Shown: in pieces, positions 1-64,000 of the stretch
How the letters are laid out: the number at the start of each line of letters is the position of its first letter
How positions within the stretch are numbered: position 1 is the first letter of the stretch
Assembly (NCBI GenBank): GCA_002050165.1
Contig: MWSW01000014.1
Location: 1 to 64,000 of the forward strand
Source: Candidatus Tepidiaquacellales bacterium OLB4/UTCHB1
GTDB taxonomy: Bacteria > Bacteroidota > Ignavibacteria > Tepidaquicellales > Tepidaquicellaceae
Direction: 5' to 3'
Length of the DNA: 64,000 bases
The notes under the pieces: model-generated
Told to the model about the DNA's origin: nothing
The model's database searches: none
Seen by the model: only the letters and a program-made list of their open reading frames with translations
Program-made: the position numbers and the translations under genes

Positions 1-25
1 CAAGCCGCCAAAACGTTAGCACTCA
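1..25 (+). other. attC site, 3' remnant (site 0)
   Basis: The window opens inside an integron-type attC site: the L' arm end (CAAGCCGCCAAAAC) is followed by the R' box GTTAGCA at 15-21. The cassette junction is G^TT at 15/16. The first 15 bases (GTTAGCACTC then A and TTTT) are the near-perfect reverse complement of the bases that run into the R'' box of the next attC (1341), which shows that this is the 5' end of the cassette carrying the 51-1322 gene. The array therefore continues upstream of the window, where an integrase gene, if any, would have to lie. Confidence 0.8.
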
Positions 26-50
26 TTTTAAAGTAAAAACAAAATAAGAT

Positions 51-1322
51 ATGAACGAAATTATTTGCCCTAATTGTAAAAAAGCATTCAAAGTAGATGA
101 AGCAGGATATGCTGAAATACTTAGGCAGGTCAGAAATCATCAATTTGAAGAAGAAATTCAGCAGAGATTGAAACTAGCAGAAAAGGAAAAGATGGATGCA
201 GTTAAATTAGCTGAAGCAAAAATAAAAAATGAACTTCAAGACCAGATTTCAAAAAAAGACCAGGAGTTAGCAGCATTAAAAGCTGAAAAGAATGCAGAGT
301 TAATAAAAAAACTAGCAGAAAAGGATACTGAATTACTACAGCTAAAGGCAAAAATTGAAAATGCTGAAAATGAAAAAAAACTAGCAGTTAGTGAGGCTGT
401 AAAAAGTATTGAAAAGGAACGAGATGACTTGGCAAGTGCTGTTAAATTAAAAGATACGGAAAAGGATTTGTTAGAAAAGTCTTTAACCGAAAAATTTGAA
501 GCTGACCTTAAAGAAAAAGATGCTATCATTAAGTATAAAGATGAAGAAATTGCTTTGAGGAAAGATATGAAACTCAAGCTATCTACCAAAATGATTGGAG
601 AAACTCTTGAACAACATTGTGAAACGGAATTTAACAAGCTTCGTGCAACAGCATTTCAAAAAGCATATTTCGAGAAAGATAATGATTCAAGATCAGGAAG
701 TAAAGGTGATTACATTTATAGAGAAAATGACGACTCTGGTAATGAAATCGTCTCAATAATGTTCGAGATGAAAAACGAAGGTGATGAAACCGCTACAAAG
801 AAAAAAAATGAAGACTTTTTAAAAGAATTAGACAAAGACAGAACAGAGAAAAAATGTGAGTATGCAGTCTTGGTCTCTCTTTTAGAAGCTGATAGTGAAT
901 ATTATAATTCGGGGATAGTCGATGTCTCTCACAAATACCCAAAAATGTATGTTGTCAGACCTCAATTCTTTATCCCAATCATTACTTTATTGAGAAATGC
1001 AGCGATGAACTCAGCTAAATATAAGGCAGAGTTGGCTTTGGTCAGGAGTCAGAATATTGATATTACTAATTTTGAAGAAAAGATGAATAAGTTTAAGGAG
1101 GGATTCGCAAGGAATTATGAACTGGCAAGCCGAAAATTTAAAGAAGCAATTGATGAAATTGATAAAACAATAAGTCATCTTCAAAAAACTAAAGACGCAT
1201 TACTTTCTTCCGAAAACAATTTACGTTTGGCTAATGACAAAGCAGATGATTTAACTATCAAAAAACTGACACATGGTAACCCAACAATGAAAGCTAAATT
1301 TGACGAACTAAAAAATAATTAA
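51..1322 (+). CDS. DUF2130 family protein, predicted PD-(D/E)XK nuclease-like
   Basis: The product is 423 residues. It starts with a CPNC half zinc-finger motif (residues 6-9), followed by a long Lys/Glu-rich coiled coil (about residues 35-180), a globular domain and a second helical C-terminus. In the globular domain, GDYIYRE followed by [11 protein letters not shown] fits the D...ExK core of PD-(D/E)XK nucleases; this layout is that of the DUF2130 family. Molecular function is unproven; a nucleic-acid-directed or defence role is inferred. The ATG lies 35 bp inside the cassette boundary and the stop 18 bp before the attC R'' box, so it is the sole gene of a single-gene cassette. A divergent relative sits in another cassette at 15996. 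Confidence 0.8.
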
Positions 1323-1340
1323 TTTAAAATGAAAACGAGT

Positions 1341-1472
1341 GCTAACAGCCAGCTTGCCGCAATGGCGGGTGAACAGCTTCATTTGAACATTTTCGGTAAA
1401 TTGAAAGTTCGTTTCTCGATTGAAGTCTATTGCTAAAATCCGCCACTGCGGCAAGCTGGTCAGACGTTAGCG
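1341..1472 (+). other. attC recombination site (site 1)
   Basis: R'' GCTAAC begins at 1341 and R' GTTAGCG is at 1466-1472. The inner arms AGCTTGCCGCA/TGCGGCAAGCT and TGGCGG/CCGCCA pair, leaving an unpaired base as in known attC sites. The centre carries the array's shared motif (GAACagCTTC ... TTCTCGATTGAA). The junction G^TT is at 1466/1467. Single-stranded attC folding is the substrate of integron integrases (family knowledge); the fold here is read from the sequence. Confidence 0.85.
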
Positions 1473-1542
1473 GACACCCTTTAAATCAAAAATCAGCGTT
1501 AAGATAAATACGGCTGAAAAGATGAGAGAAAAGCCCGCCCAC

Positions 1543-1605
1543 AAAAGGCACATTTGGTTTTTCTAAAACACAGCCCCTACCCTTCAAAAACCAAAAGAGC
1601 CTTTT
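1543..1605 (+). repeat. Two-stem hairpin element H1
   Basis: Outer stem AAAAGGC (1543-1549) pairs with GCCTTTT (1599-1605). Inner stem TTTGGTTTTT (1553-1562) pairs with AAAAACCAAA (1586-1595). ACA and AGA form a symmetric internal loop between them. Copies H2 (4047), H3 (17476) and H4 (25237) share the layout with different but compensating stem bases. H1 lies between the attC and the TPR gene. The remaining 1473-1745 stretch shows no gene, only this hairpin and a possible promoter. Confidence 0.7.
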
Positions 1606-1705
1606 TTTGCCAAAACAATATTTGTTAAAAACAATGAATTTAAGCTAATAGGACATTTCAGGATTTTACAAAACTTACTATACAAGCATTTCTTTTTAAA
1701 ATTTG

Positions 1706-1713
1706 TATTTTTG
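1706..1713 (+). promoter_or_regulatory. Possible promoter -7 element inside cassette 2
   Basis: TATTTTTG matches the TAnnTTTG -7 consensus of Bacteroidota-type promoters, 33 bp before the TPR start codon. I do not see a clear TTG at the usual -33 distance, so this is tentative. If real, the cassette carries its own promoter. Confidence 0.35.
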
Positions 1714-1745
1714 AACTTCACTAATAACTCAATGTATTAAACAAA

Positions 1746-2633
1746 ATGGCTGAGACAGATAAAGAACCCCATTCATTAATTCCCATAGGTAACAACCAAT
1801 TAAAAAAGGTTGAGAATGCCATTGCTATTACTGATAAGATTCTTTTGGGTGAAATTGAACAATTATTTAATAAGGCATTTTATTTGATTAATAGTAAAGA
1901 TTTGTCAGGCATTGAAGAAAACTATTGCTTGAAGCTCGCGTCCGATAAAGACTATTTAAAACGAAATCAATTTAAATATAGAGCAAAAGAAAAAGATGAC
2001 TATAAAAAAGCAATTATTTTATTTTCTAAGGTTTTAAAAACAAAACCTAAACATTATTTTTCATTCTACTTTAAAGGTGTTTCTAAAGGGAATCTAAAAG
2101 ATTACGAAGGAGCAATAAAAGACTACACAAAAGCCATTGAAATTGACCCCGATGATGCTTCTGCATATAACAACAGAGGAATTGCTAAAAGTGATCTAAA
2201 AGATTACGAAGGAGCCATAAAGGACTACACCAAAGCCATTGAAATTGACCCTGATGATGCTTCTGCATATAACAACAGAGGAATTGCTAAATGTAATCTA
2301 AAAGATTACGAAGGAGCAATAGAAGATTACACTAAAGCCATTGAAATTGACCCTGATTATGCTACTGCATATTACAACAGAGGACTTGCTAAAAGTGATC
2401 TAAAAGATTACGAAGGAGCAATAGAAGATTACACTAAAGCCATTGAAATTGACCCTGATTACGCTTTTGCATATAACAACAGAGGAATTGCTAAAAAGAA
2501 TCTAAAAGATTACAAAGGAGCAATAAAAGACTACACCAAAGCCATTGAAATTGACCCTGATTATACTACTGCATATAACAACAGAGAAATTGCGAAAAAT
2601 AATCTTAATGATTTGAGTGAGCTGCCTTTTTGA
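1746..2633 (+). CDS. Tetratricopeptide repeat protein
   Basis: A 295-residue protein with a non-repetitive N-terminus (about 105 residues) followed by TPR units. Five nearly identical 34-residue repeats (KDYEGAIKDYTKAIEIDPD..YNNRGIAK pattern) cover about residues 116-285, preceded by at least one more divergent unit. No signal peptide or membrane segment is evident, so it is probably a cytoplasmic protein-protein interaction scaffold. It is followed after 37 bp by the PLD/J-domain gene with no attC between, so the two may form a functional pair. The near identity of the repeat units at DNA level suggests recent expansion and likely copy-number variation. Confidence 0.85.
   Translation: MAETDKEPHSLIPIGNNQLKKVENAIAITDKILLGEIEQLFNKAFYLINSKDLSGIEENYCLKLASDKDYLKRNQFKYRAKEKDDYKKAIILFSKVLKTKPKHYFSFYFKGVSKGNLKDYEGAIKDYTKAIEIDPDDASAYNNRGIAKSDLKDYEGAIKDYTKAIEIDPDDASAYNNRGIAKCNLKDYEGAIEDYTKAIEIDPDYATAYYNRGLAKSDLKDYEGAIEDYTKAIEIDPDYAFAYNNRGIAKKNLKDYKGAIKDYTKAIEIDPDYTTAYNNREIAKNNLNDLSELPF
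2091..2600 (+). repeat. Five tandem 102-bp direct repeats encoding TPR units
   Basis: Units begin at 2091, 2193, 2295, 2397 and 2499 with the recurring AATCTAAAAGATTACGAAGG or GATCTAAAAGATTACGAAGG. A decayed sixth start is at 2601. Period 102 bp equals 34 codons, so any gain or loss of units stays in frame. Confidence 0.9.
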
Positions 2634-2670
2634 TAGGTTACAATTATAACCGACTTAAAAATGAAAAATA

Positions 2671-4044
2671 ATGCAAACAGAAGCTTATTTTGAAAATATA
2701 GCCCAAGAAATTCAAAACGCGATAGCCTCGGCACAGCATTCCATATATATTGCTGTGGCTTGGTTTACCCAAAAAGAAATTTTTGATCGATTAGTGGAGC
2801 AAGCCAAAGAAGATTGCAAAGTCTTGCTTATCATCTCTAATGATGAAATCAATCAAAATTCAGCTATTGATTATGAAAGGCTCAATATTCGGCAGTCTAA
2901 AGTTTTCAAAATTGGAGACGGTAAACAAGATTTAATGCATAACAAATTCTGCGTCATAGACAATCGTATCGTGATTACCGGTTCTTATAATTGGAGTTAT
3001 AAGGCCGAAAGTAATTATGAAAATATCACCATCACCAAAGATGATCAGGCATTAGCAAAGCAATTCATTGCCGAGTTTAATAATATTCGTAAAAAATATT
3101 TCCCGAATAAAATTGAGGAAGATGAAATCATTTTACCTTTAGAAAAGGTGACCAAACGGTTAGAGATTATTAAAAATTTCATTCTGTTGGAAGAAACGGA
3201 TGCTATTCATAATGTTGTTGAGAAATTGAAGAGATACCGGTTCAATGAAGCCATCAATGAGATTATAAATAAAGTGGAAACAAAAGATTATGCAACAGCA
3301 ATTGAGCATATCCAAAAATTTATATCGCAAAAACAGCAACTAACCACTTGGGAAGATCCCGAGATTGAAGTGCTTAAATTGGAAATTAAAAACCTTGAAA
3401 ATCAACTCAACAGCTACGACAATAAAAGAATTGAGTTGGAAAAGCTGTTAACAGATTTCAATCATCGTCACGCTCAAGAAGTAGGGGATTTAATTGTAGA
3501 AATATTGTCATTGAAAAAGTTGCTTTATAAAGATGATAAGGAAAAGTATGAAAAAGCAGAGCGAGATGAGAAGGAATATAAAAAGCAAGTGGAAAATGAA
3601 AGCAAAAAACAAATCTATGAATTAGACGAGCAAGAGCAACAAGATATCAAAAAGAAATTTAGAGAAGCCACTTTCTTTTGTCATCCGGATAAAGTTGCTG
3701 ATAAGTATAAGAAAGAAGCAAGCGAAACTTTCAATGAATTAAAAGCAGCCTATGATGCCAACGATATCAAGAAGGTGAATGAAATTTATGAAGAACTTAA
3801 AAACGGTAATTTCTACAAAACAAACTCTGAGACCGTAAACGAGAAAGCTGCCTTAAAATCAAGCATATCAAAATTAAAACGAAAAATAGAGCAACTAAAA
3901 ACAACAATTATTGAAATCAAGGAAAGCGACACCTATCAAAAGATTAAAGATATAGATGATTGGGACGAATATTTTACAAATTTAAAAGAGCAGTTAAGCG
4001 CAGAGTTGGAGCGTTTAAAAGAAGAATTGAATGTCCAATTCTAA
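2671..4044 (+). CDS. PLD-like protein with C-terminal coiled coil and J-domain-like segment
   Basis: 457 residues. The N-terminal 150 residues form a phospholipase D-like domain with one HKD motif (HNKFCVIDNRIVITGSYNWS, near residue 90), as in PLD-superfamily nucleases, which act as dimers when they hold one motif. The middle is helical and charged. Around residues 330-370, FREATFFCHPDKVADKY followed by FNELKAAYDA strongly resembles the HPD-containing J-domain of DnaJ co-chaperones. The last 80 residues are coiled coil. A nuclease tethered to Hsp70 is an inference. It follows the TPR gene closely and may share its transcript. No attC separates the two genes. Confidence 0.75.
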   Translation: MQTEAYFENIAQEIQNAIASAQHSIYIAVAWFTQKEIFDRLVEQAKEDCKVLLIISNDEINQNSAIDYERLNIRQSKVFKIGDGKQDLMHNKFCVIDNRIVITGSYNWSYKAESNYENITITKDDQALAKQFIAEFNNIRKKYFPNKIEEDEIILPLEKVTKRLEIIKNFILLEETDAIHNVVEKLKRYRFNEAINEIINKVETKDYATAIEHIQKFISQKQQLTTWEDPEIEVLKLEIKNLENQLNSYDNKRIELEKLLTDFNHRHAQEVGDLIVEILSLKKLLYKDDKEKYEKAERDEKEYKKQVENESKKQIYELDEQEQQDIKKKFREATFFCHPDKVADKYKKEASETFNELKAAYDANDIKKVNEIYEELKNGNFYKTNSETVNEKAALKSSISKLKRKIEQLKTTIIEIKESDTYQKIKDIDDWDEYFTNLKEQLSAELERLKEELNVQF

Positions 4045-4046
4045 GC

Positions 4047-4106
4047 CACACCCATTGCCAAGTCGCTCATTGCAAACACACAAACCAAAACTTGGCAAAG
4101 CGTGTG
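4047..4106 (+). repeat. Two-stem hairpin element H2
   Basis: Starts three bases after the stop of the PLD gene. Outer stem CACAC (4047-4051) with GTGTG (4102-4106), inner stem TTGCCAAG (4055-4062) with CTTGGCAA (4091-4098), internal loop CCA/AGC. This is the most divergent member of the H family; the downstream TTGCCTACGCA resembles the TTGCCAACGCA after H3. Confidence 0.6.
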
Positions 4107-4158
4107 TCTTGCCTACGCACAACCGACAGACAATCAACATGTAAGACAGAAGGGCAGC

Positions 4159-4291
4159 CCATAACAGCGGTTTGGCGTAATGGCGGGTTCAGTGCTTCGT
4201 ATGACAGTTTGGTGGTAGGTTCAAGTGCAGTTCTTCGATTGAACTTTTGTGCTATAAATCCGCCACTACGCCAAGCCGCAAAACGTTATGC
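4159..4291 (+). other. attC recombination site (site 2)
   Basis: R'' CCATAAC at 4159-4165, R' GTTATGC at 4285-4291, inner arms TTGGCGTA/TACGCCAA and TGGCGG/CCGCCA, and a TTCGATTGAAC centre. Unlike most sites, its R'' arm does not pair with the 5' end of its own cassette (GTTAGCGGACA at 1466), so the preceding cassette looks chimeric. Confidence 0.85.
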
Positions 4292-4343
4292 GTCAAGCTT
4301 AGGGACATCACTAAATTCAACAAACGAAAATTAAAACAATAAC

Positions 4344-5393
4344 ATGGGACTATTAAATCTTTTCAAAAAAAAGCGACCGTTGATTAAAGGTCAAGAGGAA
4401 AAAAATCCTTTTAATTATAAACTAGAACAAGGTCTTGACTGTGACGAAATTCCTAATTGCTATGGTGAATTTGGGAAGACACCAACAAATCCAATTCCAG
4501 TAAATGGCGGGACGGGAGAATTAATATACTTGAATAGTTTAAAAAACATAAATAATCAACCATTATTGTATCATCGGTTGACAATTACTCCTATTCAAGG
4601 ACTTGAAGAATATGTTGACATTTATGAAGTAGTTTCTGTTGATGGTAAACTTTGGGACATACTATATTTCCATATGTATCATCCAAGAAACTCAAATAAA
4701 CTTCCAAGTGGCTACCAATGGGTAAAGTATGATAAAATATGGAGCCACTCACCTATTGGATTAGGATTAAATAAGTTTCTGCCAGACTTTCCTTACAATA
4801 TGAGTGAGCCTTTAAAACAGTTTCAAGGGCTTTTAAATTTGGTAAGCGTTTATGAGAAACATACCAAAGGAAAGAATTTCATTAGACCACAAGAGCACTT
4901 AGAAAAAATAATCCATCTCAACAATAGAAATAATATTATTGGACCATTGGCACATTCAATTTCTATGAAATATCCAGTTCAATATTTTATCAACTTACTT
5001 CAAGCCTATGACAACGACACAAAAAGTTTTGCCTTATTCTGCCTGCAATTAAACAAAAAAAGCCTTACTGAAAATAATCTTGCATCTATTTGCAAATTTG
5101 CTTTTTTAAATGATGATTGGAAACTAAATGAAATTATAATTGAACTTGTGAACTACTTTGACAAAGAAAATACAGTGCAATCAATATTTGCTCCTTTAGT
5201 TGAATATCTAGATAAACATGATGCAAAAGGTTTAATATATGTCCTTAAAGTAGCTGAAGAAGATTTTATCAATGGACTTTCTTATAAGCTTATACCATTC
5301 TTATGGAAGTTAACAAAACACAATAATGCATCAGAAGAACTCATTGAAAAATGTAATTTGATTTCAGAAAAAATATTATTAACTATGGACTAA
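4344..5393 (+). CDS. Hypothetical cassette protein
   Basis: 349 residues, not recognised. It begins with a short basic stretch (MGLLNLFKKKRP). The N-terminal 150 residues are rich in aromatic and proline residues with predicted strands, and the C-terminal half is helical with Leu-rich segments suggestive of a HEAT-like solenoid (weak). No signal peptide or transmembrane helix is visible. It is the only gene in cassette 4286-5551. The ATG is 58 bp after the junction and the stop is 33 bp before the attC. Confidence 0.8.
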   Translation: MGLLNLFKKKRPLIKGQEEKNPFNYKLEQGLDCDEIPNCYGEFGKTPTNPIPVNGGTGELIYLNSLKNINNQPLLYHRLTITPIQGLEEYVDIYEVVSVDGKLWDILYFHMYHPRNSNKLPSGYQWVKYDKIWSHSPIGLGLNKFLPDFPYNMSEPLKQFQGLLNLVSVYEKHTKGKNFIRPQEHLEKIIHLNNRNNIIGPLAHSISMKYPVQYFINLLQAYDNDTKSFALFCLQLNKKSLTENNLASICKFAFLNDDWKLNEIIIELVNYFDKENTVQSIFAPLVEYLDKHDAKGLIYVLKVAEEDFINGLSYKLIPFLWKLTKHNNASEELIEKCNLISEKILLTMD

Positions 5394-5425
5394 ACGATTT
5401 GTATGCAAGATAAAGTAGCACGAAC

Positions 5426-5557
5426 GCATAACAAGGTATTTATGAAATGGGGGCTGACGTGCTACGTATCAACATTTGTGCAAGCCCAAATAGTTGTGCT
5501 TCGTATGAACCATTATGCTAATAATCCCCCACTTCATAAATACCCAAACCGTTATGC
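5426..5557 (+). other. attC recombination site (site 3)
   Basis: R'' GCATAAC (5426-5432) and R' GTTATGC (5551-5557). Inner arm GGTATTTATGAA pairs with TTCATAAATACC. The R'' arm with two upstream bases (ACGCATAAC) is the complement of this cassette's 5' end GTTATGCGT at 4285. Confidence 0.88.
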
Positions 5558-5580
5558 ACAATGCTAATAGACCGTAAACA

Positions 5581-6303
5581 ATGAAACAACCACACGACAA
5601 TTGGGCAACATTTTATGACTTTGCATATAACAAAACGTTTGGGCGTTTCTATCACGACCTGACAACAGAAACCTTAAATGCAATCAATGACATTTTACCA
5701 AATGGCTCAATCATTGACTTTGGTGCAGGGACAGGACGGCTTTCAATTCCATTAACCAAGCAAAATTATTCAGTTATCGCAGTGGAAAAAAGCAGTGGAA
5801 TGGTTGAACAATTTAAACAGAACCAACTTAAACACAACCTTGACATACAAATTCAAAATTGCTCAATCGCAGAATACGACAACGGAAAAGCCGATTTAGC
5901 GTTAGCTCTTTTTACAGTTTTGAGTTATTCAATAACCGAACAAGAACTTTCCGAAACGTTAAACAATATTTACAGACACATAAAACCGAACGGATATTTT
6001 TTCTTTGACTTACCCAATATGGTTTTCTTTAATGCAGGTCAGATAACGAATATACAAACTGAAAATTTTAATCGTTCGGTTAAACTAACTAAAAACCACG
6101 ATGATATTTTTACTTACAGAGAAACTTGTAACGGTATTTTCAACGGACAAGAGTTTGAATACCAAGACGAGTTTAAAATCAGATATTGGTCGCTTAATAC
6201 GCTAGACAATTTGTTACAAAACAATGGTTTTGTAGATACAGAAAAGGTGTTTAATCAATTCAACTCAACAGGTTCAACATACAAACTATATAAGAAGCAA
6301 TGA
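5581..6303 (+). CDS. Class I SAM-dependent methyltransferase
   Basis: 240 residues. SAM-binding motif I is visible as IIDFGAGTGRLS (about residues 44-55), followed by an acidic residue in VIAVEKSSG and a motif IV-like region ADLALALFTVLSY; the C-terminal half holds LNNIYRHIKPNGYFFFDLPN. This is the standard methyltransferase fold, but the substrate cannot be read from the sequence. The ATG is 29 bp inside the cassette junction. The stop overlaps the ATG of the next gene (ATGA), so the two are translationally coupled in a two-gene cassette. Confidence 0.85.
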   Translation: MKQPHDNWATFYDFAYNKTFGRFYHDLTTETLNAINDILPNGSIIDFGAGTGRLSIPLTKQNYSVIAVEKSSGMVEQFKQNQLKHNLDIQIQNCSIAEYDNGKADLALALFTVLSYSITEQELSETLNNIYRHIKPNGYFFFDLPNMVFFNAGQITNIQTENFNRSVKLTKNHDDIFTYRETCNGIFNGQEFEYQDEFKIRYWSLNTLDNLLQNNGFVDTEKVFNQFNSTGSTYKLYKKQ

Positions 6304-6971
6304 CAACATTTCAGATAAATCTATACAAAGGACACCCGATAATAAAAGACGGTGAAAACACAATGCTTATTGATACGGGAGCACCTTCTACTATCCACGT
6401 TGCAAACAATTTGTTTTTTTGCTCTGACAATTTCAGTTGTGTTACAAATTATATGGGCTTGACAGTTCAAAAAATATCAGAAATGTTGGGAACAGAAATA
6501 ACAACTTTAATTGGTGCCGACATTTTATCAAACTTCAAAATTCTGTTTGACTATAAAAACGAAGTTGTAGCTTTTAGTAAAGATGAAACAAACTCACCAA
6601 TGAATGAAACGACTATTTCGTCATTTATGGGTATTCCAATTATTGAATTAACAGTTGACAACCAAAAACTTAAATTCTTTTTGGACACAGGAGCAAAACT
6701 TTCTTATCTTGACAGCAAAATTACATCACAACATACGAGTATTGGAACAGACGAAGACTTTTATCCGGGCGTTGGAAAATTTGAAACGGAATGTTACGAA
6801 ATATTGACGAGTTTCGGGAACAAAGAATTTAATGTTAAGTATGGAAACTTGCCAAGTTTATTACAAATGACATTGATGTTAGGCGGAACGAATGGAATTA
6901 TAGGGTTTGATTTCTTTAATAATTTCAAAGTATGCCTTGACATTAAAAACGGAAAAATAAAATATGAATAA
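6300..6971 (+). CDS. Retropepsin-like aspartic protease domain protein
   Basis: 223 residues with two copies of an aspartyl-protease-type active-site motif: LIDTGAPSTIHV (about residue 23) and FFLDTGAKLSYLD (about residue 124), each followed by a hydrophobic/glycine strand (IGADILSNF; IGFDFFNNF). This arrangement fits a pepsin/retropepsin-like fold with two pseudo-symmetric lobes in one chain. No signal peptide is evident, so it may be cytoplasmic. It overlaps the methyltransferase stop by four bases and ends 10 bp before the attC. Function is unknown; protease activity is inferred from the motifs. Confidence 0.75.
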   Translation: MTTFQINLYKGHPIIKDGENTMLIDTGAPSTIHVANNLFFCSDNFSCVTNYMGLTVQKISEMLGTEITTLIGADILSNFKILFDYKNEVVAFSKDETNSPMNETTISSFMGIPIIELTVDNQKLKFFLDTGAKLSYLDSKITSQHTSIGTDEDFYPGVGKFETECYEILTSFGNKEFNVKYGNLPSLLQMTLMLGGTNGIIGFDFFNNFKVCLDIKNGKIKYE

Positions 6972-6980
6972 AAGCACTGT

Positions 6981-7113
6981 GCATAACAAGGTATTGCCAA
7001 AAGCGGGGCTGAACGACTTCGATTAAAAGATAGTGCAAAGTTAAACGATAGTAATTCTATTCAACATTTGTGCTAAAAGTCCGCTCCCTCGCCAATTTGC
7101 CAAACCGTTGGCG
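6981..7113 (+). other. attC recombination site (site 4)
   Basis: R'' GCATAAC (6981-6987), R' GTTGGCG (7107-7113). R'' and R' do not match each other here, but R'' with its upstream bases (AGCACTGTGCATAAC) pairs at 14 of 15 positions with the 5' end of its own cassette (GTTATGCACAATGCT at 5551). That is the signature of G^TT cassette junctions. Confidence 0.88.
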
Positions 7114-7171
7114 GTCAGTTTAGACAACACAACCCTTAACAGACATTAATAACAATACAAAAGCAAAAAAT

Positions 7172-7825
7172 ATGGAAAAGAAACATCAGGTGCATAACCT
7201 AATTATTTTAGACGAAAGCGGTTCGATGTCGTCTATAAAAAACACAATCATTCAAGGATTTAATGAGTTGGTGCAGACAATTCAGGGAATTGAAAAACAA
7301 TTTCCAGAACAAGAACATTTTGTTTCATTTGTTTCTTTCAATAGCTTAGGACAAAAATTACTTCACTTTATTGACCCAGCAAGTACCCTTAAACAAATAG
7401 ACGACAAAAGCTATAATCCTGATGCAATGACACCGTTATTTGATGCAATGGGTTTTAGTATAAACAAACTGAAAGAATCTTTACAAGGGCAAACTGACTA
7501 TAATGTTCTTGTAACAATATTGACAGACGGAGAAGAGAACAATTCAAAAGAATTTTCCGGTAGCGACATAAAAAAACTTGTTGAAGGACTAAAACAAAAT
7601 AGGTGGACATTTACCTACATCGGGACAGACCACGATGTAGAGAAAATTGCTTTATCTCTTTCTATTAATAACACTATGTTTTTTGCAAAAAGTGAGGCAG
7701 GTATAAAAGATATGTTTTTGAAAGAGCAAAGTGCAAGAGCAAAATACAGTAAAAAAATCCACTTCAACGAAGACACGTCATCAAATTATTTTGACGACAC
7801 GGAAGACGACAAGAATAAAAAGTAA
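7172..7825 (+). CDS. von Willebrand factor A (vWA) domain protein
   Basis: 217 residues forming a single vWA domain. The metal-binding MIDAS motif is LDESGSMSS (residues 14-22), with a later Thr in MTPLFDAMG and an Asp in LTDGEENNS. No signal peptide or membrane segment is seen, so it is intracellular; the acidic tail (SNYFDDTEDDKNKK) is disordered. Such proteins usually mediate metal-dependent protein contacts, and here it stands alone in cassette 7108-7960 without an AAA ATPase partner. Confidence 0.85.
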   Translation: MEKKHQVHNLIILDESGSMSSIKNTIIQGFNELVQTIQGIEKQFPEQEHFVSFVSFNSLGQKLLHFIDPASTLKQIDDKSYNPDAMTPLFDAMGFSINKLKESLQGQTDYNVLVTILTDGEENNSKEFSGSDIKKLVEGLKQNRWTFTYIGTDHDVEKIALSLSINNTMFFAKSEAGIKDMFLKEQSARAKYSKKIHFNEDTSSNYFDDTEDDKNKK

Positions 7826-7834
7826 AAACCGAAC

Positions 7835-7966
7835 CGCCAACATCGTATTGGAAATAGGCGGGCTGAACGGCTTCGTATCAACGGAAGTGCATAATTCAAC
7901 ATTTGTTCTCCGCATCAACAATTGTGGTGAAAGTCGCCACCTTCGCCAAGCCGAAAAACGTTGTGC
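7835..7966 (+). other. attC recombination site (site 5)
   Basis: R'' CGCCAAC (7835-7841), R' GTTGTGC (7960-7966), with GGCGGGCTGAACGGCTTCGT in the left half. R'' plus two upstream bases (ACCGCCAAC) pairs with this cassette's 5' end GTTGGCGGT at 7107. The inner arms are less regular than in the other sites. Confidence 0.82.
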
Positions 7967-8021
7967 GGCAGCTTATTGAAACCCGTAACCAAACAGAAAA
8001 TAATACTGACATACAGAAGTT

Positions 8022-8942
8022 ATGATACCAGATTACCAGACTTTAATGCTTCCTTTACTTAGACTTGTTTCTGACGGACAAGAACATAAATACAGAGATT
8101 TAATTGAAAAATTAGCAGTTGAGTTTGAAGTTACAGACGAAGAAAGAAAAGAGCTTTTGGCAAGTGGAAACCAAGCAATATTTGACAATAGAGTTGGCTG
8201 GGCAAAAACATATTTAAAAAAGGCTGGATTGCTTGACTCTCCAAAAAGAGCAACATTTACAATTACTGAACTTGGAAGACAAACATTAGCAAAAAATCCT
8301 GACCGAATTGATGCAAAATATTTGCGACAGTTTCCTGCGTTTTTAGAGTTTCAAAACGCTTCAAGAAACAATAATGAAAATGAAGAAGATGAAACGACAG
8401 TAATTGAAGCCAACGAACAAACACCTGAAGAAAATTTAGACAAGGCATATCAAAGAATTAGAAAATCATTAGCCTCTGAATTATTAAACAGAGTTGTTGA
8501 CCTCTCACCTGCTTTTTTTGAAAGACTTGTAGTTGAACTTTTAGTAAAAATGGGTTACGGAGGTTCAATTAAAGACGCTGGGAAAGCAATGGGAAAAAGC
8601 GGAGATGAAGGAATTGACGGAACAATTAAGGAAGACAAACTTGGACTTGACATTATTTACATTCAAGCCAAACGATGGAAACCTGGTAATGTTGTTGGGC
8701 GACCTGAACTACAAAAATTTGTTGGAGCACTTGCCGGACAAGGTGCAAAAAAAGGAATATTTATTACGACATCAAATTTTACAAAAGAGGCGTTAGATTA
8801 CACACCAAGAAACGAAACAAAAATAGTATTAATTGATGGTGAACAGTTGGCTCAACTGATGATTGACCATAATCTTGGTTGCACAACTCAACAAACTTAC
8901 GAACTTAAAAAAATTGACAGTGATTACTTTGGAGAGGAATAA
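8022..8942 (+). CDS. mrr: Mrr-family restriction endonuclease-like protein
   Basis: 306 residues, close to the length of E. coli Mrr. The N-terminal domain (about residues 1-95) is the winged-helix Mrr_N type (PDYQTLMLPLLRL...YRDLIEKLA). The C-terminal catalytic domain begins at LSPAFFERLVVELLVKMGYGG and has the PD-(D/E)XK-like core DEGIDGTIKED followed by IIYIQAKRW, then ELQKFVGALAGQGAKKGIFITTSNF. Mrr enzymes cleave modified DNA; specificity cannot be read here. It is the sole gene of cassette 7961-9096. Confidence 0.9.
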   Translation: MIPDYQTLMLPLLRLVSDGQEHKYRDLIEKLAVEFEVTDEERKELLASGNQAIFDNRVGWAKTYLKKAGLLDSPKRATFTITELGRQTLAKNPDRIDAKYLRQFPAFLEFQNASRNNNENEEDETTVIEANEQTPEENLDKAYQRIRKSLASELLNRVVDLSPAFFERLVVELLVKMGYGGSIKDAGKAMGKSGDEGIDGTIKEDKLGLDIIYIQAKRWKPGNVVGRPELQKFVGALAGQGAKKGIFITTSNFTKEALDYTPRNETKIVLIDGEQLAQLMIDHNLGCTTQQTYELKKIDSDYFGEE

Positions 8943-8965
8943 ACCGACAAATAAGAAAGCCGACC

Positions 8966-9102
8966 GCACAACAAACAAATTGGCAATAGGCGGGCTGAAC
9001 GGCTTCGTATAACAGTTTTTCGTAAATTTGAACATTACGGCTTCGTATGAAAAGTAGCGGCAATAATCCCCGCCACTACGCAAAGCGAGGCAAACGTTGT
9101 GG
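8966..9102 (+). other. attC recombination site (site 6)
   Basis: R'' GCACAAC (8966-8972), R' GTTGTGG (9096-9102), inner arms containing GGCGGGCTGAACGGCTTCGT and CCCCGCCACTACGCAAAGC. R'' plus upstream CC pairs with the cassette's 5' end GTTGTGCGG at 7960. This is the last attC of the first array. Confidence 0.85.
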
Positions 9103-9189
9103 GCAAGTTTGGACAACCACCACAACCAATACTGACTAATACCTAAATTCCGACAAATAACAAAGTAAACAACATAATATAAAAGAACA

Positions 9190-9540
9190 ATGGGATATAT
9201 TAAAAACGAAAATGAAATTAAATTATGGGACATCACAATTAACGGCAACTTCAGTGCGGCAGGTGAAAAACGAATTAATGATTCCTCTTTTTCAGGAAAA
9301 GTTGTTGTAACCGGTGATTTTATTATTGTGCAATCAGGACTTACAAAATTTCCTTCTTCTGTTTCCGTATCTGGAAAAGTAATCATTGCAGAAAATGATG
9401 TTAAAAGTTTGGTTGACGATTGCATTAAGGTCTGCCAACATGACAAGAACTTATGGTTTATTTATAATAAAGGTGGGAATAATTTTCTAATTAGAAATTA
9501 TTTTACAGAAGAAATTGAAAATTATAAAGAAAACGATTAA
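9190..9540 (+). CDS. Hypothetical cassette protein
   Basis: 116 residues, not recognised. The middle (TINGNFSAAGEKR...SGKVVVTGDFIIV...SVSGKVIIAEND) has regularly spaced beta-strand and glycine turns reminiscent of a small beta-helix or bactofilin-like element, but this is weak. It is the first gene of the last cassette, which starts at 9097. No attC closes that cassette downstream, so it may be immobile or truncated. Confidence 0.6.
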   Translation: MGYIKNENEIKLWDITINGNFSAAGEKRINDSSFSGKVVVTGDFIIVQSGLTKFPSSVSVSGKVIIAENDVKSLVDDCIKVCQHDKNLWFIYNKGGNNFLIRNYFTEEIENYKEND

Positions 9541-9544
9541 CGGG

Positions 9545-9757
9545 ATGAAACAAGAATTTAAAGATATTTACTCAAAACTGAGTTATTGCTCTCATATACC
9601 AGATCAATATTATGGACATTTGATAACCCTTTCGGGTATGGTGTTTAACGTTGAGAAAGAAAAAATAATTGAGATTGTAATTATCACCACCTTTATTATA
9701 GGTTTTGATTATTTGATTTCCACCTTTGATGTAATCATACTTAGAGTAGGAACCTGA
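9545..9757 (+). CDS. Small hypothetical protein, possibly membrane-associated
   Basis: About 70 residues from the ATG at 9545, four bases after the stop of the previous gene; an in-frame start at 9515 would overlap that gene. The second half is hydrophobic (IIEIVIITTFIIGFDYLISTF) and could be one membrane helix. Nothing is recognised, and it may be the decayed end of the cassette. Confidence 0.35.
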   Translation: MKQEFKDIYSKLSYCSHIPDQYYGHLITLSGMVFNVEKEKIIEIVIITTFIIGFDYLISTFDVIILRVGT

Positions 9758-9840
9758 TCTTTATATTTCGTAAATGTTCTTTACTCATTATCATCGAAAG
9801 TAGAACTCATCTGACGAATCTATTCACATTGATAACAGAT

Positions 9841-11316
9841 TCATAACTTAGTTTTCTCCTTTTCGATCGCAAGCGCTTTTTCAAGCAACCACCTTCTCTC
9901 CACGATTATAATATCTGTTTGAAGTTGAACAATCACATTCTCAATCCCATCCTTTTTCCCTCTAAATTTGAAATTAAGTAGCTTAGAATAATACTTTAAA
10001 AAATTTTCGTATTTTTTTATTCCATCGCGGGAAAAATTGTTCTTGTTAGTTACTAAAAATTTTTTACACGATGCAAGTAAATATTCACACTGCTCGAAAT
10101 ATGAAAGTTCATAATAGACCATTAACATTAAATTCCGGATTACTGTTTTGTAAGGTATATGAATTATTGATTTGATTGAAGTCAGCATTTCCAACGTTTT
10201 CTTAAATTCACTTTTGGCAAATTGCAACCTTGCTTTAATGTAGGTTATTACTATGCCGCCATTATCGGGTGGAAGTTCGCTCCCGTATTTGTTAATAAAA
10301 TTTTCCACCCAATCAAATTCTTTAAGAATTATCGCCGTTTGGGCGATATTTCCAAACAATATCTGATCGAAATACAAATGGGATTTTAGTTTATAAAAAT
10401 TTTTTCCGAGCGCCTGTTTATATATCTGAAACCTCTCTTGGAGAAAGCTGCTAACACCATGAGTACCCTTTTTACTGCAGTATTGGTTAAGTACCGACAT
10501 AAGTGAAAATTTATCATCCTGTGAAATTTTTTCCGATTCTGAAAATAATACTTCCTTCAGTTTGTAAAAGAATTCCACTGCCCCTTCCTTTAAAAGCAAC
10601 GACTCGAATAAATGAATTCTCAAATTTGTATTTTTAATGAAATCATTTTCGCTGTTCAAAAGATAGTGAATAATATTATTCGCCAATTCGTCATTAAATT
10701 TTACAGGAACGATATCCCGCCAGGCAGCCACACTTCGGTAGCCAGAAAGTAATTGTTCAAAATAATAGAATGAAAGAGAGTCAGTAATCTGCTGCAACAA
10801 ATCCGGTTCAAAATCAATCAGGTTTTTATTCTTGAATTTTATCCACTCGCCATAATCAAACCTGAGTTTGTAAAAACGGTATTTGTAATAATGATATCTA
10901 ATTTCGTGAGTGTCTTTTATCTCCTCAATTTCCGCTTCTGTTTCCCGGATTAATTTCAACAACCGTCTCTCAAGTTTTCTCGAATTAAGCTCTTCGCATA
11001 TCATCAGCTTCTCAAGTATAGGCTTCTTCCGGTAATTCAGATGAAAGAGAAATTCATCCGCTAAATTTGAAAGGATGTGAATTATCGTCTTCATAAAACT
11101 TTCACTGTAATCGCTCTTCCCGAACATTTCTTTATAAGCAATTTCTTTTCTCAATTTCCCGGAGTTAAAATCAGGGTAATATTTTCTCAAATAATCAAAT
11201 AGTTTTACAGCAGCCTGATTTTTATTAAAAAACGGCGATCGGACAAAATCTCCGAATTCCCGGATCTCTTTCAAATTGAAAGATTTAAGCGTATTTATTA
11301 ATGTAAATTTATACAT
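9841..11316 (-). CDS. Hypothetical helical protein
   Basis: 491 residues, not recognised as a named family. It is rich in Phe, Tyr, Lys and Leu and almost entirely helical, beginning MYKFTLINTLKSFNLKEIRE and ending in a charged helix. There is no signal peptide or transmembrane segment. The C-terminal half has TPR/solenoid-like helix pairs (for example LRIHLFESLLLKEGAVEFFYKLK). It is the first minus-strand gene and marks the return from the cassette array to chromosome-like sequence. Confidence 0.75.
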   Translation of the reverse strand: MYKFTLINTLKSFNLKEIREFGDFVRSPFFNKNQAAVKLFDYLRKYYPDFNSGKLRKEIAYKEMFGKSDYSESFMKTIIHILSNLADEFLFHLNYRKKPILEKLMICEELNSRKLERRLLKLIRETEAEIEEIKDTHEIRYHYYKYRFYKLRFDYGEWIKFKNKNLIDFEPDLLQQITDSLSFYYFEQLLSGYRSVAAWRDIVPVKFNDELANNIIHYLLNSENDFIKNTNLRIHLFESLLLKEGAVEFFYKLKEVLFSESEKISQDDKFSLMSVLNQYCSKKGTHGVSSFLQERFQIYKQALGKNFYKLKSHLYFDQILFGNIAQTAIILKEFDWVENFINKYGSELPPDNGGIVITYIKARLQFAKSEFKKTLEMLTSIKSIIHIPYKTVIRNLMLMVYYELSYFEQCEYLLASCKKFLVTNKNNFSRDGIKKYENFLKYYSKLLNFKFRGKKDGIENVIVQLQTDIIIVERRWLLEKALAIEKEKTKL

Positions 11317-11540
11317 CGCGTAAGTTAAAATAGCTTATTTTTATAATTTATAAAATTTAGATTTCGGGGTTTTGTTGTGAAAATAACTTTCAATTGCAAA
11401 GCGATATTTTCATTTAGTGACATTCCGCGCTTTTAAATTTCTCAACTTTCTGCATAAAGTTTCCTTTAAAAATCTCACGATTATTCCGTTTTTAAATAAC
11501 AACGGGTATTAAACTCTTAAACTTTACAAAAAAAGTTTAC

Positions 11541-11572
11541 TTGGACAAAATGATTTCAATGAAATATTTTTG
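11541..11572 (+). promoter_or_regulatory. Bacteroidota-type promoter
   Basis: TTG (11541-11543) and TATTTTTG (11565-11572) are separated by 21 bases, close to the -33/-7 (TTG, TAnnTTTG) arrangement of Bacteroidota promoters. It lies 18 bp before the ATG at 11591, which favours that start over the TTG within the -7 element. Confidence 0.5.
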
Positions 11573-11590
11573 TTTCACACTAATTTTGAA

Positions 11591-11887
11591 ATGAAAAAGA
11601 ATAACAAAGAGAATAGATTACTCCCACCTGCGAACCTTTGCGCTAATAAGGGTGATTTAGAGGGTGAGGTTAATCTGCAGTGGGATGCAGTTAAAAATGC
11701 AAATTGTTATGTCATTCAAAAAACCAATCGCAAAAGCAAAAATGCTTGGTCACATATTGATATTGTTGGCGAAGCGAGATATACAGTAAACGGTCTGCTA
11801 CCCGACAGTAAATATTTCTTTAGAGTTGCAGCAATGAATGGAAATTGTCAGGGGGAATGGAGCGAAGAAATTGAAAAAAAAATTTAA
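11591..11887 (+). CDS. Small fibronectin type III domain protein
   Basis: 98 residues from the ATG at 11591. The whole length is one FN3 domain: PPANLCANKG, LQWDAVKNANCYVIQ, the YTVNGLLPDSKYFFRV strand pair and GEWSEEI. No signal peptide is seen, so either it is cytoplasmic or it is a domain fragment. It lies 37 bp upstream of the BNR-repeat secreted protein in the same direction. An in-frame TTG at 11570 would extend it, but that codon overlaps the predicted promoter. Confidence 0.7.
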   Translation: MKKNNKENRLLPPANLCANKGDLEGEVNLQWDAVKNANCYVIQKTNRKSKNAWSHIDIVGEARYTVNGLLPDSKYFFRVAAMNGNCQGEWSEEIEKKI

Positions 11888-11924
11888 CCACTTTATTACA
11901 ACCAAAAACTTAACAACAGCAAAA

Positions 11925-13382
11925 ATGAAAAACTCAAAATTTACGTTATTTATTTTCTTTATGTTTGAACTTACTGCAGGAACATTATTTTCTCAATGGG
12001 ATCCTATAGTCCGACTTTCTAATAATGCCGCTTTATCTTACACAACTCCCAATGTAAATTCAATTGCTTCATCTGGTTCCAGCATTCATGTAATTTGGCA
12101 GGATAACCGCGGGGGTAACTGGGAAATATATTACAGACGCTCTACTAACGGAGGTACAACCTGGGAAAATGAAAGACGTTTCACAAATAATACGGGCGCA
12201 TCCTATGATCCCTCAATATCAGTTTCAGGCTCAAATGTTCATGTAGTTTGGTATGATAACCACCAGGGAGTGCCGGATATATATTACAGGCGCTCTACTG
12301 ATGGAGGAAATAATTTTCAGTCGGAAGTAAGAATATCAAATAATGCAGGAAATTCCTGGCGTCCGGTTATATTTTCCTCGGGCTCGTTAGTGCATATAAC
12401 CTGGACTGATGAACGTGACGGCAACAAAGAAATATACTACAGACGCTCTAATGATAACGGAGCAAATTGGGGCACGGAAACGAGGTTAACAAATAATTCG
12501 GCAGAATCTAGTCTTAATTCAGTTACAGCTTCCGGCTCAAGTGTGTATGTTGTATGGAGTGACACGCGCGACGGTGATGAAATATGGTTTAAACGCTCAA
12601 CCGATGGAGGTGTAAACTGGAGTTCTGATACAAAGTTAACCAATAATACCGGAAATTCAACAGAACCCTCTATATCTGTTTCAGGAGTTAATTTACAGAT
12701 AGCCTGGAGAGATTTCCGTGATGGAAATGAAGAAATATATTATAAACGCTCATCTGATGGAGGAAGCAGCTGGGGTCCCGATACGCGTCTTACCAATGAT
12801 CTTAACCAATCCTTTTCACCTGTTATTTCAGCCCAAAGTTCTTTAATACACGTTGTATGGCATGATAATCGTAATGGCGCTACTAACTATGAAATATATT
12901 ACAAACGCTCAGTAAACGGAGGAGCAAGCTGGGGTTCGGATGAAAGGCTTACAAATCAAGTTGCTAATTCAAGTTCCGCTTCAATAACTGCCAGCGGCAC
13001 AGCTCTGCATGTAGCATTTACGGATGGGCGTTTTGGAAGTAATAATCCTGAAATTTTATATCTGCGCAACCCATCGGGAAATTTAGTAAGCATCGAGACC
13101 GTCAGTTCGGAAATTCCTGAATCGTTCTCATTATCTCAGAATTACCCCAATCCGTTCAATCCGGTAACGAATATTAATTTCAGTATTCCTAAATCAGTAC
13201 ACGTAAAAATTGTTATTTATGACCTAATGGGTAGAATAGTAAGTGAAGTTGTGAATGAAAAATTAAGTGCAGGAACTTACCGCACAGATTTCAATGCTTC
13301 GCACCTTTCAAGCGGCACATATTTTTACAGAATCGAAGCAGGAGAATTTATTTCCGTAAAGAAAATGATTTTGGTGAAATAA
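11925..13382 (+). CDS. Secreted BNR-repeat (sialidase-like) protein with T9SS sorting domain
   Basis: 485 residues from the ATG at 11925, chosen because a signal peptide (MKNSKFTLFIFFMFELTAGT) starts there. About seven repeats of roughly 55 residues follow, each with a pattern such as VHVVWYDNHQGVPDIYYRRS then DGG..W, typical of BNR/sialidase-type beta-propeller blades. The C-terminal 80 residues are a type IX secretion sorting domain: FSLSQNYPNPFNPVTNIN, then GTYFYRIEAGEFISVKKMIL. It is therefore likely exported and anchored or released at the cell surface. No complete catalytic sialidase residue set is evident, so the propeller may be binding or structural. Confidence 0.88.
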   Translation: MKNSKFTLFIFFMFELTAGTLFSQWDPIVRLSNNAALSYTTPNVNSIASSGSSIHVIWQDNRGGNWEIYYRRSTNGGTTWENERRFTNNTGASYDPSISVSGSNVHVVWYDNHQGVPDIYYRRSTDGGNNFQSEVRISNNAGNSWRPVIFSSGSLVHITWTDERDGNKEIYYRRSNDNGANWGTETRLTNNSAESSLNSVTASGSSVYVVWSDTRDGDEIWFKRSTDGGVNWSSDTKLTNNTGNSTEPSISVSGVNLQIAWRDFRDGNEEIYYKRSSDGGSSWGPDTRLTNDLNQSFSPVISAQSSLIHVVWHDNRNGATNYEIYYKRSVNGGASWGSDERLTNQVANSSSASITASGTALHVAFTDGRFGSNNPEILYLRNPSGNLVSIETVSSEIPESFSLSQNYPNPFNPVTNINFSIPKSVHVKIVIYDLMGRIVSEVVNEKLSAGTYRTDFNASHLSSGTYFYRIEAGEFISVKKMILVK

Positions 13383-13491
13383 CAACACGCCTTCTTAGTT
13401 GTGATTATTACTTCACGGAAAAATATTTGATGTATATTTTTTATAGAAACAGGTTGAACTTTCCTTAAAATCAAAGGATATACATTATAGG

Positions 13492-13881
13492 ATGGATTAT
13501 TTGTCACATATTTATCAGATTGCTGCATTCGTGCTGTTAGTTAGTGTTGTGCTGTACTTTACGGTTTACAAAGAACTGCGTGGGCGCGGGTTTATGCCTT
13601 GGCAAAGAAAGCTATTGAAAACAGGTATTCCCGCTCGTGCTAAAGTGTTGCGCATCCATCACTCGAATAATTATTTTGGTTGCAAGAGTAACACTCATCA
13701 ATTCGAAGAAATTGAAATTGCCCTGGAAGTCAAACCGTTAAACAGCGCAGGTTACACTGTAAACACTACCCGCATAGTTCCTGTAAACGATACTCATACT
13801 TTCGTAATAGGTAGGGAGATTGATGTGAAAATTAAACCGGGGAACGCGGACAAAATCGTAATCGTAGGGTTTGACGGGTAA
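13492..13881 (+). CDS. Small membrane-anchored protein, paralogue of the next gene
   Basis: 129 residues. An N-terminal transmembrane helix (residues 6-24, IYQIAAFVLLVSVVLYFTV) is followed by a beta-rich domain: TGIPARAKVLRIHHSN, IEIALEVKPLN and IDVKIKPGNADKIVIV. The same order and motifs occur in the C-terminal domain of 13933-14334 (TGMPAKAKVISIQ, VRLTLEVIPAYG, INIKYNATN), so the two are paralogues sharing a DUF3592-like or OB-like beta domain (tentative). Function is unknown. Confidence 0.75.
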   Translation: MDYLSHIYQIAAFVLLVSVVLYFTVYKELRGRGFMPWQRKLLKTGIPARAKVLRIHHSNNYFGCKSNTHQFEEIEIALEVKPLNSAGYTVNTTRIVPVNDTHTFVIGREIDVKIKPGNADKIVIVGFDG

Positions 13882-13932
13882 AAGAAAAATATTAATCAAC
13901 AACATCAATAAAATTTAGAAAGGAGAAATCAA

Positions 13933-14334
13933 ATGTTTTTCAAAAAAAAGAAATCAACGGAAGAAGCAATTAACGATGCTGATAAAGCAGTGAACAAAGG
14001 TTTATCCGGCTTTTTGACGAAAACTTTCATGGGTCAGGAATTTGTTGATCAGGCAAATTATGGTTTAGATCAGGCGAAGAAATTTTCAGGGCAAGGTAAT
14101 CTTGCAATGACGGGTATGCCGGCTAAAGCAAAAGTTATTTCAATTCAAGACACAGGAACGCTTATCAATAACGATCCTGTAGTCAGACTTACACTCGAAG
14201 TCATTCCCGCTTATGGTGCACCATTCCAGGTTACAGGCGATTCACCGGTCTCAAAAATTTCTGTTCCAAGAGCCGGAGATGAAATCAATATCAAATACAA
14301 CGCGACAAATACGAGCGAGTTTGTAGTCGTTTAA
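13933..14334 (+). CDS. Hypothetical protein with the same beta domain, soluble
   Basis: 133 residues. A helical N-terminal region (about residues 1-55, KKKKSTEEAINDADKAVNKG) replaces the membrane helix of its upstream neighbour, followed by the shared beta domain from TGMPAKAKVISIQ onward. A purine-rich AGAAAGGAG Shine-Dalgarno lies just upstream of the ATG, and a strong terminator follows. Function is unknown. Confidence 0.8.
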   Translation: MFFKKKKSTEEAINDADKAVNKGLSGFLTKTFMGQEFVDQANYGLDQAKKFSGQGNLAMTGMPAKAKVISIQDTGTLINNDPVVRLTLEVIPAYGAPFQVTGDSPVSKISVPRAGDEINIKYNATNTSEFVVV

Positions 14335-14360
14335 TTTCATTAAATGTATGCGCTATAAAT

Positions 14361-14389
14361 AGGAGGTTAATTCGACCTCCTGTTTTTTT
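14361..14389 (+). terminator. Rho-independent terminator
   Basis: AGGAGGT (14361-14367) pairs with ACCTCCT (14375-14381) across a 7-base loop and is followed after one G by seven T residues. It closes the 13492-14334 transcription unit. Confidence 0.9.
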
Positions 14390-15114
14390 GAGATATGAAT
14401 TAGTGAGTATAACCTCTGCATAAAAGATAGAGCTCAACTGTTTTCCATCTCCAACCGCACAATTGAAAACTCACCGGCATCATATCAGTCAAAAGTTGAA
14501 ACCGCACGGTTGTGGCTAATTTACCGGTGCAATGGAATCCGCATGAACAAAGCAATCAGCACCGTCAAGAGGAAATAATTGCATTGTGAAATTGTGAGGT
14601 AATTTTAACCTTGTGTACAATAGCAAAGTTTAGGCAGTTGTAATCTATATTCTTTTGGAAATTAAGGGCGGGTAATAATAATTTATCGGTAAGTGTATGA
14701 CAACACCGCGAACATGACACAGACGACTAATAACCAGAAAAAGTAAACCTGTTCGTCATGCAAACGTGAGCATAGAAACGTTTCAACAACCGGACATCCT
14801 CAAAACCGAGACTCTACCCGACAAAATGTTTTTAATTTATTTCCCAACGCACATAAAATTGAATTTCGATTGTCAACACACAAATGGCACATTGGCGGTT
14901 ACTTCTAACGCACAAGTCAACCCGCAGGCAATATCCAAAGAGTAATTTATTAGCCAACAAACAAAGACAGCTATCAAGACATTAAACAAGGTTAATTTTT
15001 AATTTAACCAACTGAATTTATATAGGGCTCGTTTCTTCAGGGCAGGGAAATTTAACCGGTACAGTTTTACGGAAAGGTTGCTGCCGGACTTGACCTAAAT
15101 CTAAAAAGTTTAAA
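14390..15114. other. 725-bp intergenic region without a recognised gene
   Basis: No convincing coding region, RNA gene or attC site was seen. A stretch at 14889-14900 (GGCACATTGGC) resembles the start of the H hairpins but lacks the matching 3' arm, so it may be a decayed copy. The region separates the terminated 13933 gene from the GNAT gene and looks like accessory or decayed DNA. Confidence 0.5.
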
Positions 15115-15678
15115 ATGATTACCTACACAACCGCAAATTCAAAAAGTGATTTAGAGGGAATTTTAAAATTACAAAAATCAAACTTACCCAAAAACCTTAA
15201 TCCGGAAGAAATTCAAACTCAGGGTTTCGTGACAGTTGACCACTCTTATGATTTGTTGAAAAAAATGAATGATATCGAAAAACACATTATCGCAAAGGAA
15301 CAGGATGAAGTAATTGGATATGTATTGGCTATGACCAAACATTCGAGGTTTGAAATTTCCATTCTGTTGCCAATGTTTAATGTTCTTGATTCCGTCCCGT
15401 ACAAAAAACAAAAAATATCAGATTACGATTACATGCTCGTCGGACAAGTTTGTGTTGATAAGAAATATCGCGGGCAGGGTATCTTCGACAAATGTTATAA
15501 TTATTACCGGGAGGTGTATAGCAAAAAATACGAATTTGCAATTACCGAAATAGCTACACAAAATTTCCGTTCTCTCAATGCACATAAACGGATTGGGTTT
15601 GAAGAGATTCACTCATACATTGGACCTGATAAGACAGAGTGGATAGTCGTTCTCTGGGAGTGGAGAAATTTTAACTAA
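15115..15678 (+). CDS. GNAT-family N-acetyltransferase
   Basis: 187 residues. The acetyl-CoA-binding motif A is VCVDKKYRGQGIFDKCY (R-G-Q-G, about residues 113-129). Motif B includes TQNFRSLNAHKRIGFEEIHSY, the usual asparagine and GF signature. GNAT enzymes transfer acetyl from acetyl-CoA to an amine; the substrate is unknown. It stands alone with no attC at either side, although it is near the second cassette block. Confidence 0.88.
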   Translation: MITYTTANSKSDLEGILKLQKSNLPKNLNPEEIQTQGFVTVDHSYDLLKKMNDIEKHIIAKEQDEVIGYVLAMTKHSRFEISILLPMFNVLDSVPYKKQKISDYDYMLVGQVCVDKKYRGQGIFDKCYNYYREVYSKKYEFAITEIATQNFRSLNAHKRIGFEEIHSYIGPDKTEWIVVLWEWRNFN

Positions 15679-15701
15679 CATCAGCACTTCCGTTTTATCA
15701 A

Positions 15702-15935
15702 GTGAAATCAGGTTTACGTATTCATAATTTTTTTAAACTTCCTCGTGTATTACCGGTATCAAAAGAATTTCATGACTTCATAGAATCTGCAACGGGTTTT
15801 ATTGATAACGATAATAAACGCTATACTGATATTATGGAATTATGCAGAGGTGTCCCGCGTTTGGCAATATCAGAACTGTTATTGTCAACGTATGAACTGT
15901 GCAAATCCACCGGCTTAACGGCTAATGTTCGTTGA
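15702..15935 (+). CDS. Short hypothetical ORF
   Basis: 77 residues from a GTG codon. The protein-like composition (FHDFIESATGFIDNDNKRYT, LLSTYELCKSTG) suggests a real or formerly real coding sequence, but no family is recognised and no good ribosome-binding site is obvious. It ends 31 bases before the unusual cassette junction at 15966 and may be a gene truncated by that insertion. Confidence 0.35.
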   Translation: MKSGLRIHNFFKLPRVLPVSKEFHDFIESATGFIDNDNKRYTDIMELCRGVPRLAISELLLSTYELCKSTGLTANVR

Positions 15936-15965
15936 AACAGTAGAGGGAGTTGCGTATATTTAGTT

Positions 15966-15980
15966 GTTATAGCCAATTTT
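15966..15980 (+). other. Cassette 5' junction in non-attC sequence
   Basis: GTTATAGCCA followed by A and TTTT is the near-perfect reverse complement (14 of 15) of the bases leading into and including R'' of the attC at 17277. It is therefore the 5' end of that cassette, with G^TT at 15966/15967. No L' arm, central motif or other attC feature precedes it, so the cassette seems to have entered a secondary site or lost its upstream neighbour. Confidence 0.75.
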
Positions 15981-15995
15981 AAAGACGACAACGAT

Positions 15996-17267
15996 ATGAC
16001 AAATGAAACAAAAATTAACTGTCCTAACTGCGGACAAGAAATAGACGTTAACAACGTAATTGCTCACCAGCTTGACGAGGAATACAAGAAAAAATACAAC
16101 GCACAATTTTCAGCAGAGAAAAAGAAATTTCAGGACGAGTTTGACAAACTTGAAAAACAAAAACAGGAATTAGAGAAGCAAAAATCAGAGCAAGAGAAAC
16201 TAATTGCCGAGAAAGTTAGCAATCAAATAAAAAGTGAGAGAACTTCAATAGAAAAGGAACTTAAATCCAAAATTGAAAGTGAGCAAACTGAACGAATTGA
16301 ACTTATAGAAAGAGAACTCAAAGAAAAATCCGAGCAGGTAAAGGAATTAAACAGGACTAAAGCAGAGATTGAAAAAATCAAACGGGAAAAGGAAGAGTTG
16401 AAGGAGAGTTTGGAGGCAGAAAACGCTAAAAAACTCAATCAACAAATTGCAGAGGAAAAAGAACGAATAAGGAAAATTGAGCAGGACAAAAACGAGTTAA
16501 TTGTAAAAGAACTACAAAAACAACTTGAAGACCAGAAAAAGCTAACTGAAGAAATGAAGCGCAAGCAAGAGCAAGGCTCTATGCAACTTCAAGGTGAGGT
16601 TCAGGAATTAGGTATTGAAGAATGGTTATCAGACAACTTCCCATTTGACACCATTACTGAAATAAAAAAAGGTGAAAGAGGTGCAGACTGTTTGCAAACC
16701 GTTCACACAAGAACAAGACAGAATTGTGGAACAATTTACTATGAGAGTAAACGAACAAAGGACTTTAAAAACAATTGGCTTGAAAAATTCAGAGACGACA
16801 TTCGTGAGAAAGGAGCTAACATCGGAGTTCTCGTAACTGATGTATTTCCAAAAGGAATGGAAAGAATGGGACTCGTGGAAGGAATTTGGGTTTGCTCATA
16901 TGACGAATTTAAAGGGCTGTGTGTTGTTCTACGAGAGAGCATAATTCAGCTAAGTTCTGTGGTGTCTGCACAAGAGAATAAAGGTGAAAAAATGGTTATG
17001 CTATATGACTTTTTGACAAGTAATGAATTCCGACTACAAGTAGAAGCGATAGTTGAGGGCTTTACACAAATGCAGACAGACCTAAACTCAGAAAAGCGTT
17101 CAATTATGGGACACTGGAAAAAGAGAGAAAAACAAATTCAAAAAGTTCTCCTTAACACTAATCATATGTATAACTCCATAAAAGGTATTGCTGGTTCTGC
17201 AATTCAACCAATTAAGACACTTGAGTTACCGGAGACGACAACAGATGAACTTGAAGATGGAGAGTAG
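15996..17267 (+). CDS. DUF2130 family protein, predicted PD-(D/E)XK nuclease-like
   Basis: 423 residues, by coincidence the same length as the protein at 51-1322. It has the N-terminal CPNCGQEIDVNNVIAHQL motif, then a long Lys/Glu/Gln coiled coil (about residues 30-200). The globular domain reads EEWLSDNFPFDTITEIKKG, ERGADCLQTV and GTIYYESKRTKDF, giving a D...ExK-type core. The C-terminus is helical. The ATG is 29 bp inside the cassette junction and the stop 9 bp before R''. The globular domain is clearly diverged from the other copy, so the two look like separately acquired members rather than a recent duplication. Confidence 0.82.
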   Translation: MTNETKINCPNCGQEIDVNNVIAHQLDEEYKKKYNAQFSAEKKKFQDEFDKLEKQKQELEKQKSEQEKLIAEKVSNQIKSERTSIEKELKSKIESEQTERIELIERELKEKSEQVKELNRTKAEIEKIKREKEELKESLEAENAKKLNQQIAEEKERIRKIEQDKNELIVKELQKQLEDQKKLTEEMKRKQEQGSMQLQGEVQELGIEEWLSDNFPFDTITEIKKGERGADCLQTVHTRTRQNCGTIYYESKRTKDFKNNWLEKFRDDIREKGANIGVLVTDVFPKGMERMGLVEGIWVCSYDEFKGLCVVLRESIIQLSSVVSAQENKGEKMVMLYDFLTSNEFRLQVEAIVEGFTQMQTDLNSEKRSIMGHWKKREKQIQKVLLNTNHMYNSIKGIAGSAIQPIKTLELPETTTDELEDGE

Positions 17268-17276
17268 AAAAACTGG

Positions 17277-17409
17277 CTATAACACGGTATTGCCAAAAGC
17301 GGGGGTGAACGGCTTCGATTGGGCATTTGTGCAAGGTTCAACATTCGTTCTTCGATTGAACGTCTCTGCTAAAAATCCCCGCCTTCGGCAAGCTGGTCAG
17401 ACGTTACCG
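17277..17409 (+). other. attC recombination site (site 7)
   Basis: R'' CTATAAC (17277-17283), R' GTTACCG (17403-17409), centre with GGGTGAACGGCTTCGATTGG and TTCTTCGATTGAAC, right arm CCCCGCCTTCGGCAAGCTGG. Homogeneous with the sites of the first array, so presumably served by the same integrase. Confidence 0.87.
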
Positions 17410-17475
17410 GTCACCCTAAAAAAACAACGACAGTGAACAACAACGAACATATAAAGACAGAAGACGCCACCGCAC

Positions 17476-17543
17476 AAACGGCACATTTGGCTTTGCTCCA
17501 ACCGCACAAACCAACCCAAAAGGCAAAGCCAAAAGAGCCGTTT
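17476..17543 (+). repeat. Two-stem hairpin element H3
   Basis: Outer stem AAACGGC (17476-17482) with GCCGTTT (17537-17543). Inner stem TTTGGCTTTGC (17486-17496) with GCAAAGCCAAA (17523-17533). Internal loop ACA/AGA, then TTGCCAACGCA. It lies 30 bp before the DUF3800 start. The remaining bases from 17410 to 17572 show no gene. Confidence 0.75.
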
Positions 17544-17572
17544 CTTGCCAACGCACTAATTAAGATTACGAC

Positions 17573-18388
17573 ATGAAGTTTTGTTACATTGATGAAAGCG
17601 GAACTGGTGACGAACCAATAGCAGTGATGGTTGGAATTTTAACTGACCACCACAGAATGAATCCAACAAAAAGTGATTGGAGAGCTTTACTTAATACACT
17701 CACAGAAGCAGTTGGAAAACCTGTAACAGAAATTCACACGAAAGACCTATACGCAGGAAACAGCCCATTCAGACAACTAACGCCTGAACAACGGTCAAAC
17801 CTCATTGGACAAATTTTTCAATGGCTTAGAGACCGCAAACACTCAATCGTTTTTACTGCCGTTGACAAAGCTAACTTAGCAGCAAACCGAGACAGCGAAG
17901 CATTTCATGCTGACCTTGGAACGCTATGGAGACACATGGCTTTTCATGTAACGCTGGCTTTACAAAAACACGGACAAACCTTTAAGAAAAACAAGGGTAA
18001 CACGGTTCTGATTTTTGACAATAAAGTAACCGACCAAAGAAGTTTTACAAAGCTTTTATTGAATCCACCTACTTGGTCAGACACCTATTACGGAAGGAAG
18101 AAAAAACAAGAACAACTCGACCAGATTGTAGATGTTCCGCACTTTGTGGACAGTAAAGAAGTGGCATTAATTCAGTTGGCTGATTTTTTATGCTATTTTC
18201 TATGCAAACACATTGAACTCTCATTAGGACTAACAGCACCAAAGTTTGATGGAGAAATGGATGTTATACAAGGATATGCTGATGCCACTTTAAAACTGGC
18301 TATCCCAAAATCAAACATATTTTTGAACCGTGGAAGGTGTCCAGCATCTGATTATTTTTACAGATATGCACCAACTCCAATAAGATAA
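17573..18388 (+). CDS. DUF3800 domain protein
   Basis: 271 residues. The N-terminal MKFCYIDESGTGDEPIAVMV is the hallmark DxS start of DUF3800, followed by FTAVDKANLA, VLIFDNKVTDQRSF and ALIQLADFLCYFLCKHIELS, giving the expected conserved acidic residues. DUF3800 proteins have an RNase H-like fold and are frequent in defence islands; a nuclease role is inferred. It is the first gene of the restriction-modification interval, with the Mod gene starting 33 bp downstream, so co-transcription is likely. Confidence 0.85.
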   Translation: MKFCYIDESGTGDEPIAVMVGILTDHHRMNPTKSDWRALLNTLTEAVGKPVTEIHTKDLYAGNSPFRQLTPEQRSNLIGQIFQWLRDRKHSIVFTAVDKANLAANRDSEAFHADLGTLWRHMAFHVTLALQKHGQTFKKNKGNTVLIFDNKVTDQRSFTKLLLNPPTWSDTYYGRKKKQEQLDQIVDVPHFVDSKEVALIQLADFLCYFLCKHIELSLGLTAPKFDGEMDVIQGYADATLKLAIPKSNIFLNRGRCPASDYFYRYAPTPIR

Positions 18389-18421
18389 ACCGAATAACAA
18401 ATAAGAATTATAAATTCAGGC

Positions 18422-20956
18422 ATGGCAAAAGGAAGAAAAACAACAAAGAAACCAACTACTCAAAAACCCATTGAGCAATACGAACATAAAGACAAGCAAC
18501 GTGTAAACAACCCACCTGTTGGATTAGTAGATGCACACACCGATCCCGAAAGTATCGGGAGTGGTTTTAAAAAGAAAACCTACCAATACGACCCACACCT
18601 TGACCCACAATTGCAATGGGCAGGTAAAGCCGAACACACCAGTTTTGATGTGCCGACAGTAAGCTTGCATGTGCATGAACGCATTGACCCTAGACGCATT
18701 ATTGAAACCGTAAAAAAGGAAGAAGAAGCCCCCACGCAAATGAGTTTGTTTGAAGAACAAAAGAAACCATTGCGTGAAGCCATTGAATTTTACAAGCACA
18801 AAGAGAACTGGAGCAACCGGCTGATTGCAGGTGACAGCCTGTTGGTAATGAACAGCCTCTTGGAAAAAGAAGGCATGGGTGGTAAGGTGCAGATGGTGTA
18901 TTTCGACCCGCCTTATGGTATTAAATACGGCAGCAATTTTCAGCCCTTTGTAAACAAGCGGGATGTGAAAGACGGCAAAGACGAAGACCTAACCGCAGAA
19001 CCCGAAATGGTGAAAGCGTTCAGAGATACCTGGGAATTAGGTATACATTCATATTTAACCTATTTGAGGGACAGGGTTAAGCTTTCAAGGGATTTGCTCC
19101 ATGAAACAGGAAGCATAGTCATTCAAATTAGTGATGAAAATTTACCTTATGTGCGTTTAGTCTTAAACGAGATTTTTGGTGAAGCAAATTTTGTAAGCCA
19201 AATCAGTTTTAAAACTTCTCCTGGCGACACAACAAAATATCTTCCACCATGCTTAGATTATTTGATTTGGTATGCCAAAGACAAATCAAAATTAAAGTTC
19301 AGAAAATTGTTTCTCGAGAAAATTGCAGGTGAAGCACAAGGTTCAAGTTTTGATTGGATTGAGCTTGCAGATGGAACATGCCGTGCATTGACAAAGACGG
19401 AAAAAAATAATAGTTCTACTTTGCCAAAAGGGAAATTATTTAGATGGGCAGACCCTAGAAGGAAAGGAACAGCAGAGTCTGCTCAATTTCCTTATTTATT
19501 CAATGGGGAGGAATTTACACCAGGGGCGAGTATGACATGGAAAACTACAAGCCAAGGTTTGGACCGTTTAAAAGGGCAAAATCGATTAGGTAAGAAAGGA
19601 AGCCAATTAAATTATAAAAGATATCTTGACGATTTCCCAGCAACTGAACTACTCAATGTTTGGACTGATACCATGAATTCTTTTATGCAAAGAAGCTATG
19701 TAGTAGAAACAAACCCACTTGTAGTAGAAAGATGCGTTCTTATGACATCTGACCCTTCAGACATTATATTGGATATTACTTGCGGTAGTGGAACGACAGC
19801 GTTTGTGGCTGAAAAACTTGGTCGTAGATGGATTACTTGTGATACATCAAGAGTGTCATTAACATTAGCAAAAAAAAGATTGATGACTTCAGTCTTTGAC
19901 TACTATGAATTAGCTTATCCAAATGAAGGTGTTGGAAGCGGATTTAAATATCAAACGATACCTCATATATCCTTAAAAACAATTGCGAATGGGGAGCCAC
20001 CCACACCTGAAACACTTTATGATAGACCTAAAACTGATAAGTCTAAACTTAGGGTAACAGGCCCATTTACAATTGAAGCTGTTCCTGCACCTGTTGCCAA
20101 ATCATTTGAAGACGTAGAAGCAGACACGCAATTTGATGCGGACACATCTGTTTCAAGAAGCGGTGAAACCTTGCGACAAGATGAATGGAGAAATGAATTA
20201 CTCCGTGCAGGTGTGAGAGCTAAAGGCGGTAAACTGATTGAATTTACAAGAGTAGAACCATTAAGCGGAACACGGTTTTTACAAGCAGAAGCAGAAACGA
20301 AAGAAGCCAATCCGAAACGGGTAGTCGTTTGTTTTGGTCCTGAACATGCCCCATTGGAACAACGCATGGTAGAACTGGCTTTAGAAGAAGCAAGAACTCT
20401 AAAGCCAAAACCTGAAATTATATTGTTCTGTGCTTTTCATTTCGATTCAGAAGCAAGAAAAGACATTGAAGAAACCAACTGGCCGGGCATTACGCTTTTA
20501 GAAGCCCAAATGAATGCCGACTTGCTGACAGACGATTTAAAAAAGAAACGCAGCAGCAATGAAAGTTTTTGGCTGATTGGACAGCCCGATGTGCGAATCA
20601 CAGAAATCAAATCGGGAGACGACAAAGGCAAATACACGGTTGAAGTAAACGGCTTTGATTATTACAACCCCAAAACCGGAACGGTGGACAGTGGTGGCAA
20701 AGGCGATATTGCCATGTGGATGCTCGACCATGATTATGATGGTAGAAGTTTGTTTCCTTCACAGGTATTTTTCCCCATGGCAGGAGCTAAAGAAGGTTGG
20801 GCGACCTTAGCCAAAAACCTGAAAGCCGAAATTAACGAAGAAAAAATAGAAGCCTTTGGCGGAACGGTTTCACTTCCCTTCAAAGCAGGAAAAAATGTGG
20901 CAGTGAAAATTATTGACGCAAGAGGAATTGAAAGTTTAAAAATTATCCGTTTGTGA
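18422..20956 (+). CDS. mod: Type III restriction-modification methyltransferase subunit (Mod)
   Basis: 844 residues. Catalytic motif IV is VYFDPPYGIKYGSNFQP (about residue 160) and the SAM-binding motif I comes after it as LDITCGSGTTAFVAEKLGRRW (about residue 450), the beta-class order of type III N6-adenine methyltransferases. The region between (about 200-440) is the likely target-recognition part. It is longer than typical Mod (about 600-650 residues); the C-terminal 300 residues, including VVCFGPEHAPLEQRMVE, are the extra part seen in Mod proteins paired with large Res subunits. It methylates DNA and specifies the recognition sequence for Res. A short palindrome at 18544 lies in its coding sequence. 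Confidence 0.93.
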   Translation: MAKGRKTTKKPTTQKPIEQYEHKDKQRVNNPPVGLVDAHTDPESIGSGFKKKTYQYDPHLDPQLQWAGKAEHTSFDVPTVSLHVHERIDPRRIIETVKKEEEAPTQMSLFEEQKKPLREAIEFYKHKENWSNRLIAGDSLLVMNSLLEKEGMGGKVQMVYFDPPYGIKYGSNFQPFVNKRDVKDGKDEDLTAEPEMVKAFRDTWELGIHSYLTYLRDRVKLSRDLLHETGSIVIQISDENLPYVRLVLNEIFGEANFVSQISFKTSPGDTTKYLPPCLDYLIWYAKDKSKLKFRKLFLEKIAGEAQGSSFDWIELADGTCRALTKTEKNNSSTLPKGKLFRWADPRRKGTAESAQFPYLFNGEEFTPGASMTWKTTSQGLDRLKGQNRLGKKGSQLNYKRYLDDFPATELLNVWTDTMNSFMQRSYVVETNPLVVERCVLMTSDPSDIILDITCGSGTTAFVAEKLGRRWITCDTSRVSLTLAKKRLMTSVFDYYELAYPNEGVGSGFKYQTIPHISLKTIANGEPPTPETLYDRPKTDKSKLRVTGPFTIEAVPAPVAKSFEDVEADTQFDADTSVSRSGETLRQDEWRNELLRAGVRAKGGKLIEFTRVEPLSGTRFLQAEAETKEANPKRVVVCFGPEHAPLEQRMVELALEEARTLKPKPEIILFCAFHFDSEARKDIEETNWPGITLLEAQMNADLLTDDLKKKRSSNESFWLIGQPDVRITEIKSGDDKGKYTVEVNGFDYYNPKTGTVDSGGKGDIAMWMLDHDYDGRSLFPSQVFFPMAGAKEGWATLAKNLKAEINEEKIEAFGGTVSLPFKAGKNVAVKIIDARGIESLKIIRL
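18544..18560 (+). repeat. Short palindrome within mod
   Basis: TCCCGA and TCGGGA flank the 5-base centre AAGTA. It lies in frame within the codons for PESIGSG near Mod residue 43. The TCCCGA...TCGGGA type recurs as short palindromic repeats in Bacteroidota genomes (from general knowledge), so it may be an inserted palindromic unit in a disordered linker. Confidence 0.55.
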
Positions 20957-21021
20957 TATGAAGAAAAACAAAATTGACCACTGGATTAATTATGGCGAAT
21001 CCGCCACAATTAGAAATTCTT

Positions 21022-21043
21022 ATTACCCCGAATTCGGGGTAAT
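21022..21043 (+). repeat. Perfect 22-bp palindrome upstream of the KilA-N gene
   Basis: Positions 21022-21043 are fully self-complementary around the centre GAATTC, with CCCC and GGGG arms. It lies in the short mod/KilA-N gap, where an unannotated 45-codon frame (20958-21095) also runs. It could be an operator, a hairpin or a short palindromic repeat. Confidence 0.7.
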
Positions 21044-21081
21044 TAACAGCATCGAGTTCGATGCCTTTAATAATTATTCTC

Positions 21082-21909
21082 ATGGCAAAAAATAAAACCA
21101 TCAATGTTAAAGGAACTGAAATAGTTGTTATCAGCTCACATGAAAGAGATTTCATTTCCATTACTGACATTGCCCGGCACAAGGACAGCATACATACAGA
21201 TTCCATTATTCAGAATTGGATGAGAAATCGCAATACTATTGAGTTGCTTGGGTTCTGGGAAATGCTTTACAACCCCGATTTTAAACCCCTCGAATTCGAG
21301 GGGTTTAGAAAACAGGCAGGGCTGAATAGTTTTGTAATGACCCCAAAGAAATGGATTGAAACCACAAATGCAGTTGGCATTATATCCAAGCCTGGAAGAT
21401 ACGGTGGCACATTTGCTCACAGGGATATTGCTTTGGAATTTGCATCATGGATATCCATTGAGTTCAAATTATTTCTTCTCAAAGAATTTCAACGACTAAA
21501 AAATGATGAAAATGACCGGCTGAAATTAGAATGGAATCTTCAACGCATTTTGGCGAAAGTTAATTACCACATTCACACGGATGCTATCAAAGAACATTTG
21601 ATTCCAAAAACATTATCAAAGGAAAAAATAAATTTTGTATATGCAGACGAAGCTGATATGTTAAACATGGCTTTGTTCGGAATGACAGCAAAACAATGGA
21701 GAGAAGCTAATCCGAAAGCAGAAGGGAACATTCGTGATGCAGCTACGATTGAACAGTTGGTTGTTCTTTCAAACATGGAAAGCATCAATGCCGTTTTAAT
21801 TCATCAGGGTTTGAAGCAAAGTGAACGATTGCAGCAACTGAACGGCATTGCCATCACTCAAATGAAATCGCTTGTCAGCAACTCACAAATCCGCAAATTG
21901 AAAAAGTAG
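21082..21909 (+). CDS. KilA-N domain protein
   Basis: 275 residues from the ATG at 21082, preferred to the upstream in-frame ATG at 21061 because the family resemblance starts there. The KilA-N domain covers about residues 20-125: FISITDIARHKDSIHTDSII, NWMRNRNTIELLGFW, TPKKWIETTNAVGI and HRDIALEFASWIS. It is a DNA-binding domain common in phage and mobile-element proteins. The C-terminal half is helical (KQWREANPKAEGNIRDAATIEQL). It lies between mod and res, 4 bp from res, in the position where accessory genes of type III systems often sit; a regulatory or specificity role is an inference. A perfect 26-bp palindrome lies inside it. Confidence 0.88.
   Translation: MAKNKTINVKGTEIVVISSHERDFISITDIARHKDSIHTDSIIQNWMRNRNTIELLGFWEMLYNPDFKPLEFEGFRKQAGLNSFVMTPKKWIETTNAVGIISKPGRYGGTFAHRDIALEFASWISIEFKLFLLKEFQRLKNDENDRLKLEWNLQRILAKVNYHIHTDAIKEHLIPKTLSKEKINFVYADEADMLNMALFGMTAKQWREANPKAEGNIRDAATIEQLVVLSNMESINAVLIHQGLKQSERLQQLNGIAITQMKSLVSNSQIRKLKK
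21282..21307 (+). repeat. Perfect 26-bp palindrome inside the KilA-N gene
   Basis: Positions 21282-21307 are fully self-complementary around GAATTC with CCCCTC and GAGGGG arms. It encodes the in-frame residues KPLEFEGF between two conserved blocks of the KilA-N domain. Its likeness to the palindrome at 21022 (same centre, related arms) suggests a mobile palindromic unit that has inserted in frame. Confidence 0.7.
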
Positions 21910-21912
21910 CTG

Positions 21913-24900
21913 ATGAATAAAATTGACAAACTTATTATCAATTCTCCCTACGAAGAACCCCAACAGTTTTGGGAATACTTTCGTGACACAAGAGAATTTA
22001 AACTTCAAAGGGGAAGGCGACCGGCAGGATATGTGGTGGCTTCCGAAAGTTCAAAATCATTTGACGACCCGGGCACATTCATAGAAATTGATTTGGTAAA
22101 TACCATTCGCCTAAGAATTAAAAAATGGCGTGAAGATGGTTATCCCGGAGTTACAGGCATTACCAAGCGGCTTTTGCAACATTGGCAAGACCCTGAAGAA
22201 CGTAAAGACCGTAGGTTTTTCTTTTGTCAATTAGAAGCCATTGAAACATTAATTTGGTTAACCGAAGCACCCGAAGCAGATAAAACAGGAATAGAAATTC
22301 CGGGCGATGGTGGTGAGTTCAGCCGTTGGTGCAATAAAATGGCAACAGGTTCGGGTAAAACCATTGTAATGGCTCAACTCATTGCATGGAATGTATTAAA
22401 CAAAATTGCCAACGGAAAAGACACTCGATTTTCAAAAAATGTATTGATAGTTGCACCGGGTTTAACGGTTCGGAATCGTCTTTCGGTTCTCAATCCAACT
22501 GACCCTGAAAACTATTATGAGGAGTTCAACATTGTGCCTGCGGGTTTAATGGACTCATTGCGACAAGGAAAAATTAAAATCATCAACTGGCATGGTTTGG
22601 CATGGCAAACAGAAGAAAAGATTGCCAAGAAAAAATCGGTTGATAAACGTGGAGCAAAAAGCGATGAAGCCTATGTAAGAGAAGTATTGGGCGACATGGC
22701 AAATGCTTCAAACATCATCGTGATAAATGACGAAGCACACCACGCTTGGCGTATTCCGGCAGAGAGCAAAATAAAAGGCGTTAAGAAAGAAGATATTGAA
22801 GAAAGCACCGTTTGGGTTGGCGGACTTGACCGCATTCACAGAGCAAGAGGAATTTTACGTTGTTTCGATTTATCGGCAACTCCGTTTGCACCAAGCGGAA
22901 AAAAAGCAAGTGAAGAAGCCCTGTTTCCCTGGATTGTTTCTGATTTTGGTTTGAATGATGCCATTGAAGCGGGTTTGGTAAAAACACCAAGAGTTGTAGT
23001 TCGTGATGATGGAAATGTAGACAAGGATTTACGTTCACGTTTGTATCACATCTATATGGACGAAACGGTGAAAGACGACATCAACCAAAAGGTGGATGAA
23101 TCCGTTCCGCTTCCTGACTTGATTAAAAACGCCTATTTACTTTTAGGCAAAGACTGGAAAGCAACCAAAGACGATTGGGAGAAAGCAGGTTACAAGATAC
23201 CACCTGTAATGATTACGGTTGCCAATACTACATTTACATCAGGAAGAATAAAATACTCTTTTGACAAAGATGCTTTCAATCTTTCCGTTGCAGGTTTGGG
23301 TGATTTGTGCAATCCTGAAAGGACTTTACAGATAGACAGTAAAATTCTTCAAAGTGCAGAAGCGGAAACAGAAGAAGTTGAAATTGCAGAAGTAGAAGAA
23401 ACCGAAGATGATACGGAAGATGCACCAAAAGAAAAAAAACTAACCAAAAAACAACAAGCGGAACTTTTAAGAAGAACGGTTGACACTGTTGGAAAAATCG
23501 GAGAACCCGGAGAACAGATTCAGAATGTAATTTCTGTAGGAATGCTCAGCGAAGGTTGGGATGCAAAAACCGTAACGCATATAATGGGTTTACGGGCATT
23601 CAGCAGCCAATTGTTGTGTGAGCAAGTTGTAGGTAGAGGTTTGCGGAGAACTTCCTATGATGTAGGCGAAGATGGTTTATTTGAACCTGAATATGTAAAC
23701 ATTTTCGGTGTTCCGTTTACTTTCTTACCACATGAAGGCGGACAAGACGGCCCGCCACCACCGCCACCAAAACCAAAAACTGAAATAAAACCTGTAAAGG
23801 AAAAAGCAGAGCATGAAATCAGTTTCCCGAATGTGGTGCGAATTGACCACATCTATAAACCACAATTGACGTTGAATTTGGGGAAAGTGAAATCATTGGA
23901 ACTTGACCCATACGATTCAATAACAGAAGCGGAATTGGCTGCGATTATTGCAGGAAAACCAAATCCTGCGGCACTTTCTGAAATTGACCTGAAAGAAATT
24001 GCAGAGAAATTCAGACTACAATCCATCATTTTCAGAATTGCATCAACCATTTACAATTCCGAGAAGAAACCTGACTGGAAAGGAAGCAAAGAAACATTCC
24101 TGATTCAACTCATTAGTATTATTGAGAAGTTTATCTACTCAAACAAAATCGTTATTAAAAATCCTTTGTTCAATCAGGACGAATCAAGGAAACGAATTTT
24201 GATAATGCTGAACATGAATAAAGTTGTTCAGCACATTTGGAACGAAATAAGAGCAGTTAATACAGAAGCATTAACACCGGTATTCGACAAAGAGAATCCA
24301 ATCCGTTCATCAGGCGACATCAGAACATGGTGGACAAGCAAACCCAATGAAGCGTTTGACAAAACACATATCAACTTTGTTGTGGTGGACAGTAAATGGG
24401 AATACCTGGAAGCCAAAACAATCAATGAATCAAATGTTGTAGAATCGTTCGTTAAAAACGACCATTTGAATTTCGTGATTTACTACAACTACCAAGGTGT
24501 AGTAAGACGATTTTTCCCTGACTTTCTCATCAAACTGACAACAGGCGAAAACCTAATTGTAGAAACCAAAGGACAAGACAACGAACAGAACAAAACCAAA
24601 AGAGCATATCTTGACGAATGGTGCAGAGCAATCAATCAGCATGGAGGTTTTGGAAAATGGAGTTGGGCAGTTTCATTTGACCCTAACGACCTTGACCAGA
24701 TATTGCAAAATTCAGCATTGCGTTTTAGCGGACACATTTTTGCAGACACAGACGATTACAATGTTGCCGAAAAGATATTTGATGCAACAATCAACTTCTT
24801 TGAAACAGCAGGTTTTGAAATTTCAGAAGAAGGAAGAATAAAACAAGGTTCTTGGTTCAAAGAGAAAGTTGTTTATAAAATCAGAAACGTTTTCAGAAGC

Positions 24901-25227
24901 AAAGAAGCCAAAGAAATTTTCGACAAGACAAAGAAAGCGATTGAACTTCAACAAATAGAAGTGCATCAATCACAAGCGAACAAGAACAACGCAGAAGCAG
25001 CAGCAGTTTTGTTGACAGCGGTTAAAGACGTTCCATTTTTTGCAACAAAAATGGGTTCGTTAGTTATAATCAAGACAACCGACCAAAACGGAAAAGAGCA
25101 AGTAATCACAAGACTTTTGACAACCGAGGAAACTATTTTTTACGACCGAAATCCTGCATTGCTGAACAACCCAATAGAATTATTAAACAGCTTAAACAAT
25201 GGAGACGACAAGAAACGACTGAATTAG
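21913..25227 (+). CDS. res: Type III restriction enzyme Res subunit (helicase-nuclease)
   Basis: 1104 residues. SF2 helicase motifs: Walker A in KMATGSGKTIVMAQLIAWN (about residue 145), DEAH in IIVINDEAHHAW (about 273), SAT in FDLSATPFAPSG, and motifs V/VI in SEGWDAKTVTHIMGL followed by CEQVVGRGLRR (about 575). The C-terminal endonuclease domain has the PD-(D/E)XK core RFFPDFLIKLTTGENLIVET then KGQ (about residues 865-885). It forms the restriction complex with Mod, using ATP to communicate between head-to-head sites before cutting. Its start lies 4 bp after the KilA-N stop, and its stop codon touches the H4 element. All key motifs are intact. Confidence 0.95.
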   Translation: MNKIDKLIINSPYEEPQQFWEYFRDTREFKLQRGRRPAGYVVASESSKSFDDPGTFIEIDLVNTIRLRIKKWREDGYPGVTGITKRLLQHWQDPEERKDRRFFFCQLEAIETLIWLTEAPEADKTGIEIPGDGGEFSRWCNKMATGSGKTIVMAQLIAWNVLNKIANGKDTRFSKNVLIVAPGLTVRNRLSVLNPTDPENYYEEFNIVPAGLMDSLRQGKIKIINWHGLAWQTEEKIAKKKSVDKRGAKSDEAYVREVLGDMANASNIIVINDEAHHAWRIPAESKIKGVKKEDIEESTVWVGGLDRIHRARGILRCFDLSATPFAPSGKKASEEALFPWIVSDFGLNDAIEAGLVKTPRVVVRDDGNVDKDLRSRLYHIYMDETVKDDINQKVDESVPLPDLIKNAYLLLGKDWKATKDDWEKAGYKIPPVMITVANTTFTSGRIKYSFDKDAFNLSVAGLGDLCNPERTLQIDSKILQSAEAETEEVEIAEVEETEDDTEDAPKEKKLTKKQQAELLRRTVDTVGKIGEPGEQIQNVISVGMLSEGWDAKTVTHIMGLRAFSSQLLCEQVVGRGLRRTSYDVGEDGLFEPEYVNIFGVPFTFLPHEGGQDGPPPPPPKPKTEIKPVKEKAEHEISFPNVVRIDHIYKPQLTLNLGKVKSLELDPYDSITEAELAAIIAGKPNPAALSEIDLKEIAEKFRLQSIIFRIASTIYNSEKKPDWKGSKETFLIQLISIIEKFIYSNKIVIKNPLFNQDESRKRILIMLNMNKVVQHIWNEIRAVNTEALTPVFDKENPIRSSGDIRTWWTSKPNEAFDKTHINFVVVDSKWEYLEAKTINESNVVESFVKNDHLNFVIYYNYQGVVRRFFPDFLIKLTTGENLIVETKGQDNEQNKTKRAYLDEWCRAINQHGGFGKWSWAVSFDPNDLDQILQNSALRFSGHIFADTDDYNVAEKIFDATINFFETAGFEISEEGRIKQGSWFKEKVVYKIRNVFRSKEAKEIFDKTKKAIELQQIEVHQSQANKNNAEAAAVLLTAVKDVPFFATKMGSLVIIKTTDQNGKEQVITRLLTTEETIFYDRNPALLNNPIELLNSLNNGDDKKRLN

Positions 25228-25236
25228 CCAACGCAT

Positions 25237-25302
25237 TTGGTGGCACATTTGCAAAACCTCACAAGCCAACGCTAAAGCCAAGTTTTGCAAAAGAGCCACC
25301 AA
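25237..25302 (+). repeat. Two-stem hairpin element H4
   Basis: Outer stem TTGGTGGC (25237-25244) with GCCACCAA (25295-25302). Inner stem TTTGCAAAAC (25248-25257) with GTTTTGCAAA (25282-25291). Internal loop ACA/AGA. The 9-base motif GCCAACGCA flanks it directly on both sides (25227-25235 and 25303-25311), and GCCAACGC occurs again in the loop. It begins at the res stop codon. From 25312 to 25414 no gene is seen. Confidence 0.75.
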
Positions 25303-25414
25303 GCCAACGCAAGAGAAAAAGAAATTTAAAAAAATGCCCCATCGCACGACAAAAGACAATGAAAATCGTAGCATCAAATAGACCGACAAACCACTACAGA
25401 CAAGGAAGCACTGG

Positions 25415-25549
25415 TGGTAACATGGGTTTGGCGTCATGCGGGGTGAAGTGCTTAAATTCAAGTGCAGTTTTTCAAATCAACTTTAGTGCTGGGTTGACAG
25501 TTTTGTGCCCTGAAATCCCGCCCGAACGCAAAGCCCTAACCCGTTAGCG
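25415..25549 (+). other. attC recombination site (site 8)
   Basis: R'' TGGTAAC (25415-25421), R' GTTAGCG (25543-25549), arms with GGGTTTGGCG and AAGCCCTAACCC, a TTCAAGTGCAGTTTTTCAAA centre, more degenerate than the other sites. Its R'' pairs with the cassette's 5' end (GTTACCGGTCA at 17403) over only six bases. It is the last attC in the window. Confidence 0.75.
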
Positions 25550-25561
25550 GTCAGGTTAAAA

Positions 25562-26098
25562 ATGAAGAAAATGACTAGGAACAGAAAGGAAATATTTTTA
25601 TTGATTGGACAAAAAGGGAGTGGAAAATCCTTCATTGGAACTCTTATGGACAAGGAGTTTGGAATAAACTTTATCCGTGTGGAAGATTGGGCTAAGAAAA
25701 TCAAGAAAGACAGAGATGTTGATAATGAAGCATACCTAAAACAAGTCTTCGAAGAAATTGAGAAAGGGATTCGCGAAAGTCTGGTGGATAAAGACAAAAT
25801 AGTTTTTGAATCGACCGGACTATCCGGTTATTTTGACGCAATGCTTGAGCACTTAACGCAAGACTTCAAAGTTATAACTATCGGAGTAAATGCTGAATGG
25901 AAAACCTGTCTTGGCAGAGTGAAGACAAGGGATCAGGCAATTCACATCAACGTTTCAGATGATCAGGTAAAGACGATAAACGAAAAAGTCAGAGAGAAAA
26001 ATTTCAAAACGGATTTTTTCATACACAACGAAGACAAAACTAAAGATGAACTAACAGATGAATTAAAAGTTATTGTCGCACAGATACAAAATCAATAA
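25562..26098 (+). CDS. Small P-loop kinase-like protein
   Basis: 178 residues. The Walker A motif is FLLIGQKGSGKSFIGTLMDK (residues 10-29), followed by an acidic strand VFESTGLSGYFDAML and an Arg-rich lid region GRVKTRDQAIHINVSDDQ, as in adenylate/shikimate/gluconate-type kinases of the P-loop NMP kinase group. The substrate is unknown. The ATG lies 18 bp inside the cassette junction at 25543/25544, so it is a cassette gene, but no attC follows it. Confidence 0.82.
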   Translation: MKKMTRNRKEIFLLIGQKGSGKSFIGTLMDKEFGINFIRVEDWAKKIKKDRDVDNEAYLKQVFEEIEKGIRESLVDKDKIVFESTGLSGYFDAMLEHLTQDFKVITIGVNAEWKTCLGRVKTRDQAIHINVSDDQVKTINEKVREKNFKTDFFIHNEDKTKDELTDELKVIVAQIQNQ

Positions 26099-26929
26099 CA
26101 ATGAAAAACCATTCTAAGCCACGACCCACCTCCCTGTTCTCACCGGGAAATTTTCAACACCGGCACAAGATATTCAACTTGCTCAATCATAAAGGCTGAA
26201 ATCAGACAACAGAACCACAAGGACAGGAACTTTTACATTGTTGTCCGAACAACGGACAATTACAAAGCAACTTTCTCATGGGTGAAATATTTAATAACCC
26301 CACCGGAGAAAATGTTTGCATTCTCTTTGAAGGAAATGAGCAACCGATAAAACTTAGTGCGAAATGATTATTGTCAGCAAATCGATAATAAGCCCGAAGG
26401 AGGACACGTTCACCGGCTGAAGAGTATTGAAGTAAACAGAGTTGATTAAGAGTGAGATTACGTTTGTTCAAACACTATTATATTTCTCAGGCAACTTTCG
26501 CAGTGAAGTTTAGCCAATCCTCAGAATAGTGGAAATATTTTAATGCGGTTCTCTTCATTTAATAGTTATATAATGTTCGGATACCTTTTCCCTCTTGCTA
26601 CCGGAACGATGGTCTTCATAATAAAATTTATTTCACTTCCGACTGAAGAAGAATCTTTATCCCAAGATTATTACGATGCAAACTCATATCCTTCTCATTA
26701 TTCTTTAACCAGAAATCATCATGAAATCCGGCAACCCGAACCTGTTAAGCGAACGCACCATTATAATGCTATAGTATAAATCTGATTTAAGATAGTTCAT
26801 CCGCCGGAAAATTTTCACCATAAATAAAAACTAAAATTGAATCTTCAAAATGAATTGATTATGTTGCGTATCTGCCTGAATAACCGGGCAGTTCAATTAA
26901 CATTTTCCAAAACATAAAATCAAAACACC
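26099..26929. other. Non-coding or decayed stretch after the last cassette
   Basis: No supported gene and no attC closing the cassette that starts at 25544 (an R'' such as CCGCTAAC was looked for and not seen). A 78-codon frame at 26543-26779 with one hydrophobic stretch is not convincing. The stretch probably marks the boundary between the cassette block and resident chromosome. Confidence 0.5.
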
Positions 26930-27448
26930 ATGTCAGATCCAAATTTAGACCCGGTTGAGGGAATTTCCCTGGACCAATGGGCGCAGGCGAACGCACAGTT
27001 AGTATCAGGGAGTACAACGGATGATGTATGTAAACAACTCGGGATTGACGCTCCGAAGTGGGATCGCGTAAACAATGAATGGCTCGCACGGATGAAGAAC
27101 GACACAACTTTTACAATCACTCAAAAATATTCTGCGGCGTTTAACTCAAGCGCATCGGGTAATGCCGGTACAGGTGCCCGGGCTGCAGGCGAAGGTATTT
27201 CATTTGAAAAATATGTAGAGGCGATGGTTGCTCAGGATGTACTCGGCAAGCAAGGTCGGGATGCGCAGGACGTTCTGAAAGATTTTGGAATGACCGTTGC
27301 CGACTATTCAAACGCAGGTTCATACTGGAGCGGTAAAATGATGAGTGACTTTTCGCTCGGTATGAAGATGCAGACTCTTATGAACGAATTTAAGTCGAAA
27401 TACGAAAACATGTCCGGTCCGGGATCGGCGAGCGATATAGAATTTTAA
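26930..27448 (+). CDS. Hypothetical protein with duplicated helical domain
   Basis: 172 residues; I cannot assign a firm family (DUF6620-like at most). It contains two copies of a roughly 60-residue helical domain: residues about 11-75 (GISLDQWAQANAQL, CKQLGIDAPKWDRVNNEWLA) and about 95-165 (GISFEKYVEAMVAQ, LKDFGMTVADYSNAGSYWSG), joined by a Gly/Ala-rich linker. First gene of a close three-gene operon, 3 bp from the next. No signal peptide. Role unknown. Confidence 0.8.
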   Translation: MSDPNLDPVEGISLDQWAQANAQLVSGSTTDDVCKQLGIDAPKWDRVNNEWLARMKNDTTFTITQKYSAAFNSSASGNAGTGARAAGEGISFEKYVEAMVAQDVLGKQGRDAQDVLKDFGMTVADYSNAGSYWSGKMMSDFSLGMKMQTLMNEFKSKYENMSGPGSASDIEF

Positions 27449-27451
27449 GTA

Positions 27452-27952
27452 ATGGACGAGGCAATAAAAAATTTCAATCGTGAAATTGATGCAGTTTCAG
27501 GAGCTGCATTCCAGTCCGCGAAAGGCGGTGATGAGAACTGGAATAAAATACTGAATTCATACGGTGTGGCTCCGCTCGGTGACGATATTAAAACAGTATT
27601 ATTAAATTCTGAAATGAAAATCTCGCGCGGAGCTTTCCCTATAGAACTTAGAAAGGTGTACGAAAAAATACTTATCAAACATTCCTCATCCGGTAATCCC
27701 GCGCTTGATGAGGCTATCCGGAATTTTGATATTGATGCTAAAATAAAATCGTATTACCAAAAGATAAAACCATTTGGTGGTATGAACGACATTTTTAAAA
27801 ATGCTTCAGCTACAATAACAAAATATTCGCAAGGGATGCAGAAGGGGAAGCACTCTACCATGAAATGCAAAAACTGCGGAGCGCCCCGGCTCGAAGAAAT
27901 GCAATATGACAACTGCCTCTTCTGCGGCAGCATTTTATTTGAACCCGCTTAA
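27452..27952 (+). CDS. Hypothetical protein with C-terminal zinc ribbon
   Basis: 166 residues. A helical body is followed by a C-terminal zinc ribbon: CKNCGAP, then CLFCG, two CxxC knuckles separated by 11 residues (about residues 138-156). Second gene of the three-gene operon, 9 bp before the next, whose product also holds two CxxC pairs. The combination suggests a small multi-protein complex of unknown function, perhaps nucleic-acid- or protein-binding. Confidence 0.8.
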   Translation: MDEAIKNFNREIDAVSGAAFQSAKGGDENWNKILNSYGVAPLGDDIKTVLLNSEMKISRGAFPIELRKVYEKILIKHSSSGNPALDEAIRNFDIDAKIKSYYQKIKPFGGMNDIFKNASATITKYSQGMQKGKHSTMKCKNCGAPRLEEMQYDNCLFCGSILFEPA

Positions 27953-27961
27953 TTATACATT

Positions 27962-28672
27962 ATGTCATCAGGCCAATTAACTCAAAGATGGGATACTTTT
28001 CTCGGTAAATTAAAAGACCGGTTTAATGATATCCTCACTCAGACAGATTCTCCGTTGGATGAAATTATCTCGGGGTTGCAGTTCGATACTGTACCAATCC
28101 ACAATGTACTTAACGGTTTGAAGTACCAGACTGTCGAACAACTTTCACAGAAGGGTGAGGAGGGATGGAGTAAGATGCAGGCTGAGCTGATTAAATCCAT
28201 TCAAGTTTTTTCACAGGGGGCTGAGTATTCCAAGCTCACAAGGTTTATCGGATGGATGAATGATGAGTTCATGAGGTTTGAAGTGAAAACATACGCAAAA
28301 GCGGCAAGGAAAGTTCTTGAAAATGTTAAGTCGCACATTGATGAAAAGAAAATCCATCGTTGCACGCAATGTGCAGGTGAACTCAATATTAATGTTTACT
28401 CATTCAACGCTATAAATATCAAATGCGAGTCATGCGGTTCAGTAAACACCTACCAACCGGACGACAGAATCCGCGCAATGGAATATTACGTTATTAATCA
28501 CCTCGCTGAAGAACAAGCCATCGAAGAAAAAATCAGAGGACAACGGGATAAATCTGCGATGAAAGAATATTACAGAAAATATTACGGGTTCATGATGGAA
28601 AACATTCCGGATAAAAAAGAACTATATGAGCGCGATCTGAATGAGAGGATTAACAATCCTTTCTTTAGTTGA
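27962..28672 (+). CDS. Hypothetical protein with internal zinc ribbon
   Basis: 236 residues. Helical N-terminal part (about 1-135), then a zinc ribbon CTQCAGELN...IKCESCGSVN (about residues 139-163), then a charged helical tail with YYRKYYGFMMENIPDKKELY. It resembles its neighbour in having two CxxC knuckles but is otherwise different. No membrane segment. The following 290 bases to the next gene hold no recognised feature. Confidence 0.8.
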   Translation: MSSGQLTQRWDTFLGKLKDRFNDILTQTDSPLDEIISGLQFDTVPIHNVLNGLKYQTVEQLSQKGEEGWSKMQAELIKSIQVFSQGAEYSKLTRFIGWMNDEFMRFEVKTYAKAARKVLENVKSHIDEKKIHRCTQCAGELNINVYSFNAINIKCESCGSVNTYQPDDRIRAMEYYVINHLAEEQAIEEKIRGQRDKSAMKEYYRKYYGFMMENIPDKKELYERDLNERINNPFFS

Positions 28673-28963
28673 AAATCCGGCAACAGACCCCGCGCTGTGA
28701 TTGTTTACATTTCATTTACGCAGAATCTTGAAAAAGAGCAATGAGTTCTTACCCGGTATTGCTTTGCAGGTTATTCCCCTCTTCCCGAAATGAAAAATTC
28801 ACTTTCAACGATAAATATGACTATTGACCGTTTCAGGCAATTAGCAATTATTATCCGTTAAATTCAGATTTCTGCTCCCCTTCGTATTTCCCGCCCCGAA
28901 ATTTTTTTGTAACCTTTGCATTGAGTACTTACTCTAACAGAGTGTAACAATTAAAAAAAAGAA

Positions 28964-29704
28964 ATGAAAAAATTAACAATCATCTTAGGTTTATTTATCG
29001 CGGTAGCTACCGCAAATGCGCAGCAAATGGATCATTCAGAAATGAACAGCGCTGCATCAACCGAATTAACTCCGTTACATAAAACTGAAAAGTATTACGA
29101 GCTTAACAAAGCGATGCGGGAATTGTGGTCTGCACACATGTACTGGACCTTGATAACTGTGGATGCATTTTTTAACGATCCCAAAGGATTAGATGCGAAG
29201 TTACAACGTTTACTCCAGAATCAAAAAGACATTGGCGCAGCAATCGTACCTTTTTATGGTGAAGCTGCGGGCAATCAACTTGCTGAACTACTGACGATTC
29301 ACATTCAGGATGCCGTTCCCGTATTGCAGGCTGCAAGAGATGACAATAAGGAGGCTCTTGATAAAGCGGTTAAAGACTGGTATGCCAACGCAAAAGACAT
29401 CGGTGATTTCCTTGCAGCGGCGAATCCTGATAACTGGAATGCGAAAGAAACCGGTGCGGCTTTAGAAATGCACATCACCCACACTATCGCTTACTCAGTC
29501 AGTATTCTGAAGGGTGACTATACTCAATCGTTCGGAGGTTACGAGGAGGCGCTTCATCACATGCTTCAACTCGCCGGATATTTTAACGGACGGAATTGCA
29601 AAACAATTCCCCGAACGGTTCAATTAAAATCCACTTCTAACGGAAACAAGCCGCTTTACGGAACTACCGCAGGGCGGCTTAATCCATTTTTACAGTTATC
29701 TTAA
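28964..29704 (+). CDS. Secreted helical protein, C-terminus frameshifted
   Basis: Signal peptide MKKLTIILGLFIAVATANAQ, then a helical domain with conserved-looking histidines and metal-ligand-like residues (ELWSAHMYWTL, LTIHIQDAVPVL, EMHITHTIAYSVSI). The family is not named with certainty. Near 29576 an extra G appears: reading through, the frame changes to an unusual tail (GYFNGRNCKTIPRTVQLKST), whereas the +1 frame gives DILTDGIAKQFPERFN and a stop at 29625-29627, a natural continuation after HHMLQLA. So the open frame given is probably wrong in its last 43 residues; the intended gene likely ends at 29627. Confidence 0.8.
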   Translation: MKKLTIILGLFIAVATANAQQMDHSEMNSAASTELTPLHKTEKYYELNKAMRELWSAHMYWTLITVDAFFNDPKGLDAKLQRLLQNQKDIGAAIVPFYGEAAGNQLAELLTIHIQDAVPVLQAARDDNKEALDKAVKDWYANAKDIGDFLAAANPDNWNAKETGAALEMHITHTIAYSVSILKGDYTQSFGGYEEALHHMLQLAGYFNGRNCKTIPRTVQLKSTSNGNKPLYGTTAGRLNPFLQLS

Positions 29705-29857
29705 CATTCTCCCGCGTAATTCATACTCGCCCGAACCCAATCAACAGTTTAAAACAAAATTTACATTTTTCTCAGGAAGGAAGGGATCGGCTGGGATGTT
29801 AGAAATTTTGATTGAACATAAAATCGCAAATTGCCAGATGCCTTGATACATCCGCAT

Positions 29858-32814
<2,957 letters not shown>

Positions 32815-32973
32815 TATTTCGTCAATTTTGACAAAATTATTTTTTACGCATTAAAATATAAAGGCAGGATGTTTTACAAAACCGGATTTTTGGCTCTACG
32901 CCTGAATTTCCTATAAATTATATTACTTTTGTTCGTTGAAAATCCTTAAAAATAAAGATATTTTTCGTTTTCT

Positions 32974-33669
32974 ATGAGATCGGGTGAAATAAAGGACAAC
33001 TATGAACGATTCCTTGAAAGTGTTAACAACGTTTGTGTCAGGATTGGAAGGTCAGCAGATGATATTAAAGTCGTTGCAGTCAGCAAAACTTTTCCGTGCA
33101 GCGATATTGAAATTCTTTACGAACTTGGTCACCGGGATTTCGGGGAGAATAAAGTTCAGGAGTTGAGATATAAAAAAGATGTCCTCAAAAGTCTCGACAT
33201 TAAATGGCATCTCATCGGGCATCTTCAAACGAATAAGGTAAAGCACGTAATAGATTTCGTTTCGCTCGTCCACTCGGTTGATCGCAAAAACCTTGTTGAC
33301 GAAATCAAAAAACGCGCTGATGCTGTTGCGAGGAACATTAAAGTTCTGGTTCAGGTTAACACGAGCGGAGAATTATCAAAATCGGGCGTTAATCCTGAAA
33401 ATACGCGGGAGTTTTGCAGCCAAATTGCAGAAACTCAAAATATCGAACTGTGCGGACTTATGACAATTGCAAAACTTGACGGCGATAAAAACGAAATCAG
33501 GAAAAATTTCAGCGATTTGAAAACCTTGTTCGATTCAATAAAATCAAATCAACCGGAGATGGAAATTCTCTCAATGGGTATGACATCGGATTATGAAATT
33601 GCCATTGAAGAAGGCTCAACCATGATACGCGCAGGCAGCGCAATTTTCGGTAACAGAAATTACAATTAA
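32974..33669 (+). CDS. yggS: PLP homeostasis protein (YggS/ProSC family)
   Basis: 231 residues, family-typical. The PLP-binding lysine lies in KVVAVSKTFPCSDI; other conserved blocks are GHRDFGENKVQEL, WHLIGHLQTNKVKHV, VLVQVNTSGELSKSG, CGLMTIAKLD, LSMGMTSDYEIAIEEGSTMI and RAGSAIFGNR. It binds PLP and balances B6 and amino-acid pools without being an enzyme. It is in one operon with divIVA (13 bp) and the PNP genes. Confidence 0.96.
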   Translation: MRSGEIKDNYERFLESVNNVCVRIGRSADDIKVVAVSKTFPCSDIEILYELGHRDFGENKVQELRYKKDVLKSLDIKWHLIGHLQTNKVKHVIDFVSLVHSVDRKNLVDEIKKRADAVARNIKVLVQVNTSGELSKSGVNPENTREFCSQIAETQNIELCGLMTIAKLDGDKNEIRKNFSDLKTLFDSIKSNQPEMEILSMGMTSDYEIAIEEGSTMIRAGSAIFGNRNYN

Positions 33670-33681
33670 AAATAAAACATC

Positions 33682-34311
33682 ATGAGCATAAATTCCCGCG
33701 ACATTAAAAAAAGCGACTTCAAACGGTCTCTGCGAGGTTATGATTCAAACGAGGTTGATGCATTCCTTGAAACCCTCAGCAATCACTATGAGAAACTATT
33801 GAATGAAAACCGTAATCTTACCGATCAGGTGAAATCTTTAATTTCGGATGTTGAGGTTTATAAAGAAAACGAGCAGACTCTTCAGAAAGCCATAGTAAAA
33901 GCGCAGGATCTGGCGGACGAAATTATTGAAAACGCAAAAAAGAAAGGCGACCTTATCAGAAAGGAAGCGGAGATTGAGGCGAAGGAATACAGGCAGGTTC
34001 TGGAAACAGAATTACTTGAACGCAAGCAGGAGTTGGAAGACCTTAAAAGCCGGAACGACCGGTTAATCGAAGATGTAAAGATTTTCATTGCTGATAAACT
34101 GAACGAGTTCGATGAGTTTGTGAAACGAAAAAGAATTCTTCGAATGGAGCTTACCAGTTCGGCAACAAATGAAGAAAAACCAGAATCAACGGACACTAAT
34201 ATAAAAACCATTGATGAACAACCAGCAAACGAGGAGGCCTTGAAACAGGAAGCCATGAAAAGATACAACAGCAGGCAATCCCCGTTCGATGATAATTTTG
34301 AGGTAAAGTAA
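33682..34311 (+). CDS. DivIVA-domain protein
   Basis: 209 residues. The N-terminal DivIVA lipid-binding segment is NSRDIKKSDFKRSLRGYDSNEVDAFLETL, followed by a long coiled coil to about residue 155 and a disordered acidic tail. Such proteins sense negative membrane curvature and organise septum or pole factors. It lies between yggS and the first PNP, and its last bases (TAATG) overlap the next start. Confidence 0.9.
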   Translation: MSINSRDIKKSDFKRSLRGYDSNEVDAFLETLSNHYEKLLNENRNLTDQVKSLISDVEVYKENEQTLQKAIVKAQDLADEIIENAKKKGDLIRKEAEIEAKEYRQVLETELLERKQELEDLKSRNDRLIEDVKIFIADKLNEFDEFVKRKRILRMELTSSATNEEKPESTDTNIKTIDEQPANEEALKQEAMKRYNSRQSPFDDNFEVK

Positions 34312-35107
34312 TGTTCGCTGCTTACAAACAAGCGCACGAATACATATCGAAATACTTCAAAGATAATCACCCGATCGGAATCATACTTGGTACGGGTCTT
34401 GGCGGATTGGTTAATGAAATAAAAAACCAAACAAACATTGATTACGGTGATATTCCGAACTTCCCCGTTTCAACGGTTGAAACTCACCACGGCAAGCTTA
34501 TTTCAGGTAAGATCGGCGGGAAAAAAATTATCGCAATGCAAGGGAGATTTCACTTCTATGAAGGTTACTCTCACAAGCAGGTAACTTTTCCGTTATACGT
34601 TATGAAATTAATGGGGGTGAAATTTTTAATTGTTTCCAATGCCTGCGGAGCGCTCAATCCGCAATTCAGAAAAACGGATTTAATGCTGATAACTTCTCAT
34701 GTCAACTTTCACTTTACAACACCGCTCATGAACTTCCGTTATAATGCAACACCTGCATCTGCATTTTATTCAAAGCGCCTGATTGACCTTTGCAGTCAAA
34801 CGGCGCTGGAAAATTCTATAGGATTGCATAAAGGAGTTTACCTGTCTGTACAGGGACCGAATTTAGAAACACGCGCTGAATATGCGATGGTAAGAAAGCT
34901 CGGTGCAGATGTGGTTGGCATGTCTACAATTCCTGAAGTGCTCGTTGCAAGGCAACTTGGGTTTGAGACTCTGGGATTATCTATAATTACCGACGAAGGT
35001 TTCCCCGATACACTGAAGGTTGCCGTTCTTGAAGAAATAGTACACGCAGCCGGAATCGCCGAACCGCGTTTGACAAAATTAACAGTAAAACTTATAGGGA
35101 AATTATA

Positions 35108-35108
<1 letters not shown>
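34311..35108 (+). CDS. punA: Purine nucleoside phosphorylase (trimeric type)
   Basis: 265 residues. Motifs of the PNP/MTAP class: phosphate-binding GIILGTGLGGLVNEI, the ETHHGKL region, the MQGRFHFYEGYS histidine, SNACGALNPQFRKTDLM, GPNLETRAEYAMVR with the purine-binding Glu, and GADVVGMSTIPEVLVAR. It cleaves purine (deoxy)nucleosides with phosphate, feeding deoxyribose/ribose 1-phosphate to catabolism. The SIITDEGFPD stretch replaces the TNK of mammalian enzymes, as in many bacterial relatives. It is followed directly by a divergent paralogue. Confidence 0.93.
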
Positions 35109-35946
<838 letters not shown>

Positions 35947-35947
<1 letters not shown>

Positions 35948-36285
35948 TGGACTGGCAAAAACTTGAATCACCCGAAGCGGTTGAAAATATTAAGAGCAAT
36001 GATGATTACGTTTTAATCTACAAACATAGCTATCGTTGCGAGATCTGTCATAAAGCACTTGACCGGATTGAAAATCAGTGGGATAATTTTCCATACAAAA
36101 ATTCTGTTACACCATACTTCATTAATGTGATAACGGAGCGTGAAATTTCAAATAAAGTTGCTTCAGAGTTCAATGTTCCGCATAAATCTCCGCAACTATT
36201 ATTGATAAAGGGCGGGAAAGTTATCCATGATGCATCGCATGGTGGCGTAGAGATTAATTCATTGTCTAATTTAATCACACACTAA
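35947..36285 (+). CDS. ytxJ: YtxJ/BrxC-type monothiol bacilliredoxin
   Basis: 112 residues, thioredoxin fold. The active-site segment is YKHSYRCEICHKALDRIE (catalytic Cys near residue 31), then FINVITEREISNKVASEFNV and SPQLLLIKGGKVIHDASHGG. YtxJ-type proteins reduce bacillithiol-mixed disulfides. BshB1, which makes bacillithiol, is also in the window (41962). Starts overlapping the preceding PNP-like gene's stop (TAATGG). Confidence 0.9.
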
Positions 36286-36286
36286 A

Positions 36287-37159
36287 ATGTCCCAACGGTT
36301 ACAGGTACCGAAAATGTACAAGCTCTTCATCGGTGGGAAGTTTACAAGGACCGAATCGGAGAGATATTTTGAAGTATTTGAAAAACAAAACGGCAATAAA
36401 ATCTGCAACGTTTCGAGAGCTTCGAGAAAGGATCTTCGTAATGCTGTTGAATCAGCATTGGCAGGTTATAAAGCGTGGGGTTCACTGACAGCATACAACC
36501 GCGCACAGATTATCTACCGGCTTTCGGAAATGTTAGAAGGCAGGAAGGAACAATTTACCGATGAAATTAAATCGGTTACCGGAAAATCAAATCAGAATTG
36601 TAACCGTGAGGTACAAGCTGCAATTGACCGCATCATTTTTTATGCGGGGCTGGCAGATAAATGGACACAGTTGCACGGCACTGTTAACCCTGTTCAAGAC
36701 GGATACTTTAATTTTTCCATACCTGAACCGATGGGCATTGTCGGAATAATTGTTCCTGAGAACAATTCGCCGTTACTTAGCTTTCTTTCGTTTGTCCTGC
36801 CGGTACTAACTGCGGGTAATGCTGTAGTTGCAATAACTGATCATAAAATTTCCCTACCTATTCTAACGCTTGCAGAGGTTATTGCCACCAGTGATTTTCC
36901 CGCGTCTTCAGTTAATATTTTGACCGGTAACAATGCTGAATTATATAAACATCTCGCGGGTCATTACGGCGTTAATTCAATTTTAAATTCAGATAAAACT
37001 TTAGATGAAAAAACCTTCGTTGAACTTTCCGCTAATAATGTAAAACGTGTTTATTTTATCCAACCGGAAGATTTATACAATAACGAAAAATTTGAAAATT
37101 ACCGGTTAGTAAATAAATTCGCTGAAACAAAAACTGTATGGCACACGGTTGGTAACTAG
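36287..37159 (+). CDS. Half-length aldehyde dehydrogenase-like protein
   Basis: 290 residues. The sequence matches the N-terminal, NAD-binding half of ALDHs (KLFIGGKFTRTESERYFEV, LAGYKAWGSLTAYNRAQIIY, EPMGIVGIIVPENNSPLLSF, VLPVLTAGNAVVAI, NILTGNNAELYKHLAGHYGVN). Full-length ALDHs are about 480 residues. The catalytic-cysteine domain is absent, and the end, KFAETKTVWHTVGN, looks like an ordinary C-terminus. Adjacency to nucleoside phosphorylases suggests deoxyribose or ribose 1-phosphate catabolism, where full ALDHs normally occur. It may be a regulatory half-subunit or a degenerated remnant. Confidence 0.85.
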   Translation: MSQRLQVPKMYKLFIGGKFTRTESERYFEVFEKQNGNKICNVSRASRKDLRNAVESALAGYKAWGSLTAYNRAQIIYRLSEMLEGRKEQFTDEIKSVTGKSNQNCNREVQAAIDRIIFYAGLADKWTQLHGTVNPVQDGYFNFSIPEPMGIVGIIVPENNSPLLSFLSFVLPVLTAGNAVVAITDHKISLPILTLAEVIATSDFPASSVNILTGNNAELYKHLAGHYGVNSILNSDKTLDEKTFVELSANNVKRVYFIQPEDLYNNEKFENYRLVNKFAETKTVWHTVGN

Positions 37160-37214
37160 CCATTCGATTAAATAAATAAAATTATTCCGATTTTAGAAAA
37201 GTAACTGATAAAAA

Positions 37215-38339
37215 ATGTCATTTAAAAATCTAGCTGTACTGATAATTGTGTTATCATCTTTCGGACTCAGGCCACTTTTTGCTCAGGATTCAGCAAGCTC
37301 AACCGATAAATCTAACACGAGCGATGAAATCGGCTACAAAACATTTGAAGTAGAGGCAAAGGATCTCGATGTTGCTGACCTGAGCATGGAGGTTTTTCTT
37401 AAAGATGAATTCCCTATAATTTCCGATAGGGATATAGACAAGACGCTCGAATCAAGAGATATAAAGCGAACTTTAAAAGAGGTTACAAATTCAGAAGGTG
37501 CGATTGATACCGTATTGAATTACGTAGTGAGATACGATATAAAGGAAAATTTTCTTGCGGAAAGCCCGGAAATAATCTGGGAGCTCAATATTCCCGAATA
37601 CAGATCACACCTCTATCAGGTTTACAAAAACGATACACTATTCATAGATACGTGGAATAACGTTGTGGGAACTTCGCGGAATAAAACATACACCGGTCAT
37701 TTCGAAGCTTATAAAATCAGAAACTGGCCTTCATGGAAAGATCCCGATAAAGACAAAGCTCACGTTCCTGCAACTCCCCCCGGTCCTAAAAATCCGCTGG
37801 GACTTTTCGTTGTTCATTACGATGAAAATTCACTTCGCTATTTTCATGGAACAAATAAAAATCACCTGATTTATTCTGATAAACGGGACCTTTCACATGG
37901 TTGTGTTAGAAATGATAATGACAATATTGAAAAGATGAAACAGTTTATCATAAAGAAAGTCATAAAATCTGATGACCTCTCGAGTTGGTTAAATAGCAAA
38001 CGGTCTTTGGTCTATAACCTAAAAGAGGAGGATAGGTTTCCAGTAACGATTTATTATAAAACTTTCGATATTAATAAAGATGATAACGGATTTTACATTG
38101 AGTTTTACCGGGACATTTACAATTACTCTAACCCTGCAAATATAAACACCCGATTGAACGATCCATCGTTGATTGTTCTATCAACCAGAGATAATATCTT
38201 AACAGAGTTTAAGCAGGAATACAATCAGGGGATAACAATTGCTCAGTTTGATGATTTGCTCTCAAACCACTTAAGCAATCCGGAATATTACCAAAAATAT
38301 TACTTCGAAGATCTTTACAAATTAATCAGCAATAATTAA
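37215..38339 (+). CDS. L,D-transpeptidase (YkuD family)
   Basis: 374 residues with a signal peptide (LAVLIIVLSSFGLRPLFAQ). The YkuD catalytic motif is HGTNKNHLIYSDKRDLSHGC followed by VRND, with the catalytic cysteine in SHGCVR (about residue 231). It makes or modifies 3-3 peptidoglycan crosslinks in the periplasm. A strong terminator follows. Confidence 0.92.
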   Translation: MSFKNLAVLIIVLSSFGLRPLFAQDSASSTDKSNTSDEIGYKTFEVEAKDLDVADLSMEVFLKDEFPIISDRDIDKTLESRDIKRTLKEVTNSEGAIDTVLNYVVRYDIKENFLAESPEIIWELNIPEYRSHLYQVYKNDTLFIDTWNNVVGTSRNKTYTGHFEAYKIRNWPSWKDPDKDKAHVPATPPGPKNPLGLFVVHYDENSLRYFHGTNKNHLIYSDKRDLSHGCVRNDNDNIEKMKQFIIKKVIKSDDLSSWLNSKRSLVYNLKEEDRFPVTIYYKTFDINKDDNGFYIEFYRDIYNYSNPANINTRLNDPSLIVLSTRDNILTEFKQEYNQGITIAQFDDLLSNHLSNPEYYQKYYFEDLYKLISNN

Positions 38340-38390
38340 GAACAGTGATAATTTATTTATGAGGTTGATTTCGAAATGAAAAATAATTTG

Positions 38391-38413
38391 ACCCCGGTTA
38401 CGCCGGGGTTTTT
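38391..38413 (+). terminator. Rho-independent terminator
   Basis: ACCCCGG (38391-38397) and CCGGGGT (38403-38409) pair over a 5-base loop, followed by a short T run. It sits 51 bp after the L,D-transpeptidase stop and 28 bp from the end of the minus-strand lipoprotein gene; on the minus strand the tail is A-rich/T-poor, so it mainly serves the plus direction. Confidence 0.85.
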
Positions 38414-38440
38414 AATTTACGGGCTATTTGTAGATTTAAA

Positions 38441-38956
38441 TTAAAAACTCTCATCGCGCCATTTATTAATCATCCACTTATCGTCAACTGTTGGTCTTGA
38501 GAGCGTCATATCAACAAAACCATTCAACAGCACAATATCGCTTGGGTTAAATGTGATAGAGAGATTAAAGCTCCTCTTAACGGAAACATTCAGTGAATCC
38601 CCTTGTTGATAAACGATGTTGTTCCAGATAATATCAAGTCGCTGAGAGTTCTGAAAAAGTCCGTTTGTTGTCTTCATATCAGTTTGCCTATCCCATGAAA
38701 CATCATATCCCTTAACGTAGTCTCTGTATATAAAAATGAAATCATCAGCAAGCAGGTTACCATAAACAAGGGTATCCTTGAAGGTATAAGCGTATTTAAA
38801 ATTCTGGAATACACCTTCGATTGTCTTTTGGTCAGTTATAATTGAGGAAGAGGAACTGTTATCAATCCGCGGGCTAAATATATTATCACACGAATAAAAA
38901 AATGATAAAATTATTATTGCAACCGGTAGTAAGGAATATTTAGAGTAAATGTTCAA
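38441..38956 (-). CDS. Predicted lipoprotein
   Basis: 171 residues, with a lipobox-type signal: LLPVAIIILSFFYSCDN (Cys at about residue 23). The mature part (LVYGNLLADDFIFIYRD, WDRQTDMKTTNGLFQNSQRL) resembles its neighbour 38953-39543 in layout and looks like an NTF2-like or small cone-fold domain. The start overlaps the neighbour's stop by 4 bp. Function unknown. Confidence 0.8.
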   Translation of the reverse strand: MNIYSKYSLLPVAIIILSFFYSCDNIFSPRIDNSSSSSIITDQKTIEGVFQNFKYAYTFKDTLVYGNLLADDFIFIYRDYVKGYDVSWDRQTDMKTTNGLFQNSQRLDIIWNNIVYQQGDSLNVSVKRSFNLSITFNPSDIVLLNGFVDMTLSRPTVDDKWMINKWRDESF

Positions 38957-39543
38957 TTTACAAAAGCGGCTTTTAGTTCGCTCCAGGTAGTATCTCCCGA
39001 ATCATTTTTGAAATCCTGCCAGCGTGTAATTGACCATAAGTTCCGGGAATCCTGAAACATTGTAAACCTGAGCTTCCCGTTAAAATTTTTTGCAACTGAC
39101 GGGTCATTATGAAAATAAACGAGCACGTAATCTGCATCGTAAATTACGCTATCAGGTGTTGTAATTGCCTGCGGATTAGATAAAAATAAATTAGATGATG
39201 ATTGTATGTCAGTTTGTGATATGAGGTTTGTATAGTAAATTTTTTCCTGCTGGAAATTCCAGTTGCTCAAGATAGGATACTGTGCATTAGTGCTTAAATC
39301 GGCGACGAAATGAAATACTTTTCCGGTTAGCACGGAATCAGAAAAACATGAGATATAATTATTCAGATTTTTTTCAGCAATAGCGAACTGGAGGTTAGTA
39401 AGTACAATATCGGGTGAAGTTGGCGGGCTGTAGTTAGATCTCGGATCGGATGGCGGTTCAACGGATCTGGTATCGAATAATCCGCAACTTCCGACTAAAA
39501 ATATTAAAGACACAAAAAGTAATATTTCAGTTTTTTTGCACAA
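38953..39543 (-). CDS. Predicted lipoprotein
   Basis: 196 residues. Lipobox FVSLIFLVGSCGLFD. The mature domain has DIVLTNLQFAIAEKNLNNYI followed by SCFSD, a pattern like SnoaL/NTF2-type proteins. The shared feature of a DSVLT/DTLVYG segment suggests it is a distant paralogue of the next gene. It is the penultimate gene of the minus-strand operon, overlapping the methyltransferase end by 17 bp. Confidence 0.8.
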   Translation of the reverse strand: MCKKTEILLFVSLIFLVGSCGLFDTRSVEPPSDPRSNYSPPTSPDIVLTNLQFAIAEKNLNNYISCFSDSVLTGKVFHFVADLSTNAQYPILSNWNFQQEKIYYTNLISQTDIQSSSNLFLSNPQAITTPDSVIYDADYVLVYFHNDPSVAKNFNGKLRFTMFQDSRNLWSITRWQDFKNDSGDTTWSELKAAFVN

Positions 39544-40291
39544 AATAAATTAACCGCTTTGATGATTTCGGATTGTAAGCGCTACCAAAGTAATCGCCCT
39601 TTCGCTTTAATATTCTGAAACCGCATTTTCTGAATACAGATGTAAGTTCCTTATCGCTAAAAAGCCTTAACTTTTCGTAATAAATTTTCGTTTCATCCGC
39701 TTTTTTAATTACAATTTTTTTGATTACGAATCCTGATTGAATGCTCCGCGTTTGTTCAACTTTAAATTCTCCAAATTTATCAACTGACCGCTTTACCAGA
39801 TTATCCTTAAGGTACGATTCATTTAAAAAGTCCAGAACAAAGTATCCCTCATGCTTAAGGGATTTCCTGACGTTTTCAATTACTTTAAAATTTTCATAAT
39901 CATTTTCAAAATATCCGAACGAAGTAAATAAGTTAACTATAATATCAAATTTTTCACGGTAGTCGAATTTCCTCATATCCTTAATCCCAAATTTTAATTT
40001 CAAATTCAGTTCAGGAGCTGATTTAAAATTTTTCTCTGCTTCACTTATAAGGAACGGTGATAAATCAATACCGGTAACATTGAATCCGCGCCTTGCAAGT
40101 TCAATTGAATGTCTGCCGGCACCACAGGCAAGGTCTAGTATCAGCATTTGTGAATTGACAGGAATAGTCCGCTGAATCAAATCAATTAATCTTTTGGCAT
40201 CAAATTCATCCCGATGGCTATATAAATCAAGGTAATATTTGTTTGAAAACCAATTTCTGAACCATTCCGTTTGATTCCTCGTATTAGACAT
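39527..40291 (-). CDS. Class I SAM-dependent methyltransferase
   Basis: 254 residues. SAM motif I is [20 protein letters not shown] (about residues 48-67), followed by [17 protein letters not shown] and the motif IV-like [15 protein letters not shown]. Substrate unknown. It overlaps the recR stop by 8 bp and the downstream lipoprotein start. Confidence 0.9.
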
Positions 40292-40889
40292 TTACTCTTC
40301 CCTCAATTGCCTTCGCCAGCGTAATTTCATCAGTGAGCTCAAGGTCAGCTCCGATTGGGATCCCACGCGCAATGCGGGTTGTGTTTATTCCCAAGGGTTT
40401 TAAAAGTTTCGTCAGGTACAAAATTGTTGTTTCGCCTTCTACATTCGCATTGAGCGCAAATATAACTTCCGAAACGTTATTTACTTCAATCCGTGCTAAA
40501 CGTTCGATTAGCTCTTTAACCCTGATATCATCCGGACCAACACCCTCGAGAGGCGAAATTTTACCGTGCAGGACGTGGTACAATCCGTTGTATTCGTTGG
40601 TTCTCTCAATTGCAATTACATCCTGCGGCTCTTCGACAACACAAATTTTTGAAGTATCACGTTTTTTAGAATTACAGATTCTGCATATATCCTGTTCTGT
40701 AATGTTACAACAAATTCTGCAAAACTTTATTCTGTCTTTAACGTTCAGCAGGGTTTCAGAAAATCGTGCTACACTTTCACGCGGTTGCTTAATAATATGT
40801 ATAGCGAGCCGTTGTGCGGTTTTCCTACCAATTGAAGGAAGTTTTGAAAACTCCTCAATCAGGTTTTCAAGTGAATCAGATAAATTCAT
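40284..40889 (-). CDS. recR: Recombination protein RecR
   Basis: 201 residues, standard length. HhH motif ([21 protein letters not shown]), four-cysteine zinc finger ([20 protein letters not shown]), TOPRIM domain ([60 protein letters not shown]) and C-terminal Walker-like segment. RecR acts with RecO/RecF in gap repair. The ybaB-recR order, with ybaB just upstream in the same direction, is the classical arrangement. Confidence 0.97.
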
Positions 40890-40895
40890 CTCCGG

Positions 40896-41231
40896 TTACA
40901 TTCCCGGAAGGTTCAGTCCGGGAATATTTGGTATCATTCCCTGCGTTGCTTTCGCCATTTCATCATTTGCCATTTTCTGAGAAGATTCAATCGCTTTGTT
41001 GATACACGTTATCAACAGGTCTTCAAGCATATCCGATTCATCCGGATTAATAATCTCTTTTTCAATTTCAATTTTTATGATTTGATTCTTCCCGTTGGCA
41101 GTAACTTTAACCATTCCGCCACCGGTCTCTTCAGTGACAATTTTGTTTTCAAGTTCAGACTGAATTTCGTTCATCTTCTCCTGCATTTTATTTACCTGCC
41201 GGAGCATTTTCTGCATTTGATTTGGATTCAT
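40896..41231 (-). CDS. ybaB: YbaB/EbfC nucleoid-associated protein
   Basis: 111 residues. [40 protein letters not shown] and [20 protein letters not shown] are family signatures, and the tail [14 protein letters not shown] is the typical PG-rich end. It forms a DNA-binding dimer. It lies 6 bp before recR. Confidence 0.96.
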
Positions 41232-41257
41232 TATTTTGTGTTATTTTATTTTTAAGA

Positions 41258-41965
41258 TTAAAAGAAATTTTTAACTCGTTCGAAAAGAGCGGCTTCAGCA
41301 ATTATATCCCCTGCCGCATAATCTGCAATTTTCTGGTACTCGCCCGCTTTGTAAAGATTACCAACTTTATCACCGCTAACACCGCCAGCTTTAGGACTAT
41401 CAATGTTTAGTTTGTTACAATAAAAATCAAGATTGTATTTCCGCCTCGCTCCTGTCGGAGAATGTTTGAAGAACGTTAACTCTTTTAATATATCAAAGTG
41501 GTAATTCCGAAATGTGAAATCACTACCGCTCATAAGATTATATGTCGGTTTAATGTCAAGTATAAGGGAACGCAACATCAGATACGGGCAATCAAATTCC
41601 CTTCCGTTGAACGTAACAAACAGATCATATTTTTCTTTATCAATTTTTTTCCAGAAGTCTTCAAGAATTTTTTCCTCACTCCCACAAATATATTTAATAT
41701 CCTTATCATCAGGTGGAATGAGATACGTCCCTTCAGGTGCATTCATCAGCACGGCACCATTATTTTTCGTAACATCCAACATACCTATTGCAACAAGCAT
41801 TGAAGTAAACGGCGAAAATACGAGCGAGTCAATTGTATTTTTCCGGGATACTTCATCTGTTGCATACTTTAACAAATAGTCCCTTGTACGTTCATCGTAC
41901 TCTTCGAAGTTATCCGCAACAACTTCAATATCAAAAACCAATATTTTTTTCCCTTCAATATTCAT
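41258..41965 (-). CDS. Predicted 3'-5' exonuclease, RNase H-like fold
   Basis: 235 residues. The exonuclease motifs are GKKILVFDIEVVADN (D.E), LFVTFNGREFDCPYLMLRSL (N/D region) and IADYAAGDIIAEAALFERVK (final Asp). This matches the PolB-related predicted 3'-5' exonuclease family. It overlaps the bshB1 stop by 4 bp on one side. Confidence 0.85.
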   Translation of the reverse strand: MNIEGKKILVFDIEVVADNFEEYDERTRDYLLKYATDEVSRKNTIDSLVFSPFTSMLVAIGMLDVTKNNGAVLMNAPEGTYLIPPDDKDIKYICGSEEKILEDFWKKIDKEKYDLFVTFNGREFDCPYLMLRSLILDIKPTYNLMSGSDFTFRNYHFDILKELTFFKHSPTGARRKYNLDFYCNKLNIDSPKAGGVSGDKVGNLYKAGEYQKIADYAAGDIIAEAALFERVKNFF

Positions 41966-42681
41966 ATATGTGAAATATAACCCGCCTCAACCTTTACGGG
42001 TTCGTATGTAAAAAATGGCTCACCATATTCAACCCCGATTTTAAAACCGTAATATTTCGCTTTAGATAATACGTACTCTCTGAAATCTTTCCGGCTTATG
42101 AAAGTTTCCGGACCGTTGGATTTTTTTAGATTAAAAAACTGCGACTCAAAAGCTTCAACCGACTTCATTTTTATATCGAAGGTATCGCTTATATCGAATA
42201 TAAAAGTTACAGGAATATCGTAGGCATGTGAATAGTAAATTACTTTTCGTGGTCTGAAAACTCCGAGTTTTGCGGTTACAATTTTTCTGAGCCCTGAATA
42301 AAATACCGATTCTCTTATAAGATTGCTTGCATTGATATGGTCTGGATGCCGGTCGAGCGGATAAGGCGCAAAGACAAGCTCGGGTTTTGTAAGGCGAAGT
42401 AATTTAATAACGCGCCTTCTGTTCGTTACATTGTTAACAATGTTACCGTCTTCCAGCTGCAGGTTTGTCCTGAAATCGAGGTTAAGAATTTTTGTGGCTT
42501 TATCAGTTTCCATTTTCCGTACAGTCAAATTTCCCCGTGTGCTAAGTTCGCCCCTTGTGAGGTCTGCTATCCCGACAGACATACCCTCCATTTTCAATTT
42601 CGCAAGTGTACCACTGCAGGTCAGTTCGACGTCATCCGGATGAGTTCCGAAAAAAAGCGCATTGAGTTTAACCGGTGTCAT
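41962..42681 (-). CDS. bshB1: Bacillithiol biosynthesis deacetylase BshB1
   Basis: 239 residues. LmbE/PIG-L motifs: NALFFGTHPDDVELTCSGTL (the zinc-binding HPDDxE), MSVGIADLTRGELSTRGN and PYPLDRHPDHINASNLIRES. It removes acetyl from GlcNAc-malate in bacillithiol synthesis. The YtxJ-type protein at 35947 fits use of bacillithiol by this organism. It overlaps the exonuclease start by 4 bp and leads the minus-strand operon. Confidence 0.94.
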   Translation of the reverse strand: MTPVKLNALFFGTHPDDVELTCSGTLAKLKMEGMSVGIADLTRGELSTRGNLTVRKMETDKATKILNLDFRTNLQLEDGNIVNNVTNRRRVIKLLRLTKPELVFAPYPLDRHPDHINASNLIRESVFYSGLRKIVTAKLGVFRPRKVIYYSHAYDIPVTFIFDISDTFDIKMKSVEAFESQFFNLKKSNGPETFISRKDFREYVLSKAKYYGFKIGVEYGEPFFTYEPVKVEAGYISHI

Positions 42682-42764
42682 TTTGAAATATACTCATCTT
42701 GTCAATATTTTTAAATTGCATTAATCCAACGGATTTTCGCACTGATTAAATCTAATACAAAGGT

Positions 42765-42772
42765 TAACTTTG
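42765..42772 (+). promoter_or_regulatory. Possible promoter -7 element for leuS
   Basis: TAACTTTG matches TAnnTTTG, 27 bp before the leuS ATG. A partner TTG at -33 is not clear, so confidence is low. Confidence 0.35.
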
Positions 42773-42799
42773 TAGTTTGTTTATAATTGAAATTTATAC

Positions 42800-45460
42800 A
42801 TGAAATACAATCATCTTGATATAGAGAAGAAGTGGCAGAAATATTGGGAAACTGAAAAAACGTTTAAGACTCAGGAATTTGAAAAGCTTGATAAAAGTAA
42901 ACCTAAATATTACGCGCTTGATATGTTTCCGTATCCAAGCGGTGAAGGCTTGCATGTCGGCCATCCGGAAGGGTACACAGCCACCGATATAATCAGCAGA
43001 TTTAAAATAATGAAAGGGTTTAATGTACTTCACCCGATGGGGTGGGATGCGTTTGGTTTACCCACAGAGCAATTTGCACTAAAAACCGGTATCCACCCAA
43101 AAATCAGGACAGCCGAATGTATAGCAAAATTCAAGCACCAATTGAAATCAATTGGTTTTGCTTACGACTGGGATCGGGAGGTAAATACATCGGAACCCGA
43201 ATTTTTCAGGTGGACGCAGTGGATTTTTCTGAAATTGTACAACTCCTATTTCGACGATGCCGACCAAAAAGCTAAACCTATAGGTGAACTTCCAATACCA
43301 GAAGATTTAACAGAAAACCAGAGGATTGAATTCATAAATTCACAAAGGCTTGCATATCTTGCAGACGGTCCTGTCAACTGGTGCCCTGAGCTCGGAACTG
43401 TCTTAGCAAATGAAGAAGTTGCGGAACAACTTGAGAAGGGATTCTCGGTTGTCCGGAAAAATATGAAGCAGTGGAAGCTAAGGATAACAAAATACGCTGA
43501 TAGATTACTGGAAGGATTAGAGTCACTTGACTGGCCTGAAAACATAAAAGAGATTCAACGGAATTGGATTGGGAGAAAAACCGGAGCAAATATTATCTTT
43601 CGCATAAAATCTCCCGGTCAAAACACGAACCACTCTATTGAAGTTTTCACTACACGTCCCGATACAATTTTCGGCGCAACATATCTGGTGCTTTCTCCCG
43701 AACACGAAATGGTTGATTTAATCACAACTGCTGACAGAAAAAAGGGCGTTGATGATTATAAATTAAAGGCGGCAAAGAAATCTGACCTTGAACGGACTGA
43801 ACTTGCTAAGGAAAAGACGGGTGTCTTCACCGGAGCCTATGCAATAAATCCCGCAAACGGAAAAGAAATTCCGGTTATGATTTCTGATTATGTGCTCATA
43901 TCTTACGGAACCGGTGCAATTATGAGCGTACCGGCGCACGATGGCAGGGACAACGATTTCGCACGAATCTTTAATCTGGAAATATTTCCGGTAGTTATTC
44001 CCGTGCATTTAAAAGATCACGCAATAAAAGAAATCAAGAGCGATGAACACGGCGAATTAATTATCTCCGGAAAAGGAGTTTCAGGTTTAACAGGCCGAGA
44101 TGACTCATATCTGAAATACATTGAAAATATTCAACGTGGGTCGGAATATTTCGAGGGAGAAGGTTATTGTATAAACTCTGATTTCCTGAACGGTCTTAAA
44201 ACTGATGAAGCGATTGAACGAGTAATCACCTGGCTTGAAGCAAATAAGATTGGTTCAAGAGCAATAAACTATAAACTAAGGGATTGGCTCTTTTCGAGAC
44301 AACGATATTGGGGCGAACCATTCCCCATTTTACACGAAAACGATACACAGTTTGCATTAAGTGAAGGTGAATTACCGCTTGAATTACCAGCAGTAGAATC
44401 ATATCACCCGACCGGGACAGGTGAATCACCGCTTGCCGCAATTGACTGGTGGGTTAACGTGACAACTGAAGACGGTAGACACTTTAAACGCGAAACCAAT
44501 ACAATGCCGCAACTTGCAGGTTCAAGCTGGTATTTTCTGCGTTACCTTGACCCTGATAACAACAAGGAATTTTGTAATCCTGATATTGAGAAATACTGGA
44601 TGCCTGTGGACGTTTACATCGGCGGTTCGGAACATGCGGTAGGTCACCTGCTTTATTCCAGATTCTGGATGAAAGTATTATTTGACCTCGGGTATGTTTC
44701 ACATGATGAACCGTTCAGGAAACTTTTCAATCAGGGGATGATATTGGGTGAAGACGGAGTGAAAATGAGTAAATCCCGCGGAAATGTAATTAATCCCGAT
44801 GAGGTAATAAATGAGTTTGGTGCTGATTCCATGCGCCTGTTCGAAATGTTCATGGGACCGCTTGAAGCTACCAAACCCTGGAGCACTGAAGGTATTGCAG
44901 GAATGAACAGATTCTTAAACAGAACATGGCGACTCATAATTGATGAAAGTTCGGGGGAAATAAAATCAAATATTGTTGACAGGGCTCCGGAAGAAAAGGA
45001 GCTGAAAATCATAAATAAGACAATAAAAAAAATCACAACTGATATTGAAGATGGTGATATGAAATTTAATACCTCGATAGCACAGTTGATGATTTTTTTA
45101 AATGAGGTATATAAGTATGACACAATTTCAAAAGGAATAATTGAGAAATTCATTTTGGTCCTTGCACCTTTTACCCCACACATCTGTGAGGAACTCTGGC
45201 AAAGGATTGGCCATCAGGAATCAATTTCAAAGCAACCATGGCCGCATTTCGAAGAGAAATACGTTAAAGAGGATTCGGTCGTGATTGCACTCTCCGTAAA
45301 TGGTAAATTGCGCGATAAAATTGAGGTTGAATTTAATACAAGCGAAAACGAACTTGAACAAAAAGCTCTCGATAATGAAAAAATAATAAAAAATATTATG
45401 GGAAAAGAAGTAAAGAGGATAATCGTCGTTAAGAACAGAATGGTAAATATTGTAGTATGA
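42800..45460 (+). CDS. leuS: Leucyl-tRNA synthetase
   Basis: 886 residues. The class I HIGH-type motif lies in YPSGEGLHVGHPEGYTATD, and the KMSKS motif in GEDGVKMSKSRGNVINPDEV. Editing domain: EVFTTRPDTIFGATYLVLSP. C-terminal anticodon-binding domain: LAPFTPHICEELWQRIG. It charges tRNA-Leu. The preceding gap of 118 bp lies between this gene and the divergent bshB1, so the intergenic region is a two-way promoter region. Confidence 0.98.
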   Translation: MKYNHLDIEKKWQKYWETEKTFKTQEFEKLDKSKPKYYALDMFPYPSGEGLHVGHPEGYTATDIISRFKIMKGFNVLHPMGWDAFGLPTEQFALKTGIHPKIRTAECIAKFKHQLKSIGFAYDWDREVNTSEPEFFRWTQWIFLKLYNSYFDDADQKAKPIGELPIPEDLTENQRIEFINSQRLAYLADGPVNWCPELGTVLANEEVAEQLEKGFSVVRKNMKQWKLRITKYADRLLEGLESLDWPENIKEIQRNWIGRKTGANIIFRIKSPGQNTNHSIEVFTTRPDTIFGATYLVLSPEHEMVDLITTADRKKGVDDYKLKAAKKSDLERTELAKEKTGVFTGAYAINPANGKEIPVMISDYVLISYGTGAIMSVPAHDGRDNDFARIFNLEIFPVVIPVHLKDHAIKEIKSDEHGELIISGKGVSGLTGRDDSYLKYIENIQRGSEYFEGEGYCINSDFLNGLKTDEAIERVITWLEANKIGSRAINYKLRDWLFSRQRYWGEPFPILHENDTQFALSEGELPLELPAVESYHPTGTGESPLAAIDWWVNVTTEDGRHFKRETNTMPQLAGSSWYFLRYLDPDNNKEFCNPDIEKYWMPVDVYIGGSEHAVGHLLYSRFWMKVLFDLGYVSHDEPFRKLFNQGMILGEDGVKMSKSRGNVINPDEVINEFGADSMRLFEMFMGPLEATKPWSTEGIAGMNRFLNRTWRLIIDESSGEIKSNIVDRAPEEKELKIINKTIKKITTDIEDGDMKFNTSIAQLMIFLNEVYKYDTISKGIIEKFILVLAPFTPHICEELWQRIGHQESISKQPWPHFEEKYVKEDSVVIALSVNGKLRDKIEVEFNTSENELEQKALDNEKIIKNIMGKEVKRIIVVKNRMVNIVV

Positions 45461-45893
45461 TTCGTAATGCAATATATTTTTTATTTGACATTATGATTAA
45501 CCTCAACGCTTGAATTTACTGCAACGGAATTGTAATCCTGTTTTACAAATAACGGAAAAACAAAACTGACCGAATAAAAAAAAAGAAAAGGAACATTAGA
45601 ATTATATTACCCGGCCAAAGGTGAGTTTATAAATTTTCGGATAGCTGGCGCTATCCATATCTAATGCCCTTTTCTTAGTACAAACTTAATCATTTTGGTA
45701 AAAAGATAGTAATAAAGAAAATTGTTTTGACACTTTAGATCTACGTTATGTCATAAGACATTTAAAATTAAAAAGAATACATACAATGGTAAACTATTTT
45801 TTATCAAAATACGAGAAGATTTTTCTAACTACATTAATTTTTCACTGACTTTAATAACAGTTTGTAAGGAATTATTTTTAAAAACGCAATTAA
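45461..45893. other. 433-bp intergenic region with a hairpin
   Basis: GGATAGC (45639-45645) pairs with GCTATCC (45650-45656) around a 4-base TGGC loop. No coding frame is convincing. T residues after the hairpin are few, so it is not a standard terminator; it could be a regulatory element for proline dehydrogenase or just an inverted repeat. Nothing else is recognised here. Confidence 0.5.
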
Positions 45894-46793
45894 ATGAGCA
45901 TCCTCAACAAATTGGTTGTAGGCACTTTGCCTGTTTTACCCAGAAACTTTGTCAGAATTTTCGCAAATAAATATATTGCGGGAGATAAGCTATCCGATGC
46001 TGTAAGCGCTGTAAAGGCTTTAAATGTGCAGGGTTTCAAAGCTACAATGGACGTTCTTGGAGAATCCATTTCTGAAAGAGATGAAGCGCTGAAATCAACT
46101 AAAGATAACATAGACGTGCTCAAGGCAATTACAGATAATAATCTTGACTGCAATTTATCGGTGAAACTTACGATGCTGGGACTTGGAATAGATAAAGAAT
46201 TCTGCTTAAACAATATGAGAGAAATCCTCTCTGAAGCAACCAACCGGAATATTTTCGTGAGAATTGACATGGAGGATTCATCAGTAACACAAACGACTCT
46301 GGATGTTTTTAATACTCTTCGTACAGAGTTCGATCAGATGGGAATTGTTATTCAGGCTTACCTGCGGAGAAGTTTCGCAGATGTTGAAAATCTCTCCACC
46401 GGACAAGTGAACCTTAGAATTTGTAAAGGTATTTACATTGAACCGGAAGAAATTGCATTCAAAGGATTTCAGGAAGTGAGAGATAATTTCCTCAAACTTG
46501 TAAATACTGCACTGTCAAACGGATCGTATGTAGGGATTGCAACACACGATGATTTTCTCGTTGATCAGTCAATTAAAATCATTAATGAACTTAAATTACC
46601 AAAGGATAAATTTGAGTTTCAAATGCTTTTGGGAGTAAGGGAAAATTTAAGGGATAAAATACTCAAAGAAGGTTACAAACTTAGAATTTACGTTCCGTTC
46701 GGTGAACGCTGGTACGAATACTCAATCCGGCGGTTTAAAGAAAATCCTAATATCGCCGGTCACGTTTTTAAAAACATCTTTTCCGGTAATTAG
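45894..46793 (+). CDS. Proline dehydrogenase
   Basis: 299 residues, typical of a monofunctional PRODH. The TIM-barrel FAD-site motifs are visible: FVRIDMEDSSVTQTTLDVF, QAYLRRSFADVENL, LRICKGIYIEPEEIAF, YVGIATHDDFLVDQ, FEFQMLLGVRENLRDKILKE and RIYVPFGERWYEYSIRRFKE. It oxidises proline to P5C. No P5C dehydrogenase lies next to it. Confidence 0.93.
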   Translation: MSILNKLVVGTLPVLPRNFVRIFANKYIAGDKLSDAVSAVKALNVQGFKATMDVLGESISERDEALKSTKDNIDVLKAITDNNLDCNLSVKLTMLGLGIDKEFCLNNMREILSEATNRNIFVRIDMEDSSVTQTTLDVFNTLRTEFDQMGIVIQAYLRRSFADVENLSTGQVNLRICKGIYIEPEEIAFKGFQEVRDNFLKLVNTALSNGSYVGIATHDDFLVDQSIKIINELKLPKDKFEFQMLLGVRENLRDKILKEGYKLRIYVPFGERWYEYSIRRFKENPNIAGHVFKNIFSGN

Positions 46794-46943
46794 AATAAAT
46801 AAAACCTGCACATGATTTCGATACCTTTCAAAAATCACAACCAATTTTAAGCACCATTATTTCCATTACTTCAATGTATTAGTTCCGAACAATATTTACA
46901 TTAAAATTTCAGCAGTTAAAATATTTTCCACGAGGAATCTCGA

Positions 46944-47627
46944 TTATTTGCTGAACCAGATTGACATAGTTTCGGGATAAATTTCAGTAACCATTTCTTT
47001 CATCGCAATTGAATACTGTCTAATCTCCCACTGCGCAGTATCTTCGTCGCGAAGCTCAATAAAATTTGTAATTGCCTGAAAAGATGCTGTCCAGTAAACC
47101 TCAGTGTATTGGTTAAGCGGAAGCAACAATCTAGCCTGTTCCTTTGCAACACCTAACTCGAGCAATCTGTTGTATGAATCCAAAATATCGTTCATACACT
47201 CATCAAAAATTTCTTCTGCTGCGATCTGGTTTTCAATACTACCTTCAGAAGCTTGTTTGTTGTTGTCGGATTGTTTGCGCCAATTTGAAGGACGGTAAAA
47301 ATCTTTCACCGGGACATATCTCCCGCTGATTTCATTCCATGCGTGATCTTTTGTCGGATAACTCGATGATGTTTCAATCCCTACTACATGTTTGTACCAC
47401 TGCCGCATTACAAATTCCGGTGCTTTAATATGGAACTGAACCACCAGATGTCTGAATGGAGACCAGTGTTTGTGCTTAGCAAGATACTTTACAAGTTTTC
47501 TGTCGTTTTCATCATATTGAGATTTTCTCTTGCCGAAAGAAACTCTGGCGGAGTTAACAACCGTAAGATCACTACCGATGTGGTCTATTATTTCTATAAA
47601 TCCTTTATCAAGAACGTCTCTTTTCAT
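46944..47627 (-). CDS. thyX: Flavin-dependent thymidylate synthase
   Basis: 227 residues. Key blocks: VNSARVSFGKRKSQYDENDR, AKHKHWSPFRHLVVQFHIKA, FVMRQWYKHVVGIETSSSYP, NEISGRYVPVKDFYRPSNWR, ARLLLPLNQYTEVYWTASFQ and AQWEIRQYSIAMKE. It makes dTMP using folate and FADH2. The RHRx7S signature appears as YKHVVG with about ten extra residues before NEISGRY, a lineage variant worth noting. No ThyA is seen in the window. Confidence 0.93.
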   Translation of the reverse strand: MKRDVLDKGFIEIIDHIGSDLTVVNSARVSFGKRKSQYDENDRKLVKYLAKHKHWSPFRHLVVQFHIKAPEFVMRQWYKHVVGIETSSSYPTKDHAWNEISGRYVPVKDFYRPSNWRKQSDNNKQASEGSIENQIAAEEIFDECMNDILDSYNRLLELGVAKEQARLLLPLNQYTEVYWTASFQAITNFIELRDEDTAQWEIRQYSIAMKEMVTEIYPETMSIWFSK

Positions 47628-47815
47628 TGAATATTTTGAGTTTTATACAAATATACGCATTCACCAGAACGATTACGTTCATATAATTTTGGCGTTGAAT
47701 ATTTTTGTTTTAAAATTTCTGATAAATTAAACAGGTTCAGATTATTTTTTACACCAATATTAATATTGATAATGCTTATATTATGTGTTATTCATCAAGA
47801 AATTTAATTTTAGAA

Positions 47816-47989
47816 ATGGCAAAAGAAGGTGCAAGAATTAATATAAAACTTGTAAGCGTTGAAGGGCCTCACAAAGGTAAATCAGTTTACGTCACCACAA
47901 AAAACCGAAATAACACCAAAGAGCGCCTTGAGATGATGAAATACTGCAAGTGGACAAGGAAGCGTATACTTCACAGGGAATCGAAGTAA
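47816..47989 (+). CDS. rpmG: 50S ribosomal protein L33
   Basis: 57 residues from the ATG at 47816. The start is chosen by resemblance to L33 (MAKEGARINIKLVSVEG); an upstream in-frame ATG (47783) would add eleven residues not typical of L33. VTTKNRNNTKERLEMMKYCK and WTRKRILHRESK are the L33 pattern. Only one Cys remains, so it belongs to the zinc-free type. Confidence 0.93.
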   Translation: MAKEGARINIKLVSVEGPHKGKSVYVTTKNRNNTKERLEMMKYCKWTRKRILHRESK

Positions 47990-48033
47990 AATTTTATACC
48001 AAAAATTTATAATGGTCATATAATGGTCAATGG

Positions 48034-48537
48034 GTGTTTGAATTCATTGATCATTTTTATTTTGTAAACTTGAAACTCGCCACTTTATTATACATACAAA
48101 ACTCAAACGATGATTACCTCATGCTCGAAAGGGCGAGGGAACCTAATCGGGGTTTGCTTTCGCCGCCAGGTGGAAAATGTGAACCCGCAGAATCACCGTT
48201 TAAATGTGCTTCCCGAGAGGCATTTGAAGAATGCGGGATAATTTCAAAACCATCCGATTGGGATTTGATCGGGATTGTTACTGAAAAAAATTATCCGGGG
48301 ATCGGGGACATAATGATATTTCTTATGAAATACAGGCACAAGTTGAGCAATCTACCCACTGAATGCAACGAAGGCACGTTTCATTTTTTAAAACAAACCG
48401 AAATTATGGATGCCAATATTCCTGTTACTGACAAACTTTTTATTTGGAATTTTGTTTTAAATTCAGGGAGTAAAACATTCAGTGTTTTCATAGATTGCAA
48501 TAAAACGCCATTTGAATGTATTACAGAAACCATATAA
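48034..48537 (+). CDS. NUDIX hydrolase
   Basis: 167 residues from a GTG; a TTG at 48070 is an alternative that leaves the family-typical start LATLLYIQN. The Nudix box reads GGKCEPAESPFKCASREAFE followed by ECGI, matching GX5EX7REUXEEXGU. Likely a nucleotide-diphosphate or 8-oxo-dGTP hydrolase. Its end overlaps the first codons of the folE2 frame. Confidence 0.92.
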   Translation: MFEFIDHFYFVNLKLATLLYIQNSNDDYLMLERAREPNRGLLSPPGGKCEPAESPFKCASREAFEECGIISKPSDWDLIGIVTEKNYPGIGDIMIFLMKYRHKLSNLPTECNEGTFHFLKQTEIMDANIPVTDKLFIWNFVLNSGSKTFSVFIDCNKTPFECITETI

Positions 48538-49390
48538 TTTTCCATTTAATAAAACTAAGGGATTGAGTACAGATATACAATATTCAGATAAAATTTCACC
48601 CCTTCCCGACACCCAAAATCTGAAAGATAAACGGGAGTTACCGATAGATAAGGTAGGGGTTAAGAATTTAAAATATCCTATTGCTGTAAAAGACAAGGAT
48701 AATGAAATTCAGCACACGATAGCCACAGTAGAAATGACGGTTGATCTTCCGAAAGAATTTAAAGGTACACACATGAGCAGGTTCGTTGAGATACTTCAGA
48801 ATCAGAATCACGAAATTCACGTAAATTCTCTTGATGAGATATTGACCAGAATGAGGGAGAGGCTTCACGCAAAAACTTCGCACATCGTCATGGAGTTTCC
48901 ATACTTCAAAGAGAAGAAAGCACCGGTTACCGGTAAGCCTTCGCTTATAGATTATCAGGTAAAATTTCATGCCGTAAAAAATTCAGATTTCGGGGACTTC
49001 ATCCTCACAGTTAAAGTTCCGGTTACAACTCTATGTCCATGCTCAAAAAGCATATCAAAACACGGCGCACACAATCAACGAGGTGAGGTTACTGTAAGCG
49101 TCAGGTTCAGGGACACGGTTTGGATTGAAGACGTTATAAGCGCTGTTGAAGAAAGCGCGAGTTGTGAGCTTTACTCATTGCTGAAAAGGGAGGATGAGAA
49201 ATATGTAACTGAAAGGGCGTATGAGAATCCCGTTTTTGTAGAGGACCTCGTGCGTGAAGTTGTGGTAAGGTTAAGGGCGAACAAAAACATCATTTGGTAT
49301 TTGGTTGAAGCAGAAAACTTCGAAAGCATACACAACCACAATGCTTACGCTCACATTGAATCCCATAACTTTTCAGTTAACGGTCAATAG
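48512..49390 (+). CDS. folE2: GTP cyclohydrolase FolE2 (type IB)
   Basis: About 292 residues from the ATG at 48512, but family similarity begins near residue 28 (LPDTQNLKDKRELPIDKVGV), and a TTG at 48563 after AAGGGA would remove the overlap with the NUDIX gene. Signatures: KGTHMSRFVEILQ, VTTLCPCSKSISKHGAHNQR, EESASCELYSLLKREDEKYV and NFESIHNHNAYAHIES. It converts GTP to 7,8-dihydroneopterin triphosphate for folate synthesis, and is the metal-flexible alternative to FolE. Confidence 0.94.
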   Translation: MNVLQKPYNFPFNKTKGLSTDIQYSDKISPLPDTQNLKDKRELPIDKVGVKNLKYPIAVKDKDNEIQHTIATVEMTVDLPKEFKGTHMSRFVEILQNQNHEIHVNSLDEILTRMRERLHAKTSHIVMEFPYFKEKKAPVTGKPSLIDYQVKFHAVKNSDFGDFILTVKVPVTTLCPCSKSISKHGAHNQRGEVTVSVRFRDTVWIEDVISAVEESASCELYSLLKREDEKYVTERAYENPVFVEDLVREVVVRLRANKNIIWYLVEAENFESIHNHNAYAHIESHNFSVNGQ

Positions 49391-49492
49391 TGGAACAAAC
49401 TCAGCAAAACTGCTTTTATTTAATAGTGGAATTTTGAGTTTGCAATAAAACATAAATTCTTTATTTTAAAAATCGAAATTAAAACAATCAGT

Positions 49493-49924
49493 ATGAACAT
49501 CAAACTTTATTTATCTGTTTTGGCGCTCGCGTTCGTTTTATTATCGTTCAGATCTGAGGATGTTTTAGCTCAGAAAAAGCCGACAATCACTGTTACAACC
49601 AATAAAAACAGCTATAAGCCCGGTGAAACAGTGAAAATGACAATTAAATTTAATACTGCGAAGGGAGTAAAAATCCCTAAGGAACCCCCGGTATCAGTAA
49701 CCATAACAAAAGGCAATGTTTCCGGTCATTTACAGGATTATTCAGGAGGTTCCGGTGATTACATTTCCAACTCAAAAGTTATTTATACTTTTATAATCCC
49801 GGACAATACCTCATCGGGTAAACTTGTTGTATCGGGTAAAGTGGGCTTCGGATACTGTAACGAATCCGACGGGATCTGTAAAATGGGCAAGGTATCGTTC
49901 TCTAAATCTATTTCAGTTAAATAA
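49493..49924 (+). CDS. Secreted DsbD-alpha-like protein
   Basis: 143 residues with a signal peptide (YLSVLALAFVLLSFRSEDVL). The body is a beta-sandwich (TITVTTNKNSYKPGETVKMT) and has the conserved GYCNESDGICKMGKVSFSKS segment with two cysteines, as in the N-terminal DsbD domain, though DsbD's membrane part is absent. Probably a periplasmic thiol-binding or redox-related protein. Its stop lies 3 bp before the LpxH-like gene start. Confidence 0.75.
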   Translation: MNIKLYLSVLALAFVLLSFRSEDVLAQKKPTITVTTNKNSYKPGETVKMTIKFNTAKGVKIPKEPPVSVTITKGNVSGHLQDYSGGSGDYISNSKVIYTFIIPDNTSSGKLVVSGKVGFGYCNESDGICKMGKVSFSKSISVK

Positions 49925-49927
49925 TTT

Positions 49928-50692
49928 TTGAGCGGTAATTCGATTTATTTCATTTCCGATATTCACTTCGGAATGAAAAGCAGATCCGATGAAAGCTTCA
50001 GGGAAAAATTGCTTGTTGAGTTTTTATCATCTATTGAAGCTGATACAAAGAAAATCTTTATTGTTGGTGACCTTTTCGACTGTTGGCTTGAGTATCGCGA
50101 AGTCGTTCCGAAAGGGAATTATAGATTCTTTACAAAATTGTCCGACCTGATTAATAATCAAATTGAAATTAATTATCTGGCGGGTAATCACGATTTTTGG
50201 AGGGGAAATTATTTTGAAGATGAATTTGGAATAAAAGTTGAACCTGAACCTGTTAGTTTCAATGAGGATGGTAAATCGTTTTTTATCCACCACGGTGACG
50301 GGCTTGCATACAACGATAAAGGTTACCTGATTTTAAAAAAAATATTGAGGAACAAATTTAACCAGTTCCTTTATTCGCTTATTCACCCTGATATAGGAAT
50401 TAAACTTGCAAGGTCAACTTCATCTTCCTCAAGAGTCCACACCGATAAAAAAGATTACTCAACTAAGGATGGATTAAAGGATTTTGCAATAAAAAAAATT
50501 GATGAAGGTTATAATTACGTCCTAATGGGACATCGTCATAAGCCTTTTAAACTGCTACACAACGGAGGAATGTACATTAATCTCGGGGATTGGGTAAATA
50601 ATTTCACTTATGCAAAATACTCAAATAAAAAACTCGAGCTATACAGGTATTACGATATAAAAAAGAGAGAAGTAGTTAACGAAATTATTTAA
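49928..50692 (+). CDS. LpxH-like UDP-2,3-diacylglucosamine diphosphatase
   Basis: 254 residues from a TTG. Calcineurin-like metallophosphatase motifs: SIYFISDIHFGMKSR, IFIVGDLFDCWLEY, NYLAGNHDFWRGN, FFIHHGDGLA and NYVLMGHRHKPF. This ordering, with the fixed DCW after GDLF, fits LpxH of lipid A synthesis, which removes UMP from UDP-2,3-diacyl-glucosamine. Confidence 0.88.
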   Translation: MSGNSIYFISDIHFGMKSRSDESFREKLLVEFLSSIEADTKKIFIVGDLFDCWLEYREVVPKGNYRFFTKLSDLINNQIEINYLAGNHDFWRGNYFEDEFGIKVEPEPVSFNEDGKSFFIHHGDGLAYNDKGYLILKKILRNKFNQFLYSLIHPDIGIKLARSTSSSSRVHTDKKDYSTKDGLKDFAIKKIDEGYNYVLMGHRHKPFKLLHNGGMYINLGDWVNNFTYAKYSNKKLELYRYYDIKKREVVNEII

Positions 50693-50694
50693 GT

Positions 50695-52992
50695 TTGGCA
50701 AAGAAATCAAATAATAAAGAAAAAGACCTCGATAAATATTTCTCTGATAAAGATTTTCGGAGAAAAAAGGTCAGGAAGAAAAAATTTCAACGGGTTTCAT
50801 TCTCCTTTGTGTTTTTTTCAATGTTGTTCATCATCCTTGCATTTTGCGGATATCTGTTTTACTTAACTCAATCGCTTCCCTCGCTCTCAGAACTTGAAAA
50901 CCCAAAACTGGAAGAGGCAACGGAAATATACTCGGATGACGGGGTCTTGATTGATAAATTTTTCCTCAAGAACAGAACACAGGTTACTATTGATAATATC
51001 GCGCCGGTTTTCATTCAGGCTTTAATTGCAACGGAAGACAGGAAGTTTTATGACCACTGGGGTGTTGATATTCAGCGCATTGTTCAAGCATTTGTGAAGA
51101 ACATAATAGCGATGGATTTAACGAAAGAAGGTGCCTCCACAATTACTCAACAGCTCGCCAGAAATCTGTACATCGGCGATGAGGTTACACTCAACAGGAA
51201 GTTGCGGGAAGCAATGACTGCCGTGCAAATAGAGAAAACCTATACGAAGGAAGAAATCTTAGCTTATTATTGCAATACGGTGTACTTCGGAAACGGAGCT
51301 TACGGGATAGAGGCAGCTGCGCAAACCTATTTTTCAAAATCAGCAAAAGATCTGAATCTCAACGAAGCTGCTACGCTTGTCGGAGTATTAAAATCTCCAA
51401 CCAATTACGATCCGGTTGATAAAATGGATAATTCCTTTGCCCGAAGAAACATTGTTTTAAAGACCATGGTTGAATCAGGCTATATTACACCCGATCAATA
51501 CGAACTGACATCCAAAGATCCGATAAAGCTTACACAAAAAATTGAGGAAGAGGAGAGTGTTTCCATTGCACCTGAGTTTACTGAATATGTCAGACAAACC
51601 TTACAACGTCGCGCAAAAGATTACGGTTATGATCTTTACCGCGACGGACTAAAAGTTTATACAACCATTGATACCAGATTTCAAAAGCACGCTGAGGATG
51701 CAGTAAATGAACACCTGGCAAATTATCAAAAATCTTTTAACAGGTATTGGAGCTGGCGTGGAAATCAGGATGTTCTGAATTCTGCAATAAGCAGGCATAT
51801 TAAGTTTTCCGAAGAATATAAAAAAGCTGAGACTGAAGAAAAACGTCAACAGATTTTCAACAGGATGAAAAACGATCCCAACGTTATTGATACAGTAAAA
51901 AAACTTATTACTACAATTCAGGTTGGGTTTGTTGTGTTAGATCCCAAGACCGGTGAAATTAAGGCAATGGTGGGTGCAAATCCTAAAGTAAGAACCAAAT
52001 ACGGCTTGAACCACGTTACGCAAATTAAAAGGCAACCCGGATCAACCTTTAAACCTTTTGTTTATGCAGTAGCTCTCAATAACGGTTATACTCCAAGTTA
52101 CATGATTTCAAATGATCCCATTAAAGTAAACGTCGGGGGAAGAATATGGTCTCCAAAAGGTGGTGGCACCGGTGGTAAAGTTTCTATGAGAACTGCTCTG
52201 GCGAAATCCATTAACGTTGTTGCAGTCAGAACGGCAATGGATCTTGCACCGATTAATCAAGTAATTGACCTTGCCCACGAAATGGGAATTACAACAGAAA
52301 TTCCAAATTACCTGTCTATTTCGCTTGGTTCGGCGGAGGTTATACCACTTGAGATAACAAATGCCTTCGGTACTTTCGCAAATGACGGAATTTGGGTTGA
52401 GCCTATTGCAATTAAAAGAATTGAAGATCGCAATGGTAACCTGATAGATGAATTTTTACCCAACACACGGGAAGTATTAAGCGAGGGAGTTGCTTATATG
52501 ATGTCGGATATGTTACAGGATGTAATTAATGGCGGAACTGCTTCAACTGTCAGGAATTTTTTTCATAGACCAGCCGCGGGAAAAACCGGTACTTCACAAA
52601 GTTATACCGATGCCTGGTTTATCGGTTACACACCACAATTCGTAGCTGGCGTATGGGTAGGATTTGATGATGCACGGATAAATTTTGGCGGCAGCTATGG
52701 GCAGGGCGGTCAGGCAGCAGCGCCGATTTGGGGACGCTTTATGAAAAAACTTTATGCTGATGAAGATTTCGATTTCCCGGTTGCATATTTCCTCATGCCT
52801 GAAGGAGTTGAGGAAGTTAGCATCTGCACTATAACTGGTCTGTCGGCTAACTCTACCTGCCCGTCAGTAAAGGAAATCGTTTCAAAGAAACTAATACCGC
52901 GAAGATGCCCTGTTACCCATTACTTTGAAACTGAAGATACAGTCAGTCAGGAGATTGCAAAACCTCCCGGATCAAACGAGTCATTAAATTAA
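50695..52992 (+). CDS. Class A penicillin-binding protein
   Basis: 765 residues from a TTG 3 bp past the previous stop. Basic N-terminal tail, one transmembrane helix ([20 protein letters not shown]), glycosyltransferase domain ([58 protein letters not shown]) and transpeptidase domain (SxxK in [13 protein letters not shown], SxN in [15 protein letters not shown] in [15 protein letters not shown]). It polymerises and crosslinks peptidoglycan. Confidence 0.96.
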
Positions 52993-53026
52993 CACTACAC
53001 AAACTAAATATATTGTAAATTATTTT

Positions 53027-53440
53027 ATGGAAAGAACTTTATGCATCATCAAACCTGATGCGGTTAAAAAAAATGTGCAGGGAAATATCATCCGTATGAT
53101 CTCTGAAAACGGATTCAGGATTATCGGTATGAGATTAATTAAACTAACAAGTGAACAGGCGGGGAAATTTTATGCAATACATAAGGAACGTCCATTTTTT
53201 AAAGACCTCGTTGAGTTTATGACATCCGGAGCATGTATTCCGATTGCACTCGAAAGAGAAAACGCAGTAGCTGAATGGCGGAAGCTCATAGGCGCTACAG
53301 ATCCCGCAGAAGCAGAGGAGGGTACTATCCGGAAACTTTTCGCAAATTCCAAATCTGAAAACGCTGTTCACGGTTCTGATTCAGTCGAGAACGGAAAAAT
53401 AGAAGTTGGGTTCTTTTTTCCGGAATCCGAAATAATCTAA
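53027..53440 (+). CDS. ndk: Nucleoside diphosphate kinase
   Basis: 137 residues. [60 protein letters not shown] and [20 protein letters not shown], with the active-site His in NAVHGSDS. It transfers gamma-phosphate among NTPs. It converges with the minus-strand gene 53444, whose end is 3 bp away. Confidence 0.98.
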
Positions 53441-53443
53441 AAT

Positions 53444-55027
53444 TTAATTTTGGGGACTTGTACCGGATCCGGTAGGAGTTGAAGTTTTAGTATCGGGTAG
53501 CTGAATGTTAATTGATTTTATTGATTTATCAATTAGCATTTTCATTTGATCGTAATATTTCTGTCGTATGCTGACTCTGATATGAAGCGTATGCTCAGGG
53601 AATAGCATGTAATACTCATACGAAGTATCCTCGCCGTTAACAAATGGTTGAGATTTGTAAGCAACTATAGAATCATTATCCATTTCAAAAACTTCTTCGA
53701 ACTTTTCCCGGCTGAAAGCAATATCCTTTGAATCAACATTGATGAAGATGTTCAAGTCGCCCGGATTAAGCGTGGTGTCGGCAACTATAAGACCTTCGTA
53801 CGGTTTTTTATTCTTATCAATTTCACTGACCGGAATAATGTTCCAGTTAACGGGATAATTAAATTTCAAACCAATTTCATTTTCCGCAAATTCCAGTTCC
53901 AGACCACCGGTAGTATCTCTCCCTGAGGCAGTATCACCTGAACCGGTAGTATCAATCGCAGTCAGGTTTTTACCGGTTGTCGTATCTACTGAAGTTGTAT
54001 CAACCTTCGATATGTCTTCGCTGATATTGTTGTATGTCCTCGGTGTAATTCGATTGCGTCGGATCGGAATTCTTCGCGGGATAATTTTTTCTTTTACCTC
54101 AGTGTTTTCGGTCTCTTCTTCCGGTGGCTTTCCGGGATCTTCTGCGTTTTGAAGGTTTACCTTTGCCGGGACATCTTCTATTACAATAAGCCTCGTTACA
54201 ATATCATCGGAAGTTGGATTGCTCTTGCTTTTACCGTAAGCCGCAAATCCGATTACAGCAATCAGATAAACAATAATGGAACCGATAAGCCCGATGCGAA
54301 AGTTTTTTTCGTAAATCTTTTTGAATTTCTGATGCGGACTATCCTTGCCTATCTTCTCAGCTATAATCATGTCCTCAGTTTTAACAACAGGTTTCATATT
54401 GTCTTTCTCTATCAAATCGGCTACTTCGGGATTAGGAATCAAAATACCAGGCTCGGTTGGAATATCAATTACCGGGTCACCGCTATCATCCCGCAGGATT
54501 TTTATCCGTATTTCAATAGAACGGGTATTGTTATCTCTGCCTTTGCTGATTAACAACTTTTGGTTCAATGGTGAACCTTCGTCGTTGCTATTGGATTCAA
54601 TTTCTACAGACCTCGAAGTATTTACTACAACCGATAATTCATCTTCATTTACCAGCGAGATCTGATAATTCGACCCGGAAGAATTATTTTTATCTTCAGC
54701 TTTGTCCGAAATGTGATCTGCTTTATTTTGTTCAGGTTTATCAGTTGAATCTTTCTCAGCAGTTGATTCATCAATTTGTTCCTCACCGGTATCAATGACA
54801 TTGTTTACTTCATCACTAACTTTACCCGGTTCCGGAACAGATTTTTCGTTGTGTTGTTGCTCAGAATCTACAGGAGTTTTATCTCCGTGAGATTCAGATT
54901 GTTCAACAATTTTTATTTCTGATTTAGGTGGAGAATTTTTGTTACTTTGGCTATCTGATAATTCACGATTATGAGGTTGTAACTCTGAATTATCGTCTAA
55001 TTCATTTTCGTTTTTGCTATTTGTCAT
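53444..55027 (-). CDS. Membrane protein with PsbP-like C-terminal domain
   Basis: 527 residues. The first 240 are acidic, Ser/Asn-rich and largely disordered (with a beta segment near 125-185). A transmembrane helix (IGLIGSIIVYLIAVIGFAAY) lies near residue 250. After a Thr/Ser/Gly-rich linker (TTGKNLTAIDTTGSGDTASG), the C-terminal ~140 residues (GLKFNYPVNWNIIPV, LNIFINVDSKDIAFSREKFE) look like a PsbP/PsbP-like fold, facing the periplasm. Function unknown. Last gene of the minus-strand run 63030-53444. Confidence 0.7.
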   Translation of the reverse strand: MTNSKNENELDDNSELQPHNRELSDSQSNKNSPPKSEIKIVEQSESHGDKTPVDSEQQHNEKSVPEPGKVSDEVNNVIDTGEEQIDESTAEKDSTDKPEQNKADHISDKAEDKNNSSGSNYQISLVNEDELSVVVNTSRSVEIESNSNDEGSPLNQKLLISKGRDNNTRSIEIRIKILRDDSGDPVIDIPTEPGILIPNPEVADLIEKDNMKPVVKTEDMIIAEKIGKDSPHQKFKKIYEKNFRIGLIGSIIVYLIAVIGFAAYGKSKSNPTSDDIVTRLIVIEDVPAKVNLQNAEDPGKPPEEETENTEVKEKIIPRRIPIRRNRITPRTYNNISEDISKVDTTSVDTTTGKNLTAIDTTGSGDTASGRDTTGGLELEFAENEIGLKFNYPVNWNIIPVSEIDKNKKPYEGLIVADTTLNPGDLNIFINVDSKDIAFSREKFEEVFEMDNDSIVAYKSQPFVNGEDTSYEYYMLFPEHTLHIRVSIRQKYYDQMKMLIDKSIKSINIQLPDTKTSTPTGSGTSPQN

Positions 55028-55167
55028 TTAATAAAATAAACTTTTCTGATTTAATGATTTTACGCATTTATAGTTCCTTTTTTAGCAATTTGGCGAAATT
55101 CAATCGTAAATTAAATGCAATCATTATTGTAATAACATTGAAAAAGCAATAAAAAATCGCTGAAAAA

Positions 55168-58100
55168 TTAAAAGAATGCAGTAAATTGTGCTCTACCTTC
55201 ATGAATAACTTTTCGTGTTCCTTCCTTTCTACCATCATAAATTACCGAGGCCTGAAGATTCCTGCTTATATTGTAATCGAACACTGTTCGCCAATAGTAA
55301 CTTTTTCCATCCACTCTCCCAGCGGTCAACTCATATGGTATTGAAAAATAATCTTTATTCAGACTTACCTCACTCCTCTCAATTTCAAGCCTGATTCTCC
55401 CCGAACCAAAAAGTGAATAAATAAATCGAAGTGTCTGGTAGTTAATATCCGCATCAGTTGGTGTTTGGGGGAATTTATCCTGAGCCCGGGTGAAGTTAAT
55501 TAAAAACCCGCTTTCAATTTGAGGAATAGGTTTATATGTGAAATCAAATGAAATTCCGTCTGAATTAATTGCACGGTTTCGTAGTAAGTTCTTCGGTGCT
55601 GCGTTGTTATCAGTTTTATTAAATATATCCATCTGAAGCGAGATACCTTCCATAAGCCCGAAACGAAACCTTATGGATCGTTGAATACTGGTTAACCTTT
55701 CATTTCCTGAAGCGAACTGGTTGAACCCTTTCTGTTGTATATATCTTAACCTAAGTGAATAAGACGAATTATTTTCAAAAAAGTTAATATCCTGTTGAAA
55801 ATACTGAGCCCCCTGAATTGTATTTGAATCGTTGAGGAAAGTACCTAACTGTAGAAAATAAATGTTATCAGTTAGTGGATCTTTGCTCTTTTCATCAATT
55901 CGGAAGAAAGACTCTGCACTGAAATTTTTAAAAAGGTTTTCAATAAAACCATCTCCTGAGAGGTCGAAGAATTTATGCGGTTTTAAATTAATTTTAACTG
56001 AAGTTCTCAAATCAATCGTCGGAAAAAGTTCGCTAGTAGGAATATTCAATCGCACGTAATCACCACCGAAATTTACCAGTTGAAAGTTGTTCTCGTTGTT
56101 CAGACCTCCACCGTAAATATCGCCTAAATACTGATAATTCCCTTCACCAGGCGGAACCTTAACAAATACACGCTCAATTTTTGCTGTTCTCTCGCTTGAA
56201 ACATCATAAAATATATCCGTTCTGATTGCATCATCAAATGGGTTCATCCGAATCTGCGATTTAACAAGAACGGTATTGTTATCGGTATTTCCAATCAAAC
56301 TTCTCTGATCAGTATATTTTCGGTCGCGAATTGAAATGTTTGTTCCAAGCGTTAACCATCTTACACCCCTGAATGTTAAACCGTACTTTTGCTCGTAGGA
56401 GTTAGACAAATCAAACAGTGAACCGTACTGAACATCATCATCGTTCCTAACTTTAAACTCCGCAAAGAAATCGAAATTAAAAATATTTTTTACATCAACT
56501 CTTGGGATAAGTTCGGTAAAAGAAAAGCTGCCCGTTTGCAGACTATCTATACCTCCTGTTGTAATTGCGTTTTCTCTCCTTTCAGAGTTAAGTCCAAAAC
56601 TAAGTTCGAGTTCCGCATTATTCTCTTCCGAACCCAATTTCGTCTTCCACGAAGTTATTCCGGTATTCTTGATCCACTTTCCGTTAATGAAGTTATCATC
56701 GTCTTCGCTGTTAATGTATTCAAGTTTATAAATGAAATTTGGTAACCCAATAGAATCTCCGGAAATTTTCAATTCCCCTATATTTCGAAGGGATGAAAAC
56801 GCAACCCCTCTCCGGAGTTGAGAGACATTAAGGTTAAGATTGACAAAATTGTTCAGGTTAAATAAAATATTTCCCTGCATCAGGTTTTCAGTTTTTCTGG
56901 TATCGTCGGTTACATTATAATCACGTAAAAATTCAACCGAATTTAAGCGGTCGAGCGAGTTGAAAGCTTTGTTAACTACCCGATTTGAAAGTTCAACTTT
57001 GAAGGATTTAAATTTTACGCCAAATAAACTGACGTCAGTCTGGTTGAAATTCACTGCACCATTAAACGCAAAGCCATCTGTTTTTACAACCGGTGATTCA
57101 GAGAACAAGTTGGCATCGAACAGTGAATATGCGGACTGAATATCCACTGAAACGCTTTTATCCTTGAACGGGACATAGCTTAGGTTAACACCTGCAATCT
57201 GATAAGCAGTCGGAATCGGAATAAATACTATAGTGTCGTAACTCCCTGCGGATTGACCTACAAAGATGTATTCAAGTGAACTCCTCTTGTTATATGAACC
57301 GTTACCGTTACCAACAAATGTAAACTGAACATTATAAAGTGAACTGTCAGTACCCGGAGCATATTGATAAAATGTCAGAACTGCGTTACCGTTCATACTA
57401 TCGCGCTTTGCATATAACCCTAATCCCAGACCTGAATTGGTGTCAAGCCCGGCGTAACTTACTCCGGATTTTACTGCTTTGTTTCTGTCATTTCCGGCGG
57501 TTGATAAAATTTCCCTGTCGCTATCGGAAAGTTCGAAATCAATTGTATTATCTTTGCTGTCAAATTCATTTACATAATTAATACCAAGAGTAAGTTTATT
57601 ATCGAGAAATTTGAAGTTAGTATTTCCTCCTAACAAAGTTCTGGAATACCGTCTGTCAGTATATTCGAAATCAACAACTATTCTCGAATATCCGGTAATA
57701 GGGCGATTGTTTGTAAAGGTAATCTCTCCTATTCCGTAATCAATTACGTAATCCGCATTTTGACCTCTGTTCATGAGTATTCCGTCAAGATATACTTTTT
57801 CAGTACCTGAGAGGACGAGAATATTCATTTCATTATCCGCACCTGTAAGCCTGTAAGGTCCCTGTACTCCATCGGTGCCATTGAAAGAATTAGATGCAAA
57901 TTTACCGCGGGAGACTGCACCTGTAATCATAATATCAGCAAACCCGAAATCCCCCACACCTTTTATTCCCTGAATTTTTCTCCCGAAATTAAAAAAATCT
58001 CCTCCTTTGAAATCCAGTTCTATATCACCCAGGGTTGACGAAAGTTTGTTTCCTTTGAGTTCAATAAATACTTTGTCCAGTTCCTGAATTTTTGTGGTGT

Positions 58101-58707
58101 TGCCCTCAGGTTGTATCGGGGTTGTCTCGTCCGTCAGCGCTGCTGTAATCTGAATATTATCCGACAGGTTCCCTTTCAACTGCAACCTGAATCCCGAATT
58201 AACCGATAAATCACGATTTGAACCGATTGTAAATCCTCTGAATAACGTTCCCGATTTTTCAAGGTCAGTACCTTCAAAAATATTTTCAAATAAACCTGTT
58301 CGTTGAGTCGCAATAATTACCGTATCGCCCGTTGTAACGTCAGTTTCGGTGCGGGTTTCAAAGTTTGAATAGATATCAGCAAAATTAAATGGGAATGCAT
58401 CGTAATATATCCGGAGATTGTATTCACGATTGGTATCCAGATTATACGCTTCGAAAATATCCCGTGAAAATCTGAGAATACCATTTCTGTAATCCATTTT
58501 GTAATCTTCAAGCGACGAAAGGTTAATGCGGTTGTCAAGAATTACTTCATCTGTAAACTGAACAATAAATTTCGCTCCGATATCAGCAACTGAATCTTTA
58601 AAGGTAATAAATGTTTCAAACAGGCGTTTGTTCTGATTTGGCTGAGAGTGTGCGGTATATTGCACCGCGAAAATAACAAAAGATATTATGAGGATACGTT
58701 TGACCAA
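55168..58707 (-). CDS. Large outer-membrane beta-barrel protein
   Basis: 1179 residues with a signal peptide (VKRILIISFVIFAVQYTAHS). The region after about residue 160 is dense in alternating aromatic strands, and the chain ends in a phenylalanine (AQFTAFF), typical of outer-membrane barrels. A characteristic block is SGTEKVYLDGILMNRGQNAD followed by YVIDYGIGEITFTNNRPITG, shared with large surface proteins of this lineage. A SprA-like translocation role is possible but not established. Confidence 0.75.
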   Translation of the reverse strand: MVKRILIISFVIFAVQYTAHSQPNQNKRLFETFITFKDSVADIGAKFIVQFTDEVILDNRINLSSLEDYKMDYRNGILRFSRDIFEAYNLDTNREYNLRIYYDAFPFNFADIYSNFETRTETDVTTGDTVIIATQRTGLFENIFEGTDLEKSGTLFRGFTIGSNRDLSVNSGFRLQLKGNLSDNIQITAALTDETTPIQPEGNTTKIQELDKVFIELKGNKLSSTLGDIELDFKGGDFFNFGRKIQGIKGVGDFGFADIMITGAVSRGKFASNSFNGTDGVQGPYRLTGADNEMNILVLSGTEKVYLDGILMNRGQNADYVIDYGIGEITFTNNRPITGYSRIVVDFEYTDRRYSRTLLGGNTNFKFLDNKLTLGINYVNEFDSKDNTIDFELSDSDREILSTAGNDRNKAVKSGVSYAGLDTNSGLGLGLYAKRDSMNGNAVLTFYQYAPGTDSSLYNVQFTFVGNGNGSYNKRSSLEYIFVGQSAGSYDTIVFIPIPTAYQIAGVNLSYVPFKDKSVSVDIQSAYSLFDANLFSESPVVKTDGFAFNGAVNFNQTDVSLFGVKFKSFKVELSNRVVNKAFNSLDRLNSVEFLRDYNVTDDTRKTENLMQGNILFNLNNFVNLNLNVSQLRRGVAFSSLRNIGELKISGDSIGLPNFIYKLEYINSEDDDNFINGKWIKNTGITSWKTKLGSEENNAELELSFGLNSERRENAITTGGIDSLQTGSFSFTELIPRVDVKNIFNFDFFAEFKVRNDDDVQYGSLFDLSNSYEQKYGLTFRGVRWLTLGTNISIRDRKYTDQRSLIGNTDNNTVLVKSQIRMNPFDDAIRTDIFYDVSSERTAKIERVFVKVPPGEGNYQYLGDIYGGGLNNENNFQLVNFGGDYVRLNIPTSELFPTIDLRTSVKINLKPHKFFDLSGDGFIENLFKNFSAESFFRIDEKSKDPLTDNIYFLQLGTFLNDSNTIQGAQYFQQDINFFENNSSYSLRLRYIQQKGFNQFASGNERLTSIQRSIRFRFGLMEGISLQMDIFNKTDNNAAPKNLLRNRAINSDGISFDFTYKPIPQIESGFLINFTRAQDKFPQTPTDADINYQTLRFIYSLFGSGRIRLEIERSEVSLNKDYFSIPYELTAGRVDGKSYYWRTVFDYNISRNLQASVIYDGRKEGTRKVIHEGRAQFTAFF

Positions 58708-58766
58708 ATTTAACCGTTTTGGCTGATTTCTTTTTAAGTTATAACCGGTAGAAATTGATCAAATTA

Positions 58767-60419
58767 TCAATATAAATCAGTTGAAGAATTTTGATACTCG
58801 CTTTCAGTGGTGGATTTGGAGCCTGAAATTAAAATATTTACTTTTTTAACTTCGCCATCGAGAGACTGAGATTCAATCTCATAAGGTAAATCAAAGTTGA
58901 GCAGTATTTTTCTCCCGGCAAAATTTGTATTCTTTGACTGGATAAATGCAATTTGACCGGAAAAAGTTTTCTTGAGTTTACCAAGTTCGGTTGAATCACC
59001 TGAATATACCGTGTACGAATTAATCAGATTCAAACAAACGGAATTCTGCAACTGTTCAACTTCTAAGATAAAGCATTTTCTCTTTAACAATAAAAAAACT
59101 ATTAGCGAAAGAACTATTATCACGAGCGCAATTATACCGATTAAAACGTACAACCGCCAGACACCGTACCGGATTTTTATTTCCAGTGGTATTGCAGTAT
59201 AAATTGTTTTGTCTTTTATGACCGGTTGAAATATTTCAGGAACTGAACTTAGAGCAAAGAGTTGTTTGAAATTTTGGATATAAGAATCGTCCAATTTAAT
59301 ATCTGTATTATAAACCTCAAGAATCAAATTTCCACCTACAGTAAAATCTTCTTTAAAAATTGTATTAAATGAAAATACAGGCGTTATCTCTGGCATATTG
59401 AAAATTACCGAGAATCCTTTGACTTCACCTTCGGGAGAAACATTGCTTACAGTAGATGGAGTAATTGTCTGTGTTCCGAGAGATTCAACAGAATAATCAG
59501 ATGAAGTAAAATCGTCCAATCCTACTTTAAGGCTTGCACTTTCAATAATGTACGGGTACAAATTAGATTTCAGTACAAGATCGTTGAAAACTTCTTTTAT
59601 CTGTTCCCCTTCATTGAAGCCGAACCCTCTAAGAGTTTTACCATCAAAGTAAAGTTTTCCTGAAGTAACTTTCCCCTGCGTTTTAAGCGGTTTCAATATA
59701 ATTGTCCCTTGATCGAGCGGTTTGAGGGTTATAGCTTTTTGCCGTATCCCGGATGCCCTAAGCATTTTATCGTAGTCTTCAAGCAATGGCTGTGATATTG
59801 GAGTTGATGAATAAACTAACCCGTAAATAACATAACCCTCCGAAACTTTTTCATTTCGTGTAACCTTTTCAGGTATGGGGTACATTAATATTTTCCTGAT
59901 ATTTTCATCCCGTCTGAGCAGATTATAAAACTCTAATGTGTTTTCGTATGAATCATCTCCGGTACCGCTAACATCATTTATATTATCCGTAATCATCCAG
60001 ATTATCCCGGCATTGCCGTCAAGTTCCGTAATCCCGTCATTTAGCGCTTCAATTAAATCCGTATTGCCGAGATATCCGTCATTGCCCTTTTGCAATACCA
60101 TTTTCATCTGAAGTTCGTCAAAGTTAATCTGATCAGCAGAGCCGTCGTAAATCACCGTCGGAGAAATTAACCCCCTGTCCTTTTCAGTTTTTGAGAACAA
60201 CATTACTTCAACATTATCAACCTGACTGACGGTGTTTTTTATTAACGCGTTGCAAAAAATCTTAAAATTGCTTTCAGGTTGAAGATAATATCCCGTCATA
60301 CTCCCTGAGTTATCGAAAAGAAAAATCATCCGTTGCTGTGCAGTAAGGGGCAACTGAAAAAGGACAAGCAACAACAGAACATTCAAAAGAAACTTATACA
60401 TTGATATTAAGTTTATCAT
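58767..60419 (-). CDS. vWA-domain membrane protein
   Basis: 550 residues; a start at residue 7 (60401, MYKFLLNVLLLLVLFQLPL) gives a proper signal peptide and reduces the overlap with the upstream gene. The vWA domain follows at once with a MIDAS FDNSGSMTGYY and later WMITDNINDVSGTG. A beta-rich region comes next, then a C-terminal transmembrane helix (LYVLIGIIALVIIVLSLIVF) and a short cytoplasmic tail. Probably exported and anchored in the inner membrane. It lies between the propeller and outer-membrane genes. Confidence 0.85.
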   Translation of the reverse strand: MINLISMYKFLLNVLLLLVLFQLPLTAQQRMIFLFDNSGSMTGYYLQPESNFKIFCNALIKNTVSQVDNVEVMLFSKTEKDRGLISPTVIYDGSADQINFDELQMKMVLQKGNDGYLGNTDLIEALNDGITELDGNAGIIWMITDNINDVSGTGDDSYENTLEFYNLLRRDENIRKILMYPIPEKVTRNEKVSEGYVIYGLVYSSTPISQPLLEDYDKMLRASGIRQKAITLKPLDQGTIILKPLKTQGKVTSGKLYFDGKTLRGFGFNEGEQIKEVFNDLVLKSNLYPYIIESASLKVGLDDFTSSDYSVESLGTQTITPSTVSNVSPEGEVKGFSVIFNMPEITPVFSFNTIFKEDFTVGGNLILEVYNTDIKLDDSYIQNFKQLFALSSVPEIFQPVIKDKTIYTAIPLEIKIRYGVWRLYVLIGIIALVIIVLSLIVFLLLKRKCFILEVEQLQNSVCLNLINSYTVYSGDSTELGKLKKTFSGQIAFIQSKNTNFAGRKILLNFDLPYEIESQSLDGEVKKVNILISGSKSTTESEYQNSSTDLY

Positions 60420-61599
60420 TAGTAATTAACGCGAATGTCCCGTCTTTAGTTAACGCAAAAATGAAAGTATCGCTCATAGCAGCCGAGATAATTTCCGGAA
60501 TGGTATCGGAATTATCGGACTTCAAAACTATTCCTTCAGCTTCATTGAAGTTATTCGTATTGTACATTACGAGCTTATTCTTAATTGAAAGACAGATAAT
60601 GTGTACGTTCATTGCCTGTAGAATGTTTACATCATTATCGTCGTGACGGTAAATTACTCTTCCAGCATCATTTATAATTTCCCATCCATCAGATTTAGAG
60701 ATAACAAAATAATTCCCAATGACACCAATTGAATTTATTAAGCGCCTTGATATACCGGTGGTTTTGAAATGTAATGGCATGAACGATCCGTAAATCATAT
60801 CGTTTGCCGAATAGATAAATATTTGATTCGACCCTGCGGCAATTATTGAATCTCCGCTGACTTCAGGTAAATCCGGAAGGTTAAGAAATTTCAACTGTTC
60901 GACACTCCAACACAAAATTTCCGAACCGGCTATGAAAATGAGCATGTTACCAAAACTGCAAATATCCGAGATATCAGATGAGTTGGTTTGAAATTCATTT
61001 TTACAAATTATTCGCCCGTTGTCGGAATCAAGAGCAACCAAATTCGCAATCCCGTTTTGAGGATTGTATTCGATAAAGAATATATTTCTCCCGATTGCAT
61101 TTAAATCCGTCCAAATAAAATATCCTGAAGTTACAGAATAAATCTGAGTCGCGGATTCCCTTTTTTCAATATCACCTTTAATGCAGAATATTGAAACAAC
61201 AGAGTTAATATAAAAAGAATTTTCAATCACAACGCCGGTTTTCTCAAAAACTTCACCTTCAAAATTTAGATTTCGTGAAATCAATCCCGACTCAGTATCA
61301 ACAAAATAAACCTTTCCGGTTGCAGATGTTAAAACTACAAAAGAATCGTTGAACAAAATACGGTTCATGAACCTATCAGCAAGTTGAATGCTTGATTTCA
61401 TCCTGAATCCGGAATCAATCCCGGTGGGAAAAGTTAAACCTGATTCATACTGCATACTGAGTTTTCTGTCACCTCTCGATGTAAGTCTGGCTACTTTCAG
61501 TTTAGTATCCCTGCCGGTTTTTATTAAATCAGGTAAATCAATTGTAATTTTTTCGGGCTTTTTGAAATCATCAAACGATATTTCAATTTTCTCACTCAA
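60394..61599 (-). CDS. Beta-propeller-like hypothetical protein
   Basis: 401 residues, not assigned with certainty. Regularly spaced hydrophobic strands such as LTSATGKVYFVDTESGLIS, VALDSDNGRIICKNEF, FGNMLIFIAGSEILCWS and SKSDGWEIINDAGRVIYRHD suggest a PQQ/WD-type propeller. There is no signal peptide. It lies between Sua5/TsaC (4-base overlap) and the vWA gene in the same direction. Confidence 0.7.
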   Translation of the reverse strand: MSEKIEISFDDFKKPEKITIDLPDLIKTGRDTKLKVARLTSRGDRKLSMQYESGLTFPTGIDSGFRMKSSIQLADRFMNRILFNDSFVVLTSATGKVYFVDTESGLISRNLNFEGEVFEKTGVVIENSFYINSVVSIFCIKGDIEKRESATQIYSVTSGYFIWTDLNAIGRNIFFIEYNPQNGIANLVALDSDNGRIICKNEFQTNSSDISDICSFGNMLIFIAGSEILCWSVEQLKFLNLPDLPEVSGDSIIAAGSNQIFIYSANDMIYGSFMPLHFKTTGISRRLINSIGVIGNYFVISKSDGWEIINDAGRVIYRHDDNDVNILQAMNVHIICLSIKNKLVMYNTNNFNEAEGIVLKSDNSDTIPEIISAAMSDTFIFALTKDGTFALITNDKLNINV

Positions 61600-62549
61600 G
61601 ACTTTTTCCTGATTTTAAACTCTCCGCCTTCCAAAACCAAGAAGCCGGATGATGCTTTTTTCAATCTGTCGTTTATTGCCCTGCCTATACCGTTATTATC
61701 TACCAATGCGGCTACAATATATTCAGCGTTCTTCCTGTCAGCTTTTCGCAATCTTGTGAAAAGTTCAGATGAAAAATCCCGCAAACTTTGTCCGCGCTTC
61801 AAGAATAATGTAGTAATGTCCCATTTCAATTCCTTCAAACTTGAGAGATTGCCTTCGTAAAGTAATAACGGTGTTTGTGGTGCGTAATGGTCTTTGATCA
61901 TGCCGGGTGATATAATTGTCAGATTTCGTGTTGATTTAACTTTTCCACAAACGGATTCAATTTGTTCCTGTGTAACAGCGCCGTAACGCAAAATTACCGG
62001 AACGTTTCTATCGAATGCAACAACGGTTGACTCAATACCCAAGTTACTTCTTCCGCCGTCGAGTATAAATTCAATTAAAACATCCAAATCTTGTTTGACC
62101 TCATGCGCGGTAGTCGGTGAAATTTTTCCAAACCTGTTAGCTGAAGGTGCGCATAATGGAAATCTGCATTGTTCAATGAGCGAATTCATCACTCTGTGCT
62201 TTGGGAACCGAATAGCAACAGTATCAAGCCCGGCGGTAACTATATCCGGAATTGTACGCTTTTTTTTCAGAACAAAAGTTAATGCCCCAGGTGAATATTT
62301 TTGCATAAGTTTAAATGCGCTTTTAGGGACATAACTGACATACTTCCCTAAATCATCCGTATTGTTTAGATGAACTATCAGAGGATTAAAAGTCGGACGT
62401 CTCTTTGTTTGGTAAATTTTTAAAACAGCTTCCGGATTGAGAGCGTTCGCAGCAAGACCATAAACCGTTTCAGTCGGAACTGCGGCTATCCCGCCTTGTT
62501 TTAAATGTTCCGCTACAAGCGATATATTTTTAGTAATTCTTGTTACCAA
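61596..62549 (-). CDS. tsaC: Threonylcarbamoyl-AMP synthase, TsaC/Sua5 type
   Basis: 317 residues, longer than bare YrdC (about 190) and so the Sua5 form: N-terminal YrdC domain (GGIAAVPTETVYGLAANALN, TKRRPTFNPLIVHLN, CRFPLCAPSANRFGKISPTT) plus a C-terminal Sua5 domain (SPGMIKDHYAPQTPLLLYEG). It makes the precursor for t6A37 of tRNAs. It starts 7 bp after the two-TM gene. Confidence 0.94.
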   Translation of the reverse strand: MVTRITKNISLVAEHLKQGGIAAVPTETVYGLAANALNPEAVLKIYQTKRRPTFNPLIVHLNNTDDLGKYVSYVPKSAFKLMQKYSPGALTFVLKKKRTIPDIVTAGLDTVAIRFPKHRVMNSLIEQCRFPLCAPSANRFGKISPTTAHEVKQDLDVLIEFILDGGRSNLGIESTVVAFDRNVPVILRYGAVTQEQIESVCGKVKSTRNLTIISPGMIKDHYAPQTPLLLYEGNLSSLKELKWDITTLFLKRGQSLRDFSSELFTRLRKADRKNAEYIVAALVDNNGIGRAINDRLKKASSGFLVLEGGEFKIRKKS

Positions 62550-62556
62550 TCCCGAT

Positions 62557-63030
62557 TCACATTAAACTGGATTTTTCAATCTCGTAAACTTTTAATTCCA
62601 ACGCATTGATTTTATCCCTATACAAAAACAACTTGCCAAGTAAATGAAATACAACACCAAATAAAATTACCATAATTGCAAACCCGAAAGAAGTTAGCCT
62701 GTAAAATAATTCAACTATATCTACAATCGGGTTATAAAATGTATTCCGGATAATAAAGTTTTTCTCTTTTTGGTAATCTCTCTCGTCTGGTTTATTATCC
62801 GAAAAGAAACTTTTCAATTGTTCAAATCTATATTCAAATCGCTTCTCAATAAAAATAATCTCATCAATCTTATTGTCAGCTACGGTAACATATTCCTCTC
62901 TTACACCAGCAATTTCAAGTGAATTTTTTGAAAGTGATTCAAACAAAAATGCAAACAGACTTCCGCCGAATATTGATATAATAATCAACGCAACACCAAA
63001 TATGTAAAGCGCTTTGTAAACCGAATTCAT
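62557..63030 (-). CDS. Small two-TM membrane protein
   Basis: 157 residues with two transmembrane helices (residues ~7-30 ALYIFGVALIIISIFGGSLF and ~114-135 FGFAIMVILFGVVFHLLGKL) and a charged helical loop between. No family recognised. It heads the minus-strand run containing tsaC. Confidence 0.75.
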   Translation of the reverse strand: MNSVYKALYIFGVALIIISIFGGSLFAFLFESLSKNSLEIAGVREEYVTVADNKIDEIIFIEKRFEYRFEQLKSFFSDNKPDERDYQKEKNFIIRNTFYNPIVDIVELFYRLTSFGFAIMVILFGVVFHLLGKLFLYRDKINALELKVYEIEKSSLM

Positions 63031-63136
63031 GATTTTAATTTGAATAAAACTAATTAATATCCGATTAAAACAAATGACATAAATGATTCTATAAAATTTG
63101 AATTTTAAGTTTCAATTTAAAAGTTGAACTTTAGGT

Positions 63137-64000
63137 ATGTACACACCTGAGATACAAATAAAGAAGAAAGCTGCACTGATATCAATGTTAATTGGAATAC
63201 TTATGTTTATCGGTAAGATCGGAGCATACGTTCTTACAAATTCAGCAGCAATACTTTCTGATGCGCTTGAATCAATAGTCCATATAGTAGCTGCATCGCT
63301 GGCATTTTACAGTATGATGTTATCACTTCGACCACCTGATAAGAACCAACCATACGGCTACGGGAAAATTGAATACTTTTCAGCCGGATTTGAAGGCTCT
63401 CTGATTATCTTTGCTGCGATAAGCATATTATATTTTGCAATTAAGGATATTGTTGAAGGTCCAGATGTACAAAAAATTGATGTAGGAATTTATATAATAT
63501 TTGCTGCGAGTGCAATTAATCTATTTCTCGGCTTTTACCTGATCAACACAGGCAAACGTACAAACAGTCTTATTCTAGTTGCAGATGGTAAACATGTGCT
63601 GACCGATTCAATTACAAGTTTTGGTGCAATTGCTGCACTCATAGTTGTACTTCTTACAGGCAATGTTTATTTCGATCCGATATTTGCAATCATTATCGCC
63701 ATAAATATTCTCTTCACGGGTTTAAAGCTAATACGTCAATCGTTCAATGGATTAATGAACAGAAGCGATCCAAACGTATTAAAACAACTTGATACTTTCT
63801 TCACAAATATTGTATCAAGCGATAATCGCTTAATAGAATTTCACCGGTTGAGATACTGGTCCTCCGGAGACAAGGTTTTTGTTGACCTGCATTTAACCTG
63901 CAACGATGAATTGACAATTATAGAATCTCACGATTTGTTAACTGAAATCGAAGCTCAAATAAGCGAAGAAATTTTTCCCGGCTCTAAGGTTGAACTTATG
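63137..64000 (+). CDS. Cation diffusion facilitator (CDF) metal transporter, 3' end outside window
   Basis: At least 288 residues, open at the window end. The start at 63137 gives a short basic tail then transmembrane helices. CDF motifs: SNSAAILSDALESIVHIVAA-like block (NSAAILSDALESIVHIVAAS) in TM2 with the metal-binding Asp, DGKHVLTDSITSFGAIAALI in TM5 with His/Asp, and a C-terminal cytoplasmic domain (RLIEFHRLRYWSSGDKVFVD). It exports divalent cations such as Zn2+ or Fe2+ against H+. Divergent from the two-TM gene. Confidence 0.9.
   Translation, partial: MYTPEIQIKKKAALISMLIGILMFIGKIGAYVLTNSAAILSDALESIVHIVAASLAFYSMMLSLRPPDKNQPYGYGKIEYFSAGFEGSLIIFAAISILYFAIKDIVEGPDVQKIDVGIYIIFAASAINLFLGFYLINTGKRTNSLILVADGKHVLTDSITSFGAIAALIVVLLTGNVYFDPIFAIIIAINILFTGLKLIRQSFNGLMNRSDPNVLKQLDTFFTNIVSSDNRLIEFHRLRYWSSGDKVFVDLHLTCNDELTIIESHDLLTEIEAQISEEIFPGSKVELM

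Follow-up and report, generated by a model that had tools for sequence, protein, structure and literature searches.

Integrons are reported to store antiphage genes (PMC12444791), and that article cites Darracq 2025, Getz 2025 and Kieffer 2025 (its references 91-93) for antiphage genes carried in integrons. Several other described systems come close to the locus analyzed here. In bNACHT25 and the bacterial NLR-related proteins, recognition is kept apart from the killing domain, and DnaJ mediates phage sensing by bNACHT25 (PMC12169576). The NTP-dependent conflict systems of Kaur et al. 2020 (PMC7159879) join a conserved signaling and effector core to variable modules, including TPRs and propellers. 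Modules like TerY-P, a triad of VWA, PP2C phosphatase and kinase genes, have been reported to be antiphage (PMC11090510). Among nucleases, the nearest relatives are Nuc of S. typhimurium (1byr) and NucT of H. pylori (6ehi), which are small stand-alone proteins of the phospholipase D (PLD) fold with an HKD site.

The two-gene unit described below lies in a 64,000-nt stretch of DNA (the window) and consists of a partner gene followed by an effector gene in which a PLD domain is fused to a J-like segment (PLD-J). Its effector shares the fold and the HKD site with Nuc and NucT, at approximately 25% identity, but adds a long helical part, the J-like part and a paired sensor gene. As proposed here, recognition would be separate from killing and a J protein would take part in sensing, as in bNACHT25; however, the window pair has no NTPase, and the J-like part resides within the effector itself. 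Variable TPR and propeller modules combined with a constant core are likewise found in the systems of Kaur et al., whereas the window pair has no STAND, MoxR or GTPase core and PLD is not mentioned in that study. VWA, PP2C and kinase genes directly follow PLD-J in six relatives, and at one locus (L068) they adjoin a short PLD-less coil-J protein; most relatives, like the window pair, lack such a set, and a motif-bearing sensor gene occupies that slot. Finally, two enterobacterial proteins annotated as "DnaJ family molecular chaperone" (WP_001033457 and WP_023307022), encoded on plasmids of Salmonella and Enterobacter, are homologous to the whole C-terminal 300 residues of the effector, including KRLEIIK and CHPD, although they lack a PLD domain and, in both records, a partner with the motif is absent from the adjoining genes.

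The elements are known singly, and what appears to be new is the combination of a PLD-J effector, a constant motif, the wholesale exchange of folds and an integron cassette. No earlier description of this combination was found in the open-license literature, which is weak evidence of absence. Our preferred reading, to which we assign a probability of roughly 0.6, is that the unit represents a modular sensor-effector defense system carried as an integron cassette.

Organization of the two-gene unit

The features of the two genes are as follows.

1746-2633, + strand: partner (sensor) gene, 295 aa, with an N-terminal motif and five TPRs
1767-1856, + strand: conserved N-terminal motif PHSLIPIGNNQLKKVENAIAITDKILLGEI, codons 8-37 (HMM E 3.1e-13, training member)
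2083-2613, + strand: 102-bp tandem repeat encoding the TPR array, 5.2 copies, 90% matches
2671-4044, + strand: effector gene, 457 aa; PLD, conserved helical region, J-like segment and C-terminal helices
2671-3120, + strand: PLD nuclease domain of the Nuc/NucT type with a single HKD site (H90, K92, D97); PLDc_2, 1.2e-23
3142-3570, + strand: conserved helical region beginning TKRLEIIK, residues ~158-300, also present in PLD-less DnaJ-type proteins
3631-3804, + strand: J-like segment with CHPD at residues 337-340 (residues ~321-378; assigned by profile, conservation and model)

The effector ORF starts 37 nt past the end of the TPR ORF on the same strand. The preliminary description of this DNA had reported a PLD domain, a helical region and a J-like HPD segment fused in one protein beside a TPR protein, and both ORFs and this domain order are confirmed by our analysis. 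That picture was incomplete, as it included neither the N-terminal motif of the partner nor the integron cassette setting.

The effector combines a PLD nuclease domain with a J-like segment

The N-terminal part of the effector matched PLDc_2 in Pfam at residues 16-139 (1.2e-23). The three residues of its HxKxxxxD site, H90, K92 and D97, were invariant in all 63 aligned full-length PLD-J relatives, as were G104, N107, E117 and the pair C337-H338. In a comparison of the AlphaFold2 model (alignment of 63 sequences, mean pLDDT 85.9, pTM 0.48) with solved structures, the nearest folds to the PLD domain were those of Nuc (Z 20.2) and NucT (Z 19.5), and 141 residues were superimposed on Nuc 1byr with an rmsd of 2.1, as for a single-domain Nuc fold. 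The sequence and the model suggest that the domain is a Nuc-type PLD nuclease; the effector would then be expected to cleave nucleic acids and, by analogy with Nuc, is probably active as a dimer.

The linker that had been called a coiled coil in the preliminary description is indeed long and helical, and it includes the conserved region at residues ~158-300, which occurs outside PLD fusions in the enterobacterial DnaJ-type proteins. In the following segment, a match to DnaJ was obtained at residues 321-362 (3.1e-5), slightly below the Pfam cut-off. A profile built from 49 relatives of the segment and searched against the PDB identified the J-domains of DnaJ and auxilin with E 3e-7 to 2e-6 and with the HPD aligned. 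The HPD was intact in 60 of the 63 full-length relatives, the exceptions being HPN in L128 and HED in L130 and L131. Since the profile finds the J-domains of DnaJ and auxilin and the HPD is retained in nearly all relatives, the assignment does not reflect a chance HPD.

When the piece was modeled alone with AlphaFold2 (pLDDT 74.7), a helix (23-40), the HPD loop and two further helices (47-65 and 69-81) were obtained, an order corresponding to helices II, III and IV, and no counterpart of helix I was present in the AlphaFold2 models. A fold search with the same piece was dominated by generic three-helix bundles, and J-domains were not at the top. The earlier proposal to judge the reading by whether the HPD region folds as a J-domain therefore had a mixed outcome, with support from the sequence profile and no distinct J-domain match from the fold search. 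Because the HPD and its two flanking helices are present, while helix I is not seen and J-domains do not lead the fold search, the segment, as far as profile and model indicate, is J-like and not a textbook J domain. This part may couple to DnaK, which it would be predicted to recruit. The absence of a modeled helix I and the loss of the HPD in three relatives imply that the contact with DnaK may be missing in part of the family. The cysteine that precedes the HPD (C337, window 3679-3681) was found in 63 of 63 relatives; we know of no constraint on this position in canonical J-domains.

A conserved motif marks the partner gene

The window partner contains five TPRs (TPR_1, 1.8e-56, Pfam), encoded by a tandem DNA repeat of a kind that also occurs in many partner genes at other loci. 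Its N-terminus carries a motif of ~27-30 residues with the consensus NNSLIPIGxxxLvRVxNSIxITxKLL, which is common to partners of unrelated fold. An HMM of the motif was trained on 24 partners located upstream of PLD-J only, and run on all ORFs of the fetched loci. At a threshold of E<=0.01 it gave 56 matches, each of which shared the strand of a PLD-J gene and was located within 2.2 kb of it. Adjacent matches numbered 46, with a median gap of 3 nt, and 19 of these were located downstream and are therefore independent of the training set, which held upstream partners only. An adjacent HMM match was present at 34 of the 58 informative loci; most of the others had a motif gene farther away, a VWA gene, or a gene in the partner position that was recognized by eye, and no partner gene was found at three of the 58 (L089, L110 and L126). 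A homotypic copy of the motif in the effector was not detected, as no PLD-J ORF was among the HMM matches up to E 1. One further candidate, a short coil-J protein beside a Fib_succ_major and TPR protein (L030), looked alike by eye and was set aside, the motif HMM being unsupportive.

The window genome contains a single significant copy of the motif, at the PLD-J locus, and the HMM gave no match in 58 relatives. Among 345 genomes sampled from the phylum, a significant motif was present in three, exactly those with PLD-J. The other four matches in this sample were chance-like: those in G617 and G061 lay inside unrelated proteins, and those in G201 and G614 in frames of 44 and 24 residues. We also considered the motif as a general adaptor of the Bacteroidota, and rejected this on account of its absence from the 58 relatives and of the unconvincing stray matches. 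As judged from its conservation, the short motif most likely serves to dock the sensor on the effector.

Partner folds are exchanged behind the motif

The remainder of the partner differs from locus to locus. According to Pfam, the motif is followed by TPRs in the window and L129, WD40 repeats in L075 and L077, a PQQ/ACSF4 propeller in L091, a GyrA C-terminal propeller in L065, leucine-rich repeats (LRR) in L083, L074, L098, L146 and L107, Fib_succ_major in L078, WG repeats in L111, an FGE-sulfatase domain in L118, and, in L105, Prim-Pol together with a weak match to an exonuclease; a VWA domain occupies the partner slot in L130 and L142. The partners of L096 (W-rich repeats), L116 and L149 had no Pfam match. 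In L065, L074, L129, L130 and L142 the motif was too diverged for the HMM, and these partners were assigned by position and by eye. To our knowledge, no role in phage recognition has been ascribed to FGE-sulfatase, Fib_succ_major or WG domains.

The exchange was also evident between close effectors. For pairs of effectors at least 72% identical, the C-termini of the partners gave no blastp match in 41 of 52 cases. The effectors of L075 and L080 are 95% identical, and their partners are a WD40 and a Fib_succ_major protein, respectively. At the DNA level, the 97% identity of these two loci spans the kinase gene upstream and the partner up to codon ~33; beyond this point the sequences are unrelated, until similarity resumes in the effector (93% identical). 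Across 44 loci, motif identity was correlated with effector identity (Mantel rho 0.23, 0/1000 permutations), as expected if both were inherited together while the rest was exchanged, although shared descent alone could also suffice.

Other folds were equally common, and the TPR protein was rejected as the fixed partner. The TPR scaffold emphasized in the preliminary description is real, but at least ten folds, the TPR among them, are interchangeable in the partner; the constant part is the N-terminal motif. Two further features vary among the loci. The recognition part is a Prim-Pol domain in L105, L108 and L143, with an extra gene behind it in L105 and L108, and a Ser/Thr kinase gene stands first in the cassette, before the partner, in L075 (5583-6962), L076, L079 and L080; the latter gene is missing in the window.

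The unit is an integron cassette

The two genes are located in an array of integron-type cassettes with the following borders.

1339-1473, + strand: attC at the end of the upstream DUF2130 cassette, forming the left border of the unit (covariance model R1, 99.8 bits, E 2.7e-21, training member)
4158-4293, + strand: attC closing the two-gene cassette; right border (R1, 131.9 bits, E 3.8e-29, training member)
1339-25550, + strand: integron-type cassette array, with attC sites at 1339, 4158, 5425, 6980, 7834, 8965, 17276 and 25414

The covariance model R1 was trained on six sites of the window together with three loci. It recovered all eight attC sites of the window, of which those at 17276 and 25414 were outside the training set, and sites at or near PLD-J in L075, L076, L077, L080, L096, L097, L103, L105 and L146 (three of them trained on); no R1 site was found in 27 control regions. 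Both border sites are imperfect palindromes with a GTT-type core. Since the pair is flanked by these attC sites, it constitutes one two-gene cassette (~1473-4293).

In the window genome as a whole, 16 attC sites were located at the starts of contigs C1 and C6, on C15 and, in one case, on C8. The attC-bearing parts of this genome comprise C6 (1-8000), C15 and the start of C1, which are probably pieces of a single array of ~40 kb. No match to the IntI integrase above the TIGR02249 cut-off was obtained in this draft assembly of 19 contigs, and a decayed tyrosine recombinase adjoins the attC sites on C6. The array may be without a working integrase, or the integrase may be missing from the draft assembly.

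Three loci from a Paludibacter MAG (L075), a Bacteroidetes MAG (L076) and the cultured Lunatimonas salinarum (L079) have a 3.87-kb unit in common at 97-98% DNA identity, and the flanks are unrelated among the loci. The unit begins with GTTATAAGCC, ends with GGCTTATAAC and is then followed by an attC-like palindrome, in place of which L079 has a group II intron sequence (E 4.3e-6, slightly under the Rfam gathering score). Palindromes of the same type stand behind the genes in the window. These near-identical units of ~3.9 kb have evidently moved between orders.

Toxin-antitoxin cassettes stabilize integron arrays, and an addiction module of this kind, in which the partner uses its motif to keep a PLD-J toxin silent and loss of the unit kills the cell, would suit the integron setting, the tight spacing within a two-gene cassette and the mobile, patchy distribution. 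However, a plain antitoxin has no need for swapping of large folds, such as that seen in the 41 of 52 close effector pairs with unrelated partner C-termini, and VWA-PP2C-kinase signaling genes take the place of the partner at some loci. We therefore regard an addiction module as unlikely.

Other cassettes of the window array were also inspected. Between attC sites, the region 17411-25414 encodes a DUF3800 protein, a KilA-N protein (PDC-S22), and a methyltransferase and a restriction-like protein, both of type III; it is a single integron cassette of ~8 kb holding a complete restriction-modification (R-M) system. Two DUF2130 proteins (51-1322 and 15996-17267), both of 423 aa but with little similarity in sequence (29% over 111 residues), are each directly followed by an attC. 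Neighboring cassettes contain an aspartyl-protease-like protein and a VWA protein (6300-6971 and 7172-7825).

Distribution of the PLD-J fusion

Searches of the IMG/VR and GTDB species genome collections were performed with a two-sequence alignment as the query; scans of genome and viral collections with the single protein gave no matches. Approximately 70 PLD-J relatives were recovered, mostly from the Bacteroidota and with a patchy distribution, and of the 80 loci taken from GTDB species genomes, ~70 carried the fusion. Outside the Bacteroidota, it was present in records from Actinobacillus minor, Psychrobacter, Desulfobulbaceae, Anaerolineaceae and Lloydbacteria; some of the records are MAGs, and a binning error is therefore possible for some of the taxon assignments. 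In the phylum sample, the fusion was rare and patchy, being found in three of the 345 genomes: that of the window, G540 and G507. In G507 the fusion was read from two separate parts of the gene at contig ends, next to a transposase gene. A PLD-J protein at 48% identity was encoded on an IMG/VR contig (L074), where PLD-J and its LRR partner (4675-7356) are located beside lysozyme-like genes; this copy of the system is probably carried by a prophage.

The distribution also bears on whether the unit serves in stress response or protein quality control, with the J-like part acting with DnaK on TPR, WD40 or LRR clients and the PLD domain acting on lipid or nucleic acid in repair. Such a role would agree with retention of the J-like HPD in 60 of 63 relatives and with the PLD-less occurrence of the C-terminal region in enterobacterial DnaJ-type proteins. 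A module that is this rare and patchy, moves as a cassette and has its partners swapped wholesale does not follow a housekeeping pattern, and this explanation appears quite improbable.

Defense context

The array in the window also holds a type IV Mrr enzyme and the type III R-M cassette. Among 120 neighbors of PLD-J genes there were matches to pAgo, AbiEii, a CBASS-type phospholipase and a number of R-M and candidate defense families; 120 control proteins from other genomes, a small sample, gave one type I specificity subunit and mads matches only. Analysis with the PADLOC catalogue returned no specific system, only generic matches of the DrmC and TPR type. In the six relatives with TerY-P-type genes (L130-L133, L142 and L145), the genes after PLD-J encode VWA, PP2C-like, kinase-like and membrane proteins, the VWA being assigned by Pfam and the PP2C-like and kinase-like genes being read by eye. 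No VWA, PP2C or kinase gene was detected among the ORFs of the window cassette by Pfam.

In a further alternative, the unit would act like a restriction system, attacking DNA as it enters and leaving the cell alive, and the sensor would serve as the specificity subunit, directed at DNA or at proteins bound to it. This reading would fit the PLD fold that the effector shares with the restriction nucleases BfiI and SauUSI, the Prim-Pol domain or GyrA-C propeller of some partners and the R-M genes among the neighbors, but the unit has no methyltransferase or helicase and the partner folds are mostly of protein-binding types, which makes it very unlikely.

Proposed mechanism

Returning to the modular sensor-effector defense system, we consider it highly likely that the two proteins form a sensor-effector pair in some biological conflict, and probable, if with less assurance, that the function is phage defense. 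The unit most likely represents an undescribed bacterial immune system, and of the roles suggested in the preliminary description, that of an immune effector is the best-supported reading.

In the resting state, the motif of the sensor would be docked on the helical and J-like regulatory part of the effector, and the two proteins would be held together with the nuclease silent. The trigger could be an encounter of the recognition domain with a phage or plasmid product, or alternatively an infection-altered state of the chaperones, relayed by DnaK and the J part. A rearrangement of the complex would follow, the PLD domains would pair and nucleic acid would be cleaved, with the result that the invader is stopped or the cell killed. 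In some lineages, a VWA protein accompanied by PP2C and kinase genes fills the sensor slot, or a kinase gene is added.

By analogy, an immune receptor split into a constant docking end and an exchangeable recognition domain would be antibody-like. More tentatively, the family might constitute a new class of immune receptor, in which a constant dock of ~30 residues is joined to an exchangeable recognition domain, the J-like part monitors DnaK and the combinations are reshuffled as cassettes. If the sensor-effector reading holds, the unit would be a compact natural case in which one killing enzyme is re-targeted by swapping the whole detector while a short constant plug is kept. This would provide a testable code of which fold sees what and tie integrons to modular immunity, and it raises the question of why a nuclease should have a J-like part in which the cysteine preceding the HPD is invariant. 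The motif would also be a simple diagnostic for sensors now annotated as "TPR protein", "WD40 protein" or "hypothetical".

PLD proteins of a shorter type occur at two of the loci (L152 and L154); these are ~188 aa long, have no J part and are located between two genes read by eye as kinase-like.
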